The notes beneath the pieces were generated by a model. The model saw only the letters and a program-made list of their open reading frames with translations, was not told the DNA's origin and ran no database searches. Below are positions 1-64,000 of a DNA stretch of 64,000 nucleotides, piece after piece; position 1 is the first letter of the stretch, and every line of letters begins with the position of its first letter. Source of the DNA: Ceratorhiza oryzae-sativae (taxonomy: Eukaryota; Basidiomycota; Agaricomycetes; Cantharellales; Ceratobasidiaceae); assembly GCA_030998015.1 (NCBI GenBank), contig JARWMV010000253.1, forward strand, positions 372,001 to 436,000, given 5' to 3'. The position numbers and the translations under genes are program-made.

Positions 1-857
1 TCCAACACTTTTAACTCTTTACCTCCATATTTCCACCGCATATGTTCTGAAGGAATAGAATTGCAGGATTTTATCTTCAAGATAGTTGTCTGACGCGGCT
101 TCACTCTAACTCCCTAAATGTGAAAGTGTCTGCCATACGTGGACAACGTGTTTTGTTGAGGTTTTTGACACCTGCAATTGGACTTGATATGTCATATAGC
201 GCAGCATTTGTACTCCTCAGGAGGCGTATGTTAGTCCGGAATGTAGGTTGCCCGTGTAATTCATAGATAGTAAGAGCTAGGGAGAGGGGAATTGGTTATA
301 CAAATATTAGGTTCGAAAATGATGTTCAAGACCAAGTTGGTTCACCGCAAAACTTGTTCCAAGACCAGCGAATCGAAATTTGTTTACCCGATAGCCGAGC
401 CCCCTGAAAGTGTCTAATCAGCACTGGGTACTACAAGTCTCCTTCCGCCCGCCATAAAGTAAGAACCCGAATCGATAACTACAATGAAATTACATCTATT
501 CTGTTGGATTATCAGTTGAGTAGCGCGTCGACGATTATGAGTATGTTCGCGGTTCAGCGTGCTTGTGGTCTCGGCCGCGAGCCACGTACACGTAAATAAC
601 CACATCTACAAATCACGATGCTGCTTCCACATTGTGGTCGCTACCCCGCTTAGCGAGGGCATTTTTAGGCGGGCAATTTACACTCGCCGATTAGGTTTTC
701 GTAGTTTACCATGCCTATGCAGGCTTGAGGTCGAGCAGTGTCATGACATAAGCATGCCAGCCTCGTGCAATCGGCGAGCAGGCGCCAGTGGGCCAGTTTT
801 CCTACTCCCCTCTACCATCACGAACCATCGACTCACGCAACACAAAAGAGCTCCAGT
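1..857. other. Left flank, no gene recognised
   Basis: Only short overlapping open frames without recognisable motifs are present. Base composition resembles the neighbouring host sequence. It may hold the 5' flank of the DUF6535-type gene that follows. Confidence 0.4.
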
Positions 858-3800
858 ATGATAGAGTCGATGCGGCGAAGGAGTATGTGTGCTATTCCGG
901 ATACAAACGCTGAGCGAGCGGCAGCAAGACTCACTCAGGAACAACGCGCGAATAGTGGTAGCCCCATACATGAGGTATGTCGAGCTGATGCGCTCGCTCT
1001 GTCTCGCTAGGTCTATGAGCGGCGGCTGAAAACCCTGCAGATCCCAGTCAATGAACAGGATGCTGGTAATCCTACGTCTGAAACCAAACCTGAATCCGGG
1101 ATGGCGCCTAACGAGCCACACAAGCAGGTGGGTAGATACGTATCAGATGAGGTCATTGTCTCACCATGCCTGTACGAATAGGGCTTGGGCGTGCCTTTTG
1201 AACAATACGATGGGATGGGAAAGGAAGCGCGAGTATGGAAGACGTATGTAGCAGACACCGATCGATCGGACAAGGAGATGGTTGAAGGACGCAACAGGCA
1301 AGTGCATCAGATACTCCTGTAGAAAGTTATCCCCGGTAATGAAATAAACCCATAGCTCCCTGGACGTGTTACTTAGTAGGTATCTTTGTATTCGCTTTGT
1401 TGGCTAGCCCTCACGTTTTGATTGTAGTCTTCGTAAGTCTCGCTCAACCCGGCTCAAATCATCCCGCTGCTGAACGTAGATCGCCAGGCTGCTCTGTTCT
1501 CTGCTATATCTACGGCGTAAGTTGAACTGGTTCAACACGCATCTGCCGTTACATATTGACCATCCCTCAAATTCGAGATAGGTTCATCATCGAAAGTCTC
1601 GGTGACCTCAAGCCAGATCCCGCAGACTCATCCGCGCACACTCTGCTCCTCATGTCCCAGACACTTGTTGCTATCGCCAACCACCAGCCCGCCCCGGTGC
1701 CTGCTCAAGACCAGTCGTCTCCCGCCCCGTTCACTCCGTCTCATTCGGCCGTCATTGTCAACATACTCTGGTTACTCTCGCTCTCTCTGAGCGTCGCTGT
1801 GTCACTCATCGCTATGCTGGCGAAAGAGTGGTGCTACAAGTTCATGTCGAATCGAGTCGGTCCGATGTATACGCAAGGAAGGCGACGACAGAAGAGGTGG
1901 AACGGAATGGAGCAATATAAGATGCAAGAGATTCTCGGGTTCCTGCCCTGGGTGATGCATGTGGCTCTATGTAAGGGCGCCTTTATGACGTAGGTCTATG
2001 CTGACGTGAGTCGGAACAGTGCTCTTTGCGGTGGGGCTTTGCATATACCTATGGGACATCAATATGAGAGTGGCTATGCCAGTTACAGTGATAACTGCAT
2101 TGGTAGCCTGCTTATACGCTTGGACAACTATAGTTCCAATGGTTCATGAGTTCTGTCCCTACAGTACGCCAATGACTCCAGCAAGCAAGGTCGTAATCTT
2201 CGCAATATTGAAAATGCTAGTGAGACTACTGGAAACCATTCGATTTGAGGTGCGGGACTATGACCGAACTTTGTGGGATAGTTGGAAGTTGGCTTTGAGG
2301 GTTATCCTTGACCCCTTGACTAAAAAACTCAGGACCCACACCCAGAAACTGGTGCAGGACGGAGAACTTGACCCCATAATGGATAACGTGACAAGTCAAA
2401 TGCTCGCCTGGATGATCACCAACTGCGAAGACCCGCGTTCAGTTGATACTGCGCTTTGTGCAATTGGCTGGGCACCACCCAATTTGCCACTTGGGCCCCT
2501 CATAAAGTGTCATGCACTGGAGCGTGTAGTTGGAAGCTTAGACGCGTGTTTGAGCATGAATTCGGATTCTGGGCTATATCAGCTTAGGACCAGAGTATGC
2601 GACTTCTAGTACAGTTTCTTAACCGAGCTCTCGTCGTTCTTTTATCCCACAGTGGACCGAACGATCAGCCCCAATCCACTGCCTCCCAACAATCGCCATG
2701 GAGTAATGTTCAGTCTAACGTAGAGGCGAACAAAAAACCGGGTGTCGGCCTATTGTGAGCTTGGATCAGATCCAGAACATTGTACAATTACTCACTCTCA
2801 ATTTCACGTTGTTAGCTACTTTTGGTCAACACAAGAAATTGAAATAGATCGTTATATAGGGGCGCCCCTACAATTCTATCGCTGCAAGTTTTATGATTGT
2901 GTCACTGCGAAAATTCCCACAATGGATGCAACCATGCCACCCCTGTATCCGACTGTCCATACAGGCCCTGATCTTTCCAATATCATTCATCCTTGCGCAG
3001 CAGCCTATGATCCTGGTCAGCCCGCTAGAGCTCAACACGTCCCCCAATCAATCTTAACGCTACCCATGCTATTCCAGGCTAGCGCAGATTATCTGATTCA
3101 TAAACTTTGGGAAGGGGGGAAATTCAGGAAATCCCTGCTACCTGCAATACTTGTTGATATATTCCTCACTAACCGAAGGACTGCGCAGGATGTTGCTCGC
3201 GCTGCAGCAATCGTCCTATGTGCCGCCGCGTTTTCTGGTGATCGCAGGCGCATAGACCTCCCATCCAGTTGGCTTCGTGATGGGTTGCAACTTGGCCAAC
3301 AGCTGCTACAGTATCATCTAGACAATAAGCCAGATGATGACACGGCAGACCAACTGTTCGTCTTTGGGGTTCTTGGACACCTCCCCTATGTGGATGGTTT
3401 ATTCTATGATGTTGAAAACGCTGGTATAGAGAAGTTCCTAAATTTTATAGCGGAGGTTGGATTGCTTCGAAGCCGCAACAACGCTGAACCTGGGAGTGCA
3501 ACGTATGGCAATTACGGTGCGCGATATTCATTCAAATGGCGACAAAGCAAAGTTCATATAATTGAGGACATGTTTGCATTGCCGTGGTTTGCGGGGACAA
3601 ATACTAGGCGTTTCCTCGAAGCACTTGCGAGTTGCGACGCGATTTATGAACATGAATCGCTTGTTGGTTGTGTTGTCTTCTCGCTTTTCGGTCACATGCG
3701 ACGTGGCTACTTAGGATCCCCCAAACGACTCTACCGGATAGCTCTCGTTGCACTCAACCACGCAAATTCAGGAGAGCTCCAAAATCTTTGCATTAATATA

Positions 3801-4319
3801 ATCAACTATCACAAGATTGATATGAGTCCATATGAGCTGCCGCAGGAGATAAAACTATTACAAACACTGTATCGGACCATGCCGTATGACCGAGATGGCG
3901 TGGCTCACGCTGCTCTTCGTCACTTCCGCCTCATTCTTGCTGACTTTATGTTACATCCTCGTTTCACCCTCCGGGAACGTCAATCGGCTCTCCGCGAGCT
4001 TCTGAAAGACTCCGGTTGGCACACGTTTGAGCAACGTTCCAGTCCACTCTGCGAGCAAGATATAGTGTCGCATGTCGAGGAGGTCGACGTGGCGCGGTCA
4101 GCACTTGAGGGAAGGAACCGTACGATGCAGTTGGTGGCGGATTTCTGTGAAGTCGGCTTAATCCTGGACGATCAGGCGGACACCGATGAGCAACGGACAA
4201 AGAAATGGGAGACGAGATGGAGCGAACTGAAACGCGAGATCGGGCAAAGCGATGACAACGACCTGGGCTTGGCTGTGGAAGCGTTGATGTCTAGCCGACG
4301 GATACCCAGCGCAACATAG
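858..4319 (+). CDS. DUF6535-type multi-exon protein, possibly decayed
   Basis: The function of this family is unknown; I recognise it as the DUF6535-type proteins common in agaricomycetes. Proposed exons are 858-974, 1011-1127, 1182-1297, 1356-1375, 1428-1432, 1488-1516, 1582-1970 and 2020 onward. The motif order KEARVWKTYV, SLDVLL-IFAALFSAISTAFIIES, DLKPDPAD and a hydrophobic WLLSLSLSVAVSLIAMLAKEW segment followed by LLFAVGLCIYL suggests a membrane-anchored N-terminus. A 525-codon frame (2742-4319) forms the soluble C-terminal part. Exon sizes 116/20/5/29 match the minus-strand paralogue at 14291-17533. The intron after 1297 starts with GC (CAG|GCAAGT). Oddities: in-frame TAG codons at 2607-2609 and 2721-2723 must be spliced out (a 129-nt GT-AG intron 2595-2723 would keep frame) or they mark decay. 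The first intron (36 nt) is unusually short, so the true start is uncertain. Confidence 0.65.
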
Positions 4320-4802
4320 GGTCCTAGTGAGCGGTGCACCAGGACGACAGCTTGATACACTTTCTGTCTAGTAGTGGTAATGGACATTTTATGTTTCTTG
4401 AGGCGACTGTAAACTATGTACCGCAGCGCGGACGCATGAATAAGACCTGAGATTGTTTTGCTTTCAGTCTTGCTGGTGCGAAGTATCGTTGTGTAGAACA
4501 AGTGCTGTATTGTAAAGGTTCTTCTTTACGACCACGGATCAGCACGTGAATGTTTGTGCTAAGCATATATTTGAGGCAGACATTAAATCTGACCGTACGG
4601 GCCGAAGACGCTCTCGTCAACGGGAGGACCGTCGTAAATGCACCTAAAAATCACCAGGATAACAGGCAAGATACCGGCTGCTGGGAAAAGGAGGATAGAG
4701 GACAGACGAGAATCGAGTGCAATGTAATACACTCCTCTTGCAACAAGAGCAGGCACTCGGGTTGCTAAATGCGCGGAGACATCGTGATTTGGACTGTGTA
4801 CC
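4320..4802. other. Intergenic, presumed promoter/5' UTR of adenylate cyclase
   Basis: There is no gene-like frame here. The stretch separates the DUF6535 stop from the cyclase start, which sits in a good context (ACC before ATG). I see no clear TATA box. Confidence 0.4.
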
Positions 4803-7800
4803 ATGACGTTTGGCCCTGTGGATGACAATGGAAGCTTCTGGGCGCTAGCGTCGATCACTCCGGAACCGGACAATGGAGGCACGGGCAAAGGCATCGCTGG
4901 CACGGACGTGTTGCCTGAACTCGACCACGAGGTCTGGACGACGAGCACGACACCGACGGCGGACACGATGGCACAGACGCAGCGCTGGGGCAGCACCAAC
5001 GGCAACGGGTCGCATATCGCTCACTCGTGGGGCCAGGACGCGGGTGTGAGCGCGGGAGACAGCTCGGCGATCGCCCCGTGGCTGGAGGCTGGCGCGGACG
5101 GCGGGTCTGCGATGCCGACGACGCTCGAGCCGGTGAGCACGGGTCAAACACATGGGGTGCTCCTCGGCTAACGCACAACAGTCGTCGCCGCCTGCCACGA
5201 AACGCAGCTTTCTGAGCTCCAAGGCGTCGCTGCATCCGGCGTCTCACCAGCCCAGTGTGGGCTCATTGTTCAAGCCATCCAGGCCGGGCGACCTGAACGA
5301 GACAAGCACCGGCTCGCTGACTCCACCCGCGGTCGGATACGGCGAAGGAGGTCCAGGCGCCGGCAAGAAGGCAAAGGGGCTCTTCAGCCTGCTCAAGCGC
5401 AAGGCAAGCAAAGCAAACGTACGGCCCGGTTCGGCTGGAGCAGAAGAAGGTACGGACTAGTGGGCTATTCCGTGAACGCGGCTGATAGTATATACAGACT
5501 CGTATCACATCTATTCCCAGTCATCGCTATCGCTGGCCGGACCATCATCCATCTCGTCGAGCACCGTGCCACCATCCCCTCCCCCAAACGTGCCCAAAAA
5601 GAGCCGCAAGACATCGCGGGCGCGCAATGCACAACCACACCCGGTCGCAGAGTTTACGCTCGACACGAACCTGGACGAGATGGAAGGGATTATCGCCCGA
5701 CCGGGACCGCAACACCCTCCATGGCACGAAGACGGGCCCGAAGCCGGGATGCACATCGTGGGCCCGACGGGAATAACTGGGGTGCAGAGTCCAACAGCAG
5801 CATTTTTCACGGATCCGTTCTCGCGCAACGCGTTCCCTCCCACTAGTCCCAGCAGCGGGAACACGGTAGTCCCTCGGCCCACAATAGAGCCCCTGTTGCA
5901 GGCAAATGGACATCGGCCTGGATCACCGACAGCCGGAGTTGGGCCGTTGAGCGGGATTGGTAGGTGATGATTGATTCAGATGACAGATGGAGACTGATGA
6001 ATGCCATCAACTTGACGCTCGCCTCTTTCCGGTCGTGTTGCATCCCCAAACGTCCCTTCTCTTGTCCAGCACGAAACATACCCTCACCAACGCTTCCTCG
6101 ATCCGACTGGGCTGCACCCGAGTCCTGGGCAGTCGACGGCACCGGACCGAAAGAAGACGACTACAGCTCCGAGTCAGACGATGCGCTCACCCCGTCCAAC
6201 AATACAATTACCGGCTCACTTCCGGGTCGCTCTGACAGCATCGCTGGGAGCGTGAGCACATCCCGAATGTGGAAACCGCCCGGAAGTGCCGGCTCAGATG
6301 GGGGCGCAACACGTGTAGGGCTCCCTGATCCGTCAAAACGCGGAGACACGCGGTTGAATAGCGCGGGGAGCGTGAGGTCGTACGGCCCCGGTGTGCCAAG
6401 GGATGCAAGCGCCAGCGGCTTGAATGGGTTCGGGCCCGGGATGGGAGCGAGGGGGAGTGATGCGACTTTTATCAAGAATTGGCCTTCCAGCGTGAGTTTG
6501 ATTCTTGTTCGACGTGGATTGAAGCCTGAATTTGGGTAGTTCAACGTGCGAGTTTACCGTACTGACGGGACATACCATGTGGTATCCTGTCCTCTTCAAA
6601 CAACAGTGGCTGGGATGCACTACGCGCTTGGCAGGAAACTCGGTTTACCAAAGGAATCGCACAGGCTACATCTATGGGAGCGAAACAGAGGTACGAGAAT
6701 ACCCTCCTCTTGGTATCACCCACTTGGACTAATTTTATCCGTTAGAACGCGCGTTGGGGAACCACGAGCGACCGGCGCTCATCATGCGGCGACGACTTGA
6801 ACAGGCAGGCTATGACGAGATTGATCAACTCGAGATTATTGGCGGCGAAGATCTCCGATTCCTGCTCCGCTTTGTTTATAGGTCCGTCAACCTTGGTGGC
6901 CCTGGGATTGACGAGGAAGAATTGTCGTTCGACACATTCGAGCGAGTAGATCTTACGGGACGAGGCCTCCAGACGGTACCCATCGTGTTACATCGGCACG
7001 CAAGCACTATTACATTCCTGAATCTCAGCAAGAACCCCTTGGTCGATCTTCCATTAGACTTTATTCAGGGATGCGACGAGCTTCGAGAGTTGCGCCTATC
7101 AACGTGCTCCCTCAAGCGAATTCCCGCGAGCGTCCAACATTCGACAAGTCTCCATTGGCTCGATCTGAGCTGTAACCGGATCGTCGATCTCGAAAATGCT
7201 GGACTGGACAACATTCCCGACCTTCGCACGATCAAGCTCCAAAATAACCGGCTGACAGGGCTCCCCTCGTACTTTGCTCAATTAAACTCGATGCGCTATC
7301 TCAACATCTCAAATAACAAGCTCGAGGTCGTCCCGCCAGTGGTCTGTTCCATGCGAAGTCTGATCGACTTGGACATGAGCTTCAATTCCATTAGCGTCCT
7401 GCCTGACGGGCTTGGGAATCTTTGCGTGCTCGAACGATTGGTCGTGGTCGGGAACCAGATCTCCGCGTTTCCCGAAGAAATATCAAAGCTCGAAAGGCTC
7501 AAATGGGTCGACTGCCGACGCAATACCATCGCAGACCTTTCACTCGTCACGCGCCTGCCGAGTTTATACACCCTTCGCGCGGACCACAACGCGTTTCTCG
7601 TACTCGATCTGCCGGTCGCGAAATCCTTGCACACGTTCGAGGCCAGCTTCAACTCGATCACGCGGTTCACACTCTCTGGTAGCGAAATCGAAACTTATGC
7701 TCTTAACCATCTCGACTTGAGTCATGCCAAGCTCTCGAGTCTCGAAGAGGACATTTTCAAACAACTCCCCCAGCTCACCCAGCTTCGGCTCGATTATAAT

Positions 7801-10800
7801 AAATTCAAGACTCTGCCATCCTCGATCGGGAAAATCGCCTCGCTGACCTCCTTGAGTTGTACGAACAACGATTTGGCGAGTTTGCCCGAGTCTATTGGGG
7901 CGCTACAAAAACTTAGGCGGCTGAACGTTCGGAACAATAACATCCAAAAGGTCCCGGTGGAGATATGGTACTGCGAGGAGCTCCAGGAGATCAACTGCAG
8001 TTCAAATTTGCTCCAGGTGTGGCCGGATCCGCCTGTCCCGAACGGGAGCACTAGCGAACGCAAGGGCAGCGGGGCGGGACTAGCCGAAGGCGTAACGGGC
8101 GTAGCCGCAAAGCCTGTGCCACCCCTTGCGCTCTCCCTGCAACGACTCATGCTGGCGGACAACCAACTCCTCGACGACGTCTTTCATCCGCTCGCCATCC
8201 TACGAGACTTGCGCGTCCTGAACTTGTCGTTTAACCAGATCTCGGAGATGCCGTCGTTTAGGCTTCAGACGTTTGCTCAGCTGGAGGAGTTGTATCTGAG
8301 CGGGAACAGACTGACGAGTTTCCCCGCGGACGATTTAGAACGACTCCAAAAGTTGAACGTGCTGTTCTTGAACGCCAACAAGTTGCAGACGCTTCCCGCG
8401 GAGCTCCGAAAGGTCAAAAAGTTGACGTCGCTTGATGTGGGGAGTAATGTGCTGAAGTATAACATGGCGAATTTCCCATTCGACTGGAATTGGTGCGTGG
8501 GTATATATTTGTGGGCGGATTAGCGCTAATTTGGGCCCTTTCAGGGACTTTAACCGTGATCTTCGTTATTTGAATCTGTCGGGTAACAAACGGCTCGTTG
8601 TCAAGCCCCTGGATAACAAGATGTCTCCTCCGAGCAACGCCGGGCGTTCTGGTGACAAGCAAGACAATGGGTTCTCGGTGCTTCGAGATATTCGCGTCCT
8701 CGGGCTGATTGATGCGACGGTCATGGTACCATCAGTCCCGGACGAATCCGACGAGCGCCGTGTGCGGACGTCGTTTTCCGAGATCAATGGCATGGCTTAC
8801 GGGATTTCGGATACGCTTGGCAAGCTCGAACAGTTAAACACATTTGACCTGGCCGTGCCCCATTTCCGTGGTCGCGAGAACGAGTGTTTGTTTGGGATCT
8901 TTGGTCGGGCAGCTCCGGTGGCGAACAGCAATCGACTGGCCAAATACCTGCACGAAAACTTTAGCCAGACGCTGCTTGGCTTCCTCAAGTCGCTCAAGAC
9001 GGATCGAGGAGAAACTACGCCCGACGCGATACGCCGCACATTCCTATCATTGAACAAGACGTTGTACGATCATCTTCTCCCACCCACTAGTACCGTGCGC
9101 AAGATGAGCCAAGCCTCGACTACCGCTGCCACCAAGACGCTAGATCCGATGAGCCTCAAGGCAAGCGCTGCTGCATGCGTAGTCTATTTCGTGGACAAGA
9201 TGATGTACGTCGCAAACGTCGGCTCTTCTCTTGCCGTCATTTCGCGTCGCGGAACACCCCATGAACTCTCACGCAAGCACGACCCCTTTGATCGAGAAGA
9301 AACCACGCGAATCCGAGCGGCCGAGGGCTGGGTCTCGCCCAAGGGCTTCGTGAACGATGAGCCAGACTGCGACGAGTCACGCGCATTTGGAGCTTACCAT
9401 CTCCTTCCCGCTGTGAATGCTCGGCCGGATGTGCATTCCTGGCAGTTGACGGACTTGGACGAGTTTGTGATTATCGGGAACAGAGGGCTATGGGATTACA
9501 TGGATCCTCAGACCGCGGTGGACATCGTGCGTGATTCGAGGGCGCGGCGCGAGGAACCGATGATATCTGCCCAGACGCTTCGCGATCACGCCATTAGCTA
9601 CGGTGCAGAGGGCAACACGATGGTCATGGTCATCTCTGTGTCGGACAAGTTCACGAGCAAGGCAGCGGATACAACCGAGTCGGATGCCATACTCGCGCTC
9701 AAGCGGACAGTCCAACCCCGGCGAAGTGACTTGGTCGCAGATCGCACGCTGAATCGTCTAGACAAGGAGGTTCCGCCTCCTGTGGGGCAGATTGCGCTCG
9801 TGTTTACAGATATCCGAAATTCGACCAGTTTGTGGGAGAAGAACCCGGGCATGAGCTCGGCCATGCGCACACACAATAGTCTTTGTCGGCGTCTGCTTCG
9901 GCTATGCGGAGGCTACGAGGTCAAAACCGAAGGCGACGCATTCATTGTCTCGTTCCAGAGCGCTCCTGCTGCGTTGCTGTGGTGCTTCAACGTCCAGACC
10001 GGGCTCTGCGATGCGGATTGGCCAATCGAGATTCTCGAGTCGGAAGACGGCAAGGAGATTTTCGGGGAAAACGGAGAGATACTGGCGCGTGGATTGTCCG
10101 TGCGGATGGGTATCCATTGGGGTGCCCCTGTGTGCGAGGCAGATCCGATCACTGGGCGAATGGACTACTTTGGGCCGATGGTCAACCGTTCCGCCCGTGT
10201 GAGCGCCACGGCTATCGGAGGAGAGATCATGATCAGCGGGGACGCACTCAAGGAGATCAGGTATTGGCTGCAAAATACCGAAATCTCCAACGAAGAGGGC
10301 GAAAAGTCTGAAATTGTCCGAGTCGTGGAGCAGCTAAAGATGCTCGATCCGGTCGTCACTGAAGTGGGTGAGCGCCGTCTCAAGGGGCTCGAGGTGCCTG
10401 AGCTGTTGTCGTCGATCTTGCCGAGGTCCCTGGTGGGACGGTGGAAACTTTCCCAGTCGACTAATACACCTGCTGCCGCGTCTCGTGTTCAGTTTAGCGT
10501 CGAGCAGATCCGTCAGCTTGGGATGCTTTGCGCCCGGTTGGAAGCGCTTTCGAGTGGGCGGGTGTTCCGTGATATCGCGCTCCGACGAAATCCATCCGCG
10601 CCGAGTCTCAGCCAGATACAAGAAGCGGAGAACACCATCATGTACGCGAACCCCACGCTATTGATGCCGGACATTCGCAAAGATGCCTCGGACGAAGACC
10701 TGTTGACTATTCTCGACTCACTCTCTCTCCGCATCGAAAATGCGCTTGGTAACATGCAGCGCCACCAGATCAGCGGTTATGACGAGGTTTTGTCCCAACT

Positions 10801-10876
10801 TGGCGCGGCTATTCGACTTGATCCTAGTATGATTATGCAGGCGTTGGTTATGTTCCAAGGAATCACTACACGATAA
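4803..10876 (+). CDS. Adenylate cyclase, fungal Ras-associated type
   Basis: Makes cAMP from ATP; in fungi this peripheral-membrane enzyme is driven by Ras and G-alpha. Exons: 4803-5132, 5182-5449, 5498-5959, 6070-6491, 6540-6690, 6746-8492, 8545-10876. All phases agree and total 1904 codons including the stop, close to the family's usual ~2000. Domain order by residue: low-complexity Ser/Pro/Gly N-terminus (1-490) with the conserved TLDTNLDEMEGI patch; Ras-association domain (~495-590, RVYRTDGTYHVV); ~20 leucine-rich repeats (~605-1125); PP2C-like domain (~1200-1495), where the usual DG of the metal motif reads GIFGRAA, so probably not a phosphatase; class III cyclase domain (~1539-1700) with both metal-binding Asp contexts, FTDI and EGDAF; and a ~200-residue tail. 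No frame damage was found. Five of the six introns are 48-55 nt; the one at 5960-6069 is 110 nt. Confidence 0.96.
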
Positions 10877-11187
10877 ACTTGCTTCGTTAGATCTTTTCTA
10901 GTTCGATCTGTGTGTATATATTATTTGTATTTTGCAGAATAGGATTGTTCCGCCCGGACGTCGCCATGTGAATCCGGACAGCGTCCGAGTATCCAAGGCA
11001 GCAGCATCCGTTGCTCGCTTCGTTTGGGAATGTGCGTGATGCCGCGGCTCTCGCATACCGTTGACACCAGAGTTCAGACACTTCATAGGCACGGGCGATG
11101 CTCTACTAGCTGCATTTTGCCCCTCCCAGACGCGAGTCGCCTGGGTCCCTTCAAGGCTGGATCTTGCCACACTCTTTACTATTTATC
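10877..11187. other. Intergenic between cyclase and RGS gene
   Basis: 311 bp without a gene-like frame. It must hold the cyclase 3' end and the promoter of the RGS-type gene. No distinct motif was seen. Confidence 0.4.
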
Positions 11188-12756
11188 ATGGATTTCCTCG
11201 GAGTCAAAAGGGCTTATCGCCCACCAACATATCAGTGCTCCTGGTGGACTGCGTTATGTAACCTTCCTCGCCGAATCGGCGCCCCACCCGCAGCTGAGGG
11301 CAAACACAAACATCGCTCTTGTCATAGTCAGTCATTTCGCCCCCTCAAAACGGTCGAATACTAACACACTTCTAGTCGTTCCCATATTCCGTGTGACCCT
11401 TGAGGATGTTTTGGACGGAAGACACCTCCCCCTCTGAGCTTGAAAGACTTTGAAGAGTATCTGCTGTTTGAAGAACGATCAGCCGAAAATTTGTGAGTTT
11501 TTATCCTCTTGCATAACGATTAAACTCAATCGCAGACAGGTACTTTGTACTGTGGTTGAAAGAGTGGGTCGACAATCACAAACATCGAGTAATACTAACG
11601 GCTTGCACAGATACACCAAACGACACCGAGCTTGGTTTGCAACTGCCACCAGCCACTCGCGCTCACTCGCTCTATCCTTTACCCGAGCGAAATCGACGTT
11701 CTTTTCTCACTCTTCTGCACACGAACTCAACCTAGCTTCGATTCTCATCTCCGACTTTCTTATTGCTGCCGAAGGACAACCCCATCCTATGCCCACGATT
11801 TTCAACCAAATATCACGCGAGGTGGAGCATATGCTTCGCGAATCACTGCTTCGATTTGTTGCCTCGCGAACAAGAAATGCAGGCAAGCAACGGGTATGGT
11901 GTGCTCTCATCGGAGGCATTGGCGTGAGTTTGATTGCACTCGCACCGCTGCTAGTGGGCATTCTGGGCCATAAACCACGTGCGCTCCGACTAGCTGCCCT
12001 GCCGATTCTGTGGATCGGAGCAACCGTCTTTCTTAGCTCGATCCATGGCATTTGCTTTATCATTTATATTCTCGGCGACGCCCGTCAACTGTATCCTTTT
12101 GAACTTGCCAGACCCACAATTTCGCCACCTCGCCCAGTCGATCCCCGACTGTTGTGCACGTACCTGAACAAATCTCCGGATTTACACTTGGTCACGCATA
12201 TACCCAGTTACCGATATGGAAAAGTTGGCACTGGGTTCCCTCAATATCCAAGTATCTTCGCCATTCCCCGAATCGCCGACAACCCTCCCCAAAGCTGTCG
12301 TCGCTTCTCGCCTTCAGCATTCTCGCAATGTGTCAACTAGTTCGGGGATGAGCATCCCTACCATTCCGCCCTACTCGCCTTCTGCCGCCTTTGACACCGC
12401 GCCGTTTATCGCTCCGTTTGATACTCGCTCGCTCGACGAGAAAAATCCTTGGCCAGCTCCACCTCCCTTTAATTTTGACGATTTACCAGGACGCCGTCGG
12501 GTTATACCCCGACAGCGTTCCTCTCGCTCAACCTTCCCACCGAATCGTTTTGTTCTCGCGTCGTGCGAGGAATGAAGCGGGGTGGGAATTCGTCGACCCC
12601 TTTTATTGCTCCCCTGACGCGCGTCTGGAGCCCGATTATCACCGCGCACAGTGGGAGATTGTAGTAAGAAGCGCGGCGGTTGCATTGATATTTTCAGCTA
12701 TTGTGGTCGGCGCTGTGTTGGCTGTACCTGTCCACAGCTGGGCTCCTATGAGCTAA
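11188..12756 (+). CDS. RGS-domain membrane protein, Rax1-like
   Basis: Proposed exons start 11188-11326, 11376-11492 and 11540 onward; introns of 47-49 nt carry CTAAC branch sites, and a further intron ends just before 11588. The order LEDVLDGRH, SLKDFEEYLLFEERSAENLY, FVLWLKEY is a typical regulator-of-G-protein-signalling start. Downstream come a helical RGS remainder and three strongly hydrophobic segments (around 11900-11960, 11990-12075 and 12660-12735), as in Rax1-type proteins. Such proteins accelerate GTP hydrolysis by G-alpha or mark cell poles at membranes. The gene lies 311 bp behind the adenylate cyclase, a possible target of the same pathway. The frame slips by one base in the C-run near 11425-11432, and the exon path between about 12120 and 12600 switches frame in a way I did not resolve. 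Either introns were missed or the copy is damaged or mis-assembled. Confidence 0.75.
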
Positions 12757-13572
12757 GATTGTAGTTATTCCCACAACGGACATTTCACTAATCTCACACG
12801 GACTGACGGACTCTCGGACTCTTTGTAATCTTCATGTATTTCATTCATCTGGGTTGAAATGTAAATTCTAGCCCTTCAGGGCCTATTACTAAACGACCGA
12901 TGGCTCAGGTGTGATGGGTGGTCTTGACGTAAGACCAGGAAGCACACGCGACGTCAAGTGCCTTTTCTCTCATCTCCTCATCTGTATCGGCTGTATGCGC
13001 GTCTAGGCTATTAAATTCACGTATCATTTAATTGAAGTATCTACTGCAGAAGAAAAAACGTACGTGTGACCCCAGACTTGGCAAACATCATTTCGATCAT
13101 TCTCCACACAATTCGGATGGCTTTCGACAACATGTTTCGAGCGAAAAAAAAGGGGGGGGGGCACCAAACCCCGTAAAATGTCGCACATGCCTGTAAGTTT
13201 GGCTTTCACGTCCTCCACAGCGTGAAGGCCTCCTATGACAGCGTTCGGTACCAATATACAGCCAAGTACAGGCTCATGAATCCGGCCGCAAAGCAACACG
13301 CCGTGGGTTGCAGAGGGGTAACGACACACAAGGAAGTGCATTAAAAATGCGAGCCACCCGACTCCTTTTTTCTGACCTTTCCACAAGTTGATCCAGGAGT
13401 CGAGGTGGACCGTAAATGCAAGCCAGTTGGCTCGCATTTCATTCAAGTCAGGTCGCTGATTGAACTAATGGGAATATTTCAACGCACAAGTCGTCAGTGG
13501 GTGGCGTGAATATGATTTGTCTCAAGCATCGTATTTGGTGAGAGTCTATTCCAAAAAGGACTCGGATTTAGA
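12757..13572. other. Intergenic, no supported gene
   Basis: A 140-codon minus frame (13024-13446) is the longest open stretch but has no recognisable motif and spans an A-run/G-run (about 13144-13160). I see no other structure until the tRNA. Confidence 0.4.
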
Positions 13573-13652
13573 GGCCGTACTGGGGTTCGAACCCAGGTTA
13601 CGGGAAAGTGGTTATCAAAATCCCGAGTGATAAACCACTACACTATACAGCC
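13573..13652 (-). tRNA. tRNA-Gln (anticodon UUG) with ~8-nt intron
   Basis: The reverse complement folds into a full cloverleaf: acceptor GGCTGTA/TACGGCC (7 bp with one G-U), D stem GTG/CAC, anticodon stem CGGGA/TCCCG, T arm CTGGG-TTCGAAC-CCCAG. The anticodon loop region is 15 nt; taking TTG as anticodon leaves an intron of about 8 nt at the canonical position 37/38. The A-box (TAGTGTAGTGG) and B-box (GGTTCGAAC) match consensus. Confidence 0.88.
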
Positions 13653-14290
13653 GCAGCTTCGCGATCTTTGGCTGGCATGGGAAGGTCACAATAGCTGAAG
13701 GAATAGCTCCTTTTGGGATGTCGTTTCAACAAATCAACGGCTAAAAATTCGCACAACAGCCATTGCAACCCGAAACTTGACCGCCTGAAGCAAAACTATT
13801 GAGGGGCAGGCGTAGGCGCATTTCGCTACTTTCTGGTCGTTTTGGCGCCCTGAGCACTTGTAAGGCAATTGCATATACTGTGTACTTGAGTGGATTAACT
13901 ACACTTTGCGCACAACGGAGAGTGCAAATATGCATCATACCACTTTTGAAATCTCGTGAACGAAATAGTTGGACATCCAAGACGTACGAGGACTACGATT
14001 TGTAACTCATTTCAACACAAATAATTTTCCCACCTGAGACAAAGTAGACACATCAAAAATACTCAAGTATAAAACTGGAAGCTGAAGTTTTTAGCGGCCC
14101 TATTCCGTGAAGAATTTGGATGAAATATAGTACTGGAAAATATATTCGCATATCTTCTGCACATATTCTTGGCTATATACATGGCCAGCAGATAATACAG
14201 CAACTGGTGACAGTACCTTGCCGCTTATTCAATAGCGATCGAACCCTGGTATGTTTGTTATCAGGGTGACCACCCCTTCTTCGCCTCACA
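13653..14290. other. Intergenic, no supported gene
   Basis: AT-rich stretch with only short frames and no motif recognised. Confidence 0.4.
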
Positions 14291-17200
14291 CTAATTAATG
14301 TCACCCTCCTCATGCGGAGAAAGAACGACCCCGGTGCGGTCGCAATAGCTGACTTTCAACTCCTCTAGCTTTGCGTACCATAGTGATTCTGCCCAAATGA
14401 CTTCTTCTTCGGCCCAGCCCTTTTCACAAAAGTCGACTGCACACTGCATGATACGTAGCAGAACCTTAGGATGCTCGCCACTGCCCAAATTTGAAACGAG
14501 AATGCTCCTGTTGAGTGGATTCGAGGGCCGAAGTTTGGGGAACTCGTTTCGAAATTTTAGAAGAGGGCGCAGAGCGGAGCGATGCACCTCAGTAACACCG
14601 TTCATAGCTAGAATTCTTGCTACGAGTAGCTCAAGATGCAGAGCAGCCAAGGGAGTAAATTCTGTACGAGTGCGCGAAAACTGTCCGCCAGAGTTCTTCT
14701 AGTGAGTGACTGGGATTGAGCAAAGCTACCCAAGCCAAAAGACCATCCAAATCGGGTAAAGGCAGGGCGTTCACGATCCGAGTATATAGGTCCTGCAATA
14801 TTTTTTTCTTTGTTCGACACAACTCAATAAGAGCTTTACGTATATTTCGGGATTTGAATCCGCTGGCGATGGACTGTGAACCATTAAAGGAAGACAGGCC
14901 GCGACTGCAACTAGCTCATGGTCGCCCAAATCTCCTTTGACCGTTGATAAAAAGTATTTGCGGGCCGGAGCCAAAGCGTGTCTATCAAATGAAAACTTTG
15001 ACGGGAGTGTGTGTATTTCGGGGGGGTACCGACAAGGTTAAGACGTGGTAGGGCCCTCATGAACTGGTCGGAACACCATCCCGGAGTAGAGTGTTTTTCA
15101 TCAAGCCGTGCTACGTTCCTTGATGTTCGTATAACTAAAATTTAGACGGTCCTGATCAGCCATACCGACAGTCCAAAAAATCCAAAAATGAAGAGCGCGA
15201 GAGAGGTCTCTTGATTTGGAGGTTGACTCTGGTAGTGTTTAAGAACCTGCACAGCCCGTCTTCTGCGAGTGTCTGGTGTTTCTGTAGCGATTCCCCACCA
15301 GGGTACGTTGGAGTGATAGCGCGGTAGCGGCCAGCGCAACAGAGGCGGCGGAGCTAATTTCGGAAGTTGTTCCGTAAGAGACAAGGAAAATCTTCACAAA
15401 AAGGATATGGAACTGGCTGAATGAAGTGTGGTTATCCTGCAACCCAATCAAACCGTGGCTGATAGATTTGACCAATCCTGACATGACGGAAACGGAAGTA
15501 AGGTTGGTTTCGCCTTCTACGTATCGCCTCAAAATTAATTTGGCATCCTCCAGCGTATTCTCCAGCTGACCACGCTCTGGGGCTTCGTACCAATGCCACC
15601 ATCGCATTGAAGCGGCAATGGCAACGGAACGAAGGCTGAGATTGTCAGCCTCAACAAGCCCAGTAAGACTAAAACAGTAACAAGGAGGAAATGCAGGAGA
15701 TATCAGCGATTCTTTCTCTCCCAAAAAAGATGCGGGTAACATACTCTCTGTGTATAGAGAAAATGCGCTGGATATCGCCCTTATGCAAGTCGGGGGACAC
15801 TGCTCCGTACCACCCACCCCATTTACCCCAAGCATCTACCCCGGGTTTCCGGACATAAACATAGCGAAAGCACGGCAATACCTCAACGCTACAGACAGCT
15901 GTGAGACACTCTTGACGCTATTATGCTTCAGAACAACGTTGTACTGGATGCAAGGATACAATCGAGCAAGAATTGACCTTGGGACCCCGCAATGCTCCAA
16001 AGGGGCATGAGGTAGGGTTTCCTCTGCGCCGGAGAGTGCTTGCAGGGCGGCATCGACAGAGCGAGAATCCTCGCAATTATCAATCAACCAGGCTATCATT
16101 TGGCTTGTCACGCTGTCCATGGGTACCTTCGAGCTATAGCTATATGTGTCACCGATTCGATGGGAAACGATCAAGTTGACGCCAATCCTAATCCATTGGT
16201 GCGTAGGCTATGCAAGCAGATGCCATCTTTTTTGAAGGGCCTAGTAACACGTAGATTATCTCACTGGTATATTTGCAAACGTTCAATAATACACCAGCAC
16301 TGATACGAGAGTGTGGTTTCCAATTAAGTCTCGAGCACGTAGAATTCATGAGAATCAGAAGCTTCCCAAGTAGCGTAGACAAAAACTTGATGATTGGTGC
16401 TAGTGCCATTTTCAGATCATGGAGAATCGCCATTGCGGGGGTGTCATAGGGGCAATCGGGGTCCAACGTGGGTAAGATGCTGGCGCATACATAGGCAGTT
16501 GTTGCTAATCCGGTAACTATAATGACCGGCCAGGCGACGCTAGCATTGATGTCCCTGAGGTAAACACAGAGCCCGGCTGCAAATAACACTGTGTGACAAT
16601 GGGTGAGTATTGGGGGCGCAAAATGAAATACTACTTACCCAGCGCTAAGTGCATAGCTCCTGGTAGATACTCAAGAATTTTATTCATCTTCCACCTCTGG
16701 ATACCATTCCATTTATGCTGCCTCCGCCGTGCCTGTTCGTATGCCGGGCCTGAGCGACCTGATATGAACTTATAGCACCATCCTTTCGCGAGCATAGCGA
16801 CGAGGGACACGGCTACGCTGAGGGTGAGAGACAGGAGCCAAAGAGTGTTAACAACTATGGCAGTATGTGATGGCGTGAATTCAGGTGCCGAAACTGGCAA
16901 CGGCGAAGCAATGGCTTGCCCATTGGCAATAGCGGTCAATGTTAGAGACATAGTCACTAGGACTTGTGTGGAAGAATCGATAGGATCTGGCTTGAGATCG
17001 CGAATACTTTCAATCAAAAACCTAGGAGTGTATAATCTTGCGTCAAGAGGCGTTCATCAACGTAACCTTTTGCGACTCACGCCGTCAATATCGCCGAAAA
17101 TAGGGCAGCCTAAAGAAACTGCATTTCAGAACCACCACCGACCCCCCAATTATAGGTACGCACAAAGACTGTACTCGCATGATCAGCATAGGTCTCACTT

Positions 17201-17533
17201 AGAATTAAGAATAAAATAAACTCACGTAGTAGTACATCGAGGGAGCTGAGCGCAAGAAAGCAACAGTCAGCAATAGCCAAGCAACATCCCAAATGACTTA
17301 CTTCTTAGGCCCATCAAACATCTCCAGGTCGCATTTATCCGCTTCCCGGACATAAATTCGCCAGACTCGTGCTTCTTTGCTCATTTCAGCGCCGGGTTCA
17401 TCTTGCGGATCATGCACCTAAGGGACAAAATATCAATTGGCCGCCCCATAGAATACGTCACGAAAAAACAGAAGCTCACGTTGCTCCCTCCAGGCCCTGT
17501 GTTTTGCTCCCAGTATTGTCCGCTATATAGCAT
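14291..17533 (-). pseudogene. DUF6535-type paralogue, frame-broken
   Basis: Function unknown. Exons I can place (descending): 17533-17480, 17417-17302, 17245-17226, 17168-17164, 17109-17081, 17021-16639, then from 16588. They encode KEARVWRIYV, SLDVLL-FAALFSAILTAFLIES, DLKPDPIDS and the hydrophobic WLLSLTLSVAVSLVAMLAKGW segment, the same architecture as the 858-4319 gene, with identical exon lengths 116/20/5/29. The middle part shares the VTSQM-AW-NCED-RSVD block with that gene. Further on the frame breaks: near 16190; at a run of seven T (about 14803-14809); near 14700; and near 14662. The 3' frame then runs to TAG at 14291-14293. Some breaks fall in or near homopolymers, so assembly error is possible; otherwise this is a decaying paralogue. 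It is oriented opposite to the first copy, about 10 kb away. Confidence 0.75.
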
Positions 17534-20213
17534 GGTACTGCGCAATAGCGATGGGATCGTTGTAATCATCGTCAAGACAGGAGGTGTTGAGGTGTTGAGG
17601 AACAGAGTTACCAGGAGTCTTGCTTTATAGATGTCAATGCACTCAGCACTCAGATTGCATCTAGTGGCCTCTGTGGAGCAGGGTATTACTATTTCTCGAG
17701 ATTGGCGCGAAATCGGAGCCAGCCATGCCAAGGCGGGCCCAAATGTGATTCTACGCAAGATCGCTGTCATACTAAGGCCGACCCCGCAATAAAAAACGGA
17801 TCGAAGCTTGCTCCACATCGACTGGCTAAATTTCGACACAAAGGCAGCGGAGCATATTATTGTGATGATCTGGAAAGGGGCCTATCGATGTGCTCTAAAA
17901 GAATGTTGTTTACCGGGGGCTGGGAGGCATAGGGCACCAGGCAGCCAGAGCGGTTGTTAAACTGATCACGGAGGTTCCAGACAACACCCCTTGGCCTCTC
18001 TAAAGAAGGTCTAGCTGGGCGTTTGGTGGGTACTTGTCACAGGACCCCAAACCACTGGCCGGGGTGCACATCCAGCGCAAGTTTGAAACGTGGGTGATTG
18101 CTTGCAATACAGTAATGATTTTGGTGTGTGATTGCGGGCGACTCCATTATGCAAATCCTGTCGAGGGTAATTAGGCCTAACAAATATTAACGATAATGAG
18201 GAATATAGCAATATGATGAGACTTAATCACATTCCTGCAACTGTGCGACGGGATGTTATTACGTGTAATCATATTATCTTGGCCTCACTTTTGTCACGCT
18301 CGCGGTTTTTTGCAGAGACGATGAGCGAGGGAGGATTACAACCGAGGAATACCCGCTTCGTGAACTCGCTGGTCTATGCTAAGCCAGCTAGACCAACCAC
18401 AGAGCTGGAGCGGCGTGATAGATCGCGGGCGTACCCCGCAATACGATCCAGTCCGACAAACGCTGTCCCCACAACATCAAACGATCATGCGTACCTGGCT
18501 GAGACACCGTAAACGAATTTTAGAGTGGCCGAGGTCTTATACCCATGCGATCAGTCAGAGCGCTCGTCTCCTGATTCGGCCGAGTACATTCCGCTGTCGA
18601 TACTGTGGTCCTTCCCAGGCAAATCATCAAAGATTCATAGCTAAACACTATGCTGCCTGGCTCGGCATCCTCCGAGTGCCTGTTTCTAACATGCCTCTTG
18701 TCGTACATCGGTAGTGAAAAGGTGCCCTCAATGTTCCTATCGAGTCTCCACCAGAATGAAATCTCACAGACTTGTGTAGTTTCATTTTCTTGGATAGCAT
18801 ATAGCTCATGATTACCAGTGAAGCGCTTGTATGCGTAATAAACTTGACATAACTTAGCATGATCGAAAACCGAGTGCATAGACCCTTCGTCGTGAGAGCG
18901 TTATTCGAGTATCCGCTTTCGGGCGTCTGAGGGTTCCCTGATCGTGGAATAGGTCATGAGATATCTGCGTGGAGGCTGTCATGGGCTGATGGGAGAAGCC
19001 CACCAAGTCAGTATTCGGTGCAAGAAAAATCACCACGTACAGTTCACCTTGATCGCAACCTCGGGGCCTCTTTCATGTCTGGCCTCACCCACGCCCCGCG
19101 TTTCCCCCGCGCCCCGCGTTTCCCCCACACCCCACATTTCTCTCGATGTCTGGAATTGCCTTCGAAATGCTGTTCGACAGCATTTCATGGATGGTATGTT
19201 CTGGATAAAAAGTGCACCAATTCGGTTTATCTCGTATCATAATCCGCTTCCCTACCAATGAAGGGTATATTGATATTCGATGCCAGTGTAACAAAGAGAC
19301 AATCAAAATTACCATAATATTTCGCATATAACAGAAGAATCACTAAAGTCGAGCATATAAATCATGTTCGACGCGCATGTATAGGTCTAATGGGGCGTGC
19401 ACCAGCGCAGATTTCCGGCATCGCCGCAGTAGCCGCGGGCTCTCTTCTTTGGTAGCATTGCTATATATTTAGCTGCACAGTTCTGCCGGGGGCTAAGGTT
19501 ATGGCTACAAACCGATGCAGCGTGGGATCGGATTTTGGCCTTATGTTCGTTTTGGGATTAAGCATTCAGGCCGATAGCGCTGCAATTTGCTTTTGTAAAT
19601 TTGCTTTAACTCTTCCAATGGATGAAATCGTAGAACGTACACGGGATTATTTCACCATCCACAAACGAGTCGAGGCAGCGGAAGGACGAGGGGTTAAGCG
19701 CCATTTTTTAATTTGGGCGCCGACTACTCGTGAATCGCATTAAAGCGCCAAAAATGGTTAAATTTCACGAATATCTACGTATTGCGTGCTGTAACGCCCG
19801 GCTGCAGCAGGCATGTATCCTCGCTTCATCCTTTATCCTAGCCACGGCCCCTAGCCACGAGCTCCTACACGTTTATTACGTTCCTCATTGAATGGGGTCT
19901 GTGACTCTTCCACCGCTGCGCCTTGTGCGTTTGACCATGCTTTTTGACTGCGATACAGAAACCCAGTCTAACAAAGTTCATTCTTTGCTTTGCCCGTGTC
20001 TCGTCCAAGTAACGCTGGCTCTCCCCCTCCCCCAATCAGCTTCACAGCACGTTCAAAACGGCTCTTTCGATACGCGACATCCATCATGTGTGGCTCACGC
20101 GTATACAGCCCATGTCAACACTGCCTCCCAATAACGAGATTAGTGCTCGATGTGGCGTCATTTGATGTCTTACAAATGATGGTGGCGCGCCTGGCCTCTT
20201 CGGCCTGACCGCG
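17534..20213. other. 2.7-kb intergenic region, no supported gene
   Basis: Open frames up to ~150 codons exist (17381-17839 minus; 18520-18879 minus; 18213-18512 plus), but none shows a motif I recognise. A short G/C motif CCCCGCGTTTCCCC is repeated near 19090-19140. Nothing else is clear. Confidence 0.4.
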
Positions 20214-23200
20214 ATGGCGAGCAAAGCTGAAGCGTTGCCGACGTCGTCCCCAGCAGCCACGCGCCGGAAGGGCAAGCCTGCCTGTGTGCTGCGCATCAAC
20301 TCGTTTGCTTTGTGATACTGGGCGCTGCGGGATTCGTCTTCTGGAACGCGTCCCACATCACTCGTTCGCACCGGTCGCGCCTTCACCCGCCCCACGCTTC
20401 GGCCTCTATCCACAAATGCAAGTCTCTGCACGCTACGCCGGGGCCACCAGACAGCTTCTGGAGCCGGACGACGTCGGATCGGTTCGAGCCTGGCACGCCG
20501 CCGACGTGGATCCAGAACGCAACGATCTGGACGGGAGCAGACAACGGGTATGAGATTGTGGTCGGCGACGTCTTCCTCGACAAGGGAATGATCAAGGCTG
20601 TCGGACGTGTCCCGCCCGCGTTGATTGAGAATGCTGGCCCGAGGCTGGTCACCAGGAATGTTGGTGGAGCATGGGTCTCGCCTGGTGCGTTCGTTTCGGT
20701 AGTGTATTGAACACTGCTAATCGATATTATAGCAATCAACGACATGCACAGTCACTTGGGCGTAGACAGCGTGCCTGAACTTCGTGGTGCGGCTGTCGCC
20801 TCTACACTTTGGTCTCATCTGACTTGCTTGTTCCAGGCTCGGATGATACCAACTCGCTCAAGGCCCCGACCATGCCCTACCTCCGATCCCTCGATGGATT
20901 CAACACCCATGATGCAGCTTTCGATCTCTCGCGCTCGGGCGGAGTCGCTACGGCTCTCATCCTACCCGGAAGCGCGGACAACATCGGCGGTCAGGCTTTT
21001 GTTGTCAAAATCCGCAAGACCAAAGAGGGCAGTCCAAGCTCCATGGTGCTCGAGCCTCCGTCTACGCTCATTGGTGGGGAAGATCATGATGGAATTCGCT
21101 GGAGGCATATGAAGCATGCGGTACGTCCCTAGTTGCGCCATGTGCGTCCCACATATGTATGGGGGCCGAGGCTCATGCCGAGTGATTGCGCAGTGCGGTG
21201 AGAACCCATCGAGGGTGTACAAACAAACCCGTATGGATTCCATTTGGGAGTTCCGCAAGGCCTACAATTCCGCCCGGGAGCTGATGAGCAAGCAAAACGA
21301 GTTTTGTGAACGTGTGGAGAGTGGGCAAGGTGTGTGTTTGTTGTTGCGCTGGTTTCAATGCACTGACGGCGGAGTACAGTCGATTGGCGTCGCGAGAGTT
21401 TCCCAGAGGACTTGCAGTTCGAGGCACTCGTTGATGTCCTCCGAGGGCGGGTCAAGGTCAACATTCATTGCTACGAAGCTGGTTGGTTGAACTAGTCTTT
21501 CTCTATCCCTGCTTGCTCATTCTTCTGTAGTCGACTTGGACGGAATCGTCCGGGTATGTTCCACACCATCATGCTGTCTCATCGCAAACTCATAGTTTCA
21601 TTCGCATAGCTCACTAACGAATTCGAGTTCCCCGTTGCTGCATTCCATCACGCGCACGAGGCATATCTCGTCCCAGACCTGATCAAGAAGACATGGGGCA
21701 AGGTTAAGCCTGCCGTCGCCGTATTTGCTACCAACGCTAGGTTGGTAGTCTTTTTAAGATTGGGTTCTTGTCGCCTATGCCCATCAATTGCGCCTCTAGG
21801 TATAAACGGGAGGCTTATCGCGGATCCGAGTTTGCGCCCAAGATCTTACATGAGAATGGGCTGCGCGTTATCATGAAGGTTGGTCTCGTGTTTGTGCCAT
21901 TCTTAGCCGTTTTAGTGATCGAGCTTCTCAGTCCGACCACCCAGTTCTCAACTCGCGATACTTGCTGTATGAAGCCGCTCAGGCTCACTACTATGGACTA
22001 CCACCCGGCCCGGCGCTCTCGGCTGTGATAACCACCCCTGCAGAGGTGGCAGGTTTCGGACATCGCTTGGGAAAGATACAGTTGGGATATGACGCTGGTA
22101 TGTTTGGTTACGGGTTTCATTCCTGATACCGACCTCACAATTTCCGTTTTGAAGATATCGCGATTTGGGATTCTCATCCTCTTACTCTTGGCGCGACCCC
22201 TCAACAACTGTACATCGACGGCATTGCCCAGCTTGATGATCCCGTCGTCGTTAACAAGCCCAGTACCTTCCAGCGAGTGCCAGCCGTTCCAAACTGGGAC
22301 ACGGCTGCCGAGGCTGCCATCAAATACGAAGGCCTACCCCCGCTTTTGCCAGAGAACAAGGCCAAGGGAGAAGACATTGTGGTTTTCGAGCGCGTCGCCG
22401 AAGTCTGGGACCATACCGCACAACAAATCAAGACGTGGCAAAGGAAGGCGTGGTTGTCGTCACAAACGGCGAGATCACTTGTGTGGGTTCGTGCTCGACG
22501 ACCGCCGCTCATGCCGTTCGCGTGGACCTTGCGCACGGTTCGCTCGTGCCTGGTCTCATCTCGTATGGCGCTCCGCTCGGGCTTGAAGAGATCAACCAGG
22601 AGGCGTCGACGAATGATGGACGTGTGCCGGATCCGCTCGAAAAGGGTGTGCCGGAGGCTGCTGGCGGAGACAAGTTGACCGTGAGCGCTGTGGATGGGCT
22701 TTCGTTTGCTGGACGGGATACTCTGTGCGTTATTGTTTCCTAGTTCGGAACAGGTGATTGAGTTGGTTTTTTTATATATAGATTGGCGCACAGGTCTGGC
22801 GTGACGACCGCTGTGACTGCTCCTGTTGGAAGGGGCATGTTCTCTGGTGAAGTGTAGCGTTTAGGACCGGAGCGGCACATAAGCTCGAAAAGGGAGCGGT
22901 TGTCAAGGTGGATGCAGCCGGCTAGCCCAGGACGTCAATTTAACAGCTCGATGCACTCAACAGTCCCACGCAGCATTCCATGTCTCTATTGGACACGCCT
23001 CGAGCGCGAGCATCGCAACCCAAATTGCTGCTCTACGCAGAAAGCTAAAGGGGGATTCAAGCATTTTGAGCGTGCGTCGGCTCTCTTCCCTGTCGCGTAC
23101 TTGGTCTCAACTGTTTGTTCACAGGGGGAGATCCCACTCATCGTTACCGTGAACAAGGCGGATCACATGGCTACGCTCATTGGACTTAAATCAGAACTCG

Positions 23201-23836
23201 AAGGACCCCACGGCAAGATTCGGATGACGTTTGCGGGCGCCGCTGAAGCACACTTGATCGCCAAAGAGATTGCCGAGGCTGGCGTTGGTGTAATCGTTAT
23301 CCCAACCAGGTCGTTCCCCGCCAGTTGGGACCAGAGGAGGATGCAACTGCCCAGGATAGGATCATGGCTCGTTCTGACAGTATTTGCATTTGTAGAATTC
23401 CTGGCCCACCGTTGACCCGTGATACCTTGATCTCCACCCTGGTCAACGCCAACATCACAGTTGGTATTGGCGTTGTGGAGGCTTGGGAGGCACGCAACGC
23501 TCGATTCGATATCGCTTGGGTGAGTCTATTCCGCCTCACTCTGAGCGCTTTACCAAACTCATGTCTCGACAACAGGCTGCGCTCGAGTCGGACGGTCAAC
23601 TCGGAAAGCGTGACGCGCTCGCGCTGGGTACAACCAATCTCCAAAAGTGAGCCGCGTTTTTGTGTTTGATCGGTGGAGCAGATGACCTGATTGACGTCAC
23701 GCGCAGGTTGCTTGGATTGGAGGATACGGATGCGCTTGGCGATCTCGTGGCTTACCATGGAGGTCGTTGGTCAGATTGGGAGAGTAAGCCCGTTGCCGTA
23801 GTTTCGGGTGGGCGGGCGAGGGTGGATGTGTTCTAA
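20214..23836 (+). CDS. Amidohydrolase / CE9-like metal-dependent hydrolase
   Basis: The translation resembles the ~900-residue fungal proteins annotated as carbohydrate esterase family 9 or amidohydrolase; the substrate is not evident. Exons I could place: from 20214 to 20684, then 20733-20786, 20837-21120, 21194-21329, 21380-21481, 21531-21553, 21610-21740, 21800-21878, 21932-22097, 22155 onward, with the stop at 23834-23836. Metal-site motifs are visible: DMHSH (HxH), NIHCYE, FHHAHEA and SDHP. A hydrophobic stretch after a basic N-terminus (VILGAAGFVF) suggests a signal anchor. Three single-base slips interrupt the otherwise natural reading: near 20311, in an A-run near 22440 and near 22850. 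They could be true lesions or assembly errors. A later intron of about 56 nt (22908-22963) restores a long conserved tail (HVSIGHAS...). Confidence 0.78.
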
Positions 23837-24103
23837 TCGGAGCGTATCAGGAAGCCAGCTTGATGATGTGTGTAGGTCTTGGGACAATTATGAGTGCTGA
23901 TCGCTTGTGCGGATCTCGTGTCGGTCTTGAGCTGAGAATGCAGTCCCGAGAAACGAATTTTCTACACGACTGCATAAAAGTTTATATGACGCCGAAAATT
24001 GTTGATTTGTATATAGGTTGATGCTTCAAGGTGAATATTGAGAACGGATTTGTGATAGCTCTCGTATGTCAAGAAATCGAAGGCAAAGCCGTATATAATG
24101 TGA

Positions 24104-24480
24104 TGGTATCCGGCCTCGTATTCAGATTTTATTCTAAACAAAATGTGTTATCAGTGCTCGAAACATGTTGCAGACCTTGAATATCGGCATTCGAGCATCC
24201 GATGACTTCAACTTGGTTTCACAAGCCCTATTTGGTCCAGGCACTGGAAATCGCTATATCTGGCTTTCCTACTTGTAACATCGGAGTAACTACTCACTAG
24301 GATTTGTCAGAGCTAGAAACACATGTCGACAAAAATGCTAGAGGCGGGAAAGACAGATATAGCGAGTTCCAGTGACTGGACCGAATTATCGGATGATCGA
24401 ATTTAAGGTCCATAACATATTTCGAGCGCCGATAGATCATTTTGTTGGGAATAAAATCTGAATACGAGGCCGAATACCAT
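24104..24480. repeat. Foldback inverted repeat (MITE-like)
   Basis: The segment 24104-24268 and the reverse complement of 24346-24480 share long blocks, such as GGCCTCGTATTCAGATTTTA and GGTCCAG-CACTGGAA-TCGCTATATCTG, with scattered differences and small gaps. A ~75-nt spacer lies between the arms. The transcript would form a long hairpin. It sits between the stops of the convergent CE9 and HDAC genes. No target duplication was resolved. Confidence 0.7.
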
Positions 24481-24783
24481 GAGATTCTACGCAGTCTCAC
24501 ATTCGATTTCTTGAGCTATGAAAGCAATTTTCGGTGTCAAATACGCCTTTTTTGCGGTCGGGTTGGGGGCTCGTTTTTCGGGGCTGTATGCTCAGCTCAA
24601 AACCGACACAGCACGTGAAGCGTCGCGGTCCCCATACCTAGGAATGCTAGCATATTCACAACTAAGAAGCAGATTGACCATAATAGAAAAAACACCAGGT
24701 TGAACAGACATCGGCAATAGCGACAGCAACACTACGTGAACATATTGATGTACGCACAACCAAAAAATATATACAAAATACGA

Positions 24784-27695
24784 TTAGAACGCGGGAAGAA
24801 TTGGCACTGGTGCCTCGGTTGTCGTGATCACGGCTTGATTCTGAGCGACTGGAGGGGTCTGACGAAGACGGACACCGCCAACAAGCTCGCCACGAGGTGT
24901 GACTCGCTCATCGATGAATTTGCGAATCATGGTGAGGGACGAATTCATCACTTTGGTCACACGAGTTTCGGCTGTGGAGAAAGCTTAGACACCCCAAGCA
25001 TGGGATATAGACTAAACGTACTAGACTGGTGTATCTTCCCATGTCGACGGATAATTTGGGTATCAGAGTTATAGATAGGGTGATTCTGGGGGAGTATGAC
25101 CAGCGAGTTCTGCGCGGAATTGAGTCAGCTGAATCAATTAGAATCAGTTCTCTAGGCCAACCTTGAAGTACCAGTTCCGGGTATCCATGTCATACCTCGG
25201 CGTCTTGGGTACGTTGTGTATCCCACAGATTTGAACCACTCCTTTTACCTTGGCTTGAACACTCTGGACTTCTCCAAACCATCAGCGCCTCGTGCAAGCA
25301 GTTAAAGTAGGCGAACTTACACCTTTCAACAATGAGCTTGATAACAGACAGACACGCAGACCCGTGTGCAACGACAATAATTTCCTTGGCATCCGATAGC
25401 CTATGGTAGCTTCTTCAGTAAATGCGCACCAGGTGTGCCTAAGACCTACTCGGCTAGGTTGTCCCAGGCGTTTAGAATCGCTGTCCTGGCAGATGCCTCC
25501 CGTTCTGCGGCTGTTGGCATATCCTGATGCATAAATGTTGGTGTACCGCGCTGTTGGCAAACTATATGGCTAACCTCTCCTTGCACAGCAATTGGATGCA
25601 TATTCAAATCGATAATGCTGAAATCCTGTGAGACACACCACTTTAAGAATGCACTTGATGTATCAATCTGGGTGGTATTCCAGTTCGCATCGTTCGAGGG
25701 CATTCATATACGATGGACCTACGATCCAGGTGTTTTCCATCCCGATATTCACTTGGTTCAGTGATAAAACCTCGGCTCCTACGTTGCCGAAATCGTGCAC
25801 AAATAGAACTAGCGTATGTTGTTTACTCAGGTTACCGCTATATTCCTATTAGCACGAATGACTAGAGCGTGCAGTCGAATGGTATGAACCTCACGAGAAG
25901 TTGCCCTTTGTACGCGTCGTCTAGCTCTGGGTCTGCCCAAGGGAACTCGAATAGTCCAAACTGTTTCGCGCATTTCTCCCGCCGCCATGACTTGAACAGC
26001 TCTATATCCTAGTTCAGCAGCACCTAAAAACAACCGTCAAGTTAGGCTTACCAGGGAGAAATATGGTCGTTTCGTCTACTTCTGAATGACAAAAATGAGC
26101 TCATATCCGGTTTGAGCCCCACACGTATCAACTTACCCTCTTTCGGTTCAAGGTTTAGGGGATTGATACAACGCCAATACTGGCTGTGTACCCGCGAAAC
26201 CTGCCACACTACTTCGGTAGCTATTTCGCTTGCAACGAGACGTGGAAGTTCGGGAAGTCGGTCACCTAGGAGCGTTCGTACTACCGCTACGGCTGACTTG
26301 GAGATGGAATCGAGGTTATAGCCGCCCTATTTAGACTTGAAGTTCCAGTGTTCAAGGAATGAGATGAATAAACGAACCTCGAGCGCAGCTACAACTTTTC
26401 CACCAGCAAGTGAGCATAGGAGTGCAGTCATGTGCGCGTAGCATGCTGGTGTTACCTCACAGCCACCAAGGGTGTCCCCCAGGGCTGCGTCGAACCCAGC
26501 TGAGACTGTAGTTTTGGTCGGCCCAGTGAACATTGCTCCCAAGTAAAGAGGTGCGTACTAAACACAAATTCCGGGGCAAATTCGTATGCTATCGGCATCA
26601 CCAAATTCAAGAACGCATACATATATTCTGCGTCACCCATATCACCACTGGGCCAAGGAATATTCACGGACCTACACAAGGGAAGTGAGTCCCGTGCCAT
26701 GAATTAGATCGGGACACGACTGACTTTCCTCTTCCCGCTCCTAGCCCAACACTGTTCATCGATCCATAAGTGCCCCCAGGATAGAAATTGCCCTCATCAT
26801 AACGGTGAATTGAAATATACAACACATCTGGGTCATCCTCGAACGCTTGCTGGGTGCCATTTCCTGTTCAGGGTTAGTTGGAAATTGCACCAGTGTGGAT
26901 GTTCCAAAACTGACCGTGATGGACGTCCCTATAGGCTCGAACCTGAATTGAACACAAAAGCTGGGGTGTGAGGTTTATAGCGCTCACCAATCGAGAATCA
27001 AGATGCGCTTCAGGTTGGTTTCGTTTTGGATGACGCGTGTCGCCACGGCTACATTATTGTAAAAACAAAACCCCATGTGTTCATCCGGCTCTGCATGATG
27101 CCCTGGGGGTCGAACGATGGCAAAGCTATTGCGCACCTGTAGGACAGGTCAATCCAGGAGCTGGCTATAAAGAATACAACGTGCCTGCCCTCGCGCCACC
27201 GCAAGCGCACATTCAATTACTCCACCACAACTCAATGCCGCAGCCCGGGTTGTAGCTTGGGTAACGTACAGAGAAAGCTGCTCGTAGAATCGAGCGGTCT
27301 CGAGAATATGCTCGTTCGACATATCTAAACAGCAATTAATATCAAGGCGCCTCAGTCATCCATGGCCACTTGCTTTGTAGAGCCTCGATTTTGTCCACCA
27401 AATCCTTGGTATGGACGAGCATAACCTCGTTCCGTCTCACAGGCCGAATCGGAATTTTCTCCATTCGCTCGAGAAGATGGGCGGCAGCGAGTGCGGCGTG
27501 TATCCTTGTGATCCTCTGAGGCTTTTCGGGATGGATCGCCTCGTTGTCTTCGTCTGGTTCAGCGCCATGGGGGGTATGGAGTGTCATGGCTGAGTCGAAG
27601 CAGTACCCGGTTCGCATTGGGGGTGGAGGTGGTGTGTCGGCCGGGGTTTCGGGGGGAGAAGGTGCTTGGGATGAGGATGGAACTAGCCCGTTCAT
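24784..27695 (-). CDS. Class II (Hda1-type) histone deacetylase, probable Arb2 tail
   Basis: Zn-dependent lysine deacetylase of chromatin. Motifs read in order on the minus strand: [12 protein letters not shown] and [11 protein letters not shown] at the start; [20 protein letters not shown] (26.98-27.11 kb); LDWDVHHGNGTQ across two introns; an H-rich [27 protein letters not shown]; and GGYNL. These are the catalytic His pair and metal ligands of class II HDACs. The remaining ~250 residues contain FVHDFGN-like and VVAHGSA-like blocks and probably form the Arb2 domain of Hda1 orthologues. The TAA stop is 24784-24786. I chose the ATG at 27695; an open frame reaches an upstream ATG at 27800. Introns are many and short. 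Two appear to use GC donors, one after the KIEALQ region (GCAAGT) and one before [12 protein letters not shown] did not trace every exon, so integrity is not proven. Confidence 0.88.
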
Positions 27696-29451
27696 GTTGC
27701 GCAAATCGGTGTTCGGGATGATGGTTGCAGGAATTGAACAATCCAATATTTGGCTTTGATTGTTGAAGGGGCTTAATTGTAGGCGCCAAGAATGAAACAT
27801 AGGTTCAGTCCGTATAATTTCTGTCTTCTCTTCTCTGCAAAACTATGCAAAAACTAGGGTGCAGCATGAAAATCTTTGAGACTTACTAACATGCTCATAA
27901 CTTTTCCAGTGCATATCGTGGTGTTTAAAACAGTGTTTAACAACATAGATGTCAAATTAGCCTAAAATATGTCATAATATAATTTACATATTTTGAATGA
28001 GCTTTTGTCCACCCTGGTTGTGTTCTTCTAAGCCAATGCAGTGCCTTGGGCTCACTCACTCATAAAAGTGGTCTTGGTTTCTGTACCAGAGGCATGAGAC
28101 CCCTTAACTGGCTGATCAGAGAGTAGGTCCAGCAAAGTTGGTCTACAAAAATAATACCATACTCTATACTAATATCTATACCTATCACTTCAGGGAGGAG
28201 ATCCTCAGATAGGTTGCCATCACTGTCCTTCTTAAATTTGACCTTGTCAGTCTGTAGCACAGTTATACAATTTCATTTTCTGCATATCATTCTAGTGTTG
28301 CAAGCAAAAGCTGCCAAGGGACCTCAAAATATCCCAAATAGAAAATCACCCACTATTTATGTGTGCATACATGAAGGAACTGGAATATTGCATGAAAGTG
28401 CTGCAACTTACAATTTTTCATTTCAGAAATAACCCATATCTCTTATCTGAGTAAGAGGAATAGGTGCAATTTGATTATCTGACATGAAAGTCTTTTGCTT
28501 TCACATTGCAAGGCCCCTAATTGCCTCATTGAAGCAACATCTTTGAAATGTTTTTAACACCCTGATTTTGGGATTTTGGGGCTTAGGCATTGTTAACATG
28601 CTATTAACAAACTACTATTACATAGCAAAAACCATGGGTGTAATGAAACAGGGAGTGTTATAATGGTGCAATGTCATGCAATGCTATGTCACTATGCCAT
28701 TACTACACCCCTGTTTTTATTATGCCACTTTACACCTCATTACACCTCACTACCTCCACAGGTTTTTGCTGAGTTTATGCCACTACTTGGTAAAATCTTG
28801 CAAGTTCAATTGCACATTTTTTGCTGAGCAGCAGAAACTGAGAGGGCAATCATAGAGGTTTTTTTTGATATTTTCATGACATGCAATGAACCCAATTTAC
28901 AAGAATGAAATTGTGTTGTTTGCTATAAATCCCCCAATTTCTAGCAAACCTTCAGTAGGATATCACCATCTAAGTAAGCTTTGGGGCATGCACTAGACCC
29001 AGAGTAGCACTGGCCTTGAGAATTGCCATGGTCCAGCAAATCCCCTGAAACCTAGTTGGATATCTACAGCCATCTCTGTAAAAATGGGTGGATGCAATTA
29101 CATGTAACAACTCAAGAAAACTTGTGGGTTCAAATAAAATAGGGGCATGTTGCAACCTGGTCTCTAGGCCCTGACATGTACTCTTGAAGTACAGTTAATG
29201 AGGATAATACTTCCAGTTATAGTCCTAATCACTGGCTTGGGTTCACCACTCAGTGTTGCCCAGTTGTCCACTAAGGCCTCTGGTTAAGGCAGGGCTGATG
29301 TGTGATTCCCTGAATAGGGTTGTGATGCCACTTAGGTATCACTAAATGGGTCTCAAAGCAGGGATAATGTATATCACTAAAGCACACAGCTTAGTGACTT
29401 ATGGCTAGATGCAAGGGTTTGCACTGCCCCAATAGGTGGGTGGCTAGATGT
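27696..29451. other. Start of CpG-poor repeat-rich block
   Basis: CG dinucleotides become rare from about 27.85 kb. Only short frames occur and none has a recognised motif. It is probably old transposon sequence, but I could not assign a family. Confidence 0.45.
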
Positions 29452-29456
29452 GCTAA

Positions 29457-30933
29457 TGTCACAACCTCTAGAAGCAGTTGTCAGGCCTTGCTTTACAAGT
29501 GGCTAATGCCCTTACTGGGTCTGGACTATGTCCTGACTACTGCTGATGTGTGGCTTGTCTTGGTGTGATGCCTTGTGTGTGTCTACTGTCTTGTGGCTGA
29601 TGGACACCTGTTGCTGAATAGGCAACTGTGGACAGTGGCTAAGTCAGGTGCTTAGGGCTGGGGCTTGCAACATGGTCTTGACTCAAGACCCTTCTAGCCA
29701 TTACTTGAGCTAATATGTCAGCTAGGGTGTCAAGACCCCCTGTTACTATCCTTTGGTCTTCCTTAAGTAGTGGCTACATTGGTTGTGTTGTCTATTTCTA
29801 TCTATTGTGTGTCTCTATTTTACAGTGTATGGTTGAGGTCCCTGTGTTGGACAAGATAAAGCAAGCTGAGGTGCTCCAGCTTGCTCTCTATTTCTTAAAA
29901 ACTCCACAAGATGTGGTCAGACCTTTCCACAGTCCACAGTGTTTACAGGTCACATGAGTGGTTTGGTCATGAGTAAACAGTGTGGATACCTCACATGATT
30001 GTCTATAAACCTTATGTAAGTTGCTCTTAGGGTTGTTGTGGCTCCAAATCTTATAGAGCTGCATGAGGTCCCAGGTTCATGTGATTTAAGCACTGGGGTC
30101 ACATGATAACTCACTCCTTACTCCTCATTACAAAGGAGAGATTTAAGAGGAGCAACTTGGTAAGCACCAAGATAAGTGCTGAGGTCACATGATAACTTGC
30201 TCCTCACTCCTCATTACAAGGGAGAGATTTAAGAGGAGTGACTTAGTAAGTGCTCAGCTAAGTGCCCAGGTCATGTGACAACTCACTCCTTGCTCCTCAT
30301 TACAAAGGAGAGATTTAAGAGGAGCAACTTGGTAAGTGCCAAGATAAGCACCAAGGTCATGTGATAACTTGCTCCTCACTCCTCATTGCAAGGGAGAGAT
30401 TTAAGAGGAGCAACTTGGTAAGCACTGAGATAAGTGCCAAGGTCATGTGATCTTGTTTATCCCCTGTTTGCCTTGGGAGGTAATGCTACTCATAGTAGAT
30501 TGACTCCTTAGTTCTGTTATGACTGCTGAGTAGGTCATGCCATAGGGACTGTTCTTCACACTGAGTGCTTTAGAGGGGAATTGACAAGGTAGAGCAAGCT
30601 GGGGTAGACTGGCTTGCTCTCCTTGTTTTTATACCATTCTAACCAAGGGAGTGACTAAGTGTACATGCAGGATGAGTAAGAAAGAATGGCAGTGATCAGT
30701 TGGCCAGTTACTAATAATAGTATGTCCATCAGTCAGCAAGTAACTAATAATAGTAGCATGAGTAAGGTGAATGGCAGTGATCAATAAGTGAGCAACTAAT
30801 AATAGGATGATGCTCAGTAAGCAGGTGGAGGTGCTTACTCATGAGGGAGAGGTGGTCAAGCCACAAGACAAAAAGGCAAAACAAAGGAAAAAATGATGGT
30901 TAGCCATGAGACCTTTGATTGTGGCTCATGACA
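29457..30933 (-). repeat. Solo LTR, family 3, interrupted
   Basis: Begins TGTCACAACC and ends GGCTCATGACA, flanked by the 5-bp direct repeat GCTAA at 29452-29456 and 30934-30938. Its reverse complement matches the solo LTR at 54593-55259 (for example CAAGATAGAGCAAGC-like and GAAGAACAGTCC blocks). It is split by another LTR at 29728-30542. CpG is almost absent. Confidence 0.8.
29728..30542 (-). repeat. Solo LTR, family 2 (same family as Gypsy element 2), inserted in family-3 LTR
   Basis: Starts TGTCAAGACC and ends GGTCATGCCA, with TSD TAGGG at 29723-29727 and 30543-30547. Read in reverse it is a CpG-depleted relative of the LTRs at 39458-40106 and 50580-51360. It contains about four tandem ~101-115-bp units (30.06-30.45 kb), each with an AGGAGC...GCTCCT-type inverted arrangement. 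Confidence 0.82.
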
Positions 30934-30938
30934 GCTAA

Positions 30939-33042
30939 GGCTGGCTTAAGCAGTCTTGATGGAAGATGGTCATGAGGGGCTGGCTCAGAGGTGAGACCCA
31001 GGAGTAGAAGGGGTGTCAACAAGTTTGAGAGTAAGCTGGTGTTCACCAGCTTGGTCTCAGCTGTATTTATACTGTAGCTACATACAAGGCTGTACACTGG
31101 ATACACACAGCCAAGCACAGTAATACATAGTCAAGGCAACAGGGAGAGAGAGAAAGAGAAAGAAGTGGCTATGCACAGCCCAGCACTGCCTTAAGCCTGT
31201 GCCACTAGGCTGTAAGAGGGTGGCTTAGAGGTGGTGCCAATCCTAAGAGTAGGCCAAGGTCTGGCTGGGCACAGCAAAGGCTGGAGTCTGGGACAAGGTC
31301 TGGCCAAGAAGAAAAGAGGGGGGAAGAGAGGATGAGGGTGGCTTTTGACATATACCTGCTGCAGGTTTCTTGGGCAACATACCTACATATGTGCAGGGCC
31401 ATTCAACACATATGAACAGTGTGATTCAATTCCTGGTCACTGAAAACCCCCAGAACTCATTGTCAGAGGGCTTATAACAAGGTGATCCATGCATCTGTAC
31501 CCATGTGCTGCATATGAACAGCTGAAGCATGGTAAGTGATGATTGAGCATCTATTCCAGCATGCTTAAGATGAAGCCAGGGGTCTGAAGCAGGGTAATTT
31601 GTGTCTCTGAATCAATCTGTCTCATTGGAATCTGCTCAAACAGCCCAGTCACTCTTGTACAAGCTCTGTCACAACCTGGCATGACAACAGACATTTTCTA
31701 CTATTTTTCATAATCTTGTTTGTTCATTTCTCTATTGTTCTCTGGTCATGTGACTCAAGGAACATTCTGGAATCTTTGTAAGACACTGACATGTCATTAT
31801 TCAATTTCTGTTTGCCAATTGTGTTTGTGACCATGTAGGCAAGGCTGTGCATCTGTAAATATATAAGGAGGGTCAAGTTCAAGGGAACTCCCCAAGAACT
31901 TGATCTCCTGTCATGAGCATTAACAAGTTCTCCCTTAAGACTAATGCATTAGGTTTTGACACTCTAGTAGGCATTTTCAGCTTCTACCAGTGTTCCACCC
32001 TCTGGTTTCACCATTAATACTACTCCTAATGAGCTGATTCTCAGTACATAGCATCTAATATATGCTTTGCATGGATGGAATCACTAGCACCTGTGGTACT
32101 GATCAGGGGCTGAGCCCCCCTATTTCACTCATATCTTCATGTAGAATGCACCAATAACAAAGCAAGCAATGCCATTGGATTCCCCTTGCTGAGATACATT
32201 GATCAACAACCATTTCAACCCCAGCTGATACAGTGTCCAAAACAAGCTGCAGGTGTGCTTACCCCTGATTATTTTGTGAACTTGTTTGGCCAGCAGCACT
32301 GCCTATTTCTACCATATGTGTAGTAGATGATTTGAAAGCTACAATTTTTTGCATTTAATGATGTACACATTTAGTGTTAGTGACAGGTTTTGAAAAATGT
32401 TTTGCAGCTGCAAGAGCAGGAATTCCTGCATTCTTGCAGCTGCCAGAATTCCACAGAGTCTGGCACATGTTCTGGTACCCTTGAGCCAATCCCTTCTCTT
32501 TCTCCATCTCCTGCATACCAGAAATACACTAGAATTGGAAACAGAATTCCTGCAGGCTCTGGGATGACATCTCTACCTGCATATTTCTGGTGCAACATGT
32601 CTACCCCTGGGGTAAGGAAGCTGTGCCAGTATTTTGCAGGATTCCACCTCCTGCAGACAGAATCCATGTACTTTTGGTCATTCCTGCTCTGGCTCTGGCT
32701 TCTGCATGCCAGTAGCTGGACTCTGTATGGAATTCCAGGACTCCTGCAACCTTCTATGGTGAGCACTCACTGCATCAATTTAATTAATAGCTCATTAGAT
32801 GTGCATCACCAAGTGCTTTCAAACTGTATGTAACATTTACTGTAATAAAATAAATTGGGCAAATCACCAGTGGTTTTCTGTTTTGAAAATCCAGGACTTC
32901 AAAGTATGCAGCTGCAAAACCCACCACAACTGCAGGTCCTATAGCTCATTAAATGCAGAAAACTCTCACAATTATTAATATGTACATTATGTCCTGTTGT
33001 TACAGGTCAGGGTACACTTGGATATCTAGAGCTTAAGCAAAT
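30939..33042. other. CpG-poor repeat relics
   Basis: No gene recognised. The part 31677-31971 is LTR-like (TGTCAC...TTGACA, with ATATATAAGGAGGGTCAAG resembling the promoter part of LTR family 1), but its TSD does not match. The part 32.37-33.0 kb resembles the hAT-type family at 48507 and 58538 (repeated GCAGGAATTCCTGCA and GAGCTCATTAAATGC-like motifs). Confidence 0.5.
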
Positions 33043-33386
33043 GTATATGTCACAAACTGACATGCATATATCCACTCTATAATATTTTCTCGATTTACTA
33101 CATTTTATGAGATCATCTTCAAAACATACTTGCCTTTTATGGTATATCTGTGTCATGTGATTCAGGGGATGTTCTGGACCGTTAACCGAGATGTATTTCA
33201 ACTCTGATGTGAAATTCCACAGTTCCGCAGTCGCTTCTACTGCTTCTATCTCTTATTGGTCTTGACTCACTGTACAGACTTGTTTGTTATGATGTGGCTT
33301 GTACTATGTATATAAACCAGGTCAAGTTTGCAGAGGACTCCTCAAGAACTTGACCTCTTGTTGAATACAAGTTCTTTTACTCTCTT

Positions 33387-33763
33387 TGTCACGAACTGAC
33401 ACACATATATCCACTCTATAATATTTTCTCGAATTACTACATTTTATGAGACCATCTTCAAAACATACTTGCCTTTTATGGTATATCTGTGTCATGTGAC
33501 TCAGGGAATGTTCCGGACCAGTAACCGAGATGTATTTCAACTCCAATGTGAAATTCCGCAGTTCCGCAGTCGCTTCTACTGCTTCTATCTCTTATCTGTC
33601 ATGACTCACTGTACGGACTTGTTTGTTATGATGTGGCTTGTACCATGTATATAAACCAGGTCAAGTTCACAGAGGACTCCTCAAGAACTTGACCTCTCGT
33701 CGAATACAAGTTCTTTTATTTTTCTTACTATTTTCCTCGTTGCCTGACTTGTCGTCGTTGACA
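33387..33763 (+). repeat. 5' LTR of Gypsy element 1
   Basis: 377 bp, TGTCACGAAC...CGTTGACA. It contains a TATA-like GTATATAAACCAGG at about 33645-33658. It equals the 3' LTR (51861-52237) in length. Confidence 0.92.
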
Positions 33764-34085
33764 TCAGGTCAAGTTCTTGACAATCGTAAGTCTCAGTGTC
33801 GCCTGGGATACTCCTGGAATGCCGTTGGCGTCGTCTCGAGATAACTCCCCATTGCCTTCCCCAATCCTACTCCACCTATCCACAGCCACAAGATATTGTT
33901 GCCCTATACGCGCCTCTGTGAAACCTTGCATAGCCAGGTCCCTCACACGTCATAACAAGCTTCAGTTCTCCAATCTCTTTTGTCAACAAGAGGTGGGGTC
34001 GCTCATTGCCCTTAAGTAGCTGAGCAACGGAGGTCACCTTCCTATTCCAATAGACTCAGGAAAGGGTCTATTCTTCCTTTTTATC

Positions 34086-34839
34086 TTGCTCTTGTTCGAG
34101 TGCGTCTCTGACGGAACACACGGCCCTCAAGTGGCACAACCTTTTACAGAAGATCAGCGCTGCTGTCTGTGTGGGTGGTTCAGACACCTGTCAATCCACT
34201 GCTTCACCCTCAACTTGGTCGAAAGTATCCTTGAAGAAGTGGGGCACATCGATTTCAACCGAGTAGTAATTATCAAAGTCCGCCCCCAGAAAGTTGGACA
34301 CGCCCAACAAGCCATCGTCACCGAGCCAGGTGCCCCTGAGTGCAAAATCTGCCGTTGGCCAAACAGAGCCACCTTCCCCATGCACTGCCCTTATTGTCCT
34401 AAGAAGGACAAATTCCTCTATTACTACACCATCCCCCGCAACCAGCTATAAGCTGGAGAACCTTGGCCAACAGCTTCTTCGTCACCTGCTAAACACTATC
34501 GAAAATTTCCAAGACAGGTACCGTTATTACCAGAATAAGTACAAAGAAACCTGTGAAAAACTTCACAAAGCCGAGGCCTGTTGCGCATACTTAACCGAGT
34601 GTTTGCGCGAACACCAGGAGGACTACCTATCCCTCCTCCAAGACCATCTCAGACTAGAAGCAATAGTCCAAGAAACAATTGAACCCCACGAGTACGCCTT
34701 CCCCGTCTTCTCAATGCCATCAGACCTCCCTCACCCCACCTTTCTAAGTGGCACAGGCTTGCCAATTCAGGAAGAAGCACCCCTTCCAGCAGCCCAAATC
34801 AATCCTTCCCAAGGAAGCACTCCTTCAGGATCAAATTAA
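34086..34839 (+). pseudogene. Pre-gag ORF of element 1: Cys-rich then coiled coil, one frameshift
   Basis: Unrecognised. The first frame (to 34451) carries CxxC/CxxxxxC clusters (CCLCGWF, CKICRWP, CPYCPKKD) resembling zinc ribbons. At about 34440 the reading passes to another frame that gives a charged, helix-like segment (ENLGQQLLRHLLNTIENFQD) and a Pro/Ser tail ending at 34839. No ATG is evident for the first frame. Standard Gypsy elements have only gag-pol here, so this is an accessory ORF. It could be a relic of an extended gag leader. Confidence 0.55.
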
Positions 34840-35049
34840 ACTAAAGAGGGTGGAGTGTCCATATTGTTGCCAAGACACCAAAAGCTGGGACTTGGACGAT
34901 ACTTGGTTGAGGTTCGCAGGAATCAGGAACTTTGAAATTTATAGACTTGTGAGGGGAACGGAAACCCTTTATTATCAAAACAATTCTCAATTCCCTGTAC
35001 TTCCTTATTGTCTCCGTCGCCTTTAGAATCTTATCAAAATCTCTCTGAA

Positions 35050-36438
35050 ATGGCGTCCCAATCCTCTGCCCCTGCTTGGGCAAATATGTCTGATGGGGAA
35101 AAAGTCATCTATATGCTCCAGTCAATGGATGAATTACGAGAACGAACCAACAATCTCCAAAATGATATTGGGGATGTTGAACACAATAATAAGACCTACA
35201 CGGACTCACTCGAGGCCAAACTCAACACCAATCAGGCAAAAATAGACACAGACATGGCAGGATTAGCCACCAACATCAACAATCTAGTGGGGATGTTAGC
35301 CATTCTCCAGACCACTATCACGCGCATCGAAGCGCAAGTCAACACTTCCACAGGAGGCTCAGGTGCTGCCCAAGTGCTAGCTCCCTCCAGTACAGCCCAA
35401 CCACAACCAACAGCACCTGCTCCCCCTGGAGGGTTGACTGCAAAGGTTAAGATGGCTGCCCCTCAAAAATTTGATGGCACAAAACAGGAAGATGCCATCT
35501 CATTCAGAATTGCCTGTTCCCGATACATCAATACAAACATGAGTGGGCATTCGGCTGATCAAGTGGTCGCCTTCATCACCTCTTATCTTGAAGGGTCAGC
35601 AGCTGAATGGGTTAACTCATATGAAGAATTCGAAATTTTAAACCCCAGAACTGCAATCCCCTGGCTTCACGATGCCAATCTGTTTTGGCAAGAATTTACT
35701 ACCCGTTATGGGGACCTAAACTGCACTGAAAATAACCGCGACAAGTGGCGGAAGTTGAAACAATCCAAGACAGTTCAGGATTACCTCACCCTATTCAACC
35801 TATATTCCACAGGCCTCAACTACAACGATGCCGCCATGCGTGACCAGTTCTATGATGGTCTATCATCAGACATAACAGATAGCATGGTGGCCCAAAACTA
35901 TGACCCCCGCACCAAAACTTTTGCCCAACTCACCCAGCGAGCCCTGGAAATTGACCGCCACCTCATCTCGTTTGGTAGCAAACAAACATCTCATGGGGGT
36001 AACAAGTCCAGCAGCAATGCCTCGTCCAGTAGGCTGACAAATAACCCCCAAAGCACTCCCCAAAAGGAGAAATTCAAAAATGGGGAACAGATTTACAAGA
36101 TTAAGGATGGGAAAGCTGTAAAGGGTCAGATTGTGGCCATTGGGCTCAACGCGAAGGGTTTCACAGTTCCAACTGTCCGCTACAATGGCAGCAATGCCAA
36201 TGTACAAGAATCCTTCAAGGACATAAAGAAGGATAATCACCCACCGGCAGCTCCCAAGGCAAAGGATCCAGACACAATGGATCTGGATAGCACAGGAAAA
36301 GGAAAGGGGACAAACACCTGCTATAACTGTGGAGGACAGGGCCATATCGCTGCCAAATGCCCCTCAGCCAAAATGTCAGGATATGAGGCTGTGGTTGAGG
36401 ATGTAGAAACAACCGACGATGAGTTGGTAAAAGAATGA
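35050..36438 (+). CDS. gag: Gag polyprotein, Gypsy element 1
   Basis: 462 codons plus stop. N-terminal coiled-coil-like region (residues ~20-110), Ser/Pro/Gln linker, retrotransposon-gag capsid region (~150-310, AAPQKFDGTK, WRKLKQSKTVQDYL) and a CCHC zinc knuckle CYNCGGQGHIAAKC near the end for nucleic-acid binding. I chose the ATG at 35050. The TGA stop overlaps the pol ATG as ATGA (36435-36438). The frame is intact. Confidence 0.92.
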   Translation: MASQSSAPAWANMSDGEKVIYMLQSMDELRERTNNLQNDIGDVEHNNKTYTDSLEAKLNTNQAKIDTDMAGLATNINNLVGMLAILQTTITRIEAQVNTSTGGSGAAQVLAPSSTAQPQPTAPAPPGGLTAKVKMAAPQKFDGTKQEDAISFRIACSRYINTNMSGHSADQVVAFITSYLEGSAAEWVNSYEEFEILNPRTAIPWLHDANLFWQEFTTRYGDLNCTENNRDKWRKLKQSKTVQDYLTLFNLYSTGLNYNDAAMRDQFYDGLSSDITDSMVAQNYDPRTKTFAQLTQRALEIDRHLISFGSKQTSHGGNKSSSNASSSRLTNNPQSTPQKEKFKNGEQIYKIKDGKAVKGQIVAIGLNAKGFTVPTVRYNGSNANVQESFKDIKKDNHPPAAPKAKDPDTMDLDSTGKGKGTNTCYNCGGQGHIAAKCPSAKMSGYEAVVEDVETTDDELVKE

Positions 36439-39400
36439 GCTCAAACCGTGCCAGGGGGGCGGTCTTGGGCGCTATGTTACAAAATGTGCATAATGAAAAT
36501 AAAAATATGGAAATGGAATGTATGTCGCTAGGAAACCAATCACAACTACAGTTTTTCTTTCATGCATTTCCCCTGCGCATAACCCCCAAACACAAATCTG
36601 CATATAACATGAAAAAATTTAACGGATGGGCCATGATTGACTCAGGGGCCACGTCAGTATTTATACATGAGGATTTGGTTAAACAATACCGTATTCCTAC
36701 TGTCGTCCTAAAAACACCCAAGAAACTGAGGGTAATCGATGGAAGGGAGATAGACTCTGGGTCTGTGACCCATTACTGCACCTTTGAGTTGTGTATTCAA
36801 GAGCACCGAGAGATCCTCAGTGCCTATGTTGTGAATGTCGGCAAAAATGATCTAGTTTTGGGCATGTCTTGGCTCAAATTCCATAACCCAGACATTGATT
36901 GGGAGGGGAAAGATATGAAGTTCAACTCACCAATATGCTTGAAACACTGCATTACAAAACCCCTACATGTGCAAGCAAATGAACCCAAGGAGCTCCAGTT
37001 GGACTCTTTAGATTCCCTCCCAACCAAATACAGGGAGTTCAAGAAAATATTTGCTGAAGAAGACGACATCCAGCCGTTACCACCCCACAGGAAGTGGGAT
37101 ATGGAAATAGATCTAAAACCGGATGCCAAGCCAAGGCATGGCCCCATATATAGTGTGGGTGTCAAGGAAGATGCAGAATTGCGCAAAACCTTGGAGCGCC
37201 AACTGAAAGCAGGGCATATCAGACCCTCAAGGTCACCAATGGCATCTCCAGTCATATTTGTCAAAAAGAAGAATGGGAAGCTGCACATGTGCATTGACTA
37301 CCAGCGACTAAACGAAATGACAGTCTCCAATGTGTACCCACTCCCCCGCATCAATGATATTGTGGAGACGCTGCGTGGGGCAAAGATATTCACCAAGTTT
37401 GATCTAAAGTGGGGCTTCAACCTCATATGAATTTGGGAAGGGGACGAATGGAAAGCAGCTTTTAAGACCAAATATGGGCTGTACGAGCCCTTAGTCATGC
37501 AATTTGGTCAAAAGAACGCACCAGGAACCTTCATGGCCATGATCCAGGAAGAGTTCCAAGACATCGAGGGCATTTATGTGGTAATCTATATGGATGATAT
37601 ATTAGTATTCTCCAAAAACCAGGAAGAACATGATGAACATGTCAAGGAAGTCTTACGTTGCCTTCAAAAAGCTGGCCTATACTGCGCCCTGGAGAAATGC
37701 ATTTTCGATGTCACTGAAGTCGATTACCTGGGAATAGTAGTGACTCCCCAGGGAATTAAAGTAGACCCAGCCAAGGTTGAAAAGGCTGTTGAATGGCCAA
37801 CCCCTACCAACCCAACCGAAGTCCTGGAAGGGCTGGGGTTTGCAAATTGGTTGAGGCACTTCATAAAAGACTTTTCGAAAATTACAAGATGTCTTTATGA
37901 ACTTGTCAAGAAGGACGTAAAATGGGAATGGACAGAAGAAAGGGATCAAGCATGGAATCTGCTGAAGCAGAAATTAAAAGAAGCCCCCCTCCTAATTCAG
38001 CCAGAGCCCAACAAACCATTCATCTTGGAAACTGATGCCTCAGGCTATGCCACAGGTGCTGTATTACTGCAATATGGAGAGGACGGAATGCTCCACCCAA
38101 TTTCCTATTACTCCAAGGCAATGGTCCCAGCAGAAAGAAATTACGATATCTACAACAAAGAAATGCTGGCAATTATAAAGGCCCTCAAACACTGGTGTCA
38201 TTTGCTAGAAGGGGCCGAACACCCAGTAAACATCATTTGTGACCACAAGAATTTGGAGTATTGGAAGACAAATCGGCCACTGAACAGCTGGGTCACACGG
38301 TGGCATGAGTTCTTATCCAGGTTCAAATTCAAGATTCTATATATTGAAGGGGCAAAGAATGGCCAGGCAGACATACTCTCTAGGCTGTCAAGACACATCC
38401 CTAAAGAGGGGGGTGAGAGCCAAGCTCTGCTTGCGCAAAACCAATTTTTGGAGCTGAAATCACTATGCCTGCAAGCAATCACGCCAGACAATGACCTAGA
38501 ACAACTCATTAGGAATGCTATCCCAGGGGACGAACACCTATCAAAAGTCCTAAAGGCCCTAGATGACAATGAGAAGGTCAAAGACTGGGAATGGGACGAA
38601 GGACTCTTACGATACAAGGGCAGAATCTACATCCCAAATAACAAAGAACTTCGCAAACTGGTCATTGAAAGCTGTCACAACAGCCCAGCAGCAGGACACC
38701 CAGGACAGTTCAGAACATATGAATTGTTAAATCGCAAATACATGTGGTTATCAATGAAAAAATCAGTCAACGAATATGTCACACACTGCAAGTCATGCAT
38801 CAGGAACAAGCACAGCAACCAAGTTCCCCCAGGGCTCTTAAACCCAATACCTGCACCAGAAAAACCTTGGGAGGAAATTACCTATGATCTGATCACCGGG
38901 CTACCCCTGTCAGAGGGATTTGATGCCATATTTACAGTTGTCGACCACCTGACAAAAATGGTCCACTTTATTCCATGTCAATCGGAAGCCAGTGCTAGGG
39001 ATTGCGCCAACTTGTTCCTAACATATGTATGGAAACTTCATGGGCTACCACAGAAAACAATCTCAGACCGCAGCCCCAACTTTGCATCCAAATTCCTAAG
39101 GCACCTATACAAACAACTGGATATAAAACCCTCCTACTCCACAGCATACCACCCTCAGACAGATGGCCAGTCTGAACAGGCCAACCAAGTAGTGGAAGGG
39201 TACATCAGACACTATGTATCAGACAGACAAGACGACTGGGTCTCACTCCTACCATTGGCTGAATTTGCCTACAATAATGGTGTCAACACCTCAACTGGCA
39301 AATCACCATTCTTTGCAAACTACAGTTTCCACCCAAGGCTAGCAGTTGGGGACAGGGAGGAACCAGAACTCCCTTTAGTGGACAACCATGCAGAATGGCT

Positions 39401-39457
39401 CCAAAAGGGCCATGATGAACTTAAGGCAGCTCTGGAAATAGCAAACCAGAGGATCAA
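36435..39457 (+). pseudogene. pol: Pol of element 1, 5' part: protease, RT, RNase H, integrase
   Basis: Order: aspartic protease (MIDSGATSVFI), reverse transcriptase (PSRSPMASPVIFVKKKNG, catalytic YMDDILVFS), RNase H (ETDASGYATGAVL), integrase zinc site and DDE core (TYDLITGLPLSEGFDAIFTV, SDRSPNF, HPQTDGQSEQAN). One in-frame TGA at 37428-37430 sits where Arg is usual in this RT motif (WGFNLI-R/*-IWEGDEW), consistent with a CGA-to-TGA change. The reading then continues in the same frame until element 2 enters at 39458. The remainder of pol is at 51366-51873. The start overlaps the gag stop by four bases. Confidence 0.93.
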
Positions 39458-40106
39458 TGTTATGACCCGCCTAGCAGACATAACCTAACAACCTAATATT
39501 GTACAGATTTATGGCATTTTTCCTGAAGCGGAACAAACCATAAACAGGATCACGTGATCTTGGCGCTTACCCAACAATTAAGTGCCGGTGGTTACCCTGA
39601 ACTTGCTCCAGCATTTCTCTCCCATGTTACTTGGAGCAAGGAGCGAGTTGTCATGTGACTCGGCGCTTACAACGATTAAGCGCCGGTGGTTACCCTGAAC
39701 TCGCTCCAGCATTTCTCTCCCATGTTACTTGGAGCGAGGAGCGAGTTGTCACGTGACCTTGGCGCTTACCAGCGATTAAGCGTGCTTAAGTCCAGGTCAC
39801 ATGACCCTCAGACCTCGTGGGCTCTATAAGATTCGGAGCCACACAAACTTAAGACAAACAATTACCTAACCTAGTACTATATAACCTACAACTGCTGTGC
39901 GCTTAGAAAAGTCCGCAGCCACCGCAGCACAGTATATAAAGGGGATAAAGCAAGACTGGAAGCCTCAGCTTGCTTTATCTTGTCAACCACCATAGACCAT
40001 AGCAAACACTGTAACTAGAACACTCAATACATACTGCATAGCACCAAACCGTCAACGCAGCCACTACTTAAGTGCTCCACAAGGGAGCCTCCAGAGGGTC
40101 ACGACA
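39458..40106 (+). repeat. 5' LTR of Gypsy element 2
   Basis: 649 bp, TGTTATGACC...GGTCACGACA, with two tandem ~99-101-bp units (39.55-39.78 kb). Each unit has a GCGCTTA...TAAGCGC-type inverted repeat and an ACTCGCTCC...GGAGCGAG inverted repeat. TATA-like GTATATAAAGGGG at about 39931. Confidence 0.92.
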
Positions 40107-40227
40107 TTATAAAGCAAGCTCTTAACTTAACTAGTGGCGAACATAAGTATACTGCACAGATACTAAGGGCTGAGTACACGAGAAAACCAGCTAACTCCTG
40201 TGATACATAAGAGAACATAAAGAAACT

Positions 40228-42058
40228 ATGTCACAGAGACCACAAACTCGATCTCAAAGCAGAGTGGCAAATAGTAGGCCACAATCACCCAAACCCATTG
40301 CTTCCCCAGAGGCTGAAGGTAACCCAGATGAGACCCTCCAAGGAATGCCAGGGGGGTTGCCACAAAACCCACGACCAGTGGCTCAACCCAACCCCACTCG
40401 GGCCCCCATCCTGGGAGGGGAAATAGGGGGAATACCACTCCGCAGCCCTCAACCGCCAATTCACCTGATAAATCCAGACCCAGAAGATATCTCAAATCCA
40501 GAGAGGGATGAGGTAGAAGATATGACCCGAACCATATACGAACAAGGCACGCCTTGGCGGAAGAGGCAAGGACACAACCCCAGCCAGGTCCCGGAGCCAT
40601 AGCCACTGCCAACCCTATTCACACCATTGCCACGGCCATCAGGGCGGGCTCAAGGAACTTAGAGACAATAATCATAGGGAACTAGAAAAGGCAATCACGG
40701 TATAAATCAGTGTCAAATATCACTAACCCGACAAGAAGGAAACGTGGACTGGATGGTAAGGTCAATGGAAACATCCAACAAAAATGTCCTCTATGTGGCA
40801 AAGAACCAGGACGACCTAAAAGCAGAAATGGGGAACCTGATAAAAGAATTAAAGGACATCTCCATGGAAATAAACCGGGTACTGGGAATGCAAGAGCGAA
40901 AGCTCGAAAGCTTAGAGAAGAAAACCGAAAACACAGGGGAGATCCTAATCGCACTAGAACAACGGGTAACCGATCTAGGAAATGAGCTCCGGAAAACAAC
41001 TGAAGCAGGAAGGCCAAGGGAAAGGACAGAAGAAACCAGGGGAAGAACTAGGGTGGTCATAGGAAGCCCCTCACGATCCCCCTCAGCCTCCCCAGTACGA
41101 ACACCCTTTCTGGGAAGAACCTTCCAGGCTGAGTCCACAATAAGACCCCGAACAGAACCTCCATCCCAAGCAAACCAACCTACCCTTGCTGCAAACCACA
41201 CTCCTAAGGAGGCGAGACTAGGGAGACCCAGCAAATTTAATGGGAAAAAGGGGAAGGAAGCAGAGAACTTCATAATCAGCATGGAACTTTTCTTTGCTGA
41301 CTATGACGAATCAGCCTTTGATGACCGAAAAAAGATATCTGCTGTGCTAATGAACATGGAGGATGGGGAAGCAGCAAACTGGGCACAACCTTACCGCCGG
41401 AAACTACTAGCAGGCGAACACACAGGTATTCTTGCATCCTGGAAGGATTTCAGGAAGGGATTCCTGGATGCTTTTAATGACCCAGTCATAAAGGAAAAGA
41501 CCATCCGGAAACTAAGGAAATTAACACAGACCAAGAGTGCATTGGATTATGCTACCCAATTCCATCCTGATCCAAGAGGTAGACTGGAACCAGGAAGCCC
41601 TCAAGGACCAATTCAGGGAAGGGTTAAAACCCGAAGTACGACAAGAGATCTTAAGGATTGAAGTACTGGCAAATGAGGCTGAAGGTCCATCATATACCTT
41701 AGATCAATTAATTGACTTTGCCTGCAAAATGGACGACATGCAGTTTGCAAACCAGAAAATGAATACAAGGACCAGCAACTCATCAAATTCAACCTGGGCA
41801 CCAGCGAAATACAAACAAGGGGGGAACAAGCCTTTAGGGACCAGCGGCAAACAGGGGAATACCCAAACCAACAACATGGTAAGGATACCAAACAGTGAAA
41901 AGGACAGGCGAAGGAAAGAAGGACTCTGTATCAAATGCGGTAAATCAGGGCATGTCCTGAAGGAGTGCCGAGGCCAGTGGACCTACGACAAAGCTAAGAT
42001 ACAAGGGAAGGCCAGCAGACAAGTTGAGGAAGAAAGCAGCTCTGAGTCGGAAAACTAA
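40228..42058 (+). pseudogene. gag: Gag of Gypsy element 2, frameshifted
   Basis: Pieces: 40228-40602 (ATG start, Pro/Gln/Ser-rich leader), 40744-41661 (coiled coil, RS-rich linker, capsid part PSKFNGKKGKEAENFI and WKDFRKGFLDAF) and 41537-42058 (LKDQFREGL, CCHC knuckle CIKCGKSGHVLKEC, acidic tail). Frame changes fall at about 40560-40740 and 41560-41580. Confidence 0.88.
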
Positions 42059-42075
42059 TTGGTCCTACCACTTCC

Positions 42076-44156
42076 ATGTTGGAGGACCCCAATATAACCC
42101 CTACCGCAGATGTATGTTACCTCAAGAAGTCTAGTAATCAATCAATAATATACACTACGGTAGAGGGAATCATGGAACCAGCTAAGACGCTGATTGACTC
42201 AGGATCTTCAACCAACTTCATCGATAAGGCCTATTCAAGGGAAAAAGGGATTCCAACCACTCCCCTCAAACACAAGAAATCAATTGTGGCCATTGATGGA
42301 AATGAAATCAAGGATGCCATAGAAGAAAGGGCAGAACTAAACATCGAAGTGGAAGGGAAGACACTAAAATGCTCCCTTTATGTAATGACCCTAGGTGACA
42401 CAGACATAGTCCTAGGGAAAGAATGGCTTGAAGAAGCAGAACCTATCATAGATTGGAAAGACCTTACCATCTCATACCCAGACGAAATCAAGGCAAGGGC
42501 AGCAAGTGAAAGCCTACAAATCCCAGAAGAATTTAGGGATTTTGAAGACCTATTTGGGGAAGAAGGTTTCCAGAACTTCCACCCCACCGAGGTAACCTAG
42601 ACTTCAAAATGGACCTGATCGAGGGAGCGGAGCTGCCAAAGCCTGCAAAGAGGTACAGTATGTCGCCAGCAGAAACAAAGGCGCTCAGGGAGTACCTAGA
42701 GGAGGAACTAAGAAACGGGAAAATAAGGCCCAGCCAGTCAGTTGTAGCTGCACCCTGTTTCTATGTGAACAAAGCAGATGGAGGGCTTAGGTTGGTAGTC
42801 GACTACCGTAAGATGAATGACATCACCAAGCCAGACAGGTTTCCACTTCCAATCCAAATAGAATTGATTGAGAGACTGAAGGATGCAACCATCTATTCAA
42901 AAATGGATGTTCGATGGGGGTTCAACAACATCAGGGTAAAAGAGGGAGACGAATGGAAAACAGCTTTCAGGACAGGAGAAGGCCAGTTTGAATGCTTGGT
43001 CATGCCATTCGGAGTAAAAGAAGGACCAAGAACCTTTACCAGGTTCATGATGGAAAAGTTCCGTGATATAATAGACGATTATGTGGTAATCTACATGGAC
43101 GATGTACTAGTGTTTTCCAGAAACAGGGAAGAACACGTACAACATGTCAGGGAAGTGTTAAGAAGAATGAGGGAAAACCACCTCTTCCTCAAACCACACA
43201 AGTGTCAGTTCTTTGTGAAGGAGGTAAGCTTCATTGGAATTGTCATATCCCCAGAAGGGATATCGATGGAAAAGGAAAAGGTAAAGGCAGTTCTAGAATG
43301 GCCAGAACCTAACACAGTAAAAGAAGTCCAAGCCTTCCTAGGCTTTGGGGTTCTATAGAAGGTGGATAGAGAAGTTTAGTACCTTAGCCAAACCCCTCAC
43401 AGATCTCACCCAAAAAGATGTCAAATTCCTGTGGGAAAGAAAACAACAGGAAGCATTTGAAGCTATCAAAGAAGCAGTAGCAAGAGAACCGTCCTGATCC
43501 ACCCAAACCCAAACAGGCCATACATACTGGAAACAGATGCCTCAGGAGTGGCCATGGGGGCGGTACTAAGCCAAAAGGGTGATGACAACCGATTGCATCC
43601 AATTGCCTTCCTATCGAAGAGCTTCACCCCACCAGAGAAAAATTATGACACCTACGACAAGGAGTTGCTTGCAATTGTTAGGTCCTTAGAGCACTGGAGG
43701 TTATACTTAGAAGGGACAGAGGAACCTATTGTGATATACACTGACCATAGGAACCTCCAGTACTGGCAAAATGCCCAGATGTGGAATAGAAGGCATGCCA
43801 GATGGTATCTCACTCTGGCACCCTTCAATTTTCAGATTGTGTATAGACCAGGGAAACTCTCACAGAAGCCAGATGCCCTTTCCAGAAGGAGCGACCATGG
43901 GGATACCCCTATGGAACCACAGATCATGATTCCAGAAGAAAGGTTCATAGGTTTCATGGCAGAAGTACAGGGGAATTTCTGGGAAGAGCTTAAAGAAGCT
44001 CAGGAAGAAGACGAATCTATCAGATCCTTAAGGCTGAGTGTGGCAAATAAAGAACAACTACCGCCCTCAGTACAGAAGGAATTTAGACGGTATGAAATGA
44101 AGGAGGGCCTATTAAGGTATGACGATAGGCTCTACATCCCGATGACAAGGACTTGA
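42076..44156 (+). pseudogene. pol: Pol of Gypsy element 2: protease, RT, RNase H
   Basis: 42076-42600 holds the retropepsin motif LIDSGSSTNFID. 42609-43358 holds RT from RPSQSVVAAPCFYVNK through the catalytic YMDDVLVFS to FLGF. After a frameshift at about 43345-43360 the thumb and RNase H follow (ETDASGVAMGAVL, DPKELLAIV-like, TDHRNLQYW), ending at 44156. A second shift lies at 42598-42605. Catalytic residues are present, but the polyprotein cannot be made without frame correction. Confidence 0.9.
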
Positions 44157-45481
44157 GGTTGAGTCTCCTTGAGGAGTGCCATGACGCCCCAGTGGCAGGT
44201 CATCAGGGACAAGCCCGAACACTAGAATTACTATCAAGGGATTACTATTGGCCAGGAATGAAGGCCCAAGTAAACCGATATGTGGAATCTTGTGAAACAT
44301 GTCAAAGAAGCAAAGGACACAAACAAGGCACTCCCCTGAAGTCCTTACCAATCCCATGGAAACCATGGGCAGATGTCGCATATGATTTCATCGTCAAATT
44401 ACCTGTCTCAAAGGGGTACGACAGTATCTTGACAGTTGTAGATCGCTTCTCCCGGCAGGCCCATTTTGTACCATGTCTGGAGAGCACCAATGCAGAAGAA
44501 CTGGCAGAAATATTCATAAGGGAAGTATGGAGACATCACGGGACCCCAGAAACCACTGTCTCAGACCGAGGGCCAACCTTTAACAGCCAATTCCTAAAAG
44601 CCCTATACAAAGGAATTGGGACAAAGCCCAGATTCTCCACTGCTTTCCATCCAGAAACAGATGGTCTGTCGGAAAGGACAAATCAATGGGTAGAAGGGTT
44701 CTTAAGAACCTTCTGCAATTATAGACAAGATGATTGGGTAAAATGGTTACCCATTGCCGAATTCTGCCATAACAACCACGTAAATGCTACAACAGGACAA
44801 ACCCCATTTGAAACAGTATATGGAAAAAACCCAAGATGGGTTGTCCGAGAGGGAGAAGAACCATCTGAGGCACCCGCTGCAGACAACATGCGTAATCAAA
44901 TGGAAAAGGTATGGGATGAGGCAAGAGCCTCAATGGAATTACACCAACAAATGGAAAAGAAAGGGAGGGAATTCAAGGTAGGAGACAAGGTTTGGCTGCT
45001 CCTAACAAACCTCTCGTCCAAGAGACCCTCCAAGAAACTGGACAACCGAAAAGGGGGGCCCTTTGAAATCACAGAAAAGATCTCATCCCATGCATATCGC
45101 CTGGACCTACCTAAAACCATACGTGTACACAATGTATTCCATGTAAATCTCCTCTCGCCATTCACAGAAGATAAAGACTTCCAAGAAGGCAGGCCAAACC
45201 ACCACCAATCATAACGGAAAAAGGAGAGGAGGAATACAGGTGGACCACATTGCAAATTATGAATGGCGAATGGCGAGCTGTTTTACCAAATCAGATGGAA
45301 GGGCTACGACCCAATAGAAGACACAATGGAACGTGCCAGCAAGTTTGCTGACATGAAAGAGGTTCTAAATGACTTGCAAAGGCGCTTACCAGACGCACCA
45401 ATGCCAGTCAAGACAAGTCAGCACTCAGGTGACTCGAAAGGCAGGCCAAAGAGAACCAAACGAGGATCTGGAAAGCTTTAA
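44153..45481 (+). pseudogene. pol: Pol of Gypsy element 2: integrase and chromodomain
   Basis: 44153-45214 holds the HHCC zinc site (ECHDAPVAGHQGQ, CETCQRSKG), the DDE core (DFIVKLPVSKGYD, SDRGPTFNSQF, HPETDGLSERTNQ) and the GPY-like region (VGDKVWLLLTNL, GGPFEITEKISSHAYRLDLP). After a shift at about 45200-45262 a chromodomain-like piece follows (FYQIRWKGYDPIEDTMER, to 45481). Chromodomains steer insertion to heterochromatin in this clade. Confidence 0.9.
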
Positions 45482-45567
45482 AAAGAGCCATCCAGGATAC
45501 CCAAGAAAGGCCAGAGCCCGCTCTACCACCTCACTTGCACCACAACACACCTGCGAAACCCCAAAAC

Positions 45568-46387
45568 ATGCCTTTCGTCACTCACCCAGTCGCACATCCC
45601 AACCGTTACACCCCACTTGCTGAAAATCAGGTGGCCCCACTTCGGCAGCCACCCACCACCAGGTGGCCAGCACCCTACCCTGGCAGGGAAAATCGTCCTA
45701 AACCAGGGATGTACTGCTCCAGTGTGGAAGACGCCCAGAGGTACGCCGAACGACTGTTGCCAGGGGCTAACCTAGTACATCCCAAAGAAGTTAAGGGATG
45801 AAAGGAACTGGATTGACGATGACAAGTACCTGGATCCCAGGTTAGGGGTCCTGACATGGCATGGAAGCTGGAAGCCAACAACAAGAAACGCCTTGTTAAG
45901 AACACTGATGTATGTCGTTGACAATATCGTGGGACCAACAGTCGACGTGGTGACCAAGGCAGCAAGACAACAGAGGAGGGCCACAGGCCAAATGGCAGAC
46001 AGAGGGGACTGGGAGGTGGAGCGCCAGGCAAAGGCATTGCTGGAAGAATGGAAGTTGACACCAGCTGCACCGTATGTGGGACTGCTCGAAGCAACTACCA
46101 CTGATGAGATGTTTACTGCTATCAGGACAAAGCAGGCAAACATGAGTGACTTCCGAAATTGGGTGAAGGTGCACCCAAACAAAAACACCAATTACAACAC
46201 TGATATGACGAGCCTTACATCAAGCCTAGAATCACTGGTCGTGGCTGAGGAAGAAGCCAAGCCAGAAATAAAGGAACCCACCCTGGACCCAGCTGCGGAG
46301 GAAGCCAAACAGGACTGGGACCAGTGGGAAAACGAGCTTGTCGAAGCTCTGGAGGAGGTGCCACTGTTGGAACCAACCCCCATATGA
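45568..46387 (+). pseudogene. Cargo ORF A, unknown, one frameshift
   Basis: Not recognised. ATG at 45568; the first frame (Pro-rich N-terminus, then GMYCSSVEDAQRYAERLLPG) ends at 45801. A one-base slip in the AAA run near 45785 continues into a second frame (RNWIDDDKYLDPRLGVLTW) that stays open to 46387 with an acidic C-terminus. The combined product would be ~270 residues. It follows the chromodomain after ~90 bp and precedes a convergent ORF by ~80 bp. It could be a structural or regulatory partner of the Rep gene, or an extended gag-pol cargo protein; neither is shown. Confidence 0.5.
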
Positions 46388-46467
46388 CCACTTTGCCTCC
46401 CACAAATTGTCTCCCGAATGTATAAGAGTTTTATTTTCTTTTACACACCAAACTTAATACATTTCTT

Positions 46468-47004
46468 TTACTCTCTATTTTTACGTTTGCCCTTGAGGGG
46501 CCGGGTATAGGGCTTCTTGCCCCTTTTATCCTTCTTATTGGTCTGAACAACTGACCGGGTAGTGGGCTGCAGCCAAGGAGCCTCCCCCCCTGGGAAGTCG
46601 GCCATGTAGTTCTGGAAACACCCAGAACCAGACGCTGCAAAGGGCGAAGCCTCATCAAACAAGGGAGCAGAGCCCTCCTCGAAGAATTCGGCAAGAGCGG
46701 CCTGGTGAGACTGCTCCTCAAAGGACTTGTAGTCCTGATCAACGAGCGCCCAGACATGCTCAAGGGTGGCCTCATGGGCCCAACCATCAAGGAGGATGTG
46801 CTCTTCTACAGAACGAGTTAGCTACGTGAGAATGACGAACGAACACACATACCTGGCACCCCACAGAAGAACCAGTCCCCAACACCTGATAGAAGTCTTC
46901 AAGGGAGGCGTCGCACACGCATCACAGTAGGCGCAGTACTCCCCCTCAGGGAGAGACCAGCAGGTGCAGTCAAGGGGATTGTAGTTAAGGGAAATAACAC
47001 ACAT
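46468..47004 (-). CDS. Cargo ORF B, Cys-rich, divergent from Rep
   Basis: Not recognised. Read on the minus strand from ATG 47004: a Cys-rich start (CTCWSLPEGEYCAYCDACA), then, in a shifted frame, SLEDFYQVLG, HILLDGWAHEATLEHVW, an acidic FEEQSHQAALAEFFEEG helix, and a basic Lys/Arg tail ending with TAA at 46468-46470. At least one frame change lies at about 46800-46910; an intron (GTATGT... to TAG near 46808) or a lesion could explain it. It diverges from the Rep gene across a 542-bp intergenic region, the arrangement seen between Rep and capsid genes of many CRESS-DNA viruses. The basic tail is suggestive only. Confidence 0.45.
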
Positions 47005-47121
47005 GGTATAGACGGGATGAGGAAGGAAAACAACAAAAACCACAAACATTAAAAAATCACAGTGCAACACAATAACTTGCACAAACATCAAAACAAGGTC
47101 TGGTCAGGTGACACCAACAGA

Positions 47122-47243
47122 CACGTGACCATCTGCCAGAAAACAAACAACAAAGCATGGGAATCACATGACCTAGCCTAGTCACGTGACCACCTGCCAG
47201 AAAACAAACAACAAAGCACAGGAATCACATGACCTAGCCTAGT
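47122..47243. repeat. Two 61-bp direct repeats in Rep/ORF B intergenic region, plus nearby hairpin
   Basis: CACGTGACC starts at 47122 and 47183, and CACGTGA again at 47244, giving an exact 61-bp period; the units differ at few positions. Each contains the E-box CACGTG and a near copy CACATGA. A perfect 5-bp stem, CCCCT/AGGGG with a 9-nt loop, follows at 47262-47280. The region must hold divergent promoters. A role as iterons or origin is inference. Confidence 0.75.
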
Positions 47244-47546
47244 CACGTGAATATACGCTATCCCCTAACTACTGGAGGGGTCGGAGAGGGGGCACCGACC
47301 AGAGTGGAGGAGCGGAGGCCCCGAGCGTAGCAAGGATCAAGGCCGACGCAGAGGAACGGATGGAAGGGCACCCCTCAGAGATGCGTCATCACCGAAATAA
47401 GGTCATGTGATCACAACAAATGCAAGACGGAGTCATGTGATGATCAAAACAGACCTTGCAGCTTATGTAGACAAGCACAAGGCCCAAGATAACCCGCACT
47501 CTCATGCTCTCTTCCCAGTCCCCAAATACCTCTAAAACTGTAAACA

Positions 47547-50282
47547 ATGCTAAGCAGAAATGGATCGAACGTGGCAACACCCCAGCCAAGCGGATCAAGC
47601 GAAGGGCGGAGGTTGGCGTTGCCATTGCCAGCGCCCTCGGTATCAAGCCGAGCCCCCTCGCCCGCTTCTATGCAGCCTACGCCGACGGATCGAGGGTCCG
47701 AAGAGCTGACTGAAACCGTGCCAGCCCCTCGGTTCTGCATCCAGACCAGGGCAGTGCTGCTGACCTGGTCGAAGCTACGCGATCAGCCCTCAAGTGGGCT
47801 CGTCACCCGATACGAGGCATTCTGCCGCCAACGGCCAAATCATTGGGCAACTTTGGCAGTGGTGGAACGCCACAACCCTGAGGAACCAAACTACGACCCG
47901 GCCTGGCCCCTCCATGTCCATGCCCTCTCCATCAGTCAGGAGCAGAAGGGCGGCTGGAACACCCAGAACACCCGGTTCTGGGACTTCGAGGGGCAACACC
48001 CCAACATCCTGCCGAAGGACCTCAAGGACGGACCAGGAGGCAACCCTGCAAGGGAGGCTTTCAACTACCTCTGGAAGGATGTCGGAGCTAACGGCGAGGA
48101 GGTAGAGGAGCTGATAGCGGGGGACCTGACCTTGGAAAGGTTGGAGGAAATCCTGGTGAAGGGGAAGGGCAGGAAAAGGTCGAGGGCAGAGGCAGACCTG
48201 GAGGACGGGGCAGAGATTGTTGCCTTGGCAACAAAAAAAGAGTACTACCAGGCATTCAAGCACCTGCGCCCCCTCCAGATGGTGACGACGTGGAACTCGG
48301 TACGAGCATATGCTGAGTACACATATAAGGAGGACCGGGGATGCATGCCTGCAATCCCGGTGGAGTTGGAAGTCCCAGAAGACCGGGCACACATCGACAG
48401 GGCGGACCGATGGTTTGCGGAAGAGGCTGAGAAGAGAGGGAGGGGCGTGCGCCATTGCATCCTGGTGATTGAAGGCGAAACAGGAACTGGGAAGATGGCG
48501 TATGCGTAGAGGTGCTGTGCCAGGCTCCTGCAGCCAGAACTTGCCAGAATTCTGGCTAAAATTCCAGCGAATTCCAGTGTGCCAGTTGCCAGTGCAGGTG
48601 CCAGAATAGCCTCAAGGGTGCCAGAGTCCTAGGCGGAGTCCTGCAGTACTGGCATACCTGCATACCTGCATACCTGAATACTGGCACATTGTCACCTGTA
48701 CACGACCACCACGGATTGCATATATTAAGCACTCATAAAATGCGCAAAATTCAGCAGATCAAATTGTACTTTACTTGATTACAAACGGTTAAGAAATGAG
48801 CAGTATCGGCGCAGAATCGTCTAAGAAAAATATTCAGGGGGATGCGCAGATGTTCAAGCTTGCTATCCTGAGATCTAATTGGGGCGATATACATACTAAT
48901 CGACTCGTCTCACTGAGAGGAATCGAATGCACATATTTTCATAATAAACGAACGCTTTTATCGAAAGTTATCAGCGATATAAAGGGGGAAACCCCTGAAC
49001 AGCGCCACAAGCGCTAGTGAAACCAGCCGTGCAAACCTCGCTCCCTTGCGCGGAGTCGATGCGCATTATCATAAGGACTCTATATACCAAAAACCAGCCT
49101 GATTGAAGGTGTTTTAGCTGGTGAAACTGGGGGAACAGCGCCCCTGATGCTGAAAACCCCCTGAAATGTGCCATGGACACCCACACAGTGCTATTCTGGC
49201 TTTCTTAGTATCACAGACAGATTCAGAGATGCTTATTGCCCTATCTCAGGTACCTGAAACATCTGGAACAAGCTTATAACATAAATTTCCGACCATGTGC
49301 AGTGATTCTGCTGGGTTGACAGTGAGGTTGCCTGCACACACCCCGGTTCATAGTTATCCAGTCAATGTATTTACTAGATATAATGTCAGTAGGGGTTTTT
49401 CAAGCTCAGGAGAAAGGCTAGCTGGTCGGATAAGCTTCAAACAGCTTTCTTTGTGGTGAAATAGCATGTGCGCATTTCCCAGAATATTTCCTGAGCATCA
49501 ATTTGGAGCGAACTATGCGTTATCGAATTTTTTGCGCGGAGCAAATGACATATCTGTGATCTCCTGATTTTTTCGCATTTAATGAGCTACTTTGCAAGAG
49601 ATTGTGGTGAGGTTTATGGCCCTGGAAATGTTGGCCACAAAGACCCAAACAAAAGAACTGCGTAAAATTTGCCAGAATGAATTTCGTATGAAACGTGCTC
49701 TATATCATTGGAATGCTCTCTCTTCTGCGCATCTAATGAGCTATTACACAACTTGATGTGGTGAGTTCTGACCATAGCCAGTTGCAGGAGTCCCGGGATT
49801 CTGGCATGCTCCTGCACCTGCCAGAATTCTGGCACAGACTCTGGCAACTGGCGAGCCAGTGCCAGTGCCAGTGCCAGAATGGCCAAAAAGCACAGGAGTC
49901 CTGCTGCAGGTGCCGGAGTCCTGCAAAATTCTGGCACAGCTTCTCTATGTATGCGCGATCCAAGGGCTCCCATAGCCAGATGTGCAACATCTGGAACGTG
50001 GGGAATCTGTTGGAGGATGCCGACATCTGGATCCTGGATGACATGGTCCAGTCAAATGGGAAGTACTCGCTCAAAGCCCTGAGCCAGTACGAGGCAGACT
50101 TCACAGGCAGATATGCTCATGTGAAGTCAATGAAGGTATGGCTGACGGTGATCCTGGGGAATAGCCAGTCGGCCATAATGAAGTGTTGGACAGACATAGA
50201 GGGGGAAGAAGGGGACTTATGGGTATCCAAAAACGTAGACTGGGTATACTCAGGAGGGAAGCCATTTTTTGTTTTTCCTTAA
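47547..50282 (+). pseudogene. CRESS-DNA-type Rep (HUH endonuclease + SF3 helicase), split by hAT-type insertion
   Basis: Two pieces, 47547-48506 (320 codons) and 49956-50282. Residue positions in the first: motif I-like LLTWSK (71-76), HUH motif LHVHALS (122-128), geminivirus-type GRS-like RFWDFEGQHPNI (~143-154), motif III YLWK with the nicking Tyr (174-177), Walker A GETGTGK (310-316). The Walker A Lys is followed by Met instead of Ser/Thr, which would weaken ATPase activity. The second piece has Walker B DIWILDD and a motif-C-like LTVILGN. The single Tyr plus SF3 helicase fits geminivirus/genomovirus-like Rep, not Helitron Rep. A 1441-bp element (48507-49947) introduces a stop at 48507. 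Apart from that break the two pieces are in compatible register. A ~60-residue Ser/Pro/Arg N-terminal extension is unusual. Confidence 0.87.
48507..49947. mobile_element. hAT-type non-autonomous element, 1441 bp, inside Rep
   Basis: Terminal inverted repeats: left TAGAGGTGCTGTGCCAG, right (reverse complement) TAGAGAAGCTGTGCCAG. The 8-bp TSD is CGTATGCG (48499-48506) and TGTATGCG (49948-49955), one mismatch. No transposase frame is present. The interior is rich in CTGCAGG/GAATTCTGGCA palindromes near both ends. A second copy is at 58538-59971. The TAGRG ends and 8-bp TSD point to the hAT superfamily. Confidence 0.86.
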
Positions 50283-50378
50283 AAAATAAAAATAAATTAT
50301 CTTTGTATAAGCTGTTTTATTCACAGACCATGTGTCGAGAAGTAAGCTTAAACAAGGAAATAAGCAAGGAGAAAGTAA

Positions 50379-50484
50379 TCTCATGTAGTGTAGAGGTTAA
50401 GGGGTCTAGCCTGACTCATCATCTCCTAGCTGAGCAATTACACATCGAACGGAAGGTCGTTGGTTCGAGTCCAGCACCCTTAAC
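50379..50484 (+). ncRNA. tRNA-like Pol III relic (A and B boxes)
   Basis: Consensus A box TAGTGTAGAGG at 50386-50396 and consensus B box GGTTCGAGTCC at 50462-50472, with a T-arm-like GTTGG-loop-CCAGC. The boxes are ~75 nt apart instead of ~45, and no 7-bp acceptor pairs cleanly, so this is not a normal tRNA. It could be a tRNA with an intron and eroded ends, or a SINE-like fragment. It lies between the Rep gene and the polypurine tract. Confidence 0.4.
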
Positions 50485-50579
50485 CTCCTCGATATATGAG
50501 ATACCTTTTAGAAACTTTTAGAACCCAGAAAAGAAACATGCCTCGAGATCCCCCAAGACATGTCCAAAGGGGGGGATAA

Positions 50580-51360
50580 TGTTATGACCCGCCTAGCAGA
50601 CATAACCTAACAACCTAATATTGTACAGATTTATGGCATTTTTCCCGAAGCGGAACAAACCATAAACAGGATCACGTGATCTCGGCGCTTACCCAACGAT
50701 TAAGCGCTGGTGGTTACCCTGAACTTGCTCCAGCATTTCTCTCCCATGTTACTTGGAGCAAGGAGTGAGTTGTCATGTGACCTCAGCGCTTACCCAACAA
50801 TTAAGCGCCGGTGGTTACCCTGAACTCGCTCCAGCGTTTCTCTCCCATGTTACTTGGAGCGAGGAGCGAGTTGTCACATGACCTCGGCGCTTACCCAACG
50901 ATTAAGCGCCGGTGGTTACCCTGAACTTGCTCCAGTGTTTCTCTCCCATGTTACTTGGAGCGAGGAGCGAGTTGTCACGTGACCTTGGCGCTTATCCAGC
51001 GATTAAGCGCCGGGTGCTTAAGTCCAAAGGTCACATGACCCTCAGACCTCGCGTGGCTCTACAAGATTCGGAGCCGCACAAACTTAGGATAAACGATTAC
51101 CTAAGACCTAGTACTATATAGAACCTATAACTGCTGTAGACGGCGCTTAGGAAAAGGGGGGCCACTGCAGCAACTGCAGTCACATGTATATAAGGGGAGT
51201 AAAGCAAGACTGAACGCCTCAGCTTGCTTTATCTCATCAACCACCATAGACCATAGCAAACACTGTAACTAGAATGCTCAATACATACTGCATAGCACCA
51301 AACCGTCAACGCAGCCACTACTTAAGTGCTCCACAAGGGAGCCTCCAGAGGGTCACAACA
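50580..51360 (+). repeat. 3' LTR of Gypsy element 2
   Basis: 781 bp, preceded by the polypurine tract AAAGGGGGGG. It is 132 bp longer than the 5' LTR, mostly because it holds three instead of two ~101-bp tandem units (TGGTTACCC at about 50711, 50812 and 50913). One unit contains GGCGCTTA, a 9-nt loop CCCAACGAT, then TAAGCGCC. Confidence 0.92.
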
Positions 51361-51365
51361 ATCAA

Positions 51366-51873
51366 GGAATACTACGACCAGAAGCATCGGACTCCAGAAG
51401 CTATTAAGGTTGGAGACAAAGTCTGGCTTGATACCAAAAACATACGGACACAGCAGGCCTCCAGGAAACTGGCCCACAAAAGAGTTGGACCATTCAGGGT
51501 GGTAGCACAACATGGCACACATGCCTACAAGCTGGACCTACTGATAACCATGAAAATACACCCAGTGTTTCATGTCTCACTCCTGACCAAATATAAAGAT
51601 GACCCCTATGGCTGTCAGGTTCCCCCACCACCACCTGTGGTAACTCCTGAAGGGGAAGAAGAATTCAAAGTGGAACAGATCATAAAGTCACGATACAACA
51701 AAAGATCTAATGTCTTTGAATACTATGTCAAGTGGCTTGGCTATGACGAGCAACAATGGTTAACCTATGATGACCTGGTGAACGCACCAGAACTCATCGC
51801 CAACTACGTCAAGTCGCACCCAAAAGCACCCCAGGACCCCTGTGCCTTGAAGGGGGGAAGTGTCACGAACTGA
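51366..51873 (+). pseudogene. pol: Pol of element 1, 3' part: integrase C-terminus and chromodomain
   Basis: Displaced from the rest of pol by element 2. It begins in the integrase tail (EYYDQKHRTPEAIKVGDKVW), passes through the GPY-like GPFRVVAQHGTHAYKLDL and HPVFHVSLL, and ends with a chromodomain (VEQIIKSRYNKRSNVFEYYV, WLGYDEQQW). The TGA at 51871-51873 lies 13 bp inside the 3' LTR. The frame is in register with 39457 across the ATCAA duplication. Confidence 0.92.
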
Positions 51874-52237
51874 CACGCATATATCCACTCTATAATATTT
51901 TCTTGAATTACTACATTTTATGAGACCATCTTCAAAACATACTTGCCTTTTATGGTATATCTGTGTCATGTGACTCAGGGAATGTTCCGGACTGGTAACC
52001 AAGATGTATTTCAACTCCAATGTGAAATTCTGCAGTTCCGCAGTCGCTTCTACTGCTTCTATCTCTTATCTGTCATGACTCACTGTATGGACTTGTTTGT
52101 TATGATGTGGCTTGTACCATGTATATAAACCAGGTCAAGTTTGCAGAGGACTCCTCAAGAACTTGACCTCTCGTCGAATACAAGTTCTTTTATTTTTCTT
52201 ACTATTTTCCTCGTTGCCTGACTTGTTGTTGTCAACA
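51861..52237 (+). repeat. 3' LTR of Gypsy element 1
   Basis: 377 bp, TGTCACGAAC...TTGTCAACA, followed by TSD CTCTT (52238-52242). It matches the 5' LTR (33387-33763) in length and almost throughout in sequence. Confidence 0.92.
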
Positions 52238-52619
52238 CTCTTACTATTTTCCTTGTTGCCTGACTTGTTGTTGTCGACAGTATATATGTTAGTATACACT
52301 AATCATACTCAATACTTCTTAGACTAGAGTAAGAAGGCTCAAAGTAGTTGCAATGCAATCAAGTAACACTCAAGTTAGTCTTAATCTTTCACAGTGTAAA
52401 CTGACTAATTTATAGGTATAAAGAACAAGACTACTATCGTCAGGTTCCCTTAGATATCTTAAATGTAGTTCAGCCCTAGTTGCTTGGGCTAACTGATACT
52501 AATCTTAATACTAGACTTAAGCAATACCTTATTGGATAGATGGAGGGCTGCCTAACACATGTACTTCCTCAGCTACAGGTACTTGAATTTCCTCTAATAG
52601 CTGGTACTTAATGTCATGC

Positions 52620-53138
52620 TGTCATGGCCTAGACCATGACGCAGATTTTATTATGATTTTCCTATATTTTATACATTGCTCTTTCTCATATTTTTTGGAC
52701 AAGTCCTGTTTAATCGGATATATGCATAGAATTACTTACATGATCACATGTCCTTGTTGTTGTTTATGTTCTGTTTGTACCTTCTGGAATATTCTGTTAC
52801 GAGGCACCATTCTCACATTGTACAATAGTTGTCTTGCACCATATGTGTATTTGATATAGCTCATCATATGAATATATAAGGGAGAGTCTGAGAGCCTTAA
52901 GCCTCAGAACTTGACCTCCTGTCATATCCCCTCTACTACCTGTGTGACTTACAGTCCATAGTCCCTGCCCAGTCCTCTTAAGGACAAGTGCACCTACTTC
53001 CACATCCTTGCATCTTATCACACCCTCACTGCACGTCCTACCTTAGACGTTGTCAGTACAGCCTCCAGCATCACTGCCCATAGGCTTGTCATTGCCACTT
53101 AGGTGTTTGACATTACCCTTCAGGTTGTAGCTCTGACA
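52620..53138 (+). repeat. LTR-like repeat, family 5
   Basis: Begins TGTCATGGCC, ends AGCTCTGACA, and carries a TATA-like AATATATAAGGGAG with the downstream TCAGAACTTGACCTCCTGTC block also seen in LTR family 1. The flanks read ATGCT on both sides only if one T is shared, so the TSD is uncertain. The preceding 52285-52619 is AT-rich without recognised features. Confidence 0.5.
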
Positions 53139-53892
53139 ATGCTCAACCAGGCAATATTGTACACTTATATATCTCTGTATATAAGATACAATGAATCAGA
53201 CAGTATATAACAAATATGGTACTATATTCCTCAGTACTAGTTATACAGTATGGGACAAAACCATTCACATGTTTTGATCCCAGTGTTTAAAACATTTAAA
53301 ACAGCTATAACTTTTGATCAAGGGCTCACCTCATAATTTAATCACCATTGATCAATAGAATATCATTGTGGCTACAAAATTAATATATATGCAACCTGTT
53401 TTGTCAATAAATGGCAGAGTTAAATGTGAAATAGTGCATGAGGATCATGTGAAAGGTTTTGTCCCCTGTGTCAGATCCTTCAAACTCATTCCCTTGTATC
53501 AAAACTGGTACTATATGTGTTTATATGCTACATGTATCATGATAGGCATTAAATATAAGAGCTTGTAGCACTCTGTGAAGTAGCTCAAACCACCTCACTC
53601 CATATTTTATCATGACTAGGTCTCTGTCTGAGGATCTTATTAACTCTGTGCTTGCTCTACTAGACTCAGGCCACACATATCCACACATTAAAGCTAGAAT
53701 AGGGAACATATCTCTTGGCTCTATTTCTACAATCTGTTCTGAGCACTGTCCAGGGAGAGAAAAGTCAACTGGTGGTCAACCTCACAAGCTGAACCCCTAT
53801 GCTGTTCACTATGCTGTCCAGCTTGTCACCAACCACAACTCTGTCTCCACACACCAAGCCACACAAACTATGTGTGAACTTACAGGGCAGAC

Positions 53893-54334
53893 TGTCAGCA
53901 GCAACAAGTCAAGTGATGGCATGGACACCTTAATCACAAGGGCAGAGCCTGGAGACAACTTGGCAACAACAACAAGGGGGGTAAGGGTGACAACAACACA
54001 TTGCAAGACAGTGAGTAAGAAAGAACAAGACTTGTATTTGACAAGGAGGTCAAGTTTGTGAGGAGACCTTGTTGAACTTGACCTGGTTTATATACCACAT
54101 CAAAACAAACACAACTATACTACAAGTCATATCACTAAGCAATAGAAGCTGCTGTGGAGCTGTGGAATTTTACATTAAAGTTGAAATATATCTTGGTAAG
54201 CAGTCTGGAACATCCCATGAGTCACATGATACAGTTGTCCCATAAAAGGAAAGTGTGTTTTGAAAATGTTCTTAAAAATTGTAATAATTCAGGAAAATAT
54301 TATATAGTGAATATATGCATGTCAGGTCATGACA
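53893..54334 (-). repeat. Solo LTR family 1, in mariner
   Basis: Reverse orientation, TGTCAGCAGC...GGTCATGACA, with TSD CAGAC at 53888-53892 and 54335-54339. It is a diverged CpG-poor relative of the element 1 LTR. Confidence 0.82.
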
Positions 54335-54592
54335 CAGACTATACATCCTAAAACTGTCAAACATGCTTTGAAAGCTGCTGGGCTAGTGCCTATAAAGAAG
54401 CCAAAAAAGCCAACCCTCAAGTGCCACCACTGTGATGCATGGATTGCCTTTGCAGAAGCTCACAGGCACTGGACAGTAGAGGACTGGAAACAGGTTCTGT
54501 GGTCACATGAGACCAAGGTTCATAGGCTAGGGTCAGATGGAATTCACTGGGCATGGAAACATCAAGGGGAGGGCCTTAGTGACTGGCTTATC

Positions 54593-55259
54593 TGTCATGA
54601 GCCACAATCAAAGGTCTTGTGGCTAACCATCATTTTTCTCTTCCTTTGTTTTCCACCTTTGTCTTTTGGCTTGACCACCTCCACTTGTTTACTGATCCTC
54701 ATCCTATTATTAGTCACTTGCTTACTGATCACTGCCATTCACCTTACTCATGCTACTATTATTAGTACTGGCTGACTGATGGACATACTATCATTAGTAA
54801 CTGGCTGACTGATCACTGCCATTCCTTCTTACTCATCCTGCATGTATGCTTAGTCACTCCCTTGTTTAGAATAGTATAAAAGCAAGGAGAGCAAGCTGGT
54901 CTACCCCAGCTTGCTCTACCTTGTCAATTCCCCTCTAAAGCATCCAGTGTGAAGAACAGTCCCTAGCTGACTTATTAGCTTAAGTAACACCTAGAAGGGT
55001 CTTGAGTCAAAACCATGTCACAAGCCCCAGCACTAAGCATCTGACTTAGCTGCTGTCCACAGTTGCTTATTCAGCAACAGGTGACCATCAGCCACAATCA
55101 CATAAGTGCATATGGTGTCAAGCCACAAGACAGTAGACACACAAGGCATCAAGCCAAGATGTGCCATGCATCAGCAGTAGTCAGGACATAGTCCAGACCC
55201 ATCAGAGGCATTAGCCACTTGTAAAACAAGTCCAACAACCACTTTCAGAGGTTGTGACA
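54593..55259 (+). repeat. Solo LTR family 3, in mariner
   Basis: TGTCATGAGCC...GGTTGTGACA, 667 bp, with TSD TTATC at 54588-54592 and 55260-55264. It matches the interrupted LTR at 29457-30933 in reverse. It includes a TATA-like AGTATAAAAGCAAGG. Confidence 0.85.
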
Positions 55260-55315
55260 TTATCATTCCAACTGCCAACTTTGGTGGAGGCTCCATCATG
55301 TTTTGGGGGTGCATG

Positions 55316-55916
55316 TGTCAAGACCCCTCCATCTCCTTGTCTCTATTGATTCCTTAAGTAGTGGCTATGTTGTCAGTGGTAATTTGCAGTGTATATTGAC
55401 AGTATTTATGTAGTATGTACAGATGATCCCTGTGGTTGACAAGATAAAGCAAGCTGGGGTCCACAGGCTTGCTTTCAATGAGTTATATACCCTTCAAGGT
55501 ATGAGTCAGACTGTTCCACAGTCTGCAGTATGTTATAGGTCATGTGTGGTGTAAATAAGTATTAAGTAAGTCACTCTTAGGGTTGTGCAGCCCTGAATCT
55601 TATAGAGCTGTGTGAGGTCCAAGGGTGATGTGATAACTCACTCCTTGGTCCAAGTTACAATGGAGAGAATTGCAGGAGCAAGTTAGGTAACCATGGTAAG
55701 CACCTGGATAAGTGCCAAGGTGATGTGATAACTTGCTCCTCACTCCAAGTTACAATGGAGAGAATTGCAGGAGCAAGTTAGATAACCACTGTAAGTGCCA
55801 GGATAAGCACCAAGGTCATGTGACTATGTTTACAGCTTGTTCAACTTAGGAGAAAATGCTATAAACTATAGGCTGATTCTCCTGTCGCATTATGGCTGTC
55901 TGTGCAGGTCATAACA
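55316..55916 (-). repeat. Solo LTR family 2, in mariner
   Basis: Reverse orientation, TGTCAAGACC...GGTCATAACA, 601 bp, with TSD GCATG at 55311-55315 and 55917-55921. It is a CpG-poor relative of the element 2 LTR with two tandem units (about 55.62-55.82 kb). Confidence 0.85.
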
Positions 55917-56744
55917 GCATGGGCTGGGGTGGCACAGGAATAGGGTGTGGGTTAGAGTGCACATTGAATAAGGAGCTTTACCTGGAGATTTTAGGGATGA
56001 ATTTTCATGCAGCCTAGAGCATTTAGGGATGGAGCCAGGGGAGGTCATATTTCAGCAGGATAATGCCAGTTCTCATATGGCAAAGATTTGCCTCAACTGG
56101 TTTGAGGACCATGGAATTGAGCTGCTTGAATGGCCAGCCATGTCTCCAGATCTCAACCCCATTGAGAATCTCTGGGCTGAGCTCAAGAGGTGGTTGGGAG
56201 AGTAGGAGTCTCCCCCAGGTGGTATTTTGGAGTTATGGGAGCAGGTGCAAGATGTCTGGAATGGTTTTGGTGAAGAGTACTGCCAGAAGCTGATAGAAGG
56301 CATGCCTAGACATATGGCTCAGGTTTTGGAGGCTGATGGTGGCCCAATTTCTCATTGATTCACATAAACAATTCTAGTTGTATACAGGGGACAAAACCTT
56401 TCATGTGACCCATATGTACTATTTCACATGTAACTCCACTGTTTGTTGACCAAACAGATTGTATGTATATTTATTTTGTAGCTACAATGATATGCTATTG
56501 ATCAATAGTAATTACATTATGAGGCATGGCCTCAATCAAAATTTATAGGCATTTTAAATTATGGCATCAAAACACTTGAAAGGTTTTGTCCCATACTGTA
56601 TAAGAAATCACACACAGACAAGAGAAAATAGAAAGAAAAAAGGAACCAATAACTGGTCTGGGTTGAGTTGTAAAGAGTGGTGGTCTGGAAGGGCCTCATA
56701 GGAGGTCCTTTTATACCCTGAGGAGGACATTCTAGAGCCAAATA

Positions 56745-57686
56745 CAGTAGAAGCCCCAATGATGTATAGAGTTGGGGGAATTCTTATTTGGGTTTTATAC
56801 ATGATTGGGGTTGCCCCTAAATCACCAATGAATTTCATACACATACACTCAGGAGAGAACAGGCTAAATACATGATCAATCTAAAACAATGCCAATTGAG
56901 AGCTAAGGTCTGAAAGAAACAATAGGTTAGCTTGGAGATGGGGGTCATCAAGCTGGGTAATGTATTTTTAAAGTACTTCAAGCAAGTAAGGGCACTGGTG
57001 CTTGACAGGGGTGTCAACAACACTGTGGCAACATTGTTGTTTGGCTCCTGTTTAGTTACATTGTCAGTGTCATCATACAAGGTCTCCCCTTGTATGTCAG
57101 CATCTACATGTTGCATTTCAGCTGCAACTTGATTGGTAACCTCCTCATCAGCTCATTCTTGTTCTGTGGGGACATCAGTGTCAAGCTTGGTAAATTTGAT
57201 GGCACGGTGAGTTCAATCAAAAGAGCTTGGGCACACCAATGGAGACTGTTGATTGTCATCTGTAGTGTGGACATGGACTCTTGTACATCTTCAGCTTCAG
57301 TTAGAACCAAAAGTGGCAATGGTTTGGACTCCAGACCACAAATCCCTGTGTGCTGCCAGCAGTTTTGAATTGTACAAGAACTAACCTGCACCCATGCATT
57401 GCAGATTGTCAACATTGCAGTAAGTTGATTGATCTTGTAGATGTCCTCCTTGCCAGTGTCCTCCTGTTCAATTGCTTGCTGAAGTAGCAGGAATTTACAG
57501 TTAGCCTATCAGGAGGGCAGGCATCAATGGCACACAAATCCCACCCTCAGCAACCTTGTGCCACCATATCATAGCCTTAGTAATTGACTGACTCTTATTT
57601 GAAATTAGCACCTGGGCATGCCTGGGTGGAATTCTTATTTGGGGTCTATACTTATTTACCAGTATACATCATTGGGGTCATGACTG
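56745..57686 (-). mobile_element. pogo/Fot-like DNA transposon relic
   Basis: Ends CAGT...GACCCCAATGATGTATA-like, inverted at both sides and flanked by TA (56743-56744, 57687-57688). The minus-strand frame 57104-57415 contains WVQVSSCTIQNCWQHTGI, resembling the C-terminal W..V...TI.NCW.H.G block of pogo/Tigger transposases. The rest is too decayed to read. Internally deleted, CpG-poor. Confidence 0.65.
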
Positions 57687-57688
57687 TA

Positions 57689-58529
57689 GATGTATAAATG
57701 CCAGTGCAATCATCAAAAGAGGGTACTGCTTAGAGATGTCACCCCAGTACCTGCACCCAGGTAACCTGGAGCATTCCCTGCCTGCTTCTCTCCCTTCCTG
57801 CAGTCCCAGAAGGGGCAGGGAAGAGGGAAGAGCCTTCTAGATATCCAGGGCAGCAGGTACCTGGCAGGTTCCCAGGGCAGGGGAGTATTCTGGGGGAAGG
57901 GGGAAGGCATGTATATGGTCAAACATTCAACCTGCTTGGATTCTCATAGTTAAGAGCTCATTGAATGCACAAATTCTATCCCATTCCAGCAATATATATC
58001 ATTCATATAGCTACAATTTATACCAAGATTGCAATCAAAATAGTGCTCAGAAATATTCAGGGGAAAGCACTGCTCATGCCTCCTTCAAATTCCTACAGAT
58101 TCCTACATATATATATACCATTCGATGCGCCTCAGTGAGCTAAATCGAATGGGCATACTCTCAAAGCATTAGCCTCAGTATCTGCAGAGATATAAGCAAT
58201 ATAGGGGGCGCTTACCCCTGATCAGACCAAAATCCACTAGTGAATCCAGCCATGAAAGTGTCTCTCCCCTGTGCGCAGTAGATGCACAGTACCTATAATA
58301 TACCTTATACAAAAGGTCAGCTCATCAAGAGCAGTATTAATGGGTGAAGTGCAAGGGGAAACCCCCCTGAGTGAGTAAAATCAGCAAAATCATTGCCTAC
58401 AGCCTCAGCCATTGCTCCAGGAGTTTCTCTGAGTGCTCCAATGAGTTCAGAGACCTCAAAAACCCCCATCCAGAGGGCTGGAGGTGTGTGCTAACCTGCT
58501 ATAATGTTCAAACTTGTGTGCAGACACTG
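57689..58529. other. CpG-poor repeat DNA, unassigned
   Basis: Contains an imperfect palindromic stretch (57.74-57.90 kb, GGGCAGGGAA and TTCCCTGCC-type arms). The part 58.0-58.5 kb resembles the interior of the hAT-type elements (GCTTACCCCTGATCAG and CTCAGTGAG-like motifs). No gene recognised. Confidence 0.4.
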
Positions 58530-58537
58530 TTTCAGCT

Positions 58538-59971
58538 TAGGGATGCTGCACTGGAATTTTGCAGGAGTCCGCCTCCTGCAGGTGGACTCCTTGCATTTTT
58601 CTTGATTCCAGCTCCAGCTCCAGCTCCGGCAGGCCAGGAGCCAGACTCCATACAGAATTCTGGCAGGTGCAGGAGCTTGCTGGAATTCTGGGGCTCCTGC
58701 AACTGATTTGGTTCAAATCTCGTCACATTCAGTTGTGTAATAGCTCATTAGATGCGTGTGACTGAGGGCTTTCGAATGGTATATAGCACGTCTCATAAAA
58801 AATTAAATCTGTTGAATCGCAGGCGGTTTTATGTTTTTGAGTCTCAAGGCCAATATCTCAGTTACTGTAAATCCCACCACATCCGCTTCGTTAGTAGCTC
58901 ATAAAATGCGCAAAATTCATGGGATCCTGAATATGTCTTTGATTTTGTTCAGAAATTTCATCTATACATAGATCGCACAAGATAAATGCTCAAAAAATAT
59001 TGTTACAAGTGCGCAGATCCTATCTCAGCCCAAAGACTGCATTTTGAGACCAAAACAACGAGCTAGGCGTGTTCCTGGACCTCAAAAACCCCCTACTAGC
59101 ATTGTATCTTTCCAACACACAGGTTGGATTGCCATGAACTGGTATCTGTGCATGAGTTGTGGTGACATTCTAGCTGAATAGTTGCACATAGTCGGAAAAT
59201 TATGTTAAATTACTGTTTTAGAGCACACCAGACATATAGAATAGGGTAATAAATATCTCTGAATCCATTTATGATGCTCAGAGAGTCTGTAGTCAAGTGT
59301 GCGCATGTGCAGAGGCGATTTAGGGGTATTTTAAGCATCAGGGGGGCATGTTCCCTGGATTTCACCCACTAATACAGCTCCAATCATGCTGATTTTTGGT
59401 ATACTAAATATTGGGAGTGGTTCGCATCTATTCATGACAGGAGAGCGAGATTCCCATGGCTGGTTTCACTAGTGCTTGTGGCGCTGTTCAGGGGCTAATC
59501 CCCTGTATATCGCTTACATCTCCTCAGAAATGCGTCGGATCAGGATGTGAGTATGCTCATTCAATTCCTCCCGGCGAGACGAGTCGAATGGTATATGTAT
59601 GTCCGTATTTCCTACTAGTTTAGGGGAGCATGAGTGGCTGCGCTTCCCCTGATTATTTTCCCCAGACTAAAATGCGTTGATCTCTCTCAGTTTTGAGCTC
59701 CAAGATATGATGTGCATATCGATCGAACGCGCTGAATTTTGCGCATTTAATAATTACTTGAGCGCAATAAACAGTGGTGGTCATGCAGTGGTGCAGGAAT
59801 GCCAGTCTGCAGGAATGCAGGAATGCAGGAGCTGCAGGACTCCACCAAGGACTCTGGCACCCCTGGGGCCATTCCTGCACCATCTCTGTCTCCTGCAGTG
59901 CCGGAATATGCCAGAAATTCATATGGAATTCCTGTGCATTCTGTCTGCAGGAGCCTGGCACAGCACCCCTA
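58538..59971. mobile_element. hAT-type non-autonomous element, second copy, 1434 bp
   Basis: Left end TAGGGATGCTGCACTGG, right end (reverse complement) TAGGGGTGCTGTGCCAGG, with a perfect 8-bp TSD TTTCAGCT at 58530-58537 and 59972-59979. Length and ends match the copy inside the Rep gene (1441 bp). No long frame is present. Confidence 0.84.
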
Positions 59972-59979
59972 TTTCAGCT

Positions 59980-61504
59980 GAGGAAATGCAAAGTCCCCCC
60001 TACCCAGCAGTTGGTTCACACCAATGCAGGACATGTATGGAGTAGACACCAGTGTAGATAGGGGTTTTCAGGCACTGGGAATCCATTTGCATGCATAGAA
60101 ATGGCCAGAAATGAGTGCTTGAGGGTGAACTAGGGGTTGTGCACTTAGTGGGAATATTTTTGAGTAAAGATTGGGCTGTGATGTATGCTAATTGATTGTT
60201 CCTGGAGACATGAAATATACCCTTGAGATGCTGGGAATTCTGCGCATTTTCTGAGGTACTAAGCAAGTATTTGTGATGAGTTTTGAATGTTGTCAATTCT
60301 GAGGGGTATTTTGTCAGAACAAAGAATTGAGTGTGAAGCTGTCAATACTTAAGCTATAGAAAGCTGCTGTATATCGCTAGAAAGTGCTGAATTTTGCGCA
60401 TTTAATGAAGTATATATGTAACAGATTGGATGTGTTCACAGTTTTTGCTTGTAAAGTTGTGGGAACCTGTGGGGTACCCTCTTCCCAGGCCCAGGAAGGG
60501 GCAGGGAAGCAGGCAGAGCCAAATCTTCTGGGTACCCTGGCCCAGGAAGGGGTACCCATGTTTCTTCCTGGGTGACATCACTAGTACTGCTATACTTGGG
60601 GTACACCCTAGCCCAGTATAGGATAAAAGAGTAAAGACAGGGTGTGGATCAAAGGCATTGATGCATCTGAGACCTGCTATTGGCTTGTAGATCATATTAT
60701 CATAGTATATACATGTAATGAATGGAGGCTACATCTCAGTGAGTCATAAAGTGAGTTGGAGAAGCTTCTGGATCAATTTGGAAGGCTCTCCTGACTCACT
60801 GGAGTCATTAGATCTTGATTAATGGTCTAGTAAGATCCTAATGATCTTTGGACCATTCCAGTGTGAGGATCTGGTGGATCACAACAATCTTCAGGCAGCA
60901 GATACTGCCAAATATTAGCTATTGATAGAGCATAAGATCACTTTGATAGCATAAGCGGTTGCCCAGATATGAGTGGCACAATGTTGTAATCAATATCTCT
61001 TGATAAGAGGGAATATTGCAACCTCTATATCTCTCTGAGATCTTATTGTAAAATCTTAATAAAATATGTGTTGGAAAGCAGAGAATTTGCACTATTTAAA
61101 GGGACACAAATTAGTACAATTTAGAACACATACAAATTCAAGTACTTCACAATTTAATTACAGAGGCATTGATTGAGGTTGGCAGAGCAGACTAAAATAA
61201 TAGAAAATGTTAGTAATCCATAACAAGGAGCTGCAGGACTCTACCCAGGACTCAACCCATGACTCCAGCACCCCTGGGGCCATTCCTGCTCCATCTCCAT
61301 CTCCTGCAGTGCAGTAGTATCCCAGAATTTCACACAGAATTCCTGCAAATTCCTGCACACAGAGCCTTGCACAGCTTCCTTACCCTGGGGCCATTCCTGC
61401 ACCATCTCCACCTCCTGCACTGCTGGAATATGCTGGAATTTTGTATGCAATTCCTGCAAATTCTTGGATGTGGAGCCTGGCATAGCACTCTTATTCCAGA
61501 CTGC
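59980..61504. other. CpG-poor repeat DNA, unassigned
   Basis: No gene recognised. The part 60.46-60.56 kb has a G/C palindromic patch (CCCAGGAAGGGG and GGGTACCC). The part 61.23-61.50 kb repeats a CCATTCCTGC-CCATCTCC unit also present at 59.86-59.95 kb. Confidence 0.4.
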
Positions 61505-61795
61505 TTACCAACATGTATTTCAACTCTGATGTGAAATTCCACAGTTCTGCAGCAGCTTCTATCAGCAGTTTCTATTGCTTAGGCAACATGACTTGTGGTA
61601 TAGTTATGTTTGTTTTGATGTGGCTGGATACTGTACATAAACTGGGCCAAGTTCAACAAGGTCTCCTCACAAACTTGACCTTGCTGTTGAATACAAGTCT
61701 TGTTCTTTCTGCTCATTGCTCAAAGTGCCACTGTCATTGCCTTTCTACCCCTTGCCACTGCTACTTGACCTGTGACTGCTGACTGCTAGACCCTG
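61505..61795 (+). repeat. Truncated LTR family 1 copy
   Basis: From ATGTATTTCAACTCTGATG to the CCCTGTCACA region it follows the 3' two thirds of the element 1 LTR (AAATTCCACAGTTC, ACATAAACTGGG-CAAG, CTTGACC, GAATACAAGT). The 5' third is missing. The part 61796-62269 has no recognised features. Confidence 0.6.
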
Positions 61796-62269
61796 TCACA
61801 GTTGATACTCAGCTTTGGTTTGCATCAGACAACCACCATCCCCCCTGAAAATTTGTTCACTTCAAGGTAATTTGTGTCATTATCCACTAGTCTCCTTATC
61901 AGGGCTTTTCTTTGTCCAAGCCCAGGTTTTTGGTATGTTTCCTATGGTATCAGGCAACAGTATTATCTCTTTTCACCACATTACTGGATCTATTTCACTA
62001 GAATATTTCCATGGATTCCATCCATCCCCCAATTGCAACCCTGCCAGAACCAGTCTCTGGTAGGTAAATTTCTAGGCATACCACACCAATATTATATGTT
62101 AAATTTTGCAGATGGAGAGTCAGAAGCCCTTGAGGAGAACTCCTTCAATCAGGCATCATTATTGGATCCTCCAAATACAGCCACTCAGATAGGTGAATTG
62201 TGGCTGGTCACTTGTAGTGCAAATATCTGATAAATGGAACCTCACAATAGGTGTATACAAATTTGTCAT

Positions 62270-63996
62270 TCCCTCCCGACTTTCACCGGCTCCCCCAGAC
62301 CCTAGAGCAGGTCAAAAGCGACGGATTTCAGCAGCGTCTTCCTTTAGAGCTGCCAAAGCCCGCCGGACCAGCGCATCGGCGAGTTGTGATGTGATTGATG
62401 TTGTTTGTCAATTTCGTGACCTTGTCCTCCAGTCAAGCGCCGCTGCTCCTTCTACTGGCCCGCCTCGGCCAGACATCGCAACTGAAAATTCGGGCGAGCC
62501 ATCGCAGGTTTTTCGGCCTCTGTCACGTCCGCTCATCTCGGCAAAGGTTAAGGGACCTGCCCGAAGCCCTCAAATGAGCAATGCTCCCGTCGGTCGGCTG
62601 GCTAGCTTCTTTAACCGATCTCGAGACCAAAAGCCACCGACAAGCGCTCCAGCCAAGCTTCAGCCAGGTAAGAGCGCGTTCGCCCACTCTCATATGTTTG
62701 AATAACTCTGCAATCTCTTTAGACACAATCGTCATTGATTCATCCGACGACGAGGCGGAGAACGCACCAGCTCAATCAGCTGCAAGCCAACCTCCACCCG
62801 TGAGTCTTTTTATTTTACCCTGGATGCGTTGAATATTAACTCGCAGAGTACAGACTCTCCGCATCCAAGATGTAATCGACATTTCTGATTCAGACTTAGA
62901 CGATGCCGTCGGAATACCTGTTGCCAACACACGTTCCTCCCCAGTGAGTCAGTCAAGCCACAGGCCTGACGTTCCAAAATCAGCTCGGGATTCACTCTCG
63001 CACCTAAACTCTCACTCGAAACCTACCTCGCCAACTTCTACAGAATCAGCCGTCAATGCCGAAAACTTGCGCTTTGAGCCACCCGCTCCGCTTGAGCCAC
63101 TGGCACTGCCCGAACGGGATAATGCTCTCACGATACCCCTTGTCGAGCCACTTCCCCCTCTTCCTGCATCTTCTGACATCGAACATAGCTCCGACCAATC
63201 CCGATCGTCTCCAACGCAGTTCGACTCAGTCAATAAACCCCACCTCAAACCTAGAGACACGCAGGAGTCAGGTTCTGACTCTGGGTCATCCGGCCGCTTG
63301 GTAGAAAGCGCGATTGCGCTAGACGAGCCAGAAGAACCATGCTTCGTTTTGAATAGCGAAGGTTCTTCAGGCAGCCGTAACGCTTCGCCTCACCGAAACG
63401 CATCTACCACGGAGAATGTTGAGCGGGGACGCGAACGCAGTGCAACGCTCACGTCGCTTCGTGATCGCTCAACAATTAGAAGTTCGCCGAGTCCAGGTCC
63501 ACCTCGATCCGGTGATGTTACAGAGGCCGAGCTGGAAGACATTGTTGCCAACGTTTCGCTCCATGACCCGCAACCACAGGCCGACAAATCGATCGCTCAA
63601 ACAGTTGCCGGTGTTGGGAGCATGGTTCTTGATGACGGATTTGAACCAGGTCAACGTAGTGCAAACGAGGGTCAATTAGAGCGTTCGAATTCAGCATCGG
63701 ACTCGATGTCCAGTGGTGGCAGAGTCCTGTATAAATGTAGCATCGAAGGCTGCCCCTCCAGGTTCTCCTCGACGAGTCAGCTTCATACACATATGAGCCG
63801 AGACCACGGGGTTCGATTATCTCACGAGAAGAGAAAGGCGCACGGAAAGCGAAAGGCAGTCGACCATCCAAAAACGCCGACGAAACGAAAGTTCACCGGT
63901 TCTCGCTTGGCCCAGTTGCCTCCTCCCCTTGAGGCATCCACGTATGACAGCTCGAGCAGGGGCTCTCAGGACTCGGATCTATGTGGAACGGACTAA
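62270..63996 (+). CDS. C2H2 zinc-finger protein, 5' end missing or undetermined
   Basis: Normal-CpG, Ser/Pro-rich coding sequence appears abruptly at ~62270 after transposon DNA; the frame is open from 62193 but has no ATG before 62572. Introns 62668-62722 and 62800-62853 join three exons in phase; the TAA stop is 63994-63996. Features: two acidic SUMO-interaction-like motifs (DTIVIDSSDDE just after intron 1; VIDISDSDLDD just after intron 2), a long low-complexity acidic/Ser region, one C2H2 finger (CSIEGCPSRFSSTSQLHTHMSRDH, about 63735-63806), and a Lys/Arg-rich tail resembling a nuclear localisation signal. The function is probably nuclear DNA binding or SUMO-linked; the partner is unknown. 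Upstream exons may lie beyond the transposon block or be lost. Confidence 0.7.
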
Positions 63997-64000
63997 TACG

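What the first reader, a model, noticed from the sequence alone, without database searches (positions are those of the whole stretch)
47547..50282. CRESS-DNA-type Rep gene carried inside a Gypsy LTR retrotransposon
Between the chromodomain and 3' LTR of element 2 lies a Rep with an HUH motif (HVH), a single-Tyr motif III (YLWK), a geminivirus-like HPNI block, Walker A, Walker B and a motif-C-like segment. A single-strand DNA replication initiator as cargo of a retrotransposon would join rolling-circle and reverse-transcription lineages in one mobile unit, or record a viral gene captured by one. The cargo appears bounded by ordinary element 2 sequence and shares its insertion event (TSD ATCAA outside the LTRs).
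Basis: partly seen in the sequence, partly recalled or inferred. Interest (0 to 1): 0.92.

Follow-up and report, generated by a model that had tools for sequence, protein, structure and literature searches.

The report
Retrotransposon carrying a rolling-circle Rep gene
This fungal genome holds at least 125 copies of a gene resembling the replication starter of single-stranded DNA viruses, most of them at one fixed place inside an RNA-copying jumping element; the gene was likely captured from such a virus or plasmid and is predicted to cut the element's own DNA.

Summary
Element 2 (39458-51360, TSD ATCAA) is a Ty3/Gypsy chromodomain retrotransposon. Its cargo encodes a Rep with the ordered motifs of the GRS-bearing (geminivirus/genomovirus-type) CRESS class: motif scores 64.9-91.0 in five tested proteins, shuffle maximum 34.1. 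Of 125 Rep matches scored in the own genome, 105 have the element's ORF X upstream; 20 of 20 fetched copies have the 3' LTR downstream. Two sister Gypsy loci (integrase 64-65% identical) go from ORF X straight to a polypurine tract and probable LTR, without Rep. So a ~2.7-kb unit (antisense ORF Y, intergenic region, Rep) was probably inserted there and inherited. Rep shows purifying selection (median pairwise dN/dS 0.19-0.23; neutral simulation mean 0.60). The window copy is dead: a 1,441-bp hAT-like insert splits Rep. Not shown: fold, nicking, target, origin, expression; no curated HMM cut-off is reached. The best mechanism, Rep acting on the element's own extrachromosomal DNA, is inference. 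Seven literature searches listed no LTR retrotransposon with a CRESS Rep.

The parts
39453..39457 (.). 5' target-site duplication ATCAA
39458..40106 (+). 5' LTR (649 bp), 94.5% identical to the 3' LTR over 649 aligned columns
40744..45214 (+). gag-pol: Retrotrans_gag/Ty3 capsid, zinc knuckle, aspartyl protease, RT, RNase H, integrase; split over several ORFs in this copy
45269..45481 (+). chromodomain remnant (PF00385, E 0.00027, 21.2 bits, under the 25.1 cut-off)
45568..46387 (+). ORF X (about 300 aa in intact copies; frame broken here); no relative found at E <= 0.01 and no Pfam match
46468..47004 (-). ORF Y, antisense, two predicted exons around a short GTAYGT...TAG intron; frameshifted in this copy; ends read from the sequence
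   Evidence: exon-1 dN/dS 0.19 in 18 copies
47005..47546 (.). divergent intergenic region between ORF Y and Rep; 61-bp tandem repeat 47119-47240, six TCACRTGA/TCAYGTGA sites, GC-rich block 47230-47393 conserved among copies
47504..47713 (+). overlapping frame Z (69 aa here, longer in other copies), +2 relative to Rep, more constrained than the Rep frame over Rep codons 1-70
   Evidence: extent read
47547..48506 (+). Rep, N-terminal piece: motif I, HVH, GRS (HPNI), YLWK, Walker A (GKM in this copy)
48507..49947 (.). 1,441-bp hAT-like non-autonomous insert (TIR TAGAG..GCTGTGCCAG; TSD CGTATGCG/TGTATGCG); not part of Rep
49956..50282 (+). Rep, C-terminal piece: Walker B (WILDD) and motif C (ILGN); not joined to the first piece
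50566..50579 (+). polypurine tract AAAGGGGGGGATAA
50580..51360 (+). 3' LTR (781 bp) with 101-bp tandem repeats
51361..51365 (.). 3' target-site duplication ATCAA

Best explanation
A Ty3/Gypsy retrotransposon family of this fungus carries, between ORF X and its polypurine tract, a predicted divergent gene pair whose sense gene encodes a Rep of geminivirus/genomovirus motif type that was likely captured from a CRESS-DNA replicon and is predicted to nick and unwind the element's own extrachromosomal DNA. Shown here: the fixed position, copy number, motif set, absence from two sister loci, and purifying selection. Inferred: that the ~2.7-kb unit (ORF Y antisense, intergenic region, Rep sense) is a linearised CRESS virus or plasmid; its ambisense layout and size fit, but no capsid gene or canonical origin was found. 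Predicted and untested: Rep is made from the intergenic promoter, enters the nucleus, and acts on unintegrated circular DNA of the element (1- or 2-LTR circles), raising the number of templates for transcription or integration. The short palindromic site TCACRTGA/TCAYGTGA recurs in the intergenic region and the LTRs and is absent from gag-pol; it could be the Rep binding site, or a host transcription-factor site. I put about 0.95 on 'retrotransposon cargo of CRESS-Rep descent, functionally maintained' and about 0.45 on 'acts on the element's own DNA'; the confidence below is for the whole statement.
For: Position and number: 3' LTR after Rep in 20 of 20 fetched copies, integrase-end sequence before it in 17 of 20; 85 of 125 Rep matches have a listed integrase upstream within 12 kb, 72 of them at 2.2-3.0 kb; 105 of 125 have ORF X, 97 within 2.5 kb; 36 of 40 intergenic-region matches have a listed Rep within 240 bases. 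Identity: seven-motif score 64.9-91.0 in five proteins, shuffle maximum 34.1 (300 shuffles each), higher z for the GRS-bearing than for the GRS-less rows in all five; 19 own copies score 57.2 or more; HUH and YxxK kept in 19 of 19 intact own copies; Gemini_AL1_M in register just before Walker A, best E 0.001, 8 of 34 members at E <= 1. Acquisition: L155 and L156 (integrase 64-65%) have ORF X, then a polypurine tract and probable LTR, no Rep or ORF Y at E <= 0.1 in 5 kb; L030 and L031 (74%) have X, Y, intergenic region and Rep in the same order. Maintenance: Rep dN/dS median 0.19 over 252 pairs of 23 copies, 0.11 in 128 far pairs; 16 of 18 off-frame control values from codon 151 on are 0.7 or more; neutral CpG-biased simulation 0.38-1.19, mean 0.60. 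Site sharing: 6 sites in the intergenic region, 4 and 5 in the LTRs, 0 in gag-pol, 0 in the sister LTRs.
Against: TAATATTAC with up to one mismatch is absent from the element, and the intergenic block folds only slightly better than shuffles (z -1.41; 16 of 200 fold as well). The palindromic site also occurs eight times at 29950-30443 in another repeat array and once in the Rep C-terminal piece, which points to a host factor. No Pfam CRESS model reaches its cut-off; PF00799 finds nothing in the genome, though it rang in none of the 14 control genomes either, and PF08283 did not pick up the family there (three unrelated weak places). Other P-loop models match as many or more members at weaker E-values (nSTAND3 17 of 34, AAA_22 10 of 34). 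Two protein searches named only Ceratobasidium, no virus. The Rep frame is weakly constrained over codons 61-100, which hold motif I (0.68). 22 of 171 pairs have dN/dS inside the simulated neutral range. Walker A is GKM in 4 and Walker B altered in 2 of 19 otherwise intact copies. In P0027 and L026 the profile's motif II fell beside the HUH. No expression data; the fold could not be predicted.
Confidence: 0.45

Rival explanations
1. The Rep is genuine CRESS-derived cargo, but it is kept for another job: interfering with host silencing or acting as a DNA-binding regulator of the element's promoters, as reported for geminivirus Rep and C4 in plants, not replication.
For: A 2019 opinion paper cites work that geminivirus Rep and C4 lower host DNA methyltransferases (PMC6338049, passages). 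The family decays by transitions and mainly TGA stops, as expected of methylated or mutated repeats (30 of 36 LTR differences are transitions; stop columns). An overlapping frame Z at the Rep 5' end is constrained (0.35 against 0.79-0.80 in the Rep frame, codons 1-70), a layout like geminivirus C4 inside Rep (recalled). No origin was found.
Against: The nuclease tyrosine and both histidines are kept in 19 of 19 and the helicase motifs in most intact own copies; a pure regulator would not need all of them. No silencing assay.
Confidence: 0.35
2. The Y-intergenic-Rep unit is a mobile element in its own right that parasitises this Gypsy family and can move without it.
For: 20 of 125 Rep matches have no listed ORF X within 12 kb and 40 of 125 no listed integrase; Tuber has a Rep-bearing DNA transposon (PMC3198968).
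Against: The lists are capped, and two of those 20 (C87 = L021, C240:9121 = L024) show pol to Rep contiguous by DNA; 20 of 20 fetched copies end in the 3' LTR; I saw no terminal repeats or target duplication of its own in the sequences that I read, without a dedicated search at every copy.
Confidence: 0.06
3. The gene is not a CRESS Rep but an unrelated P-loop protein with chance HUH and HPNI strings.
For: No curated-threshold Pfam or PDB hit; no viral relative found; other P-loop Pfam models match weakly too.
Against: Motif scores far outside shuffles and z highest for the GRS rows; ordered regex 0 of 20,000 shuffles; Gemini_AL1_M in register.
Confidence: 0.03
4. Chance insertion of a viral fragment into one retrotransposon copy, no cargo.
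For: In the window alone the Rep is split and dead.
Against: 125 scored matches, most at one fixed place, also in decayed subfamily copies with dS above 2.
Confidence: 0.01

Closest known systems
Geminivirus-like transposon of Tuber melanosporum (Liu et al. 2011, PMC3198968; section 8 read in full, other passages)
   Same: A multi-copy fungal mobile element with a geminivirus-type Rep (42 genes or remnants).
   Different: That is a DNA transposon with 37-bp terminal inverted repeats and two transposase ORFs, Rep interrupted in the reported sequence; here the vehicle is an LTR retrotransposon, Rep is open and under purifying selection in many copies, and a second antisense gene travels with it.
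Genomoviridae and Geminiviridae Reps (GRS-bearing Cressdnaviricota; motif table of PMC10821283, passages)
   Same: Order of motifs I, II, GRS, III, Walker A, B, C; HPNI-type GRS; single tyrosine; divergent gene layout from an intergenic region.
   Different: TW in place of TY and no Q in motif I; no capsid gene or nonanucleotide seen; integrated within a retroelement; too diverged for Pfam cut-offs.
LTR retrotransposons with captured accessory ORFs (bdelloid rotifer elements, PMC5408684; orchid Gypsy with an RNA demethylase domain, PMC9289625; titles and starts of abstracts in search listings only)
   Same: An LTR element that gained and kept an extra gene.
   Different: Neither listing that I saw names a rolling-circle replication initiator as the captured gene; here it came with an antisense partner gene.
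Helitrons (recalled; PMC6668415 passages)
   Same: Eukaryotic mobile elements with an HUH nuclease and a helicase.
   Different: They have no LTRs or reverse transcriptase (recalled), and the cited clustering paper finds them unconnected to CRESS Reps.

Membership tests
CRESS-DNA Rep, GRS-bearing class | Motif I (uuTYxQ) | tested here: inconclusive
   LLTWSK/FLTWSK: T kept, W for Y, no Q; weak constraint there
CRESS-DNA Rep, GRS-bearing class | Motif II, HUH | tested here: met
   HVH or HIH in 19 of 19 intact own copies
CRESS-DNA Rep, GRS-bearing class | GRS between motifs II and III | tested here: met
   RFWDFEGxHPNIL against RAFDVDGYHPNILRGI of a genomovirus (table in PMC10821283); regex hit in 16 of 19 own copies
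CRESS-DNA Rep, GRS-bearing class | Motif III with a single tyrosine, YxxK | tested here: met
   YLWK in 19 of 19
CRESS-DNA Rep, GRS-bearing class | SF3 helicase Walker A, Walker B, motif C | tested here: met
   GKT in 15 and GKM in 4 of 19; intact DD in 17 of 19; GN in 19 of 19
CRESS-DNA Rep, GRS-bearing class | Pfam Gemini_AL1 / Gemini_AL1_M above cut-off | tested here: not met
   PF08283 at best 19.5 bits, cut-off 24; PF00799 not listed and nothing in the genome, with silent controls
CRESS-DNA Rep, GRS-bearing class | HUH fold plus SF3 ATPase fold | not testable with these tools
   job failed
CRESS-DNA virus (whole replicon) | Hairpin origin with nonanucleotide | tested here: not met
   0 of 4 near-matches to TAATATTAC in the window lie in the element (other nonanucleotides not searched); fold z -1.41
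CRESS-DNA virus (whole replicon) | Capsid gene | tested here: inconclusive
   ORF Y exon pieces and ORF X of L017 have no Pfam match at E <= 1; ORF Y is short and cysteine-bearing
Ty3/Gypsy chromodomain retrotransposon | LTRs with TG...CA ends, TSD, polypurine tract | tested here: met
Ty3/Gypsy chromodomain retrotransposon | gag, PR, RT, RNase H, INT in Gypsy order, chromodomain after INT | tested here: met
   (chromodomain under its cut-off in this decayed copy)
Geminivirus-like DNA transposon (Tuber type) | Terminal inverted repeats and transposase around Rep | tested here: not met
   LTRs, RT and integrase instead

The most novel reading that the evidence does not exclude
A hybrid element with two replication systems: an LTR retrotransposon that spreads by reverse transcription and integration, and whose unintegrated circles are multiplied by its own captured CRESS replicon (Rep plus intergenic origin plus partner gene), with the LTR repeats as Rep binding sites.
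Probability: 0.3. Interest if true: 0.96.

Novelty: new variant of a known kind. Interest (0 to 1): 0.86.

Why it matters
Reverse transcription and rolling-circle replication are usually separate worlds of mobile DNA. Here a gene with the motifs of a rolling-circle initiator has become an inherited, selected part of a reverse-transcribing element, with an order of gain that can be read from relatives: first ORF X, later ORF Y and Rep. That makes it testable whether a retrotransposon can use a virus-type replicase on its circular DNA, and it shows a route by which ssDNA replicons can enter and persist in fungal genomes. If Rep serves another purpose, it is still a natural case of a viral replicase taken over by a retroelement.

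Tried and rejected
Pfam, PDB and PHROG scans of Rep pieces and family members: no hit over a cut-off. Viral contigs with the Rep alignment: 8 pattern stretches, none confirmed. PF08283 weak places L033/L034: ORFs read, nothing Rep-like seen. ORF X against 5.8 billion proteins: 0 relatives at E <= 0.01. Rfam over the element: only sub-cut-off microRNA-like hits in the insert. Origin: no TAATATTAC-like motif, weak fold. I first read 32 integrase matches without a listed Rep downstream as possible cargo-free copies. Of 7 of these 32 looked at, L029, L030 and L031 do hold Rep remnants, L157 holds X and Y without Rep in 5 kb, L032 is cut short by another element, and only L155 and L156 are cargo-free to their probable LTR. 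Parts of the database proteins outside Rep gave no match to the element by tblastn.
Full report
What was checked. The window lies at G000:C253:372001-436000 of an unnamed 48.8-Mb genome. The eleven best protein relatives of the Rep ORF are all from Ceratobasidium species, 62-76% identical, so the host is probably a fungus of that group (inference). Element 2 runs from 39458 to 51360 with ATCAA on both sides. Pfam finds gag, protease, RT, RNase H and integrase in Gypsy order and a decayed chromodomain. The element sits inside another Gypsy element, whose integrase tail and chromodomain lie in ORF 51274-51873.

The Rep. The N-terminal ORF (47547-48509) has no meaningful Pfam and no PDB hit, but the protein search returns 63 proteins at E <= 0.01, and a second search with 34 aligned members returns 90 at E <= 0.1. 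Those with an organism name are Ceratobasidium; the rest carry none. The family carries FLTWSK/LLTWSK, LHVHA, RFWDFEGxHPNIL, AFxYLWK, GETGTGKTAYAR, WILDDM and ILGN in this order. A published table of motifs for CRESS Reps (PMC10821283, table passages) served as an outside yardstick. Profiles from its eight GRS-class rows (two of them without their GRS string) score 90.6, 91.0, 87.4, 83.5 and 64.9 on P0003, P0010, P0027, L017 and L026. The largest of 300 shuffles per protein is 34.1. The same proteins have lower z for eight GRS-less rows that I used (5.0-6.9 against 9.4-13.8); the rest of the table was not used. The 19 intact own copies score 57.2 or more, median 87.6. In P0027 and L026 the profile's motif II fell on a neighbouring place, not on the HUH itself. 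Gemini_AL1_M is matched just before Walker A in 8 of 34 members at E <= 1, best 0.001 and 19.5 bits, below its 24-bit cut-off; other P-loop models match up to 17 of 34 members at weaker E-values. I conclude CRESS-Rep descent, GRS class, with the fold untested.

Cargo or accident. The own-genome search scored 125 Rep matches of 238 candidates. I fetched 20 copies, chosen because the table listed no internal stop, so they lean to intact ones. In 20 of 20 the 3' LTR follows Rep. In 17 of 20 integrase-end sequence precedes it in the fetched stretch (interrupted in L019); L023, L025 and L027 have other sequence there. 19 of 20 have an open Rep of 427-428 aa. Against capped partner lists, 85 of 125 Rep matches have the integrase upstream on the same strand within 12 kb, 72 of them at 2.2-3.0 kb; 105 of 125 have ORF X, 97 within 2.5 kb; 99 of 131 ORF X matches have a listed Rep within 4.5 kb; 36 of 40 intergenic-region matches have a listed Rep within 240 bases. 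Two of the 20 Rep copies without a listed ORF X (L021, L024) run from pol to Rep without a break by DNA.

When it was gained. Copies whose integrase is about 74% identical (L030, L031) hold ORF X, antisense ORF Y, the intergenic region and Rep in the same order (the ORF Y query was taken from L030, so its own match is trivial). L157 (73%) holds X and Y; Rep was not seen in 5 kb that include nested elements. L155 and L156 (64-65%) hold a weak ORF X match (20-24% identical, E 0.001 and 2e-7) and then, about 100 bases past its stop, AAGAGGGGGGCAATGTCATGAGCC, a polypurine tract and probable LTR start, with no Y or Rep at E <= 0.1 in 5 kb. The window's tract region resembles theirs by eye. So a unit of about 2.7 kb, the hAT-like insert not counted, probably entered between ORF X and the tract after that split (inference from 7 loci).

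The window copy itself. The 48507-49947 insert has TIRs TAGAG..GCTGTGCCAG and an 8-bp duplication with one mismatch, with copies in L015 and L023. Walker A reads GKM, ORF X and ORF Y are frame-broken, and the LTRs are 94.5% identical. It is a dead copy of a family with open copies.

How it may work. An HUH nuclease with a single tyrosine and an SF3 helicase starts rolling-circle replication in CRESS viruses (established knowledge). LTR elements make circular DNA by-products (general knowledge). The intergenic region has six TCACRTGA/TCAYGTGA sites, the LTRs four and five, gag-pol none, the Rep C-terminal piece one, against base-composition expectations of 0.017 for the intergenic region and 0.035 for the 3' LTR; the cargo-free sister LTRs have none. 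This would fit a Rep that binds both, but another repeat array at 29950-30443 has eight such sites, so a host factor is as likely. No TAATATTAC-like motif and no convincing fold were found. I therefore commit to self-directed nicking and unwinding as most likely, at under one half, with a regulatory or anti-silencing role next.

Mosaic evolution. Against the window, RT-integrase differs by 0.2-1.7% in 15 of 16 copies (3.8% in L026), ORF X by 1.3-28.1%, the ORF Y and intergenic part by 1.6-11.5%, Rep by 3.8-18.7% in L009-L029, and the 3' LTR end by 4.8-17.0%; in 300-base windows the step comes at about 45.3-45.6 kb and reaches 33%. Pol and Rep distances still correlate (r 0.76; 13 of 2000 permutations as high), with L026 far in both; pol and ORF X do not (r 0.29; 228 of 2000). 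So at least ORF X and pol have different histories, as expected if co-packaged RNAs recombine during reverse transcription (inference).

Literature. Seven searches (listings only, two of them showing 15 of 327 and 15 of 157 papers) listed no report of a CRESS Rep in an LTR retrotransposon. The nearest is the Tuber DNA transposon of Liu et al. 2011 (passages, section 8 read). Most subscription papers and bioRxiv preprints are not in that library.

Noticed in passing
window 42900-46500 against L009-L028: Pol is nearly identical among most copies but ORF X differs by as much as 33% in 300-base windows, with about three allele types and a step at about 45.3-45.6 kb: a mosaic family in which pol was swept or exchanged.
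   Followed up: partly
[not shown]
   Followed up: partly
window 48507-49947; L015 1506-2947; L023 2248-3681; window 59423-59971: hAT-like non-autonomous element with 8-bp target duplication; related pieces in the window in opposite orientation.
   Followed up: partly
window 50388-50486: A tRNA-like stretch by eye (GGTTCGAGTCC box) between Rep and the polypurine tract; ARAGORN and Rfam call nothing there.
   Followed up: no
window 29950-30526: 86-bp tandem array region with eight TCACRTGA-type sites, part of some other repeat.
   Followed up: no
own-genome Rep, INT and ORF X matches: In-frame stops in old copies are mainly TGA, and 30 of 36 LTR differences in the window are transitions, as expected from CpG or RIP-like decay.
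   Followed up: no
protein P0021 (Ceratobasidium sp. AG-Ba): Its tail (KGKKPYDRPVSRKRKRW) resembles the end of ORF Y (KKAKKPYTRPLKGKKK) by eye; tblastn at E 1e-3 did not confirm it.
   Followed up: partly
P0027, P0090: Metagenome Reps read through what looks by eye like an unspliced intron at GLVAR^YEAFCR; the window family lacks it, as if lost by retrotransposition of a spliced RNA.
   Followed up: no
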